A DNA stretch of 45,188 nt from Rhodospirillales bacterium (GTDB lineage Bacteria > Pseudomonadota > Alphaproteobacteria > Rhodospirillales > Defluviicoccaceae): positions 1 through 45,188 of the forward strand of contig JALOTH010000042.1 in assembly GCA_025458035.1 (NCBI GenBank), written 5' to 3'. The notes beneath the pieces were generated by a model that had not been told where the DNA came from, ran no database searches, and worked only from the letters and a program-made list of their open reading frames with translations. Positions 1 to 45,188 of this stretch are shown here, piece by piece. Numbering within the stretch: position 1 is the stretch's first letter; each line of letters opens with the position of its first letter. A program made the translations under genes and the position numbers.

Positions 1-33
1 GGCGGCCTGTGCCCAGGCAGACGAAAACACCAT
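1..33 (-). CDS. yajC: Probable YajC, N-terminal 11 codons (partial)
   Basis: Only the first 11 codons lie in the window, reading off its left edge. They give MVFSSAWAQAA, which resembles the usual alphaproteobacterial YajC start (short hydrophobic stretch, then AxAQAA). A GAGGAG ribosome binding site sits 8 bases upstream of this ATG. YajC is the small single-span accessory subunit of the SecDF-YajC translocase complex in the inner membrane. A DUF815 ATPase gene diverging from yajC-secDF is a common alphaproteobacterial arrangement, which supports the call. With so few residues the identification rests on context and start-region resemblance. Confidence 0.5.
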   Translation of the reverse strand, partial: MVFSSAWAQAA

Positions 34-154
34 GCAACGATCTCCTCAGCTTCGATCTGTGCGTGGAGCGGGACTATAGCCGTCACGGCCGTCAGTGCAA
101 ACGCTATCGCCGCCGCCCCGCGTTGCCGTGCCATGAATGGGGAGAGCCTACGCC

Positions 155-1012
155 ATGACCGGTCCCGATATCCAGCACCTGCTTGGCCGCATCGCCGACG
201 CCCTCGATCGCATGATGCCGCCGGCACCGCCCCCTGCCGACCTTGCCGCTGCCGACGCGTTCATCTGGCACGCGGAACGCCAGCGCCTGGCACCCGTGCT
301 CACCGTCAATGCCGTCGCCCTGCCGCTGCTGCGCGGCATCGAACGGCAGGCACAGGCGCTGCTCGCCAACACCCGGCGCTTTGCCGATGGCCTGCCGGCG
401 AACAATGCGCTGTTGTGGGGCGCCCGCGGCACCGGCAAGAGTTCGCTGGTGAAAGCCGTGCACGCGGCCCTCAACGGCGAGCGCCCCGGCGCCCTGGCGT
501 TGGTGGAGATCCACCGGGAGGACATCGGCGGGCTGCCGCTGCTGCTGGCTGAGTTGCGGCCGGCGCGGCGCCGCTTTGTCCTGTTCTGCGATGATCTGTC
601 ATTCGAAGCGGGCGAGGCCGCCTTCAAATCGCTAAAGGCGGTTCTGGAGGGCGGCATCGAGGGCCGGCCCGACAATGTCGTGTTCTATGCCACCTCGAAC
701 CGACGGCACCTGATGCCGCGCGACATGATCGAGAACGAACGGGCGACGGCGATCAACCCCGGCGAAGCGGTCGAGGAAAAAGTCTCCCTGTCCGACCGCT
801 TTGGCCTGTGGCTCGGCTTTCACGCCATCGATCAGGCGACGTTCCTCGACATCGTCGCCGGCTACGTGCGCCATTACCAGTTGCCGATCGCGCCGGAACC
901 GCTCGCTGCCGAGGCGCTGGCGTGGGCGCATGGCCGCGGCGCCCGTTCCGGCCGTGTTGCCTGGCAGTTCGTGCAGGACCTCGCCGGACGTCTCGGCCGC
1001 CGCCTGGATTAG
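155..1012 (+). CDS. DUF815 family AAA ATPase
   Basis: A 285-residue P-loop ATPase of the DUF815 family. The Walker A motif is WGARGTGKSS, and the Walker B-like segment FVLFCDDLSFE follows. After it comes a conserved stretch (ATSNRRHL.P) and a sensor region rich in 'SDRFGL', typical of the family. The cellular substrate of DUF815 proteins is not established. The start at 155 is chosen because a GGGGAGAG ribosome binding site ends about 9 bases before it; an in-frame ATG at 137 lies upstream of that site. The gene diverges from the probable yajC and converges on the agmatinase-family gene. The two stop codons share bases 1009-1012 (TTAG), so the convergent genes overlap by four bases. Confidence 0.85.
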   Translation: MTGPDIQHLLGRIADALDRMMPPAPPPADLAAADAFIWHAERQRLAPVLTVNAVALPLLRGIERQAQALLANTRRFADGLPANNALLWGARGTGKSSLVKAVHAALNGERPGALALVEIHREDIGGLPLLLAELRPARRRFVLFCDDLSFEAGEAAFKSLKAVLEGGIEGRPDNVVFYATSNRRHLMPRDMIENERATAINPGEAVEEKVSLSDRFGLWLGFHAIDQATFLDIVAGYVRHYQLPIAPEPLAAEALAWAHGRGARSGRVAWQFVQDLAGRLGRRLD

Positions 1013-1923
1013 CCGGCTCCGTCCGCCGACAGCGCGAGATACTCCCAAACCACCGTTGCGGCAGCGAGCGCGGTGATCTCGGCAACGTCGTAGGGCGGCG
1101 CCACCTCGACGACATCCATGCCGATGAAGGCGAGGCCCGCCAGGCGCCGAAGGATCGCTTGCGCCTGCCAGGATGCAAGGCCGCCGACCTCCGGCGTGCC
1201 GGTACCGGGAGCGAACGCGGGATCGAGGGCATCGATATCGAAGCTCAGGTAAACGGGACCCGAGCCGAGCACGGCACGCGCCCGCTCCGCCGCCGCCGCG
1301 ACCCCCTCCTCGTGCACGCTCAACGCCGGAACGATGGTCACGCCCCGCGAGCGGGTCCACTCGTAGACCTCCCGCTGCATGGGCGAGCGGATGCCGATCT
1401 GCACCATCCGCTTCGGCTCGATCAGCCCCTCGTTGATGGCGTGATAGAAGGGCGAGCCGTGGCCGTATCGCTGGCCAATGCTGTCCGGCCAGGTGTCGAC
1501 GTGGGCATCGAAGTGAAGGAGGCCGACCGGGCCGTGGCGAGCGGCAACGGCGCGCAAAATCGGCAGGGTGATCGAGTGGTCGCCGCCGAGCGCGATCAGA
1601 TGCGGAACACTGCGCGCCTGCTCCTCGATCAGGCGCAGGCTTTCGGTCAAATCGCCAAGCGCGATGGTGAAATCGCCGGCATCGGCGACCGCGAGGACGA
1701 GCGGATCGACCCAATTGCCGGGATGGTGGCCGTCGCACAGCATACGGCTGGCCATGCGGATCGCCGTCGGGCCGAAACGGGCGCCGGCGCGGTTGCTCGT
1801 CCCCAGATCGAAGGGAACGCCGTAGATGTGCTTCGTCGCGTCAGCGGCAGGGCGCTCAAGAGCGAGAAAGGTCGGCGGCAGGGCGAAGGTGGGTGTTGGG
1901 GCCATGGCATCCGTCGTGGGCAC
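1009..1923 (-). CDS. speB: Agmatinase/arginase family ureohydrolase
   Basis: A 304-residue ureohydrolase. The di-manganese site motifs are present in order: GGDHS near residue 138, HFDAHVDTW near 160, and SFDIDALDPAFAPGTGTPE near 230. Together these supply the conserved His and Asp metal ligands. The HGSPFYHA segment after the second motif and the GTPE turn after the third favour agmatinase (agmatine to putrescine and urea) over true arginase. Guanidinobutyrase or another guanidino acid hydrolase cannot be excluded. Length is normal. No polyamine genes are adjacent, so the substrate is inferred from the family alone. The stop overlaps that of the convergent DUF815 gene. Confidence 0.85.
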   Translation of the reverse strand: MPTTDAMAPTPTFALPPTFLALERPAADATKHIYGVPFDLGTSNRAGARFGPTAIRMASRMLCDGHHPGNWVDPLVLAVADAGDFTIALGDLTESLRLIEEQARSVPHLIALGGDHSITLPILRAVAARHGPVGLLHFDAHVDTWPDSIGQRYGHGSPFYHAINEGLIEPKRMVQIGIRSPMQREVYEWTRSRGVTIVPALSVHEEGVAAAAERARAVLGSGPVYLSFDIDALDPAFAPGTGTPEVGGLASWQAQAILRRLAGLAFIGMDVVEVAPPYDVAEITALAAATVVWEYLALSADGAG

Positions 1924-2092
1924 GATTGATGGTGATCGGAGTTAATGGTGGTCGGAGTGCCGACGGCGCGCGGGTCGGCGCCGGAGTGTTGACCTTAGCG
2001 CCATTATCCACCCACTTAAATGCGCAGAAAGCGGCCTTTCGGTTCACTTCGGCCGCGACAAGGGCGCGTGGGCGCGCGCGGGAGGCGAGGAG

Positions 2093-2503
2093 ATGAGCAG
2101 TTACCCGATCGAAAGCATTGAGGGAATCGGTCCTGTCCACGGCAAGACGCTGAGCGATGCCGGCATCAGGACGACCACGGACCTGCTGGAGCGTTGCGGA
2201 AGCGCGAAGGGCCGGGCCGAGGTGAGTTCCGCCTCGGGCGTGTCGGCGGCAGCGTTGCTGAAGTGGGTGAACATGGCGGACCTGATGCGGGTCTCCGGTA
2301 TTGGCACGGAGTTCTCAGAGCTGCTGGAGGCCGCGGGGGTCGACACCGTCAAGGAACTGGCGCAACGCAACGCCGATCATCTCACCGCGAAAATGGCGGA
2401 GGTGAACGCCGACAGGAAGCTGACGCGGCGGGTGCCCACGGTGTCGGAGGTGACGAAATGGATCGAGGCGGCGAAAACCATGCCGGCCGCAGTCAGCCAC
2501 TGA
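2093..2503 (+). CDS. DUF4332 domain protein (helix-hairpin-helix)
   Basis: A 136-residue protein matching the DUF4332 pattern of tandem helix-hairpin-helix units. The first unit has IEGIGPVHGKTLSDAGI at residues 8-24. The second has VSGIGTEFSELLEAAGV near residues 66-82. HhH units of this kind bind nucleic acid non-specifically, but no function is established for this family. A purine-rich stretch (GGAGGCGAGGAG) directly precedes the ATG. The small ORF starting at 2520 follows in the same direction after 16 bases, then xpaC and telA, so the four may be co-transcribed. Confidence 0.75.
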   Translation: MSSYPIESIEGIGPVHGKTLSDAGIRTTTDLLERCGSAKGRAEVSSASGVSAAALLKWVNMADLMRVSGIGTEFSELLEAAGVDTVKELAQRNADHLTAKMAEVNADRKLTRRVPTVSEVTKWIEAAKTMPAAVSH

Positions 2504-2519
2504 GACTGGCGGGCACGGC

Positions 2520-2696
2520 GTGAACGACCTGCAAAAACGCGAAGAACGGCCGCTGCAGTGGCGGTGGCTGCGGGCCGTGGGCTATGCCATTCTGCTGGTC
2601 ACCGTCGGCGTCGTCAGTTGCCAATCCCTGTTCAGCGCGCCGCTGCCCACGGTGCCCGTCACCACGCCGCCCGCCGCCGAGCGATCGCCGCGATGA
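2520..2696 (+). CDS. Small single-span membrane protein, 58 aa
   Basis: A GTG-initiated 58-codon reading frame. It has a charged, aromatic N-terminus (residues 1-17), one hydrophobic segment (about 20-36, GYAILLVTVGVVSC) and a proline-rich tail. Its TGA overlaps the ATG of the next gene (ATGA at 2693-2696), the usual sign of translational coupling. VVSC could act as a lipobox, but the segment may equally be a plain membrane anchor. I do not recognise the family. Position and overlap, not homology, make it a likely real gene of the xpaC-telA operon. Confidence 0.45.
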   Translation: MNDLQKREERPLQWRWLRAVGYAILLVTVGVVSCQSLFSAPLPTVPVTTPPAAERSPR

Positions 2697-3523
2697 CGGA
2701 GTTCAGGCCGCCCACTGTCGGCGGCGGCGGCCGGTGGGCATTGACGCTCTACCTGCTGCCCCTGCCGTTGGTTCTCGATGCGGTGTTGTCCCTGTGGTTC
2801 GGGAATTTCCATGGAGTGCTAAGCAGCAGCATCGGCTACGCGCTGTTTGTCGCGGCGGCGCAGGCGGTGCGGCAGGGCAGCCAGCAGGAGGCGGCCGTGC
2901 GGCGCCGGCCGCGCGCCCTGGCCCGCCGCTGGCCGTGGAAAAGCCTCGGTGCGGTACTTGCCGGCATCGCCACGGCGGTGACGGCTGCCGCTTCGGCGGG
3001 CCACGATCTGGGTGTTGCCGTGGCCTTTGGCGTCGCCGCCGGCCTCGGCGCTCGCCTCGTTTACGGTGCCGACCCACCGCTGCGTGCGGAAGCCGTGGCC
3101 GGGGCGGCGGGCAATGGCGATGACGTGCAACAGGCGCTTGCCACCGCCTATGGCCGGCTCGACCGCATCGAGGCGATCGCCGCCGCCCTGCCCTCCCGGG
3201 AATTCCAGCAGCGGCTACGCACGATCGGCCGGCAACTGGCCACGCTGCTGGCCATGATCGAACAGGAACCGGCGAATTTTGCGCTGTCCCGCCGTTTCCT
3301 CAATGTCTATCTCGACCACTCCCTTGACGTGATGGAAAAATACAGTCGGGTTTTCCCGCGCGGTGCCAGTGCCGAACTGGAGCACAATTTTCGGTCCCTG
3401 CTGGTCGATATCGAAAACACCTGCGATCAGCAACACCGCTCGTTGGTGCAGCGGGATCTCATGGACCTCGACGTTCAGATCGAAGTGCTCAGCCAGCGCC
3501 TGCGCCAGGACGGTCTGCGTTAG
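2693..3523 (+). CDS. XpaC-like membrane protein (5-bromo-4-chloroindolyl phosphate hydrolysis family)
   Basis: A 276-residue protein. Hydrophobic segments lie near residues 14-36, 43-58 and 82-122. A cytoplasmic helical domain follows, with the characteristic stretch from AMIEQEPANFALSRRFLNVY through VMEKYSRVF. This is the layout of the XpaC family, which nearly always precedes telA. The family name comes from an old colony phenotype; enzymatic activity is doubtful and a role in envelope stress with TelA is more likely. The start at 2693 is coupled to the preceding small gene. telA begins 36 bases downstream. Confidence 0.75.
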   Translation: MTEFRPPTVGGGGRWALTLYLLPLPLVLDAVLSLWFGNFHGVLSSSIGYALFVAAAQAVRQGSQQEAAVRRRPRALARRWPWKSLGAVLAGIATAVTAAASAGHDLGVAVAFGVAAGLGARLVYGADPPLRAEAVAGAAGNGDDVQQALATAYGRLDRIEAIAAALPSREFQQRLRTIGRQLATLLAMIEQEPANFALSRRFLNVYLDHSLDVMEKYSRVFPRGASAELEHNFRSLLVDIENTCDQQHRSLVQRDLMDLDVQIEVLSQRLRQDGLR

Positions 3524-3559
3524 CCGATTGCATCAGAGGACGAAAGCGGAATTCTTCAG

Positions 3560-4720
3560 ATGACCAAACCCGCCGATACCACCACCCCGCCGCCCGCCCC
3601 GCGCCCGGCCGACAGCCGTTCGCCGCAGGCCCACGCAAGCTCAGAGCCGCCCGCGGCCGTGGACTGGCGGCAGGATCCGCAGCGGCGGCAACGCATCGAG
3701 GCGTTGATCGCCGACCTCGATCTCGGCGACAGCAACGCCGTGCTGACCTTCGGCGCGCGCGCACAAGACCAACTGACAGAGGTTTCCGAAACGATCCTCG
3801 AAGGCGTCCGCACCAAGGATCTCGGTCCGACCGGTGAGGCATTGACGGCGATCGTGACGACGCTGCGTGGCTTCAACGTCTCGGCCCTTGACCCGAAGCG
3901 GTCGTCGGGATGGCTCGGCAGGCTATTCGGCGGCGCCGGCTCGCTCAATGCCTTCCTTTCGCGGTATCAGGAGGTGCGCAGCCAGGTCGATGTCATCGGC
4001 GACCGCCTCGATCGGCACAAGGGGCAGCTGATGGTGGACGTCGCCCACCTCGATCGACTCTACGAAGCGACACTTGAATACTTTCACGCCCTTGCCGATT
4101 ACATCGCTGCCGGCCGCGAAAAGCTGCGCCAGCTCGACGAGGAAGTGCTGCCGGAACGCGAACGCGCCGCCGCCAGCAGCGGTGACGTGCTGGCGGCGCA
4201 GCGGCTTCGCGACCTGCGGTCGGTGCGCGACGATCTCGAACGGCGCGTGCACGATCTGGAGTTGACGCGCCAAGTGACGATGCAGAACCTGCCGGGCATC
4301 CGCCTCGTACAGGAAAACAACAAGAGTTTGGTCAACAAGATCACCTCGGTCCTGGCCAACACCGTGCCACTCTGGCGAACCCAGCTCGCCCAGGCGATTA
4401 CGCTCTATCGCTCGCGGCAAGCCGCCGGCACGCTGAAGAGCGCCACCGACCTCACCAACGAGTTGCTGCGCTCCAACGCCGAGATGCTCAAGGAAGCCAA
4501 CGTCGAGGTGCGCACGCAGGTGGAGCGCGGCATCGTCGACATCGAGACGGTGACGGCAGCGCACAAGCTGCTGATCGAAACCTTGGAAGATACCGTGCGC
4601 ATTGCGGCCGAGGGCCGGCAGCGGCGCCTTGCCGCCGAAACGCAGCTGCGCGCCGGCGAGGCGGAGTTGCGCAGCGTGCTGGCGGCGGCGCGGGTGCGCG
4701 AGGCGCCGGCCGGAGGCTGA
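3560..4720 (+). CDS. telA: Toxic anion resistance protein TelA family
   Basis: A 386-residue, helix-rich cytoplasmic protein of the TelA/KlaA family. A low-complexity proline-rich N-terminus (about residues 1-35) is followed by the conserved body. Recognisable parts are the GRLFGG segment around residue 120, DRLYEATLEYFHALADYIAAG, and the 'MQNLPGIRLVQENNKSLVNKI' region near residue 240. Members were first linked to tellurite resistance, but most chromosomal copies are thought to act in general envelope or toxic-compound tolerance. Its pairing with the XpaC-like gene is the standard arrangement. No tellurite-specific partner genes are seen. Confidence 0.85.
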   Translation: MTKPADTTTPPPAPRPADSRSPQAHASSEPPAAVDWRQDPQRRQRIEALIADLDLGDSNAVLTFGARAQDQLTEVSETILEGVRTKDLGPTGEALTAIVTTLRGFNVSALDPKRSSGWLGRLFGGAGSLNAFLSRYQEVRSQVDVIGDRLDRHKGQLMVDVAHLDRLYEATLEYFHALADYIAAGREKLRQLDEEVLPERERAAASSGDVLAAQRLRDLRSVRDDLERRVHDLELTRQVTMQNLPGIRLVQENNKSLVNKITSVLANTVPLWRTQLAQAITLYRSRQAAGTLKSATDLTNELLRSNAEMLKEANVEVRTQVERGIVDIETVTAAHKLLIETLEDTVRIAAEGRQRRLAAETQLRAGEAELRSVLAAARVREAPAGG

Positions 4721-4817
4721 GCGTGCCACCCGCAATCAGCCGCCCTGCGACTTGGGTGCCGTTGCCTTGCGGCGGGGGTGTCTCTAGGCTGATTATCGGC
4801 GGGAATGGCGGAAGCGC

Positions 4818-5507
4818 ATGGCTGTCGACGTTACGACGATACTGTCGCAGCATTTTTTGTTGAAGCATTTGTCCGGCGCCGACCTCCAGCGGTTGGCGCA
4901 GTTGGCGACGACACGGTCTTACAAAGCAAACGAGGTTGTATTCATGAAAGGCGACCCGGGGACGGCGATGATGGCTGTACTCAGCGGTCGCGTGCGCATC
5001 TGCTCATACTCGCCCGAAGGCCGCGAGGTGGTGCTCAACGTGATCCAGCCCGGCGAGGTGTTCGGCGAAATCGCCCTCATCGACGGCGGCGAACGGACGG
5101 CGGACGCCTTCGCCATGGATCCGACGCTGCTGCTCGTGCTCAGCCGGCGCGAGTTCCTGCCTTTCCTCGAACACAGCCCACAGGTTTGCATCCGCCTGCT
5201 TGAGGTCATGTGCAGCCGGCTGCGCCTGACGAGTTCTCAGGTGGAGGATTTTTTCTTTCTCGATCTCCGCGCGCGGCTGGCGAAGCGGCTGCTTCAGCTG
5301 TCCGAAACGCACGGTGAGCCGATGCCCGACGGCAAGCGCGGCGTGCGCGTCTCCCAGCACATGCTCGCCAGCATGATTGGCACGTCGCGCGAGGCGGTGA
5401 ACAAGCAACTCCGCGCCTGGGAAGGTTTGGGCATCCTTGACGTGAAGCGCGGCTCGATCACCATTCTCAAACAGCAAAGACTCGAACGGATCGTCGATGA
5501 CGAGTGA
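4818..5507 (+). CDS. Crp/Fnr family transcriptional regulator
   Basis: A 229-residue regulator. The N-terminal cyclic-nucleotide-binding beta-roll spans about residues 12-130, and a C-terminal winged helix spans about 150-225. The phosphate-binding cassette FGEIALIDGGERTAD keeps the Gly-Glu and Arg-Thr positions used to bind cAMP, so a cyclic nucleotide ligand is plausible. There is no N-terminal cysteine cluster, so it is not an oxygen-sensing FNR. The recognition helix region reads VSQHMLASMIGTSREAVNKQ. It lies between telA and lexA, converging on lexA, with no obvious operon partner, so its targets cannot be inferred. Confidence 0.85.
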   Translation: MAVDVTTILSQHFLLKHLSGADLQRLAQLATTRSYKANEVVFMKGDPGTAMMAVLSGRVRICSYSPEGREVVLNVIQPGEVFGEIALIDGGERTADAFAMDPTLLLVLSRREFLPFLEHSPQVCIRLLEVMCSRLRLTSSQVEDFFFLDLRARLAKRLLQLSETHGEPMPDGKRGVRVSQHMLASMIGTSREAVNKQLRAWEGLGILDVKRGSITILKQQRLERIVDDE

Positions 5508-5513
5508 ACGCCG

Positions 5514-6209
5514 TCAGTATTTGCGGACGACGGCGACGACCCGCCCCTGCAGCTTCACTTGGTCAGGACCAAAGATGCGGATTTCATAGGCAGGATTGGC
5601 CGGTTCGAGGGCGATCGATTTGCCGCGCCGGCGCAGCCGCTTCAGCGTCACTTCCGAATTTTCCACCAGCGCGACAACGATGGTACCGTTCTCGACCGTG
5701 CTGGTGCGTTCGACGATGACCCAATCGCCGTTGAGGATCCCCGCCTCGATCATCGAATCGCCCTCGACCTCCAGAGCGAAGTATTCGCCGCGGCCGAGCA
5801 GGCAGTCCGGCAGGTCGAGCGTCGTATTCTGGTCACGGAAGGCTTCGATCGGTGTTCCCGCCGCGATCCGGCCGAACAGCGGCAGCCGAGAGCCTTCATG
5901 GCGCTCGGCATCGCGGCGATCCCGCTCGGTGTAGGCAACGACGGGCCGGCGGACTTCCGCTGCCGCCTCCGTGTTGGCCGCCGTCGTCGGCGTCAGGCCC
6001 GGCAGTTTGACGATCTCCACCGCCCGCGCCCGATGCGCAAGCCGGCGAATGAAGCCCCGCTCCTCGAGTCCGGTGATCAGCCGGTGGATCCCGGACTTGG
6101 AACGCAGCGCCAGCGCGTCCCGCATTTCGTCGTAGGACGGCGATGTACCCGTGTCCCGCACGTACTTGTCGATGTAAAGGAGGAGTTGGTACTGCTTTTT
6201 CGTCAACAC
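5514..6209 (-). CDS. lexA: LexA repressor (SOS response)
   Basis: A 231-residue LexA. The N-terminal winged helix (residues 1-65, starting MLTKKQYQLL) binds SOS boxes. The C-terminal S24 domain self-cleaves when RecA is activated. The scissile bond is Ala117-Gly118 (RIAAGTP), the catalytic serine is Ser152 (EGDSM) and the lysine is Lys190 (EVTLK). The GTG start at 6209 gives the canonical MLTKKQ N-terminus and has a GGGGAG site (plus 6219-6224) nine bases upstream. The longer in-frame extension to 6290 does not resemble LexA. A variant SOS box lies upstream (6274-6288), consistent with autoregulation. Confidence 0.93.
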   Translation of the reverse strand: MLTKKQYQLLLYIDKYVRDTGTSPSYDEMRDALALRSKSGIHRLITGLEERGFIRRLAHRARAVEIVKLPGLTPTTAANTEAAAEVRRPVVAYTERDRRDAERHEGSRLPLFGRIAAGTPIEAFRDQNTTLDLPDCLLGRGEYFALEVEGDSMIEAGILNGDWVIVERTSTVENGTIVVALVENSEVTLKRLRRRGKSIALEPANPAYEIRIFGPDQVKLQGRVVAVVRKY

Positions 6210-6273
6210 CGGAAAAGGCTCCCCGCCGGCAGGCGTCGAAATAGCGGAACGCACGGCTACGGAAATGATTATC

Positions 6274-6288
6274 GAACAAAACCAAAAC
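6274..6288 (-). promoter_or_regulatory. Candidate LexA box (variant GTTC-N7-GTTC)
   Basis: On the minus strand the sequence reads GTTT-TGGTTTT-GTTC. This is one base from the alphaproteobacterial SOS box GTTC-N7-GTTC. It lies 65 bases upstream of the lexA GTG, where an autoregulatory operator is expected. The first half-site carries T instead of C. The call is inference from position and similarity. Confidence 0.4.
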
Positions 6289-6421
6289 AATTGTAGGTAA
6301 CCCTAATATTTTGTCCCGTCAAGGGCAACGTGAACGCTGCCGGCCGGCCCTCGCCGCCATAGGTGCGATCCCCTCGCAGTAGCATCCCGTTGTCGGCGCC
6401 ATGGGATTGGACTAGCGTTAG

Positions 6422-6784
6422 ATGAAACACGCGCAATGGTCCGGATCCACGATGACCGCCGCTCCCGAGCGCCAGCCCCCGCCGCTCTCCGTGCCGATCT
6501 GGCGCCAGCCGGACGGAGACCCGGTGAGCTGCGCGGAAAAAATCAAGGTCCTCAATGAGAACCTCGCCGAGATCCGGCAGATGTGTCAGGACGCCTTCGA
6601 AGACGCGCTGCTGATGGGCTGCGACGAACGGCAGATCCGAGACGTCCTGGCGGGCGTCGTCGAGGGGCTGGCCAACCCGTTCGACGCCGCCGGCGATCCC
6701 ACACCATCGGCGGCCGCCGGGGGCACCGTCAACGAAGATGGGCGGGCGGGGAGTCAGCGCGGCGCGGCGGATGGGGATAGCTAA
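6422..6784 (+). CDS. Small conserved protein of unknown function
   Basis: A 120-residue soluble protein. The centre (residues 35-80) carries SCAEKIKVLNENLAEIRQMCQDAFEDALLMGCDERQIRDVL, given here in two overlapping parts: SCAEKIKVLNENLAEIRQ, then DAFEDALLMGCDE. This pattern recurs in small alphaproteobacterial proteins often found near lexA. It is helical, with conserved cysteines at the start and within the GCDE turn. The C-terminal 30 residues are low-complexity Gly/Ala. No function is known to me. The start is uncertain: no clear ribosome binding site precedes 6422, and an in-frame ATG at 6452 would also keep the conserved core. Confidence 0.6.
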   Translation: MKHAQWSGSTMTAAPERQPPPLSVPIWRQPDGDPVSCAEKIKVLNENLAEIRQMCQDAFEDALLMGCDERQIRDVLAGVVEGLANPFDAAGDPTPSAAAGGTVNEDGRAGSQRGAADGDS

Positions 6785-6788
6785 ATAG

Positions 6789-7514
6789 CTAAATCCGTCG
6801 GCAGTGCTGCATGGCGACCTGGATGAGGCCGCGGGCATCGGCGGCGATGGTGAAGCGGTATTCGTTGCCGCCGAGTCGCACCAGGGGGTGCAAGGGTAGC
6901 GGCCCGCTCCAGCGCTCGTTGCGACCGCCGGGACGCACGACCTGGACGGTGACCGGCTTGCCGGGGTCGAACCAGGCTTCCGGCTGTCCCTGCGCATTGC
7001 GCGCCGCCAGACCGCTGACCTTGAGCGTCAGCGCGCCGTCACCGAACGAGCCGAGGCCATTATCGGTGGCCGACGTGTCGGTACCGACACGCAGCCGCTT
7101 GCGCTCCAAGGTGCCGGCGCAATCGAGAGCCGCTTCCGCCGCGCCGACGCTGGCCCGCAGTTCGGCGGCGGACAGGCCGGCGGCGAGCCGTTCGGCGATC
7201 AGCGCGTTGAGCTCGCGAATCGCTCCCTGCGGGACGTCCCTGTCGTAGGCTTGGCGCAGCTCCGTCAACCGCTGACGCTCCTGGTTCAGGGCTTCGGTGA
7301 GCCGGCGATTCTCGTCGGCGATACCATCACGATCGCGGCCAAGCGCATCCACCTGCTCGGCGAGGGCACGCACGTCGCCGGCCCCCTGGCGGCGGCCAAA
7401 ATCATAGACGAAGGCGGCCGCGATGCCGACGATGGCGAGCGCGGCCAGCCACTTGAGGGCGACGAGACCGAAGCGGCCGCGGCGGCGCCGGCGGCTATAG
7501 CCGGATAGCGCCAT
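6789..7514 (-). CDS. Single-span membrane protein with coiled coil, unknown function
   Basis: A 241-residue protein. A very basic N-terminus (SRRRRRGR) precedes one membrane segment at about residues 18-40 (LVALKWLAALAIVGIAAAF). A heptad-like coiled coil follows at about 48-95, then a C-terminal globular part with alternating beta-strand character. The orientation predicted by the positive-inside rule is N-in, with the coiled coil and C-terminal domain in the periplasm. I do not recognise the family. It is the next gene downstream of the GGDEF-EAL gene, 44 bases away in the same direction, so it may share that transcript. Confidence 0.6.
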   Translation of the reverse strand: MALSGYSRRRRRGRFGLVALKWLAALAIVGIAAAFVYDFGRRQGAGDVRALAEQVDALGRDRDGIADENRRLTEALNQERQRLTELRQAYDRDVPQGAIRELNALIAERLAAGLSAAELRASVGAAEAALDCAGTLERKRLRVGTDTSATDNGLGSFGDGALTLKVSGLAARNAQGQPEAWFDPGKPVTVQVVRPGGRNERWSGPLPLHPLVRLGGNEYRFTIAADARGLIQVAMQHCRRI

Positions 7515-7558
7515 CGGACGATCTCATTGCGCAGGGGGTATCGGCATCGCGCGTCCAC

Positions 7559-10180
7559 CTACAGGGCGCGGCGGCGGGAAACATCGAGGCTCGCGTTCCA
7601 AGCGGCGAAGTCCGCCGCCGGCAGCGGTCGACTGAATAGAAAGCCTTGCGCCAAGTGGCAGCCCCGGCTGCGGATGAACTCCAACTCGTGATCGGTTTCA
7701 ACTCCTTCAGCAACCACCCGGATCCCCATGCGATGGGCCATCGCCAGGATGGCCTCGACGACCGTCGCTTTCTTGGCATCGCCATCGACGCCCCGGATGA
7801 ATGACCGATCAATTTTGACCGTGTCAACCGGCAGATCGGTCAGATAGGAAAGACAGGAATAGCCGGTGCCGAAGTCGTCGAGGGCAACGCGAACGCCAAG
7901 CCGGTCAAGGGCACGAATGGATGCGCCCGCTTCCCCGAGATCCTGCATCAGGCAGCCCTCGGTGATCTCCAGCTCAAGACAGTGCGGCGGCAGCGCGCTC
8001 GCCGCCAGCACCTTTTCCAGCCGCGCGAACAGACTCCGGGTGCGCAGCTGGCGGGCCGAGATGTTGACCGACAGCGTCAGTCGGGAGAGCCCGGCCGCGC
8101 GCCAGGCAACCAGCTGATCGCACGCGGCGCCGAGCAGCCAGTCCCCGAGCGCAACGATCAGGCCAGTATCCTCGGCGAGGGGGATGAATACCTCCGGGTT
8201 CAGCGCACCGAGCTCGGGGCTGTGCCAGCGCATCAGCGCCTCCGCGCCTTCGGTCTGGCCCGACCGCAGGTCGACGATGGGCTGATAGTGGATCGCCAAC
8301 TCGCCGCGCTCGAGGGCATGCACCAAGTGGCTTTCGATCCGCATGCGCTCCATCGCCCGCTGGTTCAGCTCCGGCGTGAAGTACTGGAACGTCCGCCGTC
8401 CTTCCTCCTTCGCCCGATACATCGCCGCATCGGCGTTCTGCATCAGTTGCTGCGGGTCGTCGGAGTCGTCGGGGAAGATCGTGACGCCAATCGACGCGGT
8501 GACGAACGCCTCGTGTCGGTCCAGCTGGAACGGTTGCGAAAACGCGGCAAGGATCTTGTGCACCACCGGTTCGCTGTGGGCGGCGGTGGCAAGCTTCGGC
8601 AGGATGACGGTGAATTCGTCGCCGCCGAGGCGGGCAACCGTATCTTCTTCGCGCACGCAGCCGCGCAACCGTTCCGCCGCCTGTCGAAGGAGTTGATCGC
8701 CAATGGCGTGGCCCCACGTATCGTTGATTTTCTTGAAGTTATCGAGATCTAAAAACAGCACGCCGCCCCGGTGATGGTGGCGCGAGGCGCTGACGACGGC
8801 GCTGCGCAGCCGATCCAGTGCCAGCACGCGGTTGGGCAGTCCCGTGACTTCGTCATAGTTGGCACGCCGGTGCAGGCGCTCCTCGTAGGCCTTGCGCAGG
8901 GTGATGTCGGCGATCGTCGATTGCAGCGCCGGCCGCCCTTCCCACACCACCTGCTGCGAAACCATTTCGACGGAGATCCTCTCGCCGTCACGTCGCACGC
9001 AGGTGTATTCGTCGATATCGACACCCGCGCCATCGGCGGCCGGCTGTTCATGGCGCAACCGTCCCATCTCGGGCGGGACAAACAGCTCATCGAGGCGGCG
9101 AAGGGCCAGAATGTCCGCCGGTGCTTCATAACCGAAGATGCGCGCGCAGGTCTGGTTAGCGAACACGGGCACGCCGTCACATTCGATGACAATGCCGAGC
9201 ACCGAGCCCTCGACCAGGCTGCGGAAGCGAAGCTCGCTTTCGCGCAGTTCGCGCTCCCATCGCTTGCGTTCGGTGATGTCAACGGAGACGGTGACGATCT
9301 GTTCAACCGAGCCGTCATCGGCGCGGAGCGGGGCTTTCGTCGTCAGCAGCACGCGGGCGTCACCATCGCGATCAACGACCGTTTCCTCGACGTCGCTCAA
9401 CCCGCGCGCCGTCGCGACAACCTGCCGGTCCCAGGCGAGATGGCGCTCGCCATAATCGCCGTCGGGAAACAACCGGTCCTGTGCCACGCCGATTGCCGCG
9501 TCCGGGTCGACACGGAAAAAGCACTGATGGCCGTCGTTGAGGACGAGGACGCGGCCGTCGGGGTCACTGGCCCGCATCAAGGCCGGCACCGTATCGATCA
9601 TCCGGCGCAACTGCCGCTCGCGTCTCAGGATCTCCGCGGCGTGCTGTCGAGTCGCCGTCTCAAGCTCGCCCTCGATGCGCAACGCCCGCTCGCGGAGCGC
9701 CACCTGCTGACGCCGCAGCATCAACAGGTTACGGGCGCGGGTGACGAACTCGCGGTGATCCACGGGGCTGAGCAGAAAATCGCTGGCTCCTGCATCCAGC
9801 GCCCGGTAGCGATAGTCCCGATCCTCGAAGGCGGTGATGACGATGATCGGCACGTCGGCTGCCACCGCTGTCTGCCGGCAATTGCGCACGAAGTCTTCCC
9901 CGTTCATGCCCGGCATCACGAAGTCGGTGACGATCAGATCGGGGCACAATGTTGGCAGCGCGCTTAGGGCCTGCTCCGCCCGCTCAAAGACGGCGACAGC
10001 AATAGCCGGTTGGATGAGTTCGGCAAAGCGGGCGAGAATTTTCAGATTGATCGGCTGGTCGTCGATAATGACGATGCTGGCCGTCGCCGCCGCGCCGTTG
10101 AGCGTGGTCACAGCGTTGCCGCCGGCCGAACTCGAAAACGTCGTGACAGGGTCGTACCGCGGCGGCGTGTCCTCAGGCAT
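7559..10180 (-). CDS. Response regulator: REC-PAS-PAS-GGDEF-EAL
   Basis: An 873-residue cytoplasmic cyclic-di-GMP enzyme. Domains in order: receiver (about 33-152, phospho-acceptor Asp86 in LIVTDFVMPG), a short coiled coil, PAS1 (about 188-310), PAS2 (about 315-430), GGDEF (about 435-600) and EAL (about 610-865). The GGDEF active site is intact (GGDEF 519-523). The inhibitory RxxD site (Arg510/Asp513) sits exactly five residues before it. The EAL motif (647-649) and the downstream DDFGTGYS, KIDRSF and EGVE motifs are also intact. Both cyclase and phosphodiesterase activity are therefore possible. It diverges from rpfF, and the rpfC-type kinase lies on the other side of rpfF, suggesting it is the output of the DSF pathway. 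Confidence 0.92.
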   Translation of the reverse strand: MPEDTPPRYDPVTTFSSSAGGNAVTTLNGAAATASIVIIDDQPINLKILARFAELIQPAIAVAVFERAEQALSALPTLCPDLIVTDFVMPGMNGEDFVRNCRQTAVAADVPIIVITAFEDRDYRYRALDAGASDFLLSPVDHREFVTRARNLLMLRRQQVALRERALRIEGELETATRQHAAEILRRERQLRRMIDTVPALMRASDPDGRVLVLNDGHQCFFRVDPDAAIGVAQDRLFPDGDYGERHLAWDRQVVATARGLSDVEETVVDRDGDARVLLTTKAPLRADDGSVEQIVTVSVDITERKRWERELRESELRFRSLVEGSVLGIVIECDGVPVFANQTCARIFGYEAPADILALRRLDELFVPPEMGRLRHEQPAADGAGVDIDEYTCVRRDGERISVEMVSQQVVWEGRPALQSTIADITLRKAYEERLHRRANYDEVTGLPNRVLALDRLRSAVVSASRHHHRGGVLFLDLDNFKKINDTWGHAIGDQLLRQAAERLRGCVREEDTVARLGGDEFTVILPKLATAAHSEPVVHKILAAFSQPFQLDRHEAFVTASIGVTIFPDDSDDPQQLMQNADAAMYRAKEEGRRTFQYFTPELNQRAMERMRIESHLVHALERGELAIHYQPIVDLRSGQTEGAEALMRWHSPELGALNPEVFIPLAEDTGLIVALGDWLLGAACDQLVAWRAAGLSRLTLSVNISARQLRTRSLFARLEKVLAASALPPHCLELEITEGCLMQDLGEAGASIRALDRLGVRVALDDFGTGYSCLSYLTDLPVDTVKIDRSFIRGVDGDAKKATVVEAILAMAHRMGIRVVAEGVETDHELEFIRSRGCHLAQGFLFSRPLPAADFAAWNASLDVSRRRAL

Positions 10181-10408
10181 GCTTTCGCGTTCCTCGCTCG
10201 ATTAGCCGCACGCGTATCACCCCGCTTTCTCATCGCAGCTATAGCATTCGTTGACGAACCTCGGAACCCCCGCGGCCATTTCCGGCAGCGCCCGCACGGA
10301 TGTCAACACTCTGACGCTTATTATCAGCCCCCGGCAGCGCGCCGGGATTGTGCACCAAAAACGTGTGCTGTTATCGCGAAATGGTAACGGAATCGTTTTT
10401 TCGCTCAA

Positions 10409-10429
10409 CACTGAGTAATATGCTCAGTG
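10409..10429. promoter_or_regulatory. Perfect 7-bp inverted repeat upstream of rpfF
   Basis: CACTGAG (10409-10415) and its exact complement CTCAGTG (10423-10429) flank a 7-base AT-rich spacer. It lies 57 bases before the rpfF start and in the divergent promoter region shared with the GGDEF-EAL gene. It could be an operator, or the stem of a leader hairpin, since a pyrimidine-rich run follows it. The dyad is visible; its role is inference. Confidence 0.4.
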
Positions 10430-10486
10430 ATTCTTTCTCTCAGAAGAACACTTGCTCGATCACTCGACAGCAAACAGGAGAAAAAA

Positions 10487-11500
10487 ATGAGCGTTTTCGT
10501 CCCGATGTCCTCGTATTGTCACAAAACGGCCACGCCTGGGCTCGACTATCCATTTTATCCGGCGGTTCGAGCCATGTCGGCGGTGCCATCGCGCCTTGAA
10601 ACCGTCCCCCGCACGGCGGAGCATGACGCGAACCCCGCTCACCAGCAGTGCGCGCCGTCACACCCGGACTTATCCGAACTCAGGCTTCGATTCGACGCCG
10701 AGCGGGCGATCCTTTGGCAGTACATGCAACCGCATGCCCGACCGAGCTTCACCACTGGCCTCCTTGCGGACATGAATGCAGCGCTCGATTGGGTGACCGA
10801 GGTAAGCGGCAGCGGTGCCGGCGCCTTGCCCGTGCGCTACCTCGTGCTTGCCTCGGGGGTTCCCGGCACCTTCAACCTCGGCGGCGATCTGTCGCTGTTT
10901 CTGCGGGCCATTGAGGCGCGCGATGCAGCGGCCCTGCGCCGTTACGCCCGTGCCTGCATCGCCGTTCAATACCGCCGCGCCAGTAACCTGTCGCTGCCGG
11001 TCGCGACCATCGCCCTCGTACAGGGCGACGCCCTCGGCGGTGGTTTCGAGGCGGCGCTGGCACACGAGGTGATCATCGCCGAGCGGCACGCGAAGTTCGG
11101 CCTGCCGGAAGTGTTGTTCAATCTGTTTCCGGGTATGGGCGCCCTCAGCTTTCTCTCGCGGCGGATGCCCCCGGCACAGGCGGAACGGATGGTGCTGAGC
11201 GGCCGCGTCTACACGGCCGATGAGATGGCCGCACTCGGCGTGATCGATCGCGTTGTCAGGGAGGGCGAAGGCGAAGCGGCGGTTCTCGACTTCATCCGCG
11301 ACGCCGAGCGCAGCTGGCGGACCCGCAGCGCCGTCAGCGCGGCGCGCCGCATCGTCAGCCCGGTGACCGAGGACGAACTGCTGCGCGTCGTCGACCTGTG
11401 GGTCGATACGGCGATGACGCTGTCGCCGATGGATCTGCGCAAGATGAAGCATCTGATCAGCGCCCAGGACCGCCGCTGGGCCAAGCAGCACGCCAACTGA
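10487..11500 (+). CDS. rpfF: RpfF-type DSF synthase (crotonase family)
   Basis: A 337-residue crotonase-fold protein matching RpfF, which makes cis-2-unsaturated fatty acid signals (DSF/BDSF) from acyl-ACP by combined thioesterase and dehydratase activity. Diagnostic segments are FNLGGDLSLF (129-138), VQGDALGGGFEAAL (178-191) and KFGLPEVLFNLFPGMGA (203-219). The two candidate catalytic glutamates, Glu188 and Glu208, are 20 residues apart, as in Xanthomonas RpfF. The C-terminus (VDLWVDTA..LSPMDLRKMKHLISAQ) also matches RpfF rather than ordinary enoyl-CoA hydratases. ATG 10487 is preceded by CAGGAG. The first 60 residues are poorly conserved. It converges on the rpfC-type kinase. Confidence 0.88.
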   Translation: MSVFVPMSSYCHKTATPGLDYPFYPAVRAMSAVPSRLETVPRTAEHDANPAHQQCAPSHPDLSELRLRFDAERAILWQYMQPHARPSFTTGLLADMNAALDWVTEVSGSGAGALPVRYLVLASGVPGTFNLGGDLSLFLRAIEARDAAALRRYARACIAVQYRRASNLSLPVATIALVQGDALGGGFEAALAHEVIIAERHAKFGLPEVLFNLFPGMGALSFLSRRMPPAQAERMVLSGRVYTADEMAALGVIDRVVREGEGEAAVLDFIRDAERSWRTRSAVSAARRIVSPVTEDELLRVVDLWVDTAMTLSPMDLRKMKHLISAQDRRWAKQHAN

Positions 11501-11521
11501 TCTCCGTACCGCGTGAAGGTG

Positions 11522-11555
11522 GGCGGGCGCCGGTCACACCGGGTGCTCGCCCGCC
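11522..11555 (+). terminator. GC-rich hairpin after rpfF
   Basis: GGCGGGCG (11522-11529) pairs with CGCCCGCC (11548-11555), and CCGGT/ACCGG pair inside. It starts 22 bases after the rpfF stop and overlaps the last codons of the convergent rpfC-type gene. Only a weak T-rich run (TTCCGTCTTTCC) follows, so intrinsic termination is plausible but not certain. Confidence 0.45.
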
Positions 11556-14098
11556 TTCCGTCTTTCCGCGAGATGGTGCTTGAGTTCCGTGGAAAACCGT
11601 TCGAACTCACTGCGCAACCCGAGTAGCGCTGCATCGCCGCCGCTGGCCAGGCGATCACGGGTCATCCCGTGCAGATCGCGACAGATGCGAGCAAGGCCGG
11701 TGGCGCCGACATTGCCGGCGGTGCCGCGCAACGCGTGCACGAGTTCACGGAATCTCAGGACATCGTCCGCAGCGACGGACATCCGCAGCTGTTCAAGCAG
11801 GCCGGCGGTGTTGTCGGCAAACTCCTGCAGCAGTTCCGCTACGAATGCCTCGTCGGCAAAACTCCGAAGATGAGCAACGGCCTGCCAATCGATCGGCGGG
11901 GCGAGGTCGCCGCGAAAGCGCGGGTGCGCGGAGATTTCGGTGACGATCTCGCTGCCGGCGCCGGTGGCAGCGACGAGTGGCCTCGCCGCCAGCAGGCCAT
12001 CGACGGCATCCAGCAACCGCAGCGCCTCGACCGGTTTCGTCAGGTACAGGTCGACGCCCGCCGCCTCGCATTCCTGCCGCGTCTCCGTGGTGGCGTCGGC
12101 GCTCAGCGCGATGATCGGCAGCCGCTCGCCATCGCCCCCCAGCGCCGCCATGCGGATCAGCTTGGTCAACTCGATGCCGCTGATCCCCGGCATGTTGACA
12201 TCGACGATCAGCAGGTCATGCGCCGCGCGGGCGAGCGCATCGAGCGCGGCTTCGCCGCTGCCGACCGTCTCGACGCGGTGGCCGGCGTGTTCGAGAATTC
12301 GGCGCGTCACCTTCTGATTGATCGGGCTGTCCTCGGCAACGAGGATGGTGCCGACCACCGGGGCGATGATCGGCCTCGCCGGCGACGGCACGGCGATCAC
12401 CGCGCCGCCAAGTATCGCGGTTGCACGCAGTGCGCGGGCAAGCGCTTGCGCCTCGGCAGCGGCGGCGATGGCGGTCACGAACGGCAATGGCAGGGCTTCG
12501 TCGATGCTGCCGGCATCGTCCGTAAGCAGGGTGCAGGCGAACTCGGGCGCCGCATCGGCGAGGCGCGTCGCCAGCGCGATCGCCCGATTGCGGTCACCGC
12601 GACCGTCGATGAGCAGAATCGCGCCCGGCTCGGGTGGCTCGCTGATCATCGCCCCCGCACTGCCGGCGGCGGCAAGTGGTTGACGCCGGACGGAGAACGG
12701 CATGTCGGCGAGGCGGAGGGCCAGCGTTTCGGCAAGCTCGGCGTCGTCGGAGACGACGATGACGGACATCGGCACCAACTCCGAGAGCGCTGTCGATGCA
12801 TCCTCGACGCGAACCGGGATCTCGAACCAGAAGGTGCTGCCGGAACCGGGGGCGGACACCACGCCGATCTCGCCGCCCATGAGGTGGATCAGGGCTTTGG
12901 CGATGGCGAGGCCGAGGCCGGTGCCGCCGTAGCGGCGATTGACCGTGTCGTCGGCTTGCGTGAACCGCTCGAAGATGCGGGCGTGCTCCTTGGCAGGAAT
13001 GCCGATGCCGGTGTCGGTCACGCAGCAGCGCAGACGCATCGGGCCATCGGCGGCGATATCGGCGGGGCCCGCTTCGATGCGGATCAGGACATGGCCGGCT
13101 TCCGTAAACTTGACGGCGTTGGCCGTGAGATTGAGCAGCACCTGACGCCAGTGACGGCGATCGCCCGAGAGCCGATGGGGAACATTTGCCGCAATCTGGA
13201 CGGCCAGCTTCAGTCCCTTGTTCGCCGCCGCCAACTGCAGGATCGACAGCACCTCGGCCAGTTCCTGACAGACGTCGAAGGGTTCGGCGACAACCGCCGT
13301 GCGTCCCGCTTCGATCCGCGTCAAGTCAAGGATATCGTCGATGAGTGACAGCAGGGCGCGCCCGGATGACCGGACCGTGTTGACCATCTCCTGCTGGTCG
13401 CTGCGCAACGGCGTGTCGGCAAGCACGTCGCTCATGCCGATGACCGCGTTCAGCGGTGTTCGCAACTCGTGGCTCATGCTGGCGAGAAAACGGCTCTTCG
13501 CAACGTTCGCCGCTTCCGCCTGCGCCTTCGCCACCGTCAGTTTGCGGATGAGACTGGCCGTATAGCCGGGCAAGATGATCAACGCGAACAGCAGGCCCGC
13601 GGCGAGGGGCCACTCCTCACGCCAGAACGGCGTCGTCAGCACGACAATGAGAAAGCCGATGAAGCCGAGAACGACGGCGGCGGCGAGGTAGCGCACGCCG
13701 TAGCGGAAGCCATAGCCGAAAGCGATCCACAGGTAGATGGGGTAGATCGCCGCCGCCGCCTCATTGCCGAAGTGGAGCAGCAGCGTCATCGTCGTGAAAT
13801 CACCGACCATGGCGAACAGCCGCCGCGGTGGTGAGACGGCCGGCCGGGCGATGATCGCGGCGACGATGCCGATGGCGATGAGCAGGTAGGCACCGGCGGT
13901 GATGACCGCCGCCGGATAGCGAGTGTTGGCGGGCGGATGCTCGACGGTGGCGAGCGACACGAATAACGCCAGCAGCAGGGCGACGATGACAACGCGGATG
14001 ATCGCCTGCTCATGCTCGCTGTCGGCGCGGCCGGCGAGGCGCCGTTTCAGCTGAGCGAGGGGCCCCGCAGCGGGCATCGAACTCGCGTCTGGCGACAT
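11534..14098 (-). CDS. rpfC: RpfC-type hybrid sensor kinase (TM-HisKA-HATPase-REC-HPt)
   Basis: An 854-residue inner-membrane hybrid kinase. The N-terminus has [15 protein letters not shown] (17-31), almost the same as the short periplasmic DSF-sensing segment of Xanthomonas RpfC. About five membrane spans (33-185) follow, including RRLFAMVGD and the RYGVRYL loop typical of RpfC. Next come HisKA with His210 ([10 protein letters not shown]), HATPase (N box NAVKF, G box [10 protein letters not shown]), a degenerate receiver-like region (about 443-565), an intact receiver (Asp633, LTKPV Lys) and an HPt domain with His788 ([10 protein letters not shown]). The start at 14098 is preferred because upstream residues look non-coding; 14077 is possible. 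The extra receiver-like region makes it longer than classic RpfC. Confidence 0.88.
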
Positions 14099-14431
14099 GG
14101 ACTGGCGCTGATCCCGTGTCTGAGAGCCAGGGTCATCGGTTCGAGAATGGCGTCCGTCCTCGCCGGCACACCTCTGGCGAGGCGCCACCATCCTAACAAA
14201 ACCCGCGGTCTGTCAAATGCCGACGACGGCCGCGGCTCAGGTGATCGCAAGCTTCTGCAAACGCACGCCCGCCGGATCGGACCGATTGAGCGATGGCGCG
14301 CCGGAGAGGATGAAACTGGGAACTATGTTTTCGCCGCATCACTCTGACACTCCCGCCATTAACCCCTGAACACCGCCGCGAACATCCAAGAGCCCGTCAA
14401 AGGCACTACCACTGTTCGAAAGCAATCCTCC

Positions 14432-14460
14432 TTGAAATGCACGGCAAAATACCGTACATG
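14432..14460 (+). promoter_or_regulatory. tacAT promoter with overlapping dyad operator
   Basis: TTGAAA (14432-14437) and TACATG (14455-14460) are spaced by 17 bases, as in a sigma-70-type promoter. The spacer holds an imperfect dyad, TGCACGG (14438-14444) and CCGTACA (14452-14458), with one mismatch. TacA-type antitoxins autoregulate through such dyads. The elements are visible; their function is inferred. Confidence 0.45.
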
Positions 14461-14479
14461 TCTTTCGAAGGAGAACACC

Positions 14480-14770
14480 ATGCCCTCAGCCTCAAATCGT
14501 CGGCAATCGTCCGGCGAAATCAAACGCAAACGCATAGAACTGCGCGTCGGCGCCTCGGCCAAGGAACTGATCCAGCGGGCCATGGCCGTCACTGGCCTGA
14601 CGGCGGGCGAACTGGCCTATGAGGGCGCGCGCCGGGTGCTGGACGAGCACGAACGGATGATGCTGACCGGTGCCGACCGGGAAGCCTTCTTCGCAGCACT
14701 GATGAAGCCGCCGGAACCGTCCGAGGCGCTCATTGCCGCCCTTCGCCGCCATCGCGACCTGATGGGCTGA
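14480..14770 (+). CDS. tacA: TacA-type antitoxin (DUF1778)
   Basis: A 96-residue antitoxin. The N-terminal ribbon-helix-helix part (KRIELRVGASAKELIQRAMAVTG, residues 14-36, key residues RIELRV and AKELI) binds operator DNA. The C-terminal tail (about 60-96) would wrap the toxin and block it. The start at 14480 has AAGGAG about 9 bases upstream. The TTG of the GNAT toxin gene follows after only 3 bases, the standard antitoxin-toxin order. The pair sits just beside tRNA-Arg, a typical place for mobile or accessory DNA. Confidence 0.85.
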   Translation: MPSASNRRQSSGEIKRKRIELRVGASAKELIQRAMAVTGLTAGELAYEGARRVLDEHERMMLTGADREAFFAALMKPPEPSEALIAALRRHRDLMG

Positions 14771-14773
14771 CGA

Positions 14774-15280
14774 TTGGGCATCATCCTCGAGCCGCTCGGA
14801 AAGCAGCATGATCGGTCAAAGTTCGCCTGTGGGGAAGGCGAGTTGGATGACTGGTTCCGGCGGCGGGCCGGCCAGGACGAGCGCCGCAACATCGCTCGCG
14901 TGTTCGTTGCCGTGGATTCCGAGTTGGGCGTCGTTGGCTTTTACAGTCTCAGCTCCTTCAAGCTGGACGTCGACGAACTATCGGAAGAGATCACCCACAA
15001 GCTTCCCCGTTATGATGGAATTCCGGCCGCGCTGATCGGACGCCTGGCGCGCGACAGCCGTGTGCGCGGCCAGGGTATCGGTGAGCTTTTGGTGGCGGAC
15101 GCGGTGCGGCGCATCCTGAGCGCCGCGCAATCGCTCGCTGTCTTCGCCATCATCGTTGACGCCAAGGATGAGCGAGCGGCGACATTCTACGCGAGGTTCG
15201 GTTTCCGCCGTTTCCCGCTGCGTCCGAACCGTCTGTTCCTGCTGACATCGTCGGCTCTAGCGGCGTTGGAGAGGATGTAG
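14774..15280 (+). CDS. tacT: TacT-type GNAT toxin
   Basis: A 168-residue GNAT acetyltransferase that starts at TTG 14774. TacT toxins acetylate the amino group of charged tRNAs and stop translation. The acetyl-CoA site is RVRGQGIGELL (residues 95-105, the RxxGxG motif). A conserved tyrosine lies in FYARFGFRRFP near residue 142, and the N-terminal CGEGELDDWFRRRA is the family signature. The FYSLSSF strand is also typical. It is coupled to tacA and appears complete. A truncated gamma-glutamylcyclotransferase reading frame begins right after its stop. Confidence 0.87.
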   Translation: MGIILEPLGKQHDRSKFACGEGELDDWFRRRAGQDERRNIARVFVAVDSELGVVGFYSLSSFKLDVDELSEEITHKLPRYDGIPAALIGRLARDSRVRGQGIGELLVADAVRRILSAAQSLAVFAIIVDAKDERAATFYARFGFRRFPLRPNRLFLLTSSALAALERM

Positions 15281-15282
15281 GC

Positions 15283-15405
15283 ATGGCTCCGATCCCGTAT
15301 TTTGCCTACGGCTCGAATATGCTGACCGAACGTTTGCGAGCGCGGTGCAAGTCTGCAACGGAGTGGCGCGCCCGGCGGGATTCGAACCCACGACCCCAGG
15401 ATTAG
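15283..15405 (+). pseudogene. Truncated gamma-glutamylcyclotransferase-like gene
   Basis: An ATG two bases after the tacT stop opens a 40-codon frame beginning MAPIPYFAYGSNMLTERLRA. The YFAYGSNM segment is the substrate-loop signature of the gamma-glutamylcyclotransferase (AIG2-like) fold. After about 27 residues the similarity ends, and the frame runs straight into the antisense of tRNA-Arg(CCT), stopping inside it at 15403-15405. The remaining part of a normal protein is missing. The break falls at or just before the CCA end of the tRNA, as expected for loss of DNA at a tRNA attachment site. Confidence 0.65.
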
Positions 15406-15440
15406 GAATCCTGTGCTCTATCCTGCTGAGCTACGGGCGC
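15364..15440 (-). tRNA. tRNA-Arg (anticodon CCT)
   Basis: A 77-base tRNA reading 5' GCGCCCG at 15440 to an encoded CCA at 15364-15366. The acceptor stem pairs GCGCCCG with CGGGCGC. The D arm contains GCTCAGCAGGATAGAGC, the anticodon stem CAGGA/TCCTG encloses loop TTCCTAA (anticodon CCT, reading AGG), and the T arm is GTGGG-TTCGAAT-CCCGC. It is a frequent integration site for genomic islands. The accessory tacAT genes and a truncated gene abut its 3' end. Confidence 0.95.
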
Positions 15441-15550
15441 TGACGGCGATCTCGACGGCCGAACCCACCATTGCCTTTGGCTTCGCCGACGGAACTATAG
15501 GATACATCGGGCGCACCCCGCTGGCCAGTGCGGCAGCGCGCCGGGTCGGA

Positions 15551-15970
15551 TCACCGCTGAGGGCGCGGGGTCCGGGCCTGAGAGCGGTCGTCAAGAGCCG
15601 CCTGTTCTTGCCGCTCGCGGGCAATACGGCGTTCGCAGGCGCGCCGTTCGCTGAGGATTTCGAGGCGCTTGCTGGCGGTGAAGGCGGCGCGCAGCCGGTG
15701 GCTCGCCTCGCCGACGTCGGCGCGGGCCCCGTCGAGCCGCTGCTCAAGCTCCGCGACGCGCTCCGTTGCGCGCTCGGCATAGGGGCGCCAGGCGGCGAGC
15801 GCATTGACGTTTTCCATCGCCACCGCCGCTTCGCAAGCCATCTCAGCCGTCACACCATCGCGCGTCACCGACAGGGTTGTGAGCGTCTGGCGGGTGGCAG
15901 CGAGGGAGCGCCGGTCGGCGTCAAGCCGCCACGCGGCCAAGCGAATGAGGATGGCGAGTGGATCCCTCAT
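15551..15970 (-). CDS. fliJ: FliJ-like flagellar export chaperone
   Basis: A 139-residue, almost wholly helical, charged protein with heptad-like spacing throughout, downstream of fliI and overlapping it by four bases (ATGA at 15967-15970). FliJ proteins are poorly conserved coiled coils that sit in the central pore of the FliI hexamer and help couple it to the export gate. The size, fold and coupling to fliI all fit. The sequence alone would not be diagnostic, so the call rests mainly on context. Confidence 0.65.
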   Translation of the reverse strand: MRDPLAILIRLAAWRLDADRRSLAATRQTLTTLSVTRDGVTAEMACEAAVAMENVNALAAWRPYAERATERVAELEQRLDGARADVGEASHRLRAAFTASKRLEILSERRACERRIARERQEQAALDDRSQARTPRPQR

Positions 15971-17370
15971 GCCCGGCGCGCCGCTACGGCGAGAGTGGTC
16001 GACCGCGGCGTTGCCGCAGGTTCGGCAAGGATCTGCTCAAGCGTCGAATAAACCTCGGCGAGCGGCGCCGACTCGGACTTTTTCTGAGACAGGAAGGCAT
16101 CGAGAGCGGGCATCAGGCGCACGGCGCGGTCAACCTCGGGATCACTGCCGGACTGGTAGGCGCCGAGCCGGATCAGCTCCGCCATATCGTCGTAAACGGC
16201 CAGCAGCCGCCGGGCGCGGGCGATCACATCGTTCTCCGCGTCCGTGTTGCAGCGGGGAAGCGAGCGCGAAACGCTCTTCAGAATATTGATGGCGGGATAC
16301 CGGCCTCGTTCGGCGATCGCCCGATCGAGCACCACGTGGCCGTCGAGAATACCGCGCACCGCGTCGGCGATCGGCTCGTTGTGATCGTCGCCATCGACGA
16401 GAACGGTGAACAGGCCGGTAATGCTGCCGACGTCGTCGCAGCCGGGGCCGGCGCGCTCGAGCAGGCGGGGCAACTCGGCGAAGACCGACGGCGTATACCC
16501 TTTCGTCGCCGGAGGCTCGCCGGCGGCAAGGCCGATCTCGCGCTGGGCCAACGCCAACCGCGTCACGCTATCCAGCAGGCAGAGAACGTGACGGCCCTGA
16601 TCGCGGAAATACTCGGCAACGGCGAGCGTCGTGTGGGCTGCCTGGCGGCGTAGCGCTGGCGCCTGATCGGAAGTGGCGACAACAACGACACTGCGGGCAA
16701 GGCCCTCCGCACCGAGATCGTCCTCGATGAACTCGCGCGCCTCACGCCCCCGCTCACCGATGAGGCCGATGACGTTGACATCGGCCGACGCATAGCGGGC
16801 GATCATCGACAGCAGGCTCGACTTGCCGACACCGGAGCCGGCAAAGATCCCGAGCCGCTGCCCGCGGCAGCAGGTGAGGAATGCGTTCATCGCGCGCACG
16901 CCGACGTCGATCTTGGCGCCGACGCGGCCGCGGCGGTGGGCGGCGGGAGGCGCGGCGCGCGGTGGACGCAGCGCATCGCCGGCCGGCAGCGGCCCCAAGC
17001 CATCGGCGGGACGACCGAGACCGTCGATAACGCGGCCAATCCAGCCATCGCCAACCGCCAGACCGCCATCGCCGCGCCGCAGTTCGACGCGCGTGCCGGG
17101 ACGGATCCCGTCAGCCGCACCGAAGGGCACGATCAGCGAGCGGCCGTCGCGAAATCCGAAGACCTCTCCCTCGAGGGCGCCATCGGCGGCGTGATCGGCA
17201 CCGATCCGCAAGCGGCAGCGGTCGCCCACGGCGGCGTGACCGGCGAAACCGGCGACCTCAAGGCTCAGCCCGACGACGCTGGAGACGTGCCCGTGAACGG
17301 TAAAATCGGGCAGTTGGTTGATGCGGTTCGACGTTGAAGGCGTTGATGTCACGGGATCACGCGACTCCAA
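15967..17370 (-). CDS. fliI: Flagellum-specific export ATPase FliI
   Basis: A 467-residue F1-type ATPase that powers substrate unfolding and delivery in the flagellar type III export apparatus. The N-terminal beta-barrel spans about residues 25-90. Walker A is FAGSGVGKSSLL near 175, Walker B is VLCLLDSVTRLA near 260, and the ATPase core is followed by a C-terminal helical domain. The VIGLIGERGREAREFIEDDL segment is typical of FliI. The longest frame starts at TTG 17370 without a clear ribosome binding site; GTG 17352 is an alternative. It diverges from ctrA across about 210 bases. Confidence 0.88.
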   Translation of the reverse strand: MESRDPVTSTPSTSNRINQLPDFTVHGHVSSVVGLSLEVAGFAGHAAVGDRCRLRIGADHAADGALEGEVFGFRDGRSLIVPFGAADGIRPGTRVELRRGDGGLAVGDGWIGRVIDGLGRPADGLGPLPAGDALRPPRAAPPAAHRRGRVGAKIDVGVRAMNAFLTCCRGQRLGIFAGSGVGKSSLLSMIARYASADVNVIGLIGERGREAREFIEDDLGAEGLARSVVVVATSDQAPALRRQAAHTTLAVAEYFRDQGRHVLCLLDSVTRLALAQREIGLAAGEPPATKGYTPSVFAELPRLLERAGPGCDDVGSITGLFTVLVDGDDHNEPIADAVRGILDGHVVLDRAIAERGRYPAINILKSVSRSLPRCNTDAENDVIARARRLLAVYDDMAELIRLGAYQSGSDPEVDRAVRLMPALDAFLSQKKSESAPLAEVYSTLEQILAEPAATPRSTTLAVAARRA

Positions 17371-17420
17371 TGTACGGGCCGGCCAGTCCGGTTGATCGCC
17401 GCAGCCTGCGCCGGCAAACG

Positions 17421-17435
17421 TTAAGCCGCGGTAAA
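17421..17435. promoter_or_regulatory. Candidate CtrA box between fliI and ctrA
   Basis: TTAA-GCCGCGG-TAAA, one mismatch from the CtrA consensus TTAA-N7-TTAA. It lies 149 bases before the ctrA start and 51 before the longest fliI start, where either CtrA autoregulation or control of a class II flagellar operon would act. A GANTC methylation site (GACTC, 17363-17367) is also in this interval. Function is inference. Confidence 0.45.
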
Positions 17436-17583
17436 AGCTGGACAGACAGCCCGCATACTCGTATAAGATGTATTAGTATCGAGAATATATTTTTTTGGTT
17501 GCATACCCCTCAAATGCGTACTATCTTCGCTGGCAGATTTAATCAGTTATCCACCCTTTAGGTTGCAAACGGGGGCTTTCCAG

Positions 17584-18294
17584 ATGCGTGTACTGCTGAT
17601 TGAAGACGATGCGACGACGACCCGCGCCGTGGAGCTGATGCTGAAGGGTCAGGGCATGGTGGTTGATGCCACGCACCTCGGTGAGGACGGCCTCGACCTC
17701 GCCAAGATCTACGACTACGATATTGTCATTCTCGACCTTGGCCTGCCCGACATGGAGGGCATGGAAGTCCTGCGCCGCCTGCGCAACGCCCGGGTTGGCA
17801 CGCCTGTCATCATCCTGTCCGGATCAACCCATGCCGATATCAAGGTGCGCGGTCTCGGCTGCGGCGCCGATGACTATTTGGCCAAGCCCTTCGACAAGAA
17901 GGAACTCATCGCCCGCATCCACGCCATCGTCCGCCGATCGAAGGGACACGCCCAGTCGGTGATCCGTACCGGCCGCCTCGCCGTCAACCTCGCCGCGCGC
18001 ACCGTTGAGGTCGACGGCAAGCCGCTGCACCTGACCGGCAAGGAGTACGGGATCATCGAACTCCTCAGCCTGCGCAAGGGCACCACGCTGACCAAGGAAA
18101 TGTTCCTCAATCACCTTTATGGGGGCATCGACGAGCCGGAACTGAAGATCGTCGATGTCTTCATCTGCAAGCTGCGCAAGAAACTGGCGACAGCGACCCA
18201 CAACGAGCAGTACATCGAAACGGTGTGGGGTCGCGGCTACGTGCTGCGCGACCCGGTTGGCCACGGCGAGACGGCGACGGCGGCGGCGGCGTGA
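17584..18294 (+). CDS. ctrA: Cell-cycle response regulator CtrA
   Basis: A 236-residue OmpR-type response regulator. The receiver (residues 1-115) carries the acidic pocket Glu7/Asp8/Asp9 and phospho-acceptor Asp51 ([13 protein letters not shown]); Lys sits in [10 protein letters not shown]. The winged helix (about 130-230) includes [17 protein letters not shown] and the GRGYVLRDP end typical of CtrA. CtrA controls flagellar, chemotaxis and division genes in alphaproteobacteria through the CckA-ChpT phosphorelay. The start at 17584 gives the canonical [10 protein letters not shown] CtrA-like box lies upstream. Confidence 0.93.
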
Positions 18295-18315
18295 GCGGTG
18301 GCGTCGAAGATGGGG

Positions 18316-19005
18316 TCAGCAGCGCTGCCGGCGCAGCGCTGCCAGGACCTCTGGCAACTCGCCGTAGGTCTCGAATACGGCATCGGCGCCGAGCGTCGCT
18401 GCCGGTTGCCGCGAGTAGCCGCCGGCGCGAATGACGACCGGCACGCCGGCGTTGCGTGCCACCCCGACATCGGGGGCGGCATCGCCGACCATCACCGCCG
18501 ACGCACCATCAACGCCGAGAGCGGCAAGCGTCGCCTGCAGCATTCGGGCATCGGGCTTCTGAACCCCCGCGAGGGTTCCCGAGCCGACGATGGCGCCGAA
18601 CAAGGGCGCCAGGCCCAGTTGCCCGAGAACGGCGCGTGTCGCCCCCTCCGGCTTGTTGCTACAGATGCCGAGACGGGCGCCTTCGGCTTTCAGCCGGCAT
18701 AGCGCCTCAGCCACGCCGGCATATGGCCGTGTATGGATCACCGGCATTGCATCGTACCGGGCGATGAAGCGTTCGACGAGGGCAGCCGCTTGCACCGATG
18801 CGCAATCGGGGTCCGTGCCGCCGGCCGCCAGCGCCCGCTCCAGCAGCTTGCCGGGACCATCTCCGATCATCGCCGTGACCGCCGAGAGCGTTAGTGGCTC
18901 CCGGCCGATGTCGGCGAGGACCTCGTTGAGCACGAGCTGAATGTCGGCGGCGGAATCGACGAGAGTGCCGTCGAGATCGAAAACGACGGCGGCGAACAGC
19001 GCCAT
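18316..19005 (-). CDS. gph: Phosphoglycolate phosphatase (HAD family)
   Basis: A 229-residue HAD hydrolase. Motif I is VVFDLDGTLVDS (Asp9 nucleophile, Asp11), motif II is GICSNKP, and motif III/IV is KPDARML followed by VMVGDAAPDV. The helical cap lies between residues 18 and 85. The pattern fits Gph, which removes 2-phosphoglycolate formed from DNA 3' ends or by Rubisco; other small-phosphate HADs cannot be ruled out. It converges on ctrA and diverges from glmU. A perfect 9-bp dyad (18320-18341) falls in its last codons and may fold in the mRNA. Confidence 0.8.
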   Translation of the reverse strand: MALFAAVVFDLDGTLVDSAADIQLVLNEVLADIGREPLTLSAVTAMIGDGPGKLLERALAAGGTDPDCASVQAAALVERFIARYDAMPVIHTRPYAGVAEALCRLKAEGARLGICSNKPEGATRAVLGQLGLAPLFGAIVGSGTLAGVQKPDARMLQATLAALGVDGASAVMVGDAAPDVGVARNAGVPVVIRAGGYSRQPAATLGADAVFETYGELPEVLAALRRQRC

Positions 19006-19149
19006 GGCAAGCCTTTCTTTACCCGTTTGCGGTCAGATTACGGATCAAGGGCGGTGCCCAGCACTTGGCGGCCAGCGCCGGTTGTGGCACTTTCCCGGTC
19101 TCGACACGCGCGCGGCCACCGATACTCCAACCTCCGCCGATATGCCATC

Positions 19150-20592
19150 ATGACCCTCTCGCAAACGGCCATCGTCGTCCTCGCCGCCGGCCTCGGAACA
19201 CGCATGAAATCCCGCCGGCCGAAGGTGATGCATCCGCTCGCCGGTCGCCCGATGATCGCACACCTGATTGGAACGCTGCGGGAACTGGACCCGAACCGGA
19301 TCGTCGTCGTCATCGGACCCGACATGCCGGACGTCGCCGCGGCGGTCGCACCGTGGCCGGTGGCGGTGCAGCAGGATCGGCTCGGCACCGGTCATGCCGT
19401 CCTTGCGGCCGGGGACCGCCTGCGCGATTTCGCCGGCGACGTTCTCGTCGTCTATGGCGATACGCCGTTGCTGACGTCGGCTACCCTGCGCCGCATGCTG
19501 GAAGCCCGCCATTCACCCCCGTATCCCGCCGTCGTCGTCCTCGGCTTTGAGCCGACGGAGCCCGGCGGCTACGGCCGCCTGATTGTCGGCGCAGGCAACA
19601 GCCTCGAGGCGATCATCGAAGCCAAGGACGCCAGCGCCGAGCAGCTTTCGATCCGTCTGTGCAACTCGGGCGTCATGGCCATTGCCGGGGACCGGCTGTT
19701 TGGCCTGCTCGATCGCTTGAGCAACGACAATGCGAAGGGCGAATACTATCTGACCGACATCGTCAGCCTCGCCCGTCGCGACGGGCTGCCTTGCGGCTTT
19801 GTCATCGGCGACGAACAGGAATTGATCGGCATTAACAGCCGCTCCGAACTCGCCAGCGCGGAAAGCTTCGTTCAGAACGGCCTGCGCCGCCGCGCGATGG
19901 AGGGCGGCGCAACCCTGACTGCGCCCGAAACCGTATTTTTTTCCTGGGACACGCGGCTCGGCCGCGACGTCACCGTTGGCCCGCACGTCGTCTTTGGTCC
20001 TGGCGTCGAGGTCGCCGACGACGTTGACATCCGCGCCTTCTGCCACATCGAGGGCGCAACGGTGGCGGCGGGCGCGCAAGTCGGTCCGTTTGCGCGACTG
20101 CGCCCGGGTGCGCGCATCGGTCCTGCCGCCCATGTCGGCAATTTCGTCGAGATCAAGAACGCCAGCATCGAGGACGGCGCCAAGGTCAATCACCTGACCT
20201 ACATCGGCGATGCCCGCATCGGCGCCAAGGCGAACATCGGTGCCGGCACGATCACCTGCAATTACGACGGCTTTTTCAAGGCGCACACCGACATCGGCGC
20301 CGGCGCCTTCATCGGCTCCAACAGCGCGCTGGTTGCGCCGGTGACCATCGGCGATGGCGCCATCATCGGTGCCGGCAGCGCCATAGCCCGCGACGTGCCG
20401 GCCGACGCGCTGGTACTCACCCGCGGCCAACACACCGTCAAGGCGGGTTGGGCCAGTGCGTTCCGCCGCCGCCAGCGGGCTGCCGCGGCGGGCGCCGATC
20501 ATGAAGCCGTGCTGACCGGCGAACAGGATCGCCAGTGCGAACGCGCCGTCGAGCCGTTCGAGCGCTGCCTCCACTACTCATCGATGGCTTGA
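19150..20592 (+). CDS. glmU: Bifunctional GlmU, with an abnormal C-terminal tail
   Basis: GlmU acetylates glucosamine-1-phosphate and then makes UDP-GlcNAc for peptidoglycan and lipid A. The N-terminal uridyltransferase has LAAGLGTRMKS (10-20), DRLGTGHA and VYGDTPLL. The C-terminal left-handed beta-helix carries hexapeptide repeats and the ARIGPAAHVGNFVEIKN catalytic region. Both domains look intact. From 20471 (after WASAFRRR) to 20569 the reading frame is antisense to part of glmS, so roughly the last 40 residues of this 480-residue frame are not GlmU sequence. The natural stop has been lost in this rearrangement or in assembly. Activity is likely unaffected, as GlmU tails are variable. Confidence 0.85.
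   Translation: MTLSQTAIVVLAAGLGTRMKSRRPKVMHPLAGRPMIAHLIGTLRELDPNRIVVVIGPDMPDVAAAVAPWPVAVQQDRLGTGHAVLAAGDRLRDFAGDVLVVYGDTPLLTSATLRRMLEARHSPPYPAVVVLGFEPTEPGGYGRLIVGAGNSLEAIIEAKDASAEQLSIRLCNSGVMAIAGDRLFGLLDRLSNDNAKGEYYLTDIVSLARRDGLPCGFVIGDEQELIGINSRSELASAESFVQNGLRRRAMEGGATLTAPETVFFSWDTRLGRDVTVGPHVVFGPGVEVADDVDIRAFCHIEGATVAAGAQVGPFARLRPGARIGPAAHVGNFVEIKNASIEDGAKVNHLTYIGDARIGAKANIGAGTITCNYDGFFKAHTDIGAGAFIGSNSALVAPVTIGDGAIIGAGSAIARDVPADALVLTRGQHTVKAGWASAFRRRQRAAAAGADHEAVLTGEQDRQCERAVEPFERCLHYSSMA
20471..20569 (-). repeat. Left arm of perfect 99-bp inverted repeat
   Basis: These 99 bases are the exact reverse complement of 20966-21064. They are antisense to the glmS segment ending in the GARRGSPLA codons. 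The copy sits at the junction between glmU and glmS, exactly where the end of glmU, any spacer and the first dozen or so codons of glmS should be. The arms are separated by 396 bases of glmS sequence. Confidence 0.95.
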
Positions 20593-22302
20593 AACGGCTG
20601 GAGTATCGCGGCTACGACTCCGCGGGCATCGCCACCTTGAGCAACGGCAGCATCGTCCGGCGGCGGGCGCAGGGCAAACTCGCCGCCCTGGAAGCGGTTC
20701 TCGCCACCGAACCGGTCGAGGGCACCATCGGTATCGGTCACACCCGCTGGGCGACCCATGGTGCACCGACCGAACAGAACGCTCATCCCCACGCGGACGA
20801 TCGGGTCTGTCTCGTCCACAACGGGATTATCGAGAACTTTCACGCGTTGCGCCGTGAGCTGACGGCAAGCGGCGTCCGCTTCCAGACAGAGACCGACACC
20901 GAGGTCGTCGTCCACCTGATCAGCAGCCATCTCGCCGCAGGCATGACGCCTCAGCAAGCCACGGCGGCAGCGCTCGAACGGCTCGACGGCGCGTTCGCAC
21001 TGGCGATCCTGTTCGCCGGTCAGCACGGCTTCATGATCGGCGCCCGCCGCGGCAGCCCGCTGGCTGGCGCCACTGACGCGGCGGATCTGCTATCTGGAGG
21101 AGGGTGACTGGGCCGAAGTCACCTGCGATGGAGCAATCGTGCACGACGCCAGCGGGGCGATCGTCGAACGGCCAGTCAAGTTGACCGCCACCTCGGGGGC
21201 GTTGATCGGCAAGGGCAATTTCCCGCACTTCATGCTGAAGGAGATCTACGAGCAACCTTCGGTAGTGGGCGACTGCCTGCACAGCCTGCTCAATCCCTGG
21301 AACGAACGAATGGCCTTGCCGGCACTGCCGTTCGATCCGACGCGGATCAACCGCATCACCCTCATCGGCTGCGGCACGTCCTATCATGCCGCGCTCGTCG
21401 CCCGATACTGGCTTGAAGGCATTGCCCGGGTGCCGACGGAGGTCGATATCGCGTCCGAGTTCCGCTACCGCGGGCTGGATATGGCCCCGGGGGGACTGTC
21501 GGTTTTCATTTCCCAGTCCGGTGAAACGGCCGACACGCTGGCCGCGATGGCTTATGCCCGACGCCAGGGGCAGTCGACGCTGGCCATCGTCAACGTGCCG
21601 GAAAGCTCGATGGCGCGCGCTGCCGATGCCAGCCTGTTAACCCATGCCGGGCCGGAAATCGGCGTCGCTTCGACGAAGGCGTTCACCACCCAACTGACAG
21701 TCCTCGCCTGCTTTGCCATCGCCGTCGCCGCGGCGCGGGGTACGATCGACCGCGATGGTGAGCGCCGATTGGCACGGGCATTGACGGAGGTGCCGAGCCG
21801 CATCAACGAGGTCCTCAATCACGACCAACGGCTGGCGGAGATCGCCCGCGACATCGTCGAGGCCCGCGACGTGCTCTACCTCGGCCGCGGCACCGGCTAT
21901 CCGATCGCCCTTGAAGGCGCCCTGAAACTGAAAGAGATCAGCTATATCCATGCGGAGGGTTACGCCGCCGGCGAAATGAAGCACGGGCCAATCGCGCTGA
22001 TCGACGAAAATATGCCGATCATCGTCATCGCCCCGTCCGACCCGCTGTTCGACAAGACCGCGTCGAACATGCAGGAGGTGATCGCCCGCGGCGGCCGCGT
22101 GGTGTTTCTCTCCGATGCGCCAGGCATCGACAAACTGGGCGAAGTGGCGGCGGCAACGGTCGAACTGCCGCAGGTCGACCCCTTCGTGGCGCCCATTCTC
22201 TACACGATCCCGGTTCAGCTCCTCGCCTACCACGTCGCCGTGCTGAAGGGCACCGACGTCGATCAGCCGCGCAACCTCGCCAAGAGCGTCACGGTGGAAT
22301 AG
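20570..22302 (+). pseudogene. glmS: GlmS (glucosamine-6-phosphate synthase), disrupted
   Basis: GlmS makes glucosamine-6-phosphate from fructose-6-phosphate and glutamine. The frame resumes at PLLIDGLKRLEYRGYDSAG, so the MCGIVGI start with the catalytic N-terminal cysteine is absent. The glutaminase part continues to GARRGSPLA (21064). About 20 codons expected there are missing, and the frame shifts; the first frame stops at 21105-21107. The second frame resumes at LTRRICYLEEGDW (about 21077) and runs on. Both SIS domains of the isomerase part are complete (GCGTSYHA, SQSGETADTL, AEGYAAGEMKHGPIAL, ending PRNLAKSVTVE). As written no active glutaminase can be made; a GTG at 21139 could open an isomerase-only protein. 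The gene is normally essential, so an assembly fault is possible. Confidence 0.85.
20966..21064 (+). repeat. Right arm of perfect 99-bp inverted repeat
   Basis: This is the native copy, in frame within the glutaminase domain of glmS, and identical over 99 bases to the reverse complement of 20471-20569. Its right end (21064) is exactly where the coding sequence loses about 20 codons and shifts frame, so both rearrangement breakpoints fall at the same end of the repeat unit. Confidence 0.95.
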
Positions 22303-22395
22303 GCAAACGGCTTGCAATGGTCGTCGGGGGCGTGTTGCCGGCAGCACTGCCCTGCGGCCCGCTTCTCCGTCCGGTTGCAGCGCGCCTATGGATGG

Positions 22396-24195
22396 TCAGC
22401 AGGCGTCCCGCTCGGCTTCCGGCGTACGGATGTCGTCAAGGAGCATTTGCAGCCGCAACGGGTCGCTCTCGTTCATCATCGCTTTCGCACGCTCCTGCGC
22501 CTTCGGAATATCCAGTTCCAGAACCCGCTTCTTGACCCGCGGAATGCTCGCTGGCGCCATGGACAACTCGCGGAAGCCGAGGCCGAGCAGCAACGCCGTG
22601 AACCGGGGATCGCCCGCAATCTCGCCACAGATCGAGCACGGAATGCCGAAAGCGCGAGCCGTTGCCGCCGCATATTCGATCATCCGCATCACGCCGAGAT
22701 GCAACGGATTGTAAAGGTGCGCGACGCGCTCGTCGGCGCGATCGATGGCGAGCGTGTACATGGTCAGGTCGTTGGAGCCGATGGCAAAGAAGTCGCAAGC
22801 GCGGGCCAGCGCTTCCGCCGTCAGCGCGGCCCCCGGCACTTCGATCATCGCGCCCAGCGGCGGCAGTGCCGAGGGTATGGGCACGCCGCGACGAAGCAGC
22901 CGCCTGGCCGCGCGACCCAGGATATCGCGTGCCGCCCGCACTTCCTCCACGGTGGTAACCATCGGCAGCATGATGCGGACGGGGCCGTGTGCAGCGGCGC
23001 GCAGAATGGCGCAAAACTGCACGTCCAGGACCTCGCTGCGCGCCAGCGACAGACGGATGCCGCGCAAGCCGAGCGGCGAAGCGGCGCTTTCGCCAAACTG
23101 CCCGATCATCGCCGCCCCCCCCTTGTCACCACCGAGATCAAGGGTGCGGACGGTGACCGGAACGCCACCACATCGCACGATGATGCTGCGCAGAACCTCA
23201 TACTGTTCGTCTTCGCTGGGCATCTGCGGCCGGCTCAGAAACAAGAACTCCGTGCGCAACAGCCCGATGCCGCAGGCGCCCACCTCGACGACATGGTCCA
23301 TCTCGATGGGCAGCTCGACATTGGCCTGCAAGCCGATGGCGACACCGTCGCGGGTGACGGCCGGCTGGCCCTTCAGCCGCCGGAGTTCCTTCTCCTCCCG
23401 GCGCCGGGCACCCTGCCGCTGCTGGAAGCTCAGCAGCGACCGCGGTGTCGGGTTGATGATGACCTGACCGACGTCGCCATCAAGCAGAATGGGATCGCCT
23501 GAGCGCACGATGTCGAGGAGGCCCGGCGCGCCGAGCACCGCCGGCAGGCCCAGCGCGCGTGCCATGATCGCCGTATGGCCCTGCGGTCCCCCAAGTTGGG
23601 CGGCGATGCCGACGACCGAATCCGGATCGAGCTGCGCCGTATCGGCGGGCGTCAATTCGTCGGCGATAATGATGCTGCCGCGCGGCACGTTCGATAACGG
23701 CGTCGGGTTGGCCTTGGTCAACTGTTGCAACAGACGGTTGCCGACCTCGCGGATGTCGTCGATGCGGGCCGCAAGGTAGGAGTCGTTCATCTCCTTGAAC
23801 GCCGTACCGATGGCGGCGACTTCCGCCTGCACCGCGGCCTCGGCGCTCAAGCGGTCACGGCTGATGCGATCGGCGGCGCCGCGGATCAGCCGCGAGTCCC
23901 GCAGCATATGCAGATAGGCGTCGAGAAGGTAGTCGAAGTCTTCCGTCGACAGCTGCGGCATCGCCCGGGCGCGACTGCGCAATCGGCCGCGAAGCCGGCT
24001 GACCTGGCGGCGCGCCTTGATCACGGCGTCGCGCAGCCGTTGCAACTCGGCGTCGGCGCGCCCGGGCGCAATGCGGAGTTCGGGAACGCGCACGCGACCG
24101 CTGTCGACCACGTAGGCGAAGCCGATGCCGATGCCCGATGAAACGCCGAGCCCCTCGACCGTACGTTCTGTCGCCACCTGTTGAACCATTTCCAT
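22396..24195 (-). CDS. ptsI: PTS enzyme I (phosphoenolpyruvate-protein phosphotransferase)
   Basis: A 599-residue enzyme I that transfers phosphate from PEP to HPr. The HPr-binding and phosphohistidine domains occupy residues 1-225, with the active His207 in GGPQGHTAIMAR. The PEP-binding barrel follows, with TLDLGGDKG, GSNDLTMYTLAIDR and the catalytic Cys in CSICGEIAGD. There is no N-terminal GAF domain, unlike EI-Ntr (PtsP) of enteric bacteria. It is the last gene of the cluster, with 75 bases between hpr and its start. With no sugar-specific EIIB/EIIC in the window, its job is probably regulatory phosphorylation of HPr and the EIIA. Confidence 0.92.
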   Translation of the reverse strand: MEMVQQVATERTVEGLGVSSGIGIGFAYVVDSGRVRVPELRIAPGRADAELQRLRDAVIKARRQVSRLRGRLRSRARAMPQLSTEDFDYLLDAYLHMLRDSRLIRGAADRISRDRLSAEAAVQAEVAAIGTAFKEMNDSYLAARIDDIREVGNRLLQQLTKANPTPLSNVPRGSIIIADELTPADTAQLDPDSVVGIAAQLGGPQGHTAIMARALGLPAVLGAPGLLDIVRSGDPILLDGDVGQVIINPTPRSLLSFQQRQGARRREEKELRRLKGQPAVTRDGVAIGLQANVELPIEMDHVVEVGACGIGLLRTEFLFLSRPQMPSEDEQYEVLRSIIVRCGGVPVTVRTLDLGGDKGGAAMIGQFGESAASPLGLRGIRLSLARSEVLDVQFCAILRAAAHGPVRIMLPMVTTVEEVRAARDILGRAARRLLRRGVPIPSALPPLGAMIEVPGAALTAEALARACDFFAIGSNDLTMYTLAIDRADERVAHLYNPLHLGVMRMIEYAAATARAFGIPCSICGEIAGDPRFTALLLGLGFRELSMAPASIPRVKKRVLELDIPKAQERAKAMMNESDPLRLQMLLDDIRTPEAERDAC

Positions 24196-24270
24196 CCCTG
24201 AACCGGTACGTTGACCGATGCCGTGGTTATCGGCGCCGGGCGTGCCGCTGGCCCGGACACCGCTCCATGG

Positions 24271-24573
24271 TCATTCCTCTTCGAAACGCGCTTCGATAAT
24301 ATTCCCTAAGACCTCGATCGCCTCCTCTGCTTCCCGCCCCACCGCCGCAATCTCCAACTCCGTACCGGGCCCAGCGCCGAGCATCATCAGACCGAGGATG
24401 GAGCGCCCGGATACCGTCGTGCCCCGCTTCGACACGGTGATTTCCGCATCAAATCCTGTCGCCAGTTTGACGAACTTCGCCGCTGCGCGCGCATGTAGCC
24501 CCTTGCGGTTCACGATCATCGCCGTGCAGCGGAGAATGTTTCCGTCGCGGCAAACCTCCACCATGCCGGTCAC
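24271..24573 (-). CDS. ptsH: HPr phosphocarrier protein
   Basis: A 100-residue HPr with the catalytic His27 (KGLHARAAAKF) and the regulatory Ser58 (SGRSILGLMML), the site HprK phosphorylates. Both sites are intact, consistent with the hprK gene in the same cluster. It is about 10 residues longer at the N-terminus than classic HPr. Its start overlaps the EIIA stop (ATGA at 24570-24573), so the two are translationally coupled. It passes phosphate from EI to the mannose-type EIIA and, when serine-phosphorylated, is expected to be blocked for this transfer. Confidence 0.92.
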   Translation of the reverse strand: MTGMVEVCRDGNILRCTAMIVNRKGLHARAAAKFVKLATGFDAEITVSKRGTTVSGRSILGLMMLGAGPGTELEIAAVGREAEEAIEVLGNIIEARFEEE

Positions 24574-24977
24574 GCGTCTTCCTGCGTTAGTAGCCTCGAC
24601 GCGATGTTGATGTACTTGCGTCCGGCTTCCTGTGCACTCTGCGCCGCTTCCTCAAGGGATTCGGTCTGGCGAACGCTCGCCAGCTTGATCAGCATCGGCA
24701 GGTTGACGCCGGCGATGACCTCGACGTTGGCGCTGCCGAGGATGGAAATGGCGAGATTTGATGGTGTCCCGCCGAACATGTCCGTGAGCAGGATGACGCC
24801 GTTGCCCTCCTCGGCGTTGGCGACACTGTCGACAATCTGGCAGCGCCGCGCCTCCATATCGTCATCGGGACCGATACAGATCGCAGCGATGTTCGACTGC
24901 GGCCCGACAACGTGCTCCAGGGCGTGGATCATCTCCTGACCCAACAGGCCGTGCGTGACAATAACCAGACCGATCAT
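24570..24977 (-). CDS. Mannose-type EIIA protein of the regulatory PTS
   Basis: A 135-residue stand-alone EIIA of the mannose family. The phospho-acceptor histidine lies at position 9 (VIVTHGLLGQ). The LLTDMFGGTPSNLA segment near residue 65 is the family signature. No EIIB, EIIC or EIID partner is present, as in other alphaproteobacteria where this EIIA has a regulatory rather than sugar-transport role. Its start overlaps the rapZ stop by four bases (24974-24977), and its stop overlaps the HPr start. Often annotated manX or ptsM, but the substrate is not mannose as far as can be told. Confidence 0.88.
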   Translation of the reverse strand: MIGLVIVTHGLLGQEMIHALEHVVGPQSNIAAICIGPDDDMEARRCQIVDSVANAEEGNGVILLTDMFGGTPSNLAISILGSANVEVIAGVNLPMLIKLASVRQTESLEEAAQSAQEAGRKYINIASRLLTQEDA

Positions 24978-25960
24978 CGACGGCCGCTGCCTTCTGCCTG
25001 TGTCACCCGTTCACTCGCCGAAGCGGATCGACCGAGTTCGCGATGGTGCACCTCCACCCGTTCACCGGACGCCTTCAGCCACTGCGCGAGGCACTCCGCA
25101 ACGTACACCGACCGATGCCGCCCGCCGGTACAGCCGACGGCGATGGTCAGATAGCTTTTGCCCTCCATCACATAGCGAGGTAATAGCGGCGCGAGCAACC
25201 GTGTCAGTGTCGAGAAGAATTCCGGGTAAGCCGGATCGGCGCTGATGACGGCGCCCACCGCGTCGTCGCAGCCGGTCAGCGCGCGCAACTCGCCGATATA
25301 GTGGGGATTGGCGAGGAAGCGCACATCCAGAACCATGTCGGCATCGCGCGGCAGCCCGCCGCGAAAGGAGAAGGAGACGACCGACACGGTCAGGCCACGG
25401 GAAGCCCGAAGGGCGTAATGACCTTCGAGGATTCGCTTCAGTTCGCCGGGACTGACATGTGTGGTGTCGATCGCGAGATCGGCGGCGCGCCGCAGGGGGT
25501 CCAGCATCTCGCGCTCGCGGCCGATCGCTTCGATCAGCGGACGATCGGCGGCGAGTGGATGCCGGTGACGGCTCACGCTGTAGCGTCGGCGCAGTTCCTC
25601 CTCCTCGCAGTGGAGAAAAACCAGCCGCACGTCGAGATCGCGATCACTGCGCATCTGCTCGATCGCCTTCAAACAGGCATCGACGGAAAAATCGCGGGTC
25701 CGCACGTCGATGCCGGCCGCCAGCGGCCGCGCCACGTCGTCATCCTCCGCAGCGTCCGGCCGCACCAGCCGGCGCAACAGGTGCAGGGGAACGTGGTCGA
25801 CACACTCATAACCGAGATCCTCAAGGCATTTGAGCGCGGTCGTCTTGCCGGCACCGGACATCCCGCTCACCACCAGCACCGGTTGTTCATCCGTCCCGGC
25901 GAATGGTCCCGAGGGCGCCAGTGCCTCGGTCGTCGTCGGTGGGTGTGACCGTTCCATCAT
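24974..25960 (-). CDS. rapZ: RapZ nucleotide-binding protein
   Basis: A 328-residue RapZ/YvcJ family protein. The P-loop is SGMSGAGKTTALK near residue 32. The C-terminal domain carries the family motif AVGCTGGRHRSVY near residue 282 and the DVRFLANPHY stretch near 215. In enteric bacteria RapZ is an RNase E adaptor that senses glucosamine-6-phosphate and controls glmS; in alphaproteobacteria its role is less clear. Here it lies between hprK and the EIIA gene, and glmS is only about 2.7 kb away across ptsI, an association worth noting. The C-terminal 20 residues are low-complexity and variable. It overlaps hprK by four bases. Confidence 0.9.
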   Translation of the reverse strand: MMERSHPPTTTEALAPSGPFAGTDEQPVLVVSGMSGAGKTTALKCLEDLGYECVDHVPLHLLRRLVRPDAAEDDDVARPLAAGIDVRTRDFSVDACLKAIEQMRSDRDLDVRLVFLHCEEEELRRRYSVSRHRHPLAADRPLIEAIGREREMLDPLRRAADLAIDTTHVSPGELKRILEGHYALRASRGLTVSVVSFSFRGGLPRDADMVLDVRFLANPHYIGELRALTGCDDAVGAVISADPAYPEFFSTLTRLLAPLLPRYVMEGKSYLTIAVGCTGGRHRSVYVAECLAQWLKASGERVEVHHRELGRSASASERVTQAEGSGRR

Positions 25961-26427
25961 CCTAGTTCCATTATACCGCGGGTGGCGAGGCCAACGGCAA
26001 GCCGAACCTTCAGCGGCGCCGAGGCCTCAAATGGTGCAATACGATAGGTCCGCACCGACACGCCGAGGATGGTCAGCGTCTCCGTTTCTGGCAGCCGCGG
26101 GATATCATCACGGGCAGCGGTCAACGCGATGATGACGGCCAACGGCACCGGCAACGCCGCGGTCGGCAGCCTGAGGATGCCTAACCCACGCACCTCGAGC
26201 AGGCCGGCAATCTCCGGCGGTGGCGCGGCATACACCCTGCCGGCACTGGCGCGCAGCCGCGTGTAGTCGTCGGCGACGAGCAAGGCCCCGCTGTCGATCA
26301 AGCGCAGCGCAAGGTCGGATTTGCCGGCACCGGACGCGCCTTGCAAAAGCACGCCAACGCCATCCATGGCAACGCAGCTGCCACGGACCGTTTGCGCGGC
26401 GTCGGTCGCTGCGCTGGCCGTGCTCAA
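25957..26427 (-). CDS. hprK: HPr kinase/phosphorylase, short alphaproteobacterial form
   Basis: HprK phosphorylates and dephosphorylates HPr on its regulatory serine. Only the catalytic domain is present, as usual in alphaproteobacteria. The P-loop is GASGAGKSDLALRLI near residue 37, and the family signature LEVRGLGILRLP lies near residue 80. I place the start at TTG 26427, giving 156 residues, because a GGTAGGGGTGGG stretch lies 6-10 bases upstream and longer extensions overlap the ChvG gene with non-HprK residues. The start is therefore a judgement. The stop overlaps the rapZ start (25957-25960). Confidence 0.82.
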   Translation of the reverse strand: MSTASAATDAAQTVRGSCVAMDGVGVLLQGASGAGKSDLALRLIDSGALLVADDYTRLRASAGRVYAAPPPEIAGLLEVRGLGILRLPTAALPVPLAVIIALTAARDDIPRLPETETLTILGVSVRTYRIAPFEASAPLKVRLAVGLATRGIMELG

Positions 26428-26461
26428 CGCCGGCCCACCCCTACCCAATGACGATCCGCAT

Positions 26462-28072
26462 TCAGCATGGCAGTTCCACGACAAAACGAGCGCCGGCGAC
26501 GCTGCCATCGGCATGGCGGCGGTTCTCGGCGAAGATGCGGCCGCCGTGCGCTTCGATGATCTGTTTCGAGATGCTGAGGCCGAGACCCGAATGATCGCCG
26601 AAACGCTCGCCGCGTGGCCGCTCCGAATAGAAGCGCTCGAAGATTTGCTGTTCCTTCCCCTCCGGCAGACCCGGGCCCTCGTCGAGGACCTCGGCCACGA
26701 GCTGGCGCCCGCGACGCGCCGCCGCCAGCGTGATGATCCCGCCCGATGGGCTGAACGACAGGGCGTTGGCAATCAGGTTGCGGAAGACCTGCACCAGCCG
26801 ATCCTCGAGGCCGATGACGGACAGCGAGCCGTCTCCGCTGGCGATACTCAGGCGGAAGGCAACGCCCCGGTCGGCGGCGGTCATTTCCGTGACCTCCACC
26901 AGCGTTTCGAGCATACGACCAATGTCGACCGGCTCGCCGCCCGCCCGCGACATTTCGGCATCAACGCGGGACGCCTCCGCAATATCGCTGATCAGCCGGT
27001 CAAGCCGGCCGACATCCTGTTTAATGATCGCCATCAGCTGTTCGCGCCGTTCGGGGTCGTTGATGCGGGTCGCCGTTTCGACGGCGCTGCGCAGCGATGT
27101 CAACGGGTTCTTGATCTCATGAGAAACATCCGCGGCAAACCGTTCGATCGCGTCCATGCGTTGCCAGAGTGCCTCCGTCATTTCGCGAAGCGCCGCCGCC
27201 AATTCGCCAATTTCATCGCGCCGCCATTCCAGGTTGGGGATGCGATGACGACGATGCCGGTCGCGGCGCACCCGCTCCGCCGCCAGTGCCAAGCGCAGGA
27301 TCGGACGGGCAATGGTCTGCGCAAGATACAGCGAAAGGAGGACGGTCACCGCGAGCGCGGCCAGAAACCACTTGAAGACGTCGAGTCGAACCTTGAGCAC
27401 CGCGGCATCGATGGCCTGCGAGCCCTTGGTCAGGATGAGAGCGCCAACCACCTGCTGGTAGCGCTGCACCGGCACGGCGACGCTCAAGATCAGGCTGCCA
27501 TAATCGCCGGCGCGGACCATTTGCGCGGCTTCTCCGCTGAGCGCCCGCACGACCTCCGGGAGATCTTCGGCGCGGGCGACGTCATCGCCCTGATAGCGCG
27601 GCAGCGGCTCACGCGCCCACAGCCCGGACAGCATCCGGTCATACTGGGCCAGCAAATGCTTCAAGCGATCACTTGCGGAGAGTGGCGGCGGCAGTGGTTC
27701 GATGTGAACGCCGCCGCGTCGACCGAGCAGCTGTTGACTGTCCGCCGACAGCGTCCCGTCGCGAGCAAACAGCCTCGCCCGCGCCCCCGAGGCCTCGACG
27801 AGCCGGCGGACGATCTGCTGGGCGATCGGCGCGATCAGCTGTTCCTGGCCTGCATCCGATGTGGTGGCGCTTTCGCCGAGGGCGGCGGCAAACAATCGCG
27901 CCTCGCTGTTCAGCGTCTTCAACTCGGCTGCAATCAGGCCGCGGCGGTACTCGTCAAGATAGATCATGCCGGCGAACAGAAAGCCGAGCGCCAGCAGATT
28001 AACGGCAAGAATGCGCCAGGTGATCGGAGAGATGGCGCGCCGGCGTCGCGCCACGGCGCCGAGGGCGGCCAT
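26462..28072 (-). CDS. chvG: ChvG/ExoS-type sensor histidine kinase
   Basis: A 536-residue inner-membrane kinase. Two membrane segments lie near residues 20-40 and 238-258, enclosing a periplasmic sensor domain that starts with 'ARLFAAALGES'. A HAMP region follows, then HisKA with the phospho-His in FAADVSHEIKNPLTSLRSA near residue 310, then HATPase with FRNLIANALSFSP and LGLSISKQIIEAHGG. ChvG responds to envelope stress and acidity in rhizobia and Agrobacterium. It lies 8 bases after chvI and 34 before hprK, the standard alphaproteobacterial order. Confidence 0.9.
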   Translation of the reverse strand: MAALGAVARRRRAISPITWRILAVNLLALGFLFAGMIYLDEYRRGLIAAELKTLNSEARLFAAALGESATTSDAGQEQLIAPIAQQIVRRLVEASGARARLFARDGTLSADSQQLLGRRGGVHIEPLPPPLSASDRLKHLLAQYDRMLSGLWAREPLPRYQGDDVARAEDLPEVVRALSGEAAQMVRAGDYGSLILSVAVPVQRYQQVVGALILTKGSQAIDAAVLKVRLDVFKWFLAALAVTVLLSLYLAQTIARPILRLALAAERVRRDRHRRHRIPNLEWRRDEIGELAAALREMTEALWQRMDAIERFAADVSHEIKNPLTSLRSAVETATRINDPERREQLMAIIKQDVGRLDRLISDIAEASRVDAEMSRAGGEPVDIGRMLETLVEVTEMTAADRGVAFRLSIASGDGSLSVIGLEDRLVQVFRNLIANALSFSPSGGIITLAAARRGRQLVAEVLDEGPGLPEGKEQQIFERFYSERPRGERFGDHSGLGLSISKQIIEAHGGRIFAENRRHADGSVAGARFVVELPC

Positions 28073-28080
28073 TATTCCGC

Positions 28081-28770
28081 TTAAGCCGCCCGGTAGCGAT
28101 AGCCGACGCCGTAAAGCGTCTCGATCTGCACAAAATCAGCGTCGACATCCTTGAACTTGCGCCGCAACCGCTTGATGTGGCTGTCGATCGTGCGGTCGTC
28201 GATATAGATGTTTTCGCCATAGGCGGCATCGATGAGCTGGTCTCGGCTTTTGACATGTCCCGGACGGCGCGCCAGCGCCTGAACCAGAAGGAATTCGGTG
28301 ACCGTGAGATTCACTTCGAGGCCCTTCCAGGTGCACAGGTGGCGTGTGGGATCAAGCACGAGATCGCCGCGGCGGATGACGTCAACGACTGTCGCATCGT
28401 CGGCGGCGGCGCGGCGCCGGAGAATGGCGCGGATGCGCTCCACCAGCAACTGCTGAGAGAACGGTTTCTTGATGTAGTCGTCCGCGCCCATGCGTAGGCC
28501 CTGCACCTCGTCAAGCTCGTCGTCCTTCGAGGTCAGAAAGATGACCGGCATGTCCGACTGCTGGCGCAACCGCTTCAGCAGTTCCATGCCGTCCAGCCGC
28601 GGCATCTTGATGTCGACGACGGCGAGATCCACCGGCGTTCTCGCCAACCCGGCAAGCGCCTCCGAGCCATCGCCATAGGTGACGACACGAAAGCCCTCCG
28701 CTTCCAGTGCCATGGACACCGAAACCAGGATGTTCCGATCGTCATCGACGAGCGCGATCGTTTCTGCCAT
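28081..28770 (-). CDS. chvI: ChvI-type response regulator
   Basis: A 229-residue OmpR-type regulator. The receiver has acidic residues Asp9-Asp11 and phospho-acceptor Asp53 ([13 protein letters not shown]), with Lys in YIKKPFSQ. The C-terminal winged helix includes [17 protein letters not shown] and [10 protein letters not shown]. The start at 28770 gives the typical [10 protein letters not shown]-like N-terminus and follows GGGGAGGCAAGGGG; an in-frame ATG at 28809 is less likely. It heads the chvI-chvG-hprK-rapZ-EIIA-HPr-EI cluster, so ChvI may directly set PTS gene expression. Confidence 0.92.
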
Positions 28771-28848
28771 GCCCCTTGCCTCCCCATCATTTGCGGTCGC
28801 AGTTCCCACGACGCCGTAGACACGTTCCCGATCAATATGGCCGCATGA

Positions 28849-28878
28849 TTGACGGTTCGAACGGTCAGCAACTATAGT
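28849..28878 (+). promoter_or_regulatory. Candidate sigma-70-type promoter for the nickel/cobalt genes
   Basis: TTGACG (28849-28854) and TATAGT (28873-28878) with an 18-base spacer, 112 bases before the DUF4198 start. Downstream lies an imperfect GC-rich hairpin (28922-28960) that may affect the leader. No convincing cobalamin riboswitch or NikR palindrome is visible in the 28771-28989 interval. Confidence 0.45.
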
Positions 28879-28989
28879 CCGTTTCGATAGGCGATGGGAT
28901 GCAGGATGATGTGTCGCTGGCGGGCGGTGTCGCGGGAAGAATCAGGCTCCCGTGTCGCCCTTCTCTAACAACATGCGGTTAACAAAGTT

Positions 28990-29763
28990 ATGAAAAATTA
29001 TACACTCCCCGTGATGGTCGTGGCAGCGATGCTGTCTTTGCCCCCCGCCGCCTTCGGCCACTTCCTCGAATTGATCCCGTCCGCTGACATCGTCAGCGCC
29101 GAAGGCGGCCGGACCATCACCATCGAGGCAGTGTTCACCCACCCATTCGATCGCGGACCGGCGATGGAGATGGCTGCGCCAACCCGCTTCGGCGTCCGCA
29201 CGGGAGCAACCGACCGCGACCTCACGGCGCAACTCGAAGCCTTCAAGGTCGACGGGAAAACCGCCTTTCGCGCCCGTCACACCTTCACCGAACCGGGTGA
29301 CTACGTGTTCTACATGGCGCCGGCACCATACTGGGAAGCGGCGGAAGGGAAATCGATCATCCACTATACAAAGGTTGTGGTAGACGCCTTCGGCGGCGAG
29401 GAAGGCTGGGACACCGTTGTCGGCCTTCCCGTCGAGATTGAACCCCTCGTCCGACCCTACGGCCTTTGGACCGGCAATGCCTTCAGCGGCATCGTCCGCC
29501 AGAATGGCAAGCCGGTGCCGTTCGCAACGGTGGAAGTGGAATGGAAGAATGATGGTTCGCTGACGGCGCCAGCCGACCCATTCATCACGCAGGTGGTCAA
29601 AACGGATGGGAACGGTGTGTTCACCTACGTGATGCCCCGCGCCGGCTGGTGGGGCTTTGCCGCGCTGGTGGATGGCGACAAGCCGCTGCCCGGACCCGAC
29701 GGCAAACCGGCGCCGGTTGAACTCGGCGGGCTGATCTGGGTCCGCACCGTCGACATGAAATAG
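28990..29763 (+). CDS. DUF4198 periplasmic metal-uptake accessory protein
   Basis: A 257-residue exported protein. A signal peptide (residues 1-23, [20 protein letters not shown]...) is followed by a mature protein that would begin [13 protein letters not shown]4198 (NikK-like) proteins accompany nickel and cobalt ECF-type transporters and are thought to bind or hand over metal in the periplasm. Beta-sandwich repeats occupy the rest, with a [22 protein letters not shown] segment near residue 160. cbiM follows after 66 bases and a CbiL-like gene after that. No clear ribosome binding site precedes the ATG. Confidence 0.8.
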
Positions 29764-29829
29764 CGGCCGCGCGCCTTCGCTGCCGGCGCCGAGCCGGCGG
29801 CACAGCGTCCGCGGCGGAGCACGAAAGCG

Positions 29830-30453
29830 ATGGCGCACATCAGCGATGGGGTCCTGGCTGCCCCGGTTCTCATCGGCGGGGCGGCGATGGCGGCCGTGTT
29901 GCTGGCGGCGGGGCTGAGACGGCTCGATCCGGAACGCCTGCCACAGGCGGCGGTGATGAGCGCGGCCTTCTTCGTCGCCTCACTCGTTCACGTCCCGCTG
30001 GGGCCATCGAGCGTGCACCTGATCCTCAACGGCCTCGTGGGAATTGTCCTTGGATGGGCCGCAATCCCGGCAATCTTCGTCGCCCTGCTGTTGCAGGCCT
30101 TCTTCTTTGGCTATGGCGGCATCACCACGCTTGGCGTGAACACCGTGATCATCGCACTGCCGGCCGTACTCTCCTTCGTGTTGTTCGCCGAGGGGGCGCG
30201 ACGCGGCGCGCCGATGCTGTGGGGCGCTGCTGCCGGCGCGACGGCGGTGATCGCGACCAGCATCGGGGCGGCGGCGGCTCTCGCGGTCGGCGGTGCCAGC
30301 TTCGCGACGGCAGCGAAACTCGTGCTCATCGCCCATCTTCCCGTCATTGCCGTCGAGGCCCTGCTGACCGGTATCATCGTTGGCTTTTTGCGGCGTGTCC
30401 GCCCGGAAATCTTGAGCTTCGGTCGCATCGCGGCACGGCCGAACGAGGCCTGA
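29830..30453 (+). CDS. cbiM: CbiM/NikM-type nickel or cobalt transporter subunit
   Basis: A 207-residue polytopic membrane protein of the CbiM/NikM family, the substrate-binding S component of ECF metal importers. It begins MAHISDGVL. After removal of the initiator Met, expected with Ala in second place, His would be residue 2, matching the N-terminal metal site described for NikM. Further candidate ligands are His54 and His63 (SSVHLILNG). About six or seven membrane spans follow. No CbiQ (T component) or CbiO (ATPase) gene is in the window. Cobalt versus nickel cannot be decided from sequence. Confidence 0.85.
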   Translation: MAHISDGVLAAPVLIGGAAMAAVLLAAGLRRLDPERLPQAAVMSAAFFVASLVHVPLGPSSVHLILNGLVGIVLGWAAIPAIFVALLLQAFFFGYGGITTLGVNTVIIALPAVLSFVLFAEGARRGAPMLWGAAAGATAVIATSIGAAAALAVGGASFATAAKLVLIAHLPVIAVEALLTGIIVGFLRRVRPEILSFGRIAARPNEA

Positions 30454-30455
30454 GA

Positions 30456-31037
30456 GTGTGGCGGTTTCGGCTCCTCGTTACGATCTTCGCGGTGCTGCTG
30501 TTCGCCGCGGCGCCGGCCGCCGCCCACAAGATCAGGCTGTTCGCGACGGTCGTCGGCGATGCCATCACGGGCACGGTCTTTTTCAGCGGCAATGCGGCGG
30601 CCCGTGCCGTCCCCATCCAGATCGTGGATCCGGCGGGACGTCTCCTCGCCGAAACCGTCAGTGACGCGGACGGACGATTCCACGCCGGCCTTGCCGGTCC
30701 GTTCGACCACCGCATCATCGCCGACACCGGCGACGGCCACCGCGCCGAGTTCGTCCTCCGCGTCGCAGACTTCACCGCGCCGCTGGCAGCGCCGCTGCCA
30801 ACGTCGCTCGAACCCGCCGCTGCCGCGCTGGCGTTACCGGACGATTTGGAACGGGCGGTCGAGCAAGCCGTGGCGCGACAGGTGGCGCCGCTGCGTGAGC
30901 AGCTCGACGCCTTCGAGCAACGGGTGCTTTGGCGCGACGTGCTGGGCGGAATCGGTTACATCATCGGTCTGTTTGGCCTCGCCGCGTGGCTGATCACCCG
31001 GCATAAACGGGCACATGGCGGCACGCCGGCCGAGTGA
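30456..31037 (+). CDS. CbiL/NikL-like membrane-anchored accessory subunit
   Basis: A 193-residue protein starting at GTG 30456, two bases after cbiM. A signal peptide (about residues 1-22) would release a mature protein beginning HKIRLFATVVG. A periplasmic domain of about 90 residues with a carboxypeptidase-regulatory-like fold (DADGRFHAGL) follows. Then comes a helix near residues 130-150 and a C-terminal membrane span (about 162-180, GGIGYIIGLFGLAAWLI) with a basic end. This is the usual NikL/CbiL layout. It would assemble with CbiM in the inner membrane. Confidence 0.72.
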   Translation: MWRFRLLVTIFAVLLFAAAPAAAHKIRLFATVVGDAITGTVFFSGNAAARAVPIQIVDPAGRLLAETVSDADGRFHAGLAGPFDHRIIADTGDGHRAEFVLRVADFTAPLAAPLPTSLEPAAAALALPDDLERAVEQAVARQVAPLREQLDAFEQRVLWRDVLGGIGYIIGLFGLAAWLITRHKRAHGGTPAE

Positions 31038-31058
31038 CTGGCGATGCCGCCGCACCAC

Positions 31059-31550
31059 TCATTCGACATGGATGGCGCCGAGGCCGGCGCCCCAGGCATC
31101 GAGCGGCAGCAGGCTGTTGGCCAGAGAAAAGTGGCCGCGGCGTGCCGGCTTGACGGTGATTTCCGCCGTGGTTCGCGCTGGCACGAGCAACTGACCGGGA
31201 CAGTCATCGTCCGCCGGTGAGCCGCCAACGTAAATGCCACCGATCTGCGCGGAGCGAAGAAACCCGGGAGCGTAGAAAATACGCGTTTCGTCGTCACGGT
31301 TATCGATGACGAGGCGGTAAAGCCGCCCATGGCGCAGGTCAATGACCATCGGCTGAAACTCACCGGAGCTGATGGTGATCGGGACCTGCGCCGCTTCCTG
31401 CCGGCCCGCCGCAATCTTTGCGCGAGCCGCCGTGCTGCCGCAGGCTGCGTCAGGCATCAGCCAGGCCGGTTGCAGCCAGGCACAACCCGGAAGGCCGGCG
31501 AGCGCAAACAACGCGATGACACGGCGCAAGGTGAGTGCGCGCTTTGCCAT
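31059..31550 (-). CDS. Probable lipoprotein with cupredoxin-like domain
   Basis: A 163-residue protein. The N-terminus (MAKRALTLRRVIALFALAG) leads to LPGC at 20-23, a plausible lipobox with Cys23 as the lipidated residue. The mature part contains ITISSGEFQPMVIDLRHGRLYRLVI and later AEITVKPARRGHFSLA, a pattern like cupredoxin folds. The usual blue-copper Cys-His-Met set is not evident, so metal binding is doubtful. It converges on the CbiL-like gene, 21 bases away, and diverges from nudC. Family assignment is tentative. Confidence 0.5.
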   Translation of the reverse strand: MAKRALTLRRVIALFALAGLPGCAWLQPAWLMPDAACGSTAARAKIAAGRQEAAQVPITISSGEFQPMVIDLRHGRLYRLVIDNRDDETRIFYAPGFLRSAQIGGIYVGGSPADDDCPGQLLVPARTTAEITVKPARRGHFSLANSLLPLDAWGAGLGAIHVE

Positions 31551-31668
31551 GATTTTCGTGACCAATAACTTCCCCAAACAGGGTAACAAAATCTCGGGGC
31601 CGCCACCACCGCTGTTGCTCGTCTCGCCACCGTTGTTCAACCGCCAGCCATGTGGCAGGGTATGGCCC

Positions 31669-32628
31669 ATGACTCCGGTGCTTGTGCTGACCGGCGGAAC
31701 GACCGATCGAGCCGCCCATTACCGCAGCGATACGGCGTGGATTGCGGCTCGGCTTGCCGACGGCGAGAGCGGCGTTCTCCCCGTTTGGCGGGATTTGAGC
31801 CTCGTTGACGAGGATGGCGGCGCAAGCCCCAGCGTTCTGCGCGGCGCGGCGGCCACCCAACTGCTCGCCGCCGCCGAAGACTCGGCCTTCCTCGGCCTTG
31901 ACGACCGTGGCCGTGCGCTGTTCGCGGCATCGCTGCCACTGGCGACGGGGGAAGCGCTTTGCCGGGCATGGGCACCCGCTGCCGCCTTTAAGGATTTGGC
32001 GAAGCTGGCGCCGGTGCTGGACGCCGCCGGCGGCGCACTCCTCGCCTACGCGCGAGCATTGCTGCGTTGGCACCGCCATCATCGCTTTTGCGGCTGCTGC
32101 GGCGCACCGACGGAGAGTTCGAACGGCGGCCATCTGCGCCTCTGTACCAACGCCGCCTGCGGTGAGCGTCAATTCCCGCGAACCGACCCGGTGGTGATCA
32201 TGCTTGTGACGCGCGTGGATGCCTGCCTGCTCGCCCGCCAGCCGGCATGGATCGCCGGCCTTTACTCCACCCTTGCCGGCTTCGTGGAGCCCGGCGAATC
32301 GCTGGAAGAAGCGGTGATTCGTGAGGTGCGCGAGGAAACCGGCCTTTCGGCAGTAGCGGTCACCTACATCGCGTCGCAGCCGTGGCCCTTCCCGCAGTCG
32401 CTGATGCTGGGGTTTCGCGTCGAGGTCCGCGGCGGCGAGCGGCTTGCCTTCGATACGGCCGAGATCGAGGACGCCCGCTGGTTCACCCGCGATGACTTCG
32501 CCGCTCTTCGCCAGAGCGGCATCCGACTGCCCTATCGCGGAACCATCGCGCGGTCGATGATTGACGCGTGGCTCGCCGAGTCCGCGGCCTTGTCGTCACG
32601 TCGGCCCGAACCGGCGATCGGGCGGTGA
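31669..32628 (+). CDS. nudC: NADH pyrophosphatase NudC
   Basis: A 319-residue Nudix hydrolase. The N-terminal domain (1-130) precedes a four-cysteine zinc ribbon (FCGCCGAPT ... CTNAACGERQFPR, residues 142-170). The Nudix box GFVEPGESLEEAVIREVREETGL (key residues G-E-REVREE-G, near 204-226) is intact, and the SQPWPFPQSLMLGF motif near 240 marks the NADH-specific branch. NudC cleaves NAD(H) and can remove NAD caps from RNA. The start at 31669 gives the usual N-terminal length. The GNAT gene follows with a GTGA overlap. Confidence 0.92.
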   Translation: MTPVLVLTGGTTDRAAHYRSDTAWIAARLADGESGVLPVWRDLSLVDEDGGASPSVLRGAAATQLLAAAEDSAFLGLDDRGRALFAASLPLATGEALCRAWAPAAAFKDLAKLAPVLDAAGGALLAYARALLRWHRHHRFCGCCGAPTESSNGGHLRLCTNAACGERQFPRTDPVVIMLVTRVDACLLARQPAWIAGLYSTLAGFVEPGESLEEAVIREVREETGLSAVAVTYIASQPWPFPQSLMLGFRVEVRGGERLAFDTAEIEDARWFTRDDFAALRQSGIRLPYRGTIARSMIDAWLAESAALSSRRPEPAIGR

Positions 32629-33206
32629 TCCCCTCCCCCGTCCCCTCGTCGCCGCCGCCGCTGCTGCGGCTGCGCAGTGCGCGCGTGACCGACGCACCCC
32701 TCATCGCCGAAATCTACGTCGAGGGCTGGCGTCAAGCCTACCCGGGATTGGTGCCGAACACCGTTCTGCTGCAGCTTTCGCCCAACGCTCAAGCGCGGCA
32801 ATGGGCGGTGGCGCTGGCGCGCCAGGGTGTCGCCGAAAGCGTTGTCGTCGCTGAGCGAGCCAATGGCCGGATCGTTGGCTTTGGCAGTTGCGGCGAGGCG
32901 CGGGCAACGCGGTTGCCGCAGGCTGGCGAGATCTTCACCCTCTATGTGGCTTCGGACGCACAGGAACAGGGGGTCGGCCGGGCGGTGCTCTGGCGGCTGT
33001 TCGACACGCTGCTCGATCGCGGCCTCAACTCGGCACTGGTCTGGGTTCTCGCTGGCAATCCCGCTCGCTTTTTTTACGAATCCATGGGCGCGCGCCGCAT
33101 CGCCGAGCGCACGGAGCACCTGTGGAATACGGACTTGCCTCAGGTTGCCTTTGGTTGGGATGACTTGCGTGCCGTCCCCCGCGACCGTTCCCCATGGCCG
33201 CGATAG
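32625..33206 (+). CDS. GNAT family N-acetyltransferase
   Basis: A 193-residue GNAT protein. The fold runs from LRLRSARVTDAPLIAEIYVEGW to the acetyl-CoA site LYVASDAQEQGVGRAVL near residue 115 (QEQGVG in place of RxxGxG) and NPARFFYESMGAR near 150. The substrate is unknown. The GTG start at 32625 overlaps the nudC stop (GTGA at 32625-32628), indicating translational coupling. Its pairing with NudC suggests only shared expression. A small TGCGGC-TTT-GCCGCA hairpin (33222-33236) follows in the gap before the convergent lysozyme-like gene. Confidence 0.8.
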   Translation: MIPSPVPSSPPPLLRLRSARVTDAPLIAEIYVEGWRQAYPGLVPNTVLLQLSPNAQARQWAVALARQGVAESVVVAERANGRIVGFGSCGEARATRLPQAGEIFTLYVASDAQEQGVGRAVLWRLFDTLLDRGLNSALVWVLAGNPARFFYESMGARRIAERTEHLWNTDLPQVAFGWDDLRAVPRDRSPWPR

Positions 33207-33243
33207 GCGTGCGGCGGCCGATGCGGCTTTGCCGCACCGCAGG

Positions 33244-34005
33244 CTAAACGGAGAGCAGCCACAGGGCGCGGCGCAGCCGGTCCTGCCGCTCGGTCAGGCG
33301 ATGCCGGCCGCCGGTGATCACCTCGGTGATGGCCACGAGGTCGCCACCGTCCGCATGGGCGTTCGAGCCACTCACCGCCCAGAACCAGCCGGCGGCATCG
33401 GCGGCAACTGCCGCATCGGTAGCGAGGCGATGCGGATCGGCAACGACGTCGTGGCCGCGCGCGGCATGATAGCGGGCATAGGCGGCGCGTCCGGCCAACG
33501 GCAACAGACCGCGGGCCCGATACCGTTCCGCCTCGGGGTCTGGACAAGTATCGCCGTTTGCCGGCATCGACGCGACGAGGGACGACAGATCGCGGCTCTC
33601 TTCGCCGATCTGTGCAAAAAAATGAGCGCGGCGCTTTGGCGAGGAGATGCCATGGGCGCGCAGGGCGTCCCGCAGCGGTTTGTAGAAACGACAGATATCC
33701 TTCGTCGTTGCGTCCGGCATGGTGGCGTGCAGCGTCTCTGCCAACACCTGTGCCGGTAAGGCGTCGCGCAACGCCTCAAGGGTTTGGTCCGCTGGCTCGA
33801 TACAGCCGGTCGGACGGCGCTGCCCCATGGCGTGGCGCTGAAAGCGATGGATCGCCGCCTCCGTGGCGGGACCGACGATGCCGTCGACAACGAGTCGCCG
33901 ACCATGGTCGACACGCGCGAGGCCGGCGTTCAAGAGAATTTGGACAAGCCGGACGTCGGCGGTGGCGTTGACGCCGCCCACGCCGACAGTGGATCGTATG
34001 CTCAT
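33244..34005 (-). CDS. GH19-like lysozyme/endolysin with peptidoglycan-binding domain
   Basis: A 253-residue protein. An N-terminal peptidoglycan-binding type 1 domain spans about residues 12-80 (VRLVQILLNAGL ... DGIVGPATEAAIHRFQ). A C-terminal glycoside hydrolase 19-like domain spans about 100-250 (RAHFFAQIGEESRDLSSL, with likely catalytic Glu in GEES, then YRARGLLPLAGRAAY and AAGWFWAVSGSN). No signal peptide is present, as in phage endolysins. The start at 34005 has AAGGGGGC upstream. A perfect 9-bp AT-rich dyad lies 30 bases before it. No other phage genes are next to it, so it may be a domesticated remnant or a bacteriolytic toxin. Confidence 0.72.
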   Translation of the reverse strand: MSIRSTVGVGGVNATADVRLVQILLNAGLARVDHGRRLVVDGIVGPATEAAIHRFQRHAMGQRRPTGCIEPADQTLEALRDALPAQVLAETLHATMPDATTKDICRFYKPLRDALRAHGISSPKRRAHFFAQIGEESRDLSSLVASMPANGDTCPDPEAERYRARGLLPLAGRAAYARYHAARGHDVVADPHRLATDAAVAADAAGWFWAVSGSNAHADGGDLVAITEVITGGRHRLTERQDRLRRALWLLSV

Positions 34006-34035
34006 GACTGCCCCCTTCTTGAACGCTCTGCCCAC

Positions 34036-34057
34036 TAATAGGTAAATATACCTATTA
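34036..34057. promoter_or_regulatory. Perfect AT-rich dyad upstream of the lysozyme-like gene
   Basis: TAATAGGTA (34036-34044) and TACCTATTA (34049-34057) form a perfect inverted repeat with a 4-base spacer. It is strikingly AT-rich against its surroundings and lies 30 bases before the start of the minus-strand GH19-like gene. Operator function is the natural reading, but no regulator gene is adjacent. The rest of 34006-34250 shows nothing else I recognise. Confidence 0.5.
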
Positions 34058-34250
34058 CCATGGCGCGAAGCAACCTCTATCGTGCACGCGTCTCGCGATA
34101 CTGATCGGCACGGAGCGGTTTGGGGAGTCTGTCGCGCCTTTGCTGGGAAGCCAGCGGCTGCGAGGTGACTTCGCATCACGAACTTGCTATTGACTCAGGT
34201 AGTGGGCACGCAAGGGCGCGCGTCGCCAAGTTGAGGGAGCAGGGCAGCCG

Positions 34251-34574
34251 ATGAAGAATCTCGGCCAAATGATGAAGCAAGCGCAGAAACTGCAGGAAAA
34301 AATGGGTGAACTGCAGGCTCAGTTGGCCAACGCTGAAATGACCGGAGCATCCGGCGGCGGCATGGTCCAGGTCACGGTCACCGGGAAGGGCGAGGTCCGC
34401 CGCATCAAGATCGACCCGGCGCTGGTCGATCCGGCCGAGGTGGAAGTGCTCGAGGATCTGATCGTCGCCGCCTGCAACGACGCAAAGGCCAAGGTGGAAG
34501 CCTACATGCAGGAACGGATGGGCGAACTGACGGGCGGGCTCAAGCTGCCCCCCGGTATGTCCCTGCCATTCTGA
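34251..34574 (+). CDS. ybaB: YbaB/EbfC nucleoid-associated protein
   Basis: A 107-residue DNA-binding protein with the family core MKQAQKLQEKMGELQAQL (residues 5-22), VTVTGKGEVRRIKIDP and LEDLIVAACNDA. It forms a dimer that bends DNA and coats the nucleoid. A GAGGGAGCAGGG stretch precedes the ATG. recR follows after 71 bases, the usual partner. dnaX, which normally lies immediately upstream, is absent: the preceding gene is the divergent GH19-like gene. Confidence 0.9.
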   Translation: MKNLGQMMKQAQKLQEKMGELQAQLANAEMTGASGGGMVQVTVTGKGEVRRIKIDPALVDPAEVEVLEDLIVAACNDAKAKVEAYMQERMGELTGGLKLPPGMSLPF

Positions 34575-34645
34575 ACGCTCCCGCCCAGCGCCGAAGTGCC
34601 AAACTGCGGCGTGTTCCCTTGGTGCCGTAGCTCCTGCCGTCCACG

Positions 34646-35242
34646 ATGACCGAGATCGAGCGGCTGATCCAGTTGATGGCGAAGCTGCCGGGACTTGGCC
34701 CGCGGTCGGCACGCCGCGTCGTGCTCACCCTGTTGAAACGACGCGAGACGCTCCTCGAACCGTTGCTCGCCGCGCTGCAGGCGACCGCCGACGCCGTATC
34801 GCGCTGCCATGTCTGTGGCAATCTCGATACCGTCGATCCTTGCCGGATCTGCACCGACGCGCGCCGCGATGCGGCGAGCTTGTGTGTCGTCGAGGACGTC
34901 GCCGACTTGTGGGCACTGGAGCGGGCTGGCTGTCACCGCGGTCGCTATCACGTTCTTGGCGGCGTGCTCTCGGCGATCGACGGCGTCGGCCCGGAGGACC
35001 TCGGCATTCGGCGCCTGATCGCCCGTGCCGGAAGCGGCGGGGTGCGCGAAGTGATCCTCGCCCTCAGCTTCACCGTCGATGGCCAGGCGACCGCCCATTA
35101 CATCGCGGACGCCTTGCGCGATTGCGGTGTGACGTTGACAGGAATCGCCCACGGCGTGCCGCTGGGCGGCGAGCTCCACTACCTTGACGATGCGACGCTG
35201 GCGACGGCGCTGGGCGCAAGGCGCGGTCTCGATCCTGGGTGA
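34646..35242 (+). CDS. recR: Recombination mediator RecR
   Basis: A 198-residue RecR. An N-terminal helix-hairpin-helix ([19 protein letters not shown], residues 6-24) is followed by a zinc finger (CHVCGN ... CRICTD, Cys residues near 55-70). A Toprim domain follows from [14 protein letters not shown] near 81 through [19 protein letters not shown]. The C-terminus is complete. RecR with RecF/RecO loads RecA on gapped DNA. It is in the standard order after ybaB. Confidence 0.93.
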
Positions 35243-35370
35243 TCCGGTGCGGGACTTTCCTGCGCCATGACGAGAAGACGTGTTGCATGCCCCCTTCGAG
35301 CGCCTCATCTCTCGCGGAAGTGATCGGATAATTTCGGGCGTGATCCACAGATGTTGTCGAGGTTAATGGC

Positions 35371-36072
35371 ATGCATGAACTCCGTCCGGCGGGTGAGCGT
35401 GGTCCGACCAACTTGGGCTGGCTGGACAGCCGCCACACCTTCTCCTTTGGCGGTTATCACGATCCGCGCCACGCCGGGTTCCGCGATCTGCTTGTCATCA
35501 ATGAAGATCGCGTTGCCGCCGGCGCCGGCTTCGCCCCGCATGACCACCGGGACATGGAGATCGTCTCCTACGTGATCAGCGGCGCCCTCAAGCACCGTGA
35601 CAGCCTCGGCAACGGCTCGGTGATCCGGCCGGGGGAGATCCAGCGAATGAGCGCCGGGACCGGCATTCGCCACAGTGAAGACAACGCCTCCGACCGGGAG
35701 ACCGTCCACTTCCTGCAGATGTGGATCCGTCCGGAGCGCGCCGGCTTGCCGCCGGGCTACGAACAGAAGACGCTGCCGCCGGCGGGTGCAGCTTCGCGTC
35801 TCGACCTGATCGGCGCCCGCACCGGTGGCGACAACTGCGTGACCATCCATCAGGACGTCAGCCTCTGGCGGGCGCTGCTGGCGGGAGGTGACGCTGGCGT
35901 TGTCCTGCCAATCCTGCGGGGCCGTCACGCCTGGGTTCAGGCGGTGCATGGGCAGGCGGTCGTCAACGGCGTTGGCCTCGGCGCCGGCGACGGCCTGAAG
36001 CTGTCTGATGAGGCGGAAGTGGCCATCGGCGCGCAAGCGCCGGCGGAGTTGCTGATTTTCGACTTGGCGTAA
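35371..36072 (+). CDS. Pirin family protein (bicupin)
   Basis: A 233-residue bicupin of the pirin/YhhW family. Metal ligands in the N-terminal cupin are His57 and His59 (APHDHRDMEI), His101 and Glu103 (GIRHSEDN), a complete set for iron. Some members have quercetinase activity; others act as redox-linked regulators, and no substrate is evident here. The C-terminal cupin (about 120-225) lacks a metal set. No operon partner is adjacent. The 478 bases between its end and 36551 hold no gene I can support, only the terminator for the next minus-strand gene. Confidence 0.85.
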   Translation: MHELRPAGERGPTNLGWLDSRHTFSFGGYHDPRHAGFRDLLVINEDRVAAGAGFAPHDHRDMEIVSYVISGALKHRDSLGNGSVIRPGEIQRMSAGTGIRHSEDNASDRETVHFLQMWIRPERAGLPPGYEQKTLPPAGAASRLDLIGARTGGDNCVTIHQDVSLWRALLAGGDAGVVLPILRGRHAWVQAVHGQAVVNGVGLGAGDGLKLSDEAEVAIGAQAPAELLIFDLA

Positions 36073-36501
36073 GGCGGCGACGCTGGCAGCAGGGGGGTGC
36101 GCCACGCCGCACCGATGATCCGGCAGGAAACTCGCCGGCGCCGGCCGTAACATCGCGACGCAGGATATCGCGGTGTTCAGCGCAGCGGCGGCGAGTCAGC
36201 CTCCCCAGGCTGTACGTAAGGGTCTCTGCGAGGTGTGCCGCCCCCATGGTCCGCTTTCCCGCACCCGCCGAAAATGAGGACATCTCGTTCTCGGCGGGCT
36301 TTGCCCGAGCGGCAGCACACCGTAGCAGACGATACAGATTTTCGCTTAAGTTGTATATTGCCCGTCTGGGTAATGACGCGGTCGGCCCCGCGCGGAGGCG
36401 CCGTCACCGTGGTGCCGGCGGCATTCAGCGCCACCGGCTGACGGAACGCAGCGGCTTCGTGCGGGAGTTTACTCGGCTCGGAACCGCGAGTGACAGAAAA
36501 C

Positions 36502-36521
36502 GGGCGGCCAGTCGGCCGCCC
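36502..36521 (-). terminator. Rho-independent terminator of the VPLPA-CTERM gene
   Basis: GGGCGGCC (36502-36509) and GGCCGCCC (36514-36521) form a perfect 8-bp stem with a 4-base loop. Read on the minus strand it is followed by GTTTTCTG. It lies 30 bases after the minus-strand stop at 36551. Confidence 0.7.
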
Positions 36522-36550
36522 TTATCCCTTTTGTCGGAACGCTGCGGAAA

Positions 36551-36979
36551 TTATGCCGCGTTGCGCTTTAGCCGCCATCCCGCAAAGCCGAAGCCGGCCA
36601 GCGCCGCGGCGAGGATCGGCAATGCCGCCGGCACCGGGATCGGCACCGTTGGCACCGCGAACGGCGTGATGCGGCCAACCGCTGGGACACCATCGTCTAT
36701 GTCAGGGCCGTTGACCGCCATCGCCAGCGAGAACAGCGCCAGCGATGTAACGGAACTTGAAGCAACTGTTCCCACATCCGAGGCGGGAGGAACGATGTCC
36801 CCGCTCGACTTCAAGGAAGCCGGGACAGTGGCGTTGATACCCTTTGCCAGATACGTCGCCGGCGCGATGCCGGGGAACCCATACAAGAACACCGTTTTCG
36901 CCTGCGCATCCGAGGCGGTCAGTCCCACTATGACGCCAAGGGCGAGCGCCCCGGCGTATTTTACGGCCGTATTCGCCAT
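36551..36979 (-). CDS. VPLPA-CTERM sorting-domain exported protein
   Basis: A 142-residue exported protein. A signal peptide (about 1-27, ending ASDAQA) leads to a short mature region rich in Ser, Val and Ala. The C-terminus is VPVPAALPILAAALAGFGFAGWRLKRNAA, given by its parts: VPVPAALPILAAALAG, then a membrane stretch and the basic end RLKR. This is the VPLPA-CTERM tripartite signal recognised by exosortases for attachment to the cell surface or extracellular matrix. The mature region is unrecognised. No exosortase is in the window. A GGAG-rich site precedes the start and a terminator follows. Confidence 0.8.
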   Translation of the reverse strand: MANTAVKYAGALALGVIVGLTASDAQAKTVFLYGFPGIAPATYLAKGINATVPASLKSSGDIVPPASDVGTVASSSVTSLALFSLAMAVNGPDIDDGVPAVGRITPFAVPTVPIPVPAALPILAAALAGFGFAGWRLKRNAA

Positions 36980-37224
36980 TTATCCCTTCTCCCCTTCCGG
37001 CACGCCAGCCCCCGGGCTCACCTCAGGATCGACAACCGTGGTACGGAAAGGAACACGCCTTCTGCACCGGCCCCGTGCTGCCATCCTGTCGATCCGCGCA
37101 CCCTTGGTAACTCGATCGTTGATGATAGTAAGACACTAACGCGTCCCGCAGAACTTGTATAGGACCCGTTTGGAGCATTCAAGCGCAAGGCTCCAGCGCA
37201 CCCAGTTAACGATCGCATGGCCGG

Positions 37225-39875
37225 CTAGCCGGTGGTCCCGAGGCCGCCGGCGATGGCATTAACGATCAGCAGCAGCCGGTGCAACAGCTCCGCCTCCGCC
37301 GCGACATCACCCTGCTGTTGTGCCAGCCGCCACTCCGTGAGCAGGCGGATCTGTTCCAAATGCAACGGGCGAAGGCCGGCCGACCTGAGGGCGATCGAAC
37401 GGGTGAGGATCGGCCGCTGGCTTTCCAGGCTCTCGCCGAACAACTCCTCGAGGTGGACGCGGGTTGCGGTAAATTCGGCGAGAATGGTGGCAAGATGGCG
37501 CTCCCGCAGCATCCGGTCCGAAACCATGGCCGCGTAAGTCCGCATCAGTGATGCATCAGCCGTAATCACACTGGTCACCGCGTTGCCGAACACGTAGACC
37601 AGCGGCGGCCACGCATGGTTTCGCACCGCGTCCGCCAAGGCTGTAAATGTGTGCGGCCGATCCGCTTTGAGCTGCGATAGCGCACTGCCCACGCCGTACC
37701 AACCGGACAGATAAAAACGCGACTGGCTCCAGGCGAACACCCACGGGATGGCACGCAGGTCGGCAAGGGTGCGCTCGCCGCTGCGGCGGGCGGGACGCGA
37801 GCCGATGCGGGTCTGCTCGATGACATCGATCGGCGTGGCGTGCGAAAAAAAGCTGACAAAACCATCGGCTTCGAGCAATGCGCGGTAGGCACTCCGGTCA
37901 GCAATTCCAGATTGTGGGCGGCGGTGATGCGGTTCGCATACTTCTGTTCGATCGTCTCGCCCTGCTCGGTCAGCCGCAGATCGCCGGCCACCGAGCCCGG
38001 CGGCAGCGCATCGACGAACCGGTGGGTCGGACCGGCACCGCGGCTGATAGTGCCGCCGCGGCCATGGAAAAAACGGACCTGCACGCCGGCAGCGGTCGCC
38101 GTTCGCGCCAGCTCGCCCTGCGCCCGGTAGATGGACCAGAAGCTGGCGAGGATGCCGCCATCCTTGTTGGAATCACTGTAGCCGATCATCACCTGTTGCT
38201 GGCACTGCGCTTCGCCGCGCGCCGCCGCACTCGCCTGAAGACTGCGCCGGGTGATGGGATGGGCGAGAAACTCGCCGAGGATCTGCGGCGCATGGTGCAG
38301 ATCCTCGATCGTCTCGAACAGCGGAACGACCGGCAGCCGGCAAATGGGACCGTCGCCATCGACGACGAGCAGCCCCGCCTCACGCGCCAGCACGTAGACC
38401 ACCAACAGGTCGGAAACGCTGCGGGTCATGCTGACGATGAGCGCGCCGAGACCCTCCGACCCGTGCGCGGCGAAATGCTCGGTGAGCACGCCGTAGCAAT
38501 CGAGGACGGCGCGCGCCTCGGCGCCGACCGGTGTCTCGGGACGGGTAAACGGCCTTGGGCTCGCCAGCTCGTGTTCGAGAAAGGCCCGCCGGCGCGCCTC
38601 GTCCCAGGTTTCGAAGGCGTTATCGGCAAAGCCGGCGGCGCGCAACAGTTGACCGACGGCCATGTCGTGGAACCGTGAATTCTGCCGGATGTCGAGGCTC
38701 GCGGCATGAAACCCGAAGGTACGCACGATCTCGGCGACAGCATCCACGTCGATACGGGCAAGCCGTGCGGCGCCCACGTGCGCGAGATCGCGGCGAAGCA
38801 GCAGCAGGTCATCGAGAAGCTCGCCGGCGCGGCGATAGCCGGCACCGTCGGCGGCACCCTGGCCTGGCAGCATGGCAAGCATGGCGTTGACGAACTGGCG
38901 CCAGGGCTCATCGGGATTGCGGCGCAAGGCCGCCTCGCCGCGGCTGCCAAGTCCCGCAACCAGCGCCGCCAGGCGCTGCTTCAACGCTTCACCAGGGTGC
39001 TGCAAGTGTTGCGACAGGCTGAGCCGCTGGGTCAGGCGGATCAATTGGTCGCGCACTAACGTAACGGCCAGCCCGTGCAGTTGGTGCAGCATGTCCCGGG
39101 TGATGGCGGCGGTCACCAACGGATGGCCGTCCCGGTCGCCGCCAACCCAGTTGCCGAAGGATAGCCGGGGCAGCACCGGCGCGTGGTCGTCGAGCAACGC
39201 GAGATCGAAGCCGGCATCCTGCCACGCCTCCCGCAGCCGCCGCGTCAAAATCGGCGGGATGGTGGGAAAGACGGTGCGCAGATAATGGAGGATGTTGCGA
39301 ATTTCGCTGGTGATTTCGGGTTTCTCGTGTTGCACCTCGCCCGATCGCCACAACCGTTCCAGGACAGCCTTGATCTGATCGCGGATGTCGGCCTGTTCGC
39401 CCGGCGTCCACATCTGGTTTTCCCGCTGAACCAGCAGCAGGTAGAGTTCGCGGCTGTGTTCAAGGATCGTGCTGCGCTTGGCCTGCGTCGGGTGGGCCGT
39501 CAGCGCCGGCTCGACGCAAACCGTTGGCAGCACCGCGGCGATCTCCTCCGCCGTATGGCCTTCGGCGGCCAGCAGATGCAGTGTGTCCTCCCATGAGCCG
39601 GGATGGTCGCGCAGCTGGCCGGTCGTCGCCATTTGTCGGTGGTTTTGCGCATAGGCGTTCTCCTCGATCATGTTGAGGAGACTGAAGGCGGTGGAATAGG
39701 CCTGCGCCAAGCGGTCGGAGACCGGCAGGTCGGCCGTCGCCATTCCGCCGCCGGGCCATGGCAGGGCAGCGGCGATGTCGTTCTGGCCCTGCTCTCGCAG
39801 CATTTCACGAAAGCAGGTCATCAGGAAATCGAGATCCCGATCGATCTTCGGCATGAACGGCCGGCGCAGCGTCAT
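37225..39875 (-). pseudogene. ppc: Phosphoenolpyruvate carboxylase, frameshifted by internal deletion
   Basis: PEP carboxylase makes oxaloacetate from PEP and bicarbonate to refill the TCA cycle. Most motifs are present: LTAHPTQAKRS near residue 133, FGNWVGGDRDGHP, VMIGYSDSNKDGG and FFHGRGGTISRG. At about 37893-37900 the frame changes. Upstream ends GETIEQKYANRITAAHNLELL, and the next frame resumes SAYRALLEADGFVSFF. A normal enzyme has some 30-45 residues between these, so a deletion of about that length with a frameshift is implied. The second frame continues to a normal C-terminus (ending GGLGTTG). As written the gene cannot give full-length enzyme. An alternative start is 39854. Confidence 0.85.
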
Positions 39876-40084
39876 CGTCGTGGTTGGTCCTTACGCCAAA
39901 AACAAGCAGCCCCACATGGCGTGCACTCGCCTCCCTGTCGACTTGGCAACGATACGATGGGCGAATGTGGCAAGCTTGGGAACGACAGGGGCAGCGCCAT
40001 TCAACCAAGCCGGCCCCGCAGGAGATGCGTTGACGATACGGCGCCCCGCGACCCATAAGCAACCCGCTTGAGCGACGGGCGGTG

Positions 40085-40117
40085 ACGGCACGCCCGGCGG
40101 GGGGCCGGACGTGCCGT
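40085..40117. repeat. Stable GC-rich hairpin between ppc and a secreted-protein gene
   Basis: ACGGCACG (40085-40092) pairs with CGTGCCGT (40110-40117), and CCGGC/GCCGG pair inside a 5-G loop. No T-run follows on either strand, so it is not a canonical terminator. It is 41 bases after the minus-strand stop at 40159 and may protect mRNA ends or cause pausing. The rest of 39876-40158 shows no gene I can support. Confidence 0.5.
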
Positions 40118-40158
40118 TGGCGAAGTCTCAATCGAGGATATGATTTCCCGCCAAGGAA

Positions 40159-40749
40159 CTACCGTTCACCAAAGCCGGAGCACTGATCCTCCGCACTGCC
40201 CTCGACGACGTTGCCACCCTCGTTCAGTGGCGGCGGCGTGTTTTCCTTGCATTGCAGATTGCCGTCGATGGTGTTGCCTCCCAAGCGGACGCGGGCGGCA
40301 TTCTGGAACACCTGCACGTCGGATCCGACGTCATTGAAGCGGACGACGATCGGGGCGGCATTGCTGTCGAGTTGGATGCTTCCGCCAACGTTGACGTCGG
40401 TAATGGCACTGGTCAGGCCGGCAACCGTGTCAAAGATCTGAATATCGCCGTTGACCGCCGTTTCCCGGCCGTTCGCCGGATTTGTCTGAAGCCGAACGCG
40501 CGAACCGCCTTCCGACTGCACGCTTCCTTTAATTGTTGAGCCCTGAACCAGCAGATCTCCTTTCGTCGAAACGACAATGTTACCTTCAACAGTCGAGTTT
40601 CTGATAATGCAACTGCCGTTGACGAAAACGTTATCGACTGTCCGATTGATGATATTTCCCGGACAATTGGTTGTTCCTGCCGATGCTGGCGCAATCCCGG
40701 CAATAGAAACTGCCATGAGCGCCATAGCCGAGTAGCTTAAACGAGACAT
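40159..40749 (-). CDS. Secreted beta-helix-like repeat protein
   Basis: A 196-residue exported protein. A signal peptide (1-25, ending APASA) is followed by short strand repeats of the type 'VxGNIxV' and 'TIxGxVQ' (CIIRNSTVEGNIVV, VQGSTIKGSVQS, AVNGDIQIF, NTIDGNLQCKENTPPP), with a final EDQC. This resembles a secreted family I know only as hypothetical, probably a right-handed beta-helix; Cys near the two ends could form a disulfide. The start at 40749 has GAGGTG six bases upstream. The 5' region is AT-rich. Function unknown; adhesion or matrix structure is a guess. Confidence 0.65.
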   Translation of the reverse strand: MSRLSYSAMALMAVSIAGIAPASAGTTNCPGNIINRTVDNVFVNGSCIIRNSTVEGNIVVSTKGDLLVQGSTIKGSVQSEGGSRVRLQTNPANGRETAVNGDIQIFDTVAGLTSAITDVNVGGSIQLDSNAAPIVVRFNDVGSDVQVFQNAARVRLGGNTIDGNLQCKENTPPPLNEGGNVVEGSAEDQCSGFGER

Positions 40750-40962
40750 TTCAACACCTCTATCCAAAATTGCAGCCTGCATGGCATATAGACTTTCATG
40801 CTGGCAAAAAAAGGGCGAATAATATTTTCCTTTATTTTGCCACAATGTTTTTAGAATGCGGCCACAATTGGGTAATTATGTTCCCATATCCCAACTTTAC
40901 AGGCTAACAACAGTCGGCAGTCTTCGCGCCTGAATCCCAAGCGTTCCACCGCGACGCCGACG

Positions 40963-41041
40963 CTGCTCAGGTGACGTCGGCGGGGGCAAGCCGGCAGCGT
41001 TCGCGGATCGTCCTCGACGCCGCGCGCATCGATGGCGGCCG
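40963..41041 (-). pseudogene. Remnant of a second CDF cation-efflux gene
   Basis: Bases 40963-40998 match 42879-42914, the C-terminal end (CRLAPADV plus stop) of the intact cation exporter, at about 33 of 36 positions. Bases 41011-41041 match 43124-43154, an upstream part (AAIDA..VED), at most positions. In the intact gene these are some 210 bases apart; here they are nearly adjacent and out of frame. It is in the same orientation as the intact copy and the two flank the PHB depolymerase gene. The rest of 40750-41379 holds nothing else I can support. Confidence 0.6.
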
Positions 41042-41379
41042 TTGGCAGAGCAACCCGATTTCCGAGAGGCTGGTGTGACGAGTGCCGTGGGACTCGTAAC
41101 GCTCGACGTGATGGCAGGAAACGCGTTCGCGGCTATGGCGTCGGCGCCCGCGCGTCGACATCGGCGCGAAGCTCGGGGCGGTTCCGTCCTAACGTCAATA
41201 CGCGATTTTGCAGTCCGCCCATTCGCAAGCCTTCATCACGGCAGGGCGCCGAGTAGGTTATCGTGTGAAACGCCAGATTTGCGAGTATCAAACTGCCCAC
41301 GGCGGCCTCAAGGGGCGCGGACAACATCGGCCCCACCTCCGCCGCGAGACGACGCCGGAACAAGGCGGAGGAGAAAGCC

Positions 41380-42843
41380 ATGCGAAAAACGATCTGTCTG
41401 CTGTTCGCCACGGTCGCGGCTGTAAGCCTTTTCGTTGCCGCGGCGACCGCTGCCGAGCGGCAAACGACGCTGACTGAACTCGGACGAACTCTCAAACTCG
41501 ACCCCGCACGGATCTCGGTCTCCGGTGTGTCTTCGGGCGGCTTCATGGCGCATCAGTTCCATGTTGCCCACTCCAAGACCATCATCGGTGCCGGTATCAT
41601 GGCCGGCGGCCCCTACGCTTGCACCAAGGGCGATGTCATGCGGGGTTTGACCGTTTGCACGGCGTTCCTCGCTGACGGCTTCTGCCAAGGTTATGACGGA
41701 TGCAATCAGATCGCCTACGCCGGGCCCGGCCCCGCCACTGCCGGTCAGGCAGCAAGCCCCGAGGCGATGGCGATGGCGCAGCAATCGGCCGATGCGACCT
41801 TCACTGCCGGACAGAATGCCACGATTGACGACCCGTCGGGGATCATCGGCGATAAGGTCGTTATCCTGCACGGCGTGAAGGACTCGTTGCTGCGGGTCGG
41901 TGTCAGCGATGCGCTCGCCCAGTACTTTCCTGCCCTCTACCAGCGTACCGGCAGCGCCTTGCCGGAGGGCACGGTCGTCTACCTGAAGGATGTCCCGGCG
42001 CCGCATGCGGTGGTCACGGATAACCACGTCGGCCTCGATCCCGAGCGGGGCCAAGTCAACGCCTGCAACCGCTTCGGCTCACCATTCGTGAATGCGTGCG
42101 GGCAGAACGACTGTGCGGCAGGGTGTAAGCAAGCCTGTGAGACGGCGGCCACGCCCGGCGAGTGCGATACGGCGTGCGACCTGTCCTGCGGTATCGCTCT
42201 CGACAATGCCGGCCGCATCCTGAGCCACATCTACGGGCCCTTACAGCCTCGCCCCGATCCGTCCCTCATCGGCGTCAAGCAGTACGACCCTCACCTCTGG
42301 CCGACCGTGTCCCACGACTGCAAGGCCGGAGAAGTAACGGACAGCCGCTGCCAATGGCTGCGGCGACGCCTGTTTGCGTTCCCTCAGAAAGAGATGTTCG
42401 GCAACAGTGCACTCGCGACCGAAGACGCCGTGATGGCGGAGAAAGGGTATGTGTTCGTGCCACCGCAGTGTCTCGACGGCACAGCGAGGTGCAAGCTGCA
42501 CGTCGCCTTCCACGGCTGCCGGCAGGGCTTCGGTTTCACCGGCATCGAGCCGGACGGTCAGCCGGTCAAGAAAGCGTTGTATGGGGCGCGGGCGACCGAG
42601 GAGGAACAGCAACTCCGCGGCTGGACCTACTTCATTGAGAACGCGGGCTACAACGAGTGGGCCGATACCAACGATATCGTCGTGCTGTACCCGCAGGCGA
42701 CGACAAATTCCAACACCATCCTGCAGCACATGAACCCAATGGGTTGCTGGGACTTCTGGGGCTATACGAACCAGGACTTCAACACCAGGACTGGTCTACA
42801 GATCGCTGCCGTCTGGCGGATGATCCAGGCGCTGGCGCCGTAG
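41380..42843 (+). CDS. phaZ: PHB depolymerase, periplasmic/extracellular, type II catalytic domain
   Basis: A 487-residue exported esterase. A signal peptide (1-25) precedes the catalytic domain. The lipase box GVSSGG gives nucleophile Ser51, with Asp168 (HGVKDSLL) and His209 (PAPHAVVTD) as the likely triad. The oxyanion-hole His is C-terminal, in LHVAFHGCRQGF near residue 385; this order marks a type II catalytic domain as in Rhodospirillum rubrum PhaZ1 and Ralstonia PhaZd. There is no linker or substrate-binding domain. An unusual insert, residues 229-270, holds eight cysteines. A strong GGAGGAG site precedes the ATG. The gene is flanked by an intact CDF exporter and a CDF remnant. Confidence 0.85.
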   Translation: MRKTICLLFATVAAVSLFVAAATAAERQTTLTELGRTLKLDPARISVSGVSSGGFMAHQFHVAHSKTIIGAGIMAGGPYACTKGDVMRGLTVCTAFLADGFCQGYDGCNQIAYAGPGPATAGQAASPEAMAMAQQSADATFTAGQNATIDDPSGIIGDKVVILHGVKDSLLRVGVSDALAQYFPALYQRTGSALPEGTVVYLKDVPAPHAVVTDNHVGLDPERGQVNACNRFGSPFVNACGQNDCAAGCKQACETAATPGECDTACDLSCGIALDNAGRILSHIYGPLQPRPDPSLIGVKQYDPHLWPTVSHDCKAGEVTDSRCQWLRRRLFAFPQKEMFGNSALATEDAVMAEKGYVFVPPQCLDGTARCKLHVAFHGCRQGFGFTGIEPDGQPVKKALYGARATEEEQQLRGWTYFIENAGYNEWADTNDIVVLYPQATTNSNTILQHMNPMGCWDFWGYTNQDFNTRTGLQIAAVWRMIQALAP

Positions 42844-42882
42844 CCCGCCAAAGAAGCGAGCAGCGGGCGGCGCCGGCGCTCC

Positions 42883-43836
42883 TCAGATGACGTCGGCGGG
42901 GGCGAGCCGGCAGCCCACGCCGCCGTCACCCCGTTCGAGCTGCAGCGTCGCGTGATGAATGCCGAAGCGGGCGTCGAGTTCGGCCGCAACCGCATGCAGG
43001 AAGGCGTCATTCCCGGCATCGTCCGGCCTCACCAGGTGGGCGGTCAACGCCACCCGTGTCGTGCTCAGGGGCCAGATGTGCAGGTCGTGAACAGCGGCGA
43101 CCCCTGGCAGCCCGGCAAGGTAGTCCTCGACGGCACCCGCATCGATGGCGGCCGGCACCGCGTCGAGGGCAAGCCGCGTCGATTCGGCGAGCAGGCCCCA
43201 GGTGCCGGCGGTGATGACGAACGCGATGAGCAGGCTGAGCGCCGGGTCGATCCACAACCAGCCGGTTGCCCCCATCAGCAGCGCCCCGGCAACGACGGCG
43301 AGCGAAACTCCCGCATCGGCGGCCATGTGCAGGAAGGCGCCGCGAATGTTCAGATCGGTCCTGCGGCCGGCCATGAACAACGCCGCCGTCGCGCCGTTGA
43401 TGACGACGCCCACCGCAGCGACGGCGATGACGACGGTGCCGTCAACCGGTTGCGGATCGGCCACGCGGCGCACCGCTTCCAAAGTGATGGCGCCGACCGC
43501 GATCAGCAGCAGCACGGCATTGGCGAGGGCGGCGAGAATCGACGATCGGCCATAGCCGTAGGTCCAGCGCCTGTTGGGCCGCCGCCGTCCGGCCCACAGC
43601 GCCGTCCATGCCAAGACCAAGCTGAGCACATCACTCAAGTTGTGGCCGGCGTCCGCAAGCAGGGCGAGGGAGTCGGCGAGGAAGCCGGCAACCGCCTCGA
43701 CGGCGACAAAGCCGATGTTGAGGGCAACGCCGAGGGCGAACGCCCGGTCGGTGGCTGTTGCCGCCAGCGGCTCGCCATGGCTGCTGCCGGCTCCACGCTC
43801 GAGCGGCCGATGGTGGGAGGGACGATCAGCCGTCAT
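42883..43836 (-). CDS. CDF family cation efflux protein (CzcD/ZitB-like)
   Basis: A 317-residue cation diffusion facilitator. Six membrane spans lie between about residues 30 and 215. The metal-binding HxxxD pairs are in TM2 (LADAGHNLSDVL) and TM5 (HMAADAGVSL). A cytoplasmic C-terminal domain follows, with GVAAVHDLHIWPL and FGIHHATLQLE, which bind metal and mediate dimer contact. The pattern points to Zn(2+), Co(2+) or Cd(2+) export. The start at 43836 has GAGGGG upstream. It may export metal taken up by the CbiM system, but this is speculation. Confidence 0.88.
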   Translation of the reverse strand: MTADRPSHHRPLERGAGSSHGEPLAATATDRAFALGVALNIGFVAVEAVAGFLADSLALLADAGHNLSDVLSLVLAWTALWAGRRRPNRRWTYGYGRSSILAALANAVLLLIAVGAITLEAVRRVADPQPVDGTVVIAVAAVGVVINGATAALFMAGRRTDLNIRGAFLHMAADAGVSLAVVAGALLMGATGWLWIDPALSLLIAFVITAGTWGLLAESTRLALDAVPAAIDAGAVEDYLAGLPGVAAVHDLHIWPLSTTRVALTAHLVRPDDAGNDAFLHAVAAELDARFGIHHATLQLERGDGGVGCRLAPADVI

Positions 43837-44081
43837 CGGTCCCCTCGGTGGTCCTGCCGATATCGAGCCGCGCCCAGCGCGGGCACGTCGTCGGCATGTG
43901 CGGCATAGCTGTCGGCGCACCCGCATTGCGACATGGGAGTTACCTTACCCGATTTCCTCGCCGGCGATGGAAGCGACGTTCGCCGCCGCCGGTGTTCCCG
44001 GTCCGCCCGGCGGTTGCCGGCAAGCGCGGCAACCGCTAGAACGACGTCCATCCCCTCCTCCTCGCCAGTCCGGGAGCCGCC

Positions 44082-45188
44082 ATGGCCGCCTACCAATACA
44101 TCTACGTGATGAAAGGGCTGACGAAAATCTTCCCCGGTGGCCGCGAGGTGTTCAAGGGGATCACCCTGTCGTTCTACCCCGGCGCCAAGATCGGCGTCCT
44201 CGGCGTCAACGGTTCGGGCAAGTCGACGCTGCTGAAGATCATGGCCGGCCTCGATGCCGATTTCGGCGGCGAGGCGTGGCCGGCGGAGGGCGTGCGTGTC
44301 GGCTACCTGCCGCAGGAACCGCAACTCGATCCGGAAAAATCCGTCCTCGGCAACATCATGGAAGCGGTGGCGCCGACCAAGGCCCTGCTCGACCGCTTCA
44401 ACGAGATCGCCGCCCGCTTCGCCGAACCCATGGACGACGACGAGATGGCAAAGCTGCTGGAAGAGCAGGGCGAACTACAGGAGAAGATCGATGCCGCCGG
44501 CGCCTGGGAGCTGGAGCGCACCATCGAGATCGCCATGGATGCGTTGCGCTGCCCGCCCGGCGATGCCGACGTCACGACGCTGTCGGGCGGCGAGCGCCGC
44601 CGCGTCGCCCTGTGCCGGCTGCTGCTGGAACACCCCGACATGCTGCTGCTGGACGAGCCGACCAACCACCTGGATGCCGAGTCCGTCGCCTGGCTAGAGC
44701 GCTTTCTCAAGGATTACACCGGCACGGTCATGGTGGTCACACACGACCGCTACTTCCTCGACAACGTCACCGGGTGGATCCTCGAACTCGACCGCGGCCG
44801 CGGCATTCCCTACGAGGGCAACTATTCCAACTGGCTGGAACAAAAGCAAAAGCGCCTCGAAATCGAGGAAAAGCAGGAGGCGGCACGACAGCGCACGCTG
44901 GCCCATGAGCTTGAGTGGATCCGCGCCAGCCCGCGCGCCCGCCAAGCGAAATCGAAGGCGCGCATCACCGCCTATGAATCGCTGCTGGCGGCGGCGGCAG
45001 ACGCGCAGAGCGGCATGGCGCAGATCGTCATTCCGCCGGGCCCACGGCTCGGTTCCCTTGTCATCGAGGCCGAACAGGTGGTGAAGGGGTATGGCGAGCG
45101 GCTGCTCATCGACGATTTGTCATTCAAGCTACCGCCCGGCGGCATCATCGGCGTCATCGGTCCCAACGGTGCCGGTAAGACGACCCTG
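44082..45188 (+). CDS. ettA: Energy-dependent translational throttle protein EttA (partial)
   Basis: An ABC-F ATPase that binds the ribosomal E site and regulates the first elongation steps. The frame is open to the window end (369 codons seen of about 555). It starts [20 protein letters not shown], the EttA signature. ABC1 has Walker [10 protein letters not shown] near 46, the LSGGE signature and DEPTNHLD near 190. The arm and linker regions follow ([20 protein letters not shown]). Walker A of the second domain (GPNGAGKTT) falls at the very edge. It lies divergent from the CDF gene. Confidence 0.92.

Follow-up and report, generated by a model that had tools for sequence, protein, structure and literature searches.

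A broken glmS in a Rhodospirillales draft genome, very probably the product of a local assembly error

The glmU–glmS locus and its two breakpoints

The window analyzed here, a stretch of 45,188 nucleotides, makes up all of contig 116 in a draft genome that comprises 3,125,520 bases in 239 contigs at 96% completeness. It carries glmU and, after it, a glmS that is broken at two places, with the following features along the locus:

19150 to 20470, forward strand: glmU, apparently intact until its last codons (Pfam Hexapep and NTP transferase domains; alignment with relatives)
20471 to 20569, forward strand: misplaced 99-bp block where the tail of glmU and the start of glmS should stand (reverse complement of 20966–21064; alignment)
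20570 to 20965, forward strand: apparently genuine glmS segment, with the amidotransferase domain from residue 15 (PF13522; 69–80% identity to 12 relatives, like the neighbouring segments)
20966 to 21064, forward strand: native copy of the 99-bp block within glmS, its last base forming the edge of the second probable misjoin (73–84% identity to 12 relatives; alignment)
21064 to 21065, forward strand: junction at which 50 bp of glmS are missing, with about 2 bp of ambiguity, and the frame shifts (alignment of six relatives; ORFs)
21065 to 22302, forward strand: remainder of glmS in another frame, with two SIS isomerase domains (PF01380; 82–85% protein identity to four same-genus genomes)

A previous inspection of this DNA (hereafter, the sequence-only reading) had described bases 20471–20569 as the exact reverse complement of 20966–21064, and sequence comparison bears this out: the match runs over 99 bp with a mismatch directly beyond each end, and it reaches 102 nt at 99% when extended less strictly. 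Folding a 594-bp piece as DNA simply restated the hairpin. When we aligned the locus with six relatives, the inverted copy was found to occupy the place of the glmU tail and of GlmS residues 1–14, including the residue that we take to be the catalytic Cys, which confirms the claim that the inverted copy removes this N-terminal residue. Directly after the native copy, exactly 50 alignment columns (~17 codons) are absent, and the first glmS ORF ends at 21107 owing to the frameshift at 21064/21065. The frame shift and the loss at this point stand as first described, with ~17 codons lost where about 20 had been given. The alignment and the flanks place both breakpoints at one and the same terminal base of the 99-mer, in agreement with the earlier statement that they share one end of the repeat. 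As assembled, the locus lacks the N-terminal catalytic Cys and the single open frame of ~607 aa expected of a functional GlmS, a glucosamine-6-phosphate synthase, and it retains the two SIS isomerase domains (PF01380, in two stretches). In all essentials, the earlier observation is right.

We also compared the locus, segment by segment, with 12 relatives. Local identity was 71–79% for the glmU tail, 69–80% for the glmS segment, 73–84% for the native block, and 67–81% for the rest of glmS; with the misplaced block at 20471–20569, none of the 12 relatives aligned over more than 37 bp. Since each of these segments is about equally similar to the relatives, everything but the inverted copy resembles, by this measure, the organism's own glmU–glmS. 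A foreign middle segment from a distant donor was rejected on the same data, as identity does not shift across the breakpoints, in a test that is blind to a donor from a close strain. A 21-base string spanning the junction gave one match to viral contigs, which we took as chance.

A reverse-complement copy that replaces native sequence is one outcome of template switching, and the order of glmU, inverted copy, and glmS fits the geometry of a switch out and a switch back. The sequence-only reading had offered a rearrangement of this kind (fold-back or template switch). On this account, replication would have left its strand at 21064 for the opposite one, run back over 99 bases, and returned at 20570, with 50 bp lost at the same spot, so that glmS would be knocked out in the population. 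It shares with short-range template-switch mutations (PMC7954356) the jump of replication to a nearby template. Unlike those, the copy here is as long as the apparent assembly overlap and has its breakpoint in common with a deletion.

glmS elsewhere in the genome and among relatives

glmS, a cell-wall gene, is normally essential, which speaks against its having been knocked out by a template switch. A second copy, raised as a possibility in the sequence-only reading, was sought in the draft assembly by profile, protein, and DNA-pattern searches, and none was found. PF13522 matched the glmS locus and a 493-aa frame on C108, presumably another amidotransferase. A search with the GlmS C-terminal protein returned the glmS locus and a 27%-identical stretch on C171, and the SIS family matched the glmS locus twice, C171, and, over a short length, C77. 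The C171 stretch (L004, contig 171; 10979–11389, minus strand) belongs to a SIS-domain frame of 349 aa, 27% identical to part of the isomerase half of GlmS and probably a paralogue. Two degenerate patterns, which detect 25 and 19 of 28 relatives, revealed no missing glmS pieces elsewhere in the assembly; this counts against an assembly error, but these pieces may be unassembled. That these searches found no intact glmS in the assembly also counts in favour of a template switch in the cell.

Among 31 genomes (this one and 30 relatives), a glmS search gave matches in 30, the one in G025 being a distant SIS hit only (E 2.6e-5); the same search gave no match in G006, which is 79% complete. An intact frame starting with MCG was present at 26 of the 28 relatives' loci, the two misses being short loci of 2991 and 2624 bases, and at 75 of 80 GTDB loci. 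The wide occurrence of intact glmS in relatives, with no second copy found here, counts in favour of an assembly error. There is no good reason to infer either a loss of glmS or a dependence on amino sugars.

Exact repeats, contig ends, and a similar lesion in hisF

To see the 99-bp repeat against the rest of the draft, we surveyed the window and 120 other contig stretches. Of these 121, 26 were fully masked, which left 95 readable stretches with 1,210,282 bases (39% of the genome; 32 of the stretches were taken to 20 kb only). Within the window itself, a search with an exact seed of 20 reported no repeat of at least 40 bp except the 99-bp inverted pair, and a DNA search of the genome with the 99-bp sequence returned the two known sites and no third. 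Only one exact inverted pair of at least 30 bp within 3 kb, the 20471/20966 pair, was present in the 1.21 Mb surveyed, whereas neither control had any: 211 kb of the same-genus genome G001, and 518 kb from 78 GTDB loci (2 of the 80 contain N and were omitted). Because it is the sole such pair and both controls have none, the 99-bp inverted repeat is far beyond chance.

Whether the 99-bp length belongs to the genome or to the assembly was the decisive question. Among the 95 stretches there were 24 exact repeat pairs of at least 40 bp, four of them at 99 bp, one at 100 bp, and the others from 42 to 96 bp, and no exact repeat exceeded 100 bp. Likewise, 1,200,972 positions held six recurrent 99-mers but not a single recurrent 101-mer. 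Besides the pair in the window, every repeat of 99–100 bp (four of four) has one copy exactly at a contig end, as would be expected if repeats of this length arise from the assembly:

Start of L085, with the start of L109
End of L098
Start of L102
End of L102

We further analyzed the 158 visible contig ends, 11 of which match another stretch exactly over at least 25 bp; five of these matches are 99–100 bp long, and the rest measure 96, 76, 47, 43, 39, and 30 bp. A small control, the 17 readable stretches of G001, yielded one exact repeat of at least 40 bp, with a length of 42 bp. De Bruijn graph assembly with node overlaps of 99 bases leaves just such a ceiling at 99–100 bp, and the glmS repeat has, at 99 bp, the length of this overlap as read from the contigs. 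As for L102 (contig 63), its start (1–99) matches L226 at 716–814 and appears transposase-like by eye, and its end (8760–8859) is the reverse complement of its own 280–379.

Overlaps of this kind are described in the COBRA report (PMC10914622). In its simulations, the end sequences at the vast majority of repeat-caused breaks equal maxK for metaSPAdes and MEGAHIT and maxK-1 for IDBA_UD, and COBRA applied 99 bp to k lists ending in 99 or 100. The present draft resembles the contig-end overlaps described there in that 99 bp dominates the long exact repeats, forms their ceiling, and is found at contig ends on either strand. It differs in that the glmS block is found in inverted form within a contig, flanked by two probable misjoins.

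One of the contig ends listed above belongs to a second broken gene. On contig 59 (L098), hisF (8231–9103) is split into two frames; its bases 8650–8748 recur exactly at 9005–9103, the last 99 bases of the contig, and a 16-bp stretch is doubled directly after 8748, where the frame is broken, which is what would result if two fragments with a 16-bp overlap were simply set one behind the other. Beyond the 99 bp, a single mismatch in the copy is followed by ~20 further matching bases. We found no other hisF in this genome, and the tested part of hisF was matched in all 10 relatives searched, at 80–87% identity and in open frames of 257 to 546 aa. The lesion is similar, not identical, to that in glmS: the hisF copy is direct and at a contig end, whereas the glmS copy is inverted and inside a contig. 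Such a lesion in a second gene also counts against a template switch at glmS. Both of these conserved genes, glmS and hisF, are interrupted where a 99-bp block ends, which points to the assembly and not to the cell.

Doublings like that in hisF were examined more widely and used only as a hint. The 1.21 Mb contain 38 exact tandem doublings of 11–70 bp (31 per Mb), compared with 1 in 0.21 Mb for the same-genus genome and 5 in 0.52 Mb for public loci, which are conserved gene neighbourhoods and no fair sample of a genome. Some of these doublings may represent unmerged contig overlaps. Besides hisF, we inspected eight doublings with lengths not divisible by three; frames were listed for all eight and Pfam was run on seven (L201 was left out). 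On L236 (contig 118; 17081–17846), a DUF218 match (17081–17770) reaches only position 104 of the 133 in the profile and breaks off at a 16-bp doubling (17637–17669), and by eye the protein continues in the next frame past the doubling. Pfam gave no match on the short second piece, and the frame change at this doubling is only suggestive. In L041 and L106 a Pfam domain was found that does not span the doubling, and the frames scanned in L099, L116, L074, and L234 gave no Pfam match.

The inverted copy could also stem from chimeric inverted molecules, formed during library preparation or whole-genome amplification and assembled as if real. Such chimeras typically have closely spaced inverted joins with hardly any microhomology, and the mismatch carried by the hisF copy would suit them as well. 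However, chimera formation gives no reason for a length of exactly 99 bases or for sharing the base of the deletion, and an amplified sample should show more than one close inverted pair of at least 30 bp in 1.21 Mb. We consider this origin very unlikely.

A probable false join or badly closed gap in glmS

The break in glmS is, with high probability, a local assembly error, either a false join or a badly closed gap, and the cell most likely has an intact glmU–glmS pair. A false join left by a k-mer assembler, which the sequence-only reading had proposed next to the rearrangement, is now strongly supported, because 99–100 bp is both the ceiling of exact repeats and the commonest long overlap of contig ends in this draft, and because hisF carries a similar lesion. 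Moreover, a breakpoint base common to the inverted copy and the deletion is expected of a terminal graph node and would be unexpected for two separate mutations.

The error may have arisen as follows. The assembler's pieces would have overlapped by 99 bases, with k = 99, or with maxk = 100 where k-1 is left. A graph break at the right end of 20966–21064 would have left this 99-mer as the last node of a short piece of glmS. Three false joins could then have produced the contig. The first would link glmU to the reverse strand of the terminal 99-mer, the second this reversed 99-mer to the left edge of the glmS piece, and the third the right edge of that piece to the remainder of glmS, leaving out 50 bp. 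A plain unitig is not known to run through one 99-mer node twice, so that some subsequent step of joining or gap closing has to be assumed. Seen directly in the contigs are the ceiling at 99–100 bp, its coincidence with contig ends, the common breakpoint base, and the similar lesion in hisF; the graph break at 21064 and the assembler and step behind the joins are inferred.

Weighed against the assembly error, the template switch is very improbable. It would call for the 50-bp loss as a further event at the very same base, and the copy would equal the assembly overlap in length only by coincidence. Length and breakpoints that were independent of the assembly parameters would have spoken for it, and they are not; with the copy as long as the overlap and both breakpoints on one base, the fold-back or template-switch reading is not supported.

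Local assembly errors have been described in metagenome scaffolds, where they are recognized by the lack of perfect read support (PMC7674155). The present case resembles those in that a local stretch of the scaffold is wrong, and it differs in being known from the contig sequence alone. A literature search on palindromic local assembly errors in metagenome-assembled genomes and their curation found none.

Should the template switch be true after all, which we hold to be a very slim chance, the sole glmS would be inactivated, and the cell would import amino sugars or make glucosamine-6-phosphate in another way. Most likely, the glmS break is of little import as biology. It calls for caution over apparent losses of conserved genes in draft genomes, such as those of glmS and hisF here, which can be recognized as probable artefacts, even with no reads at hand, from a breakpoint repeat that has the length of the assembly's exact-repeat ceiling and of its contig-end overlap.
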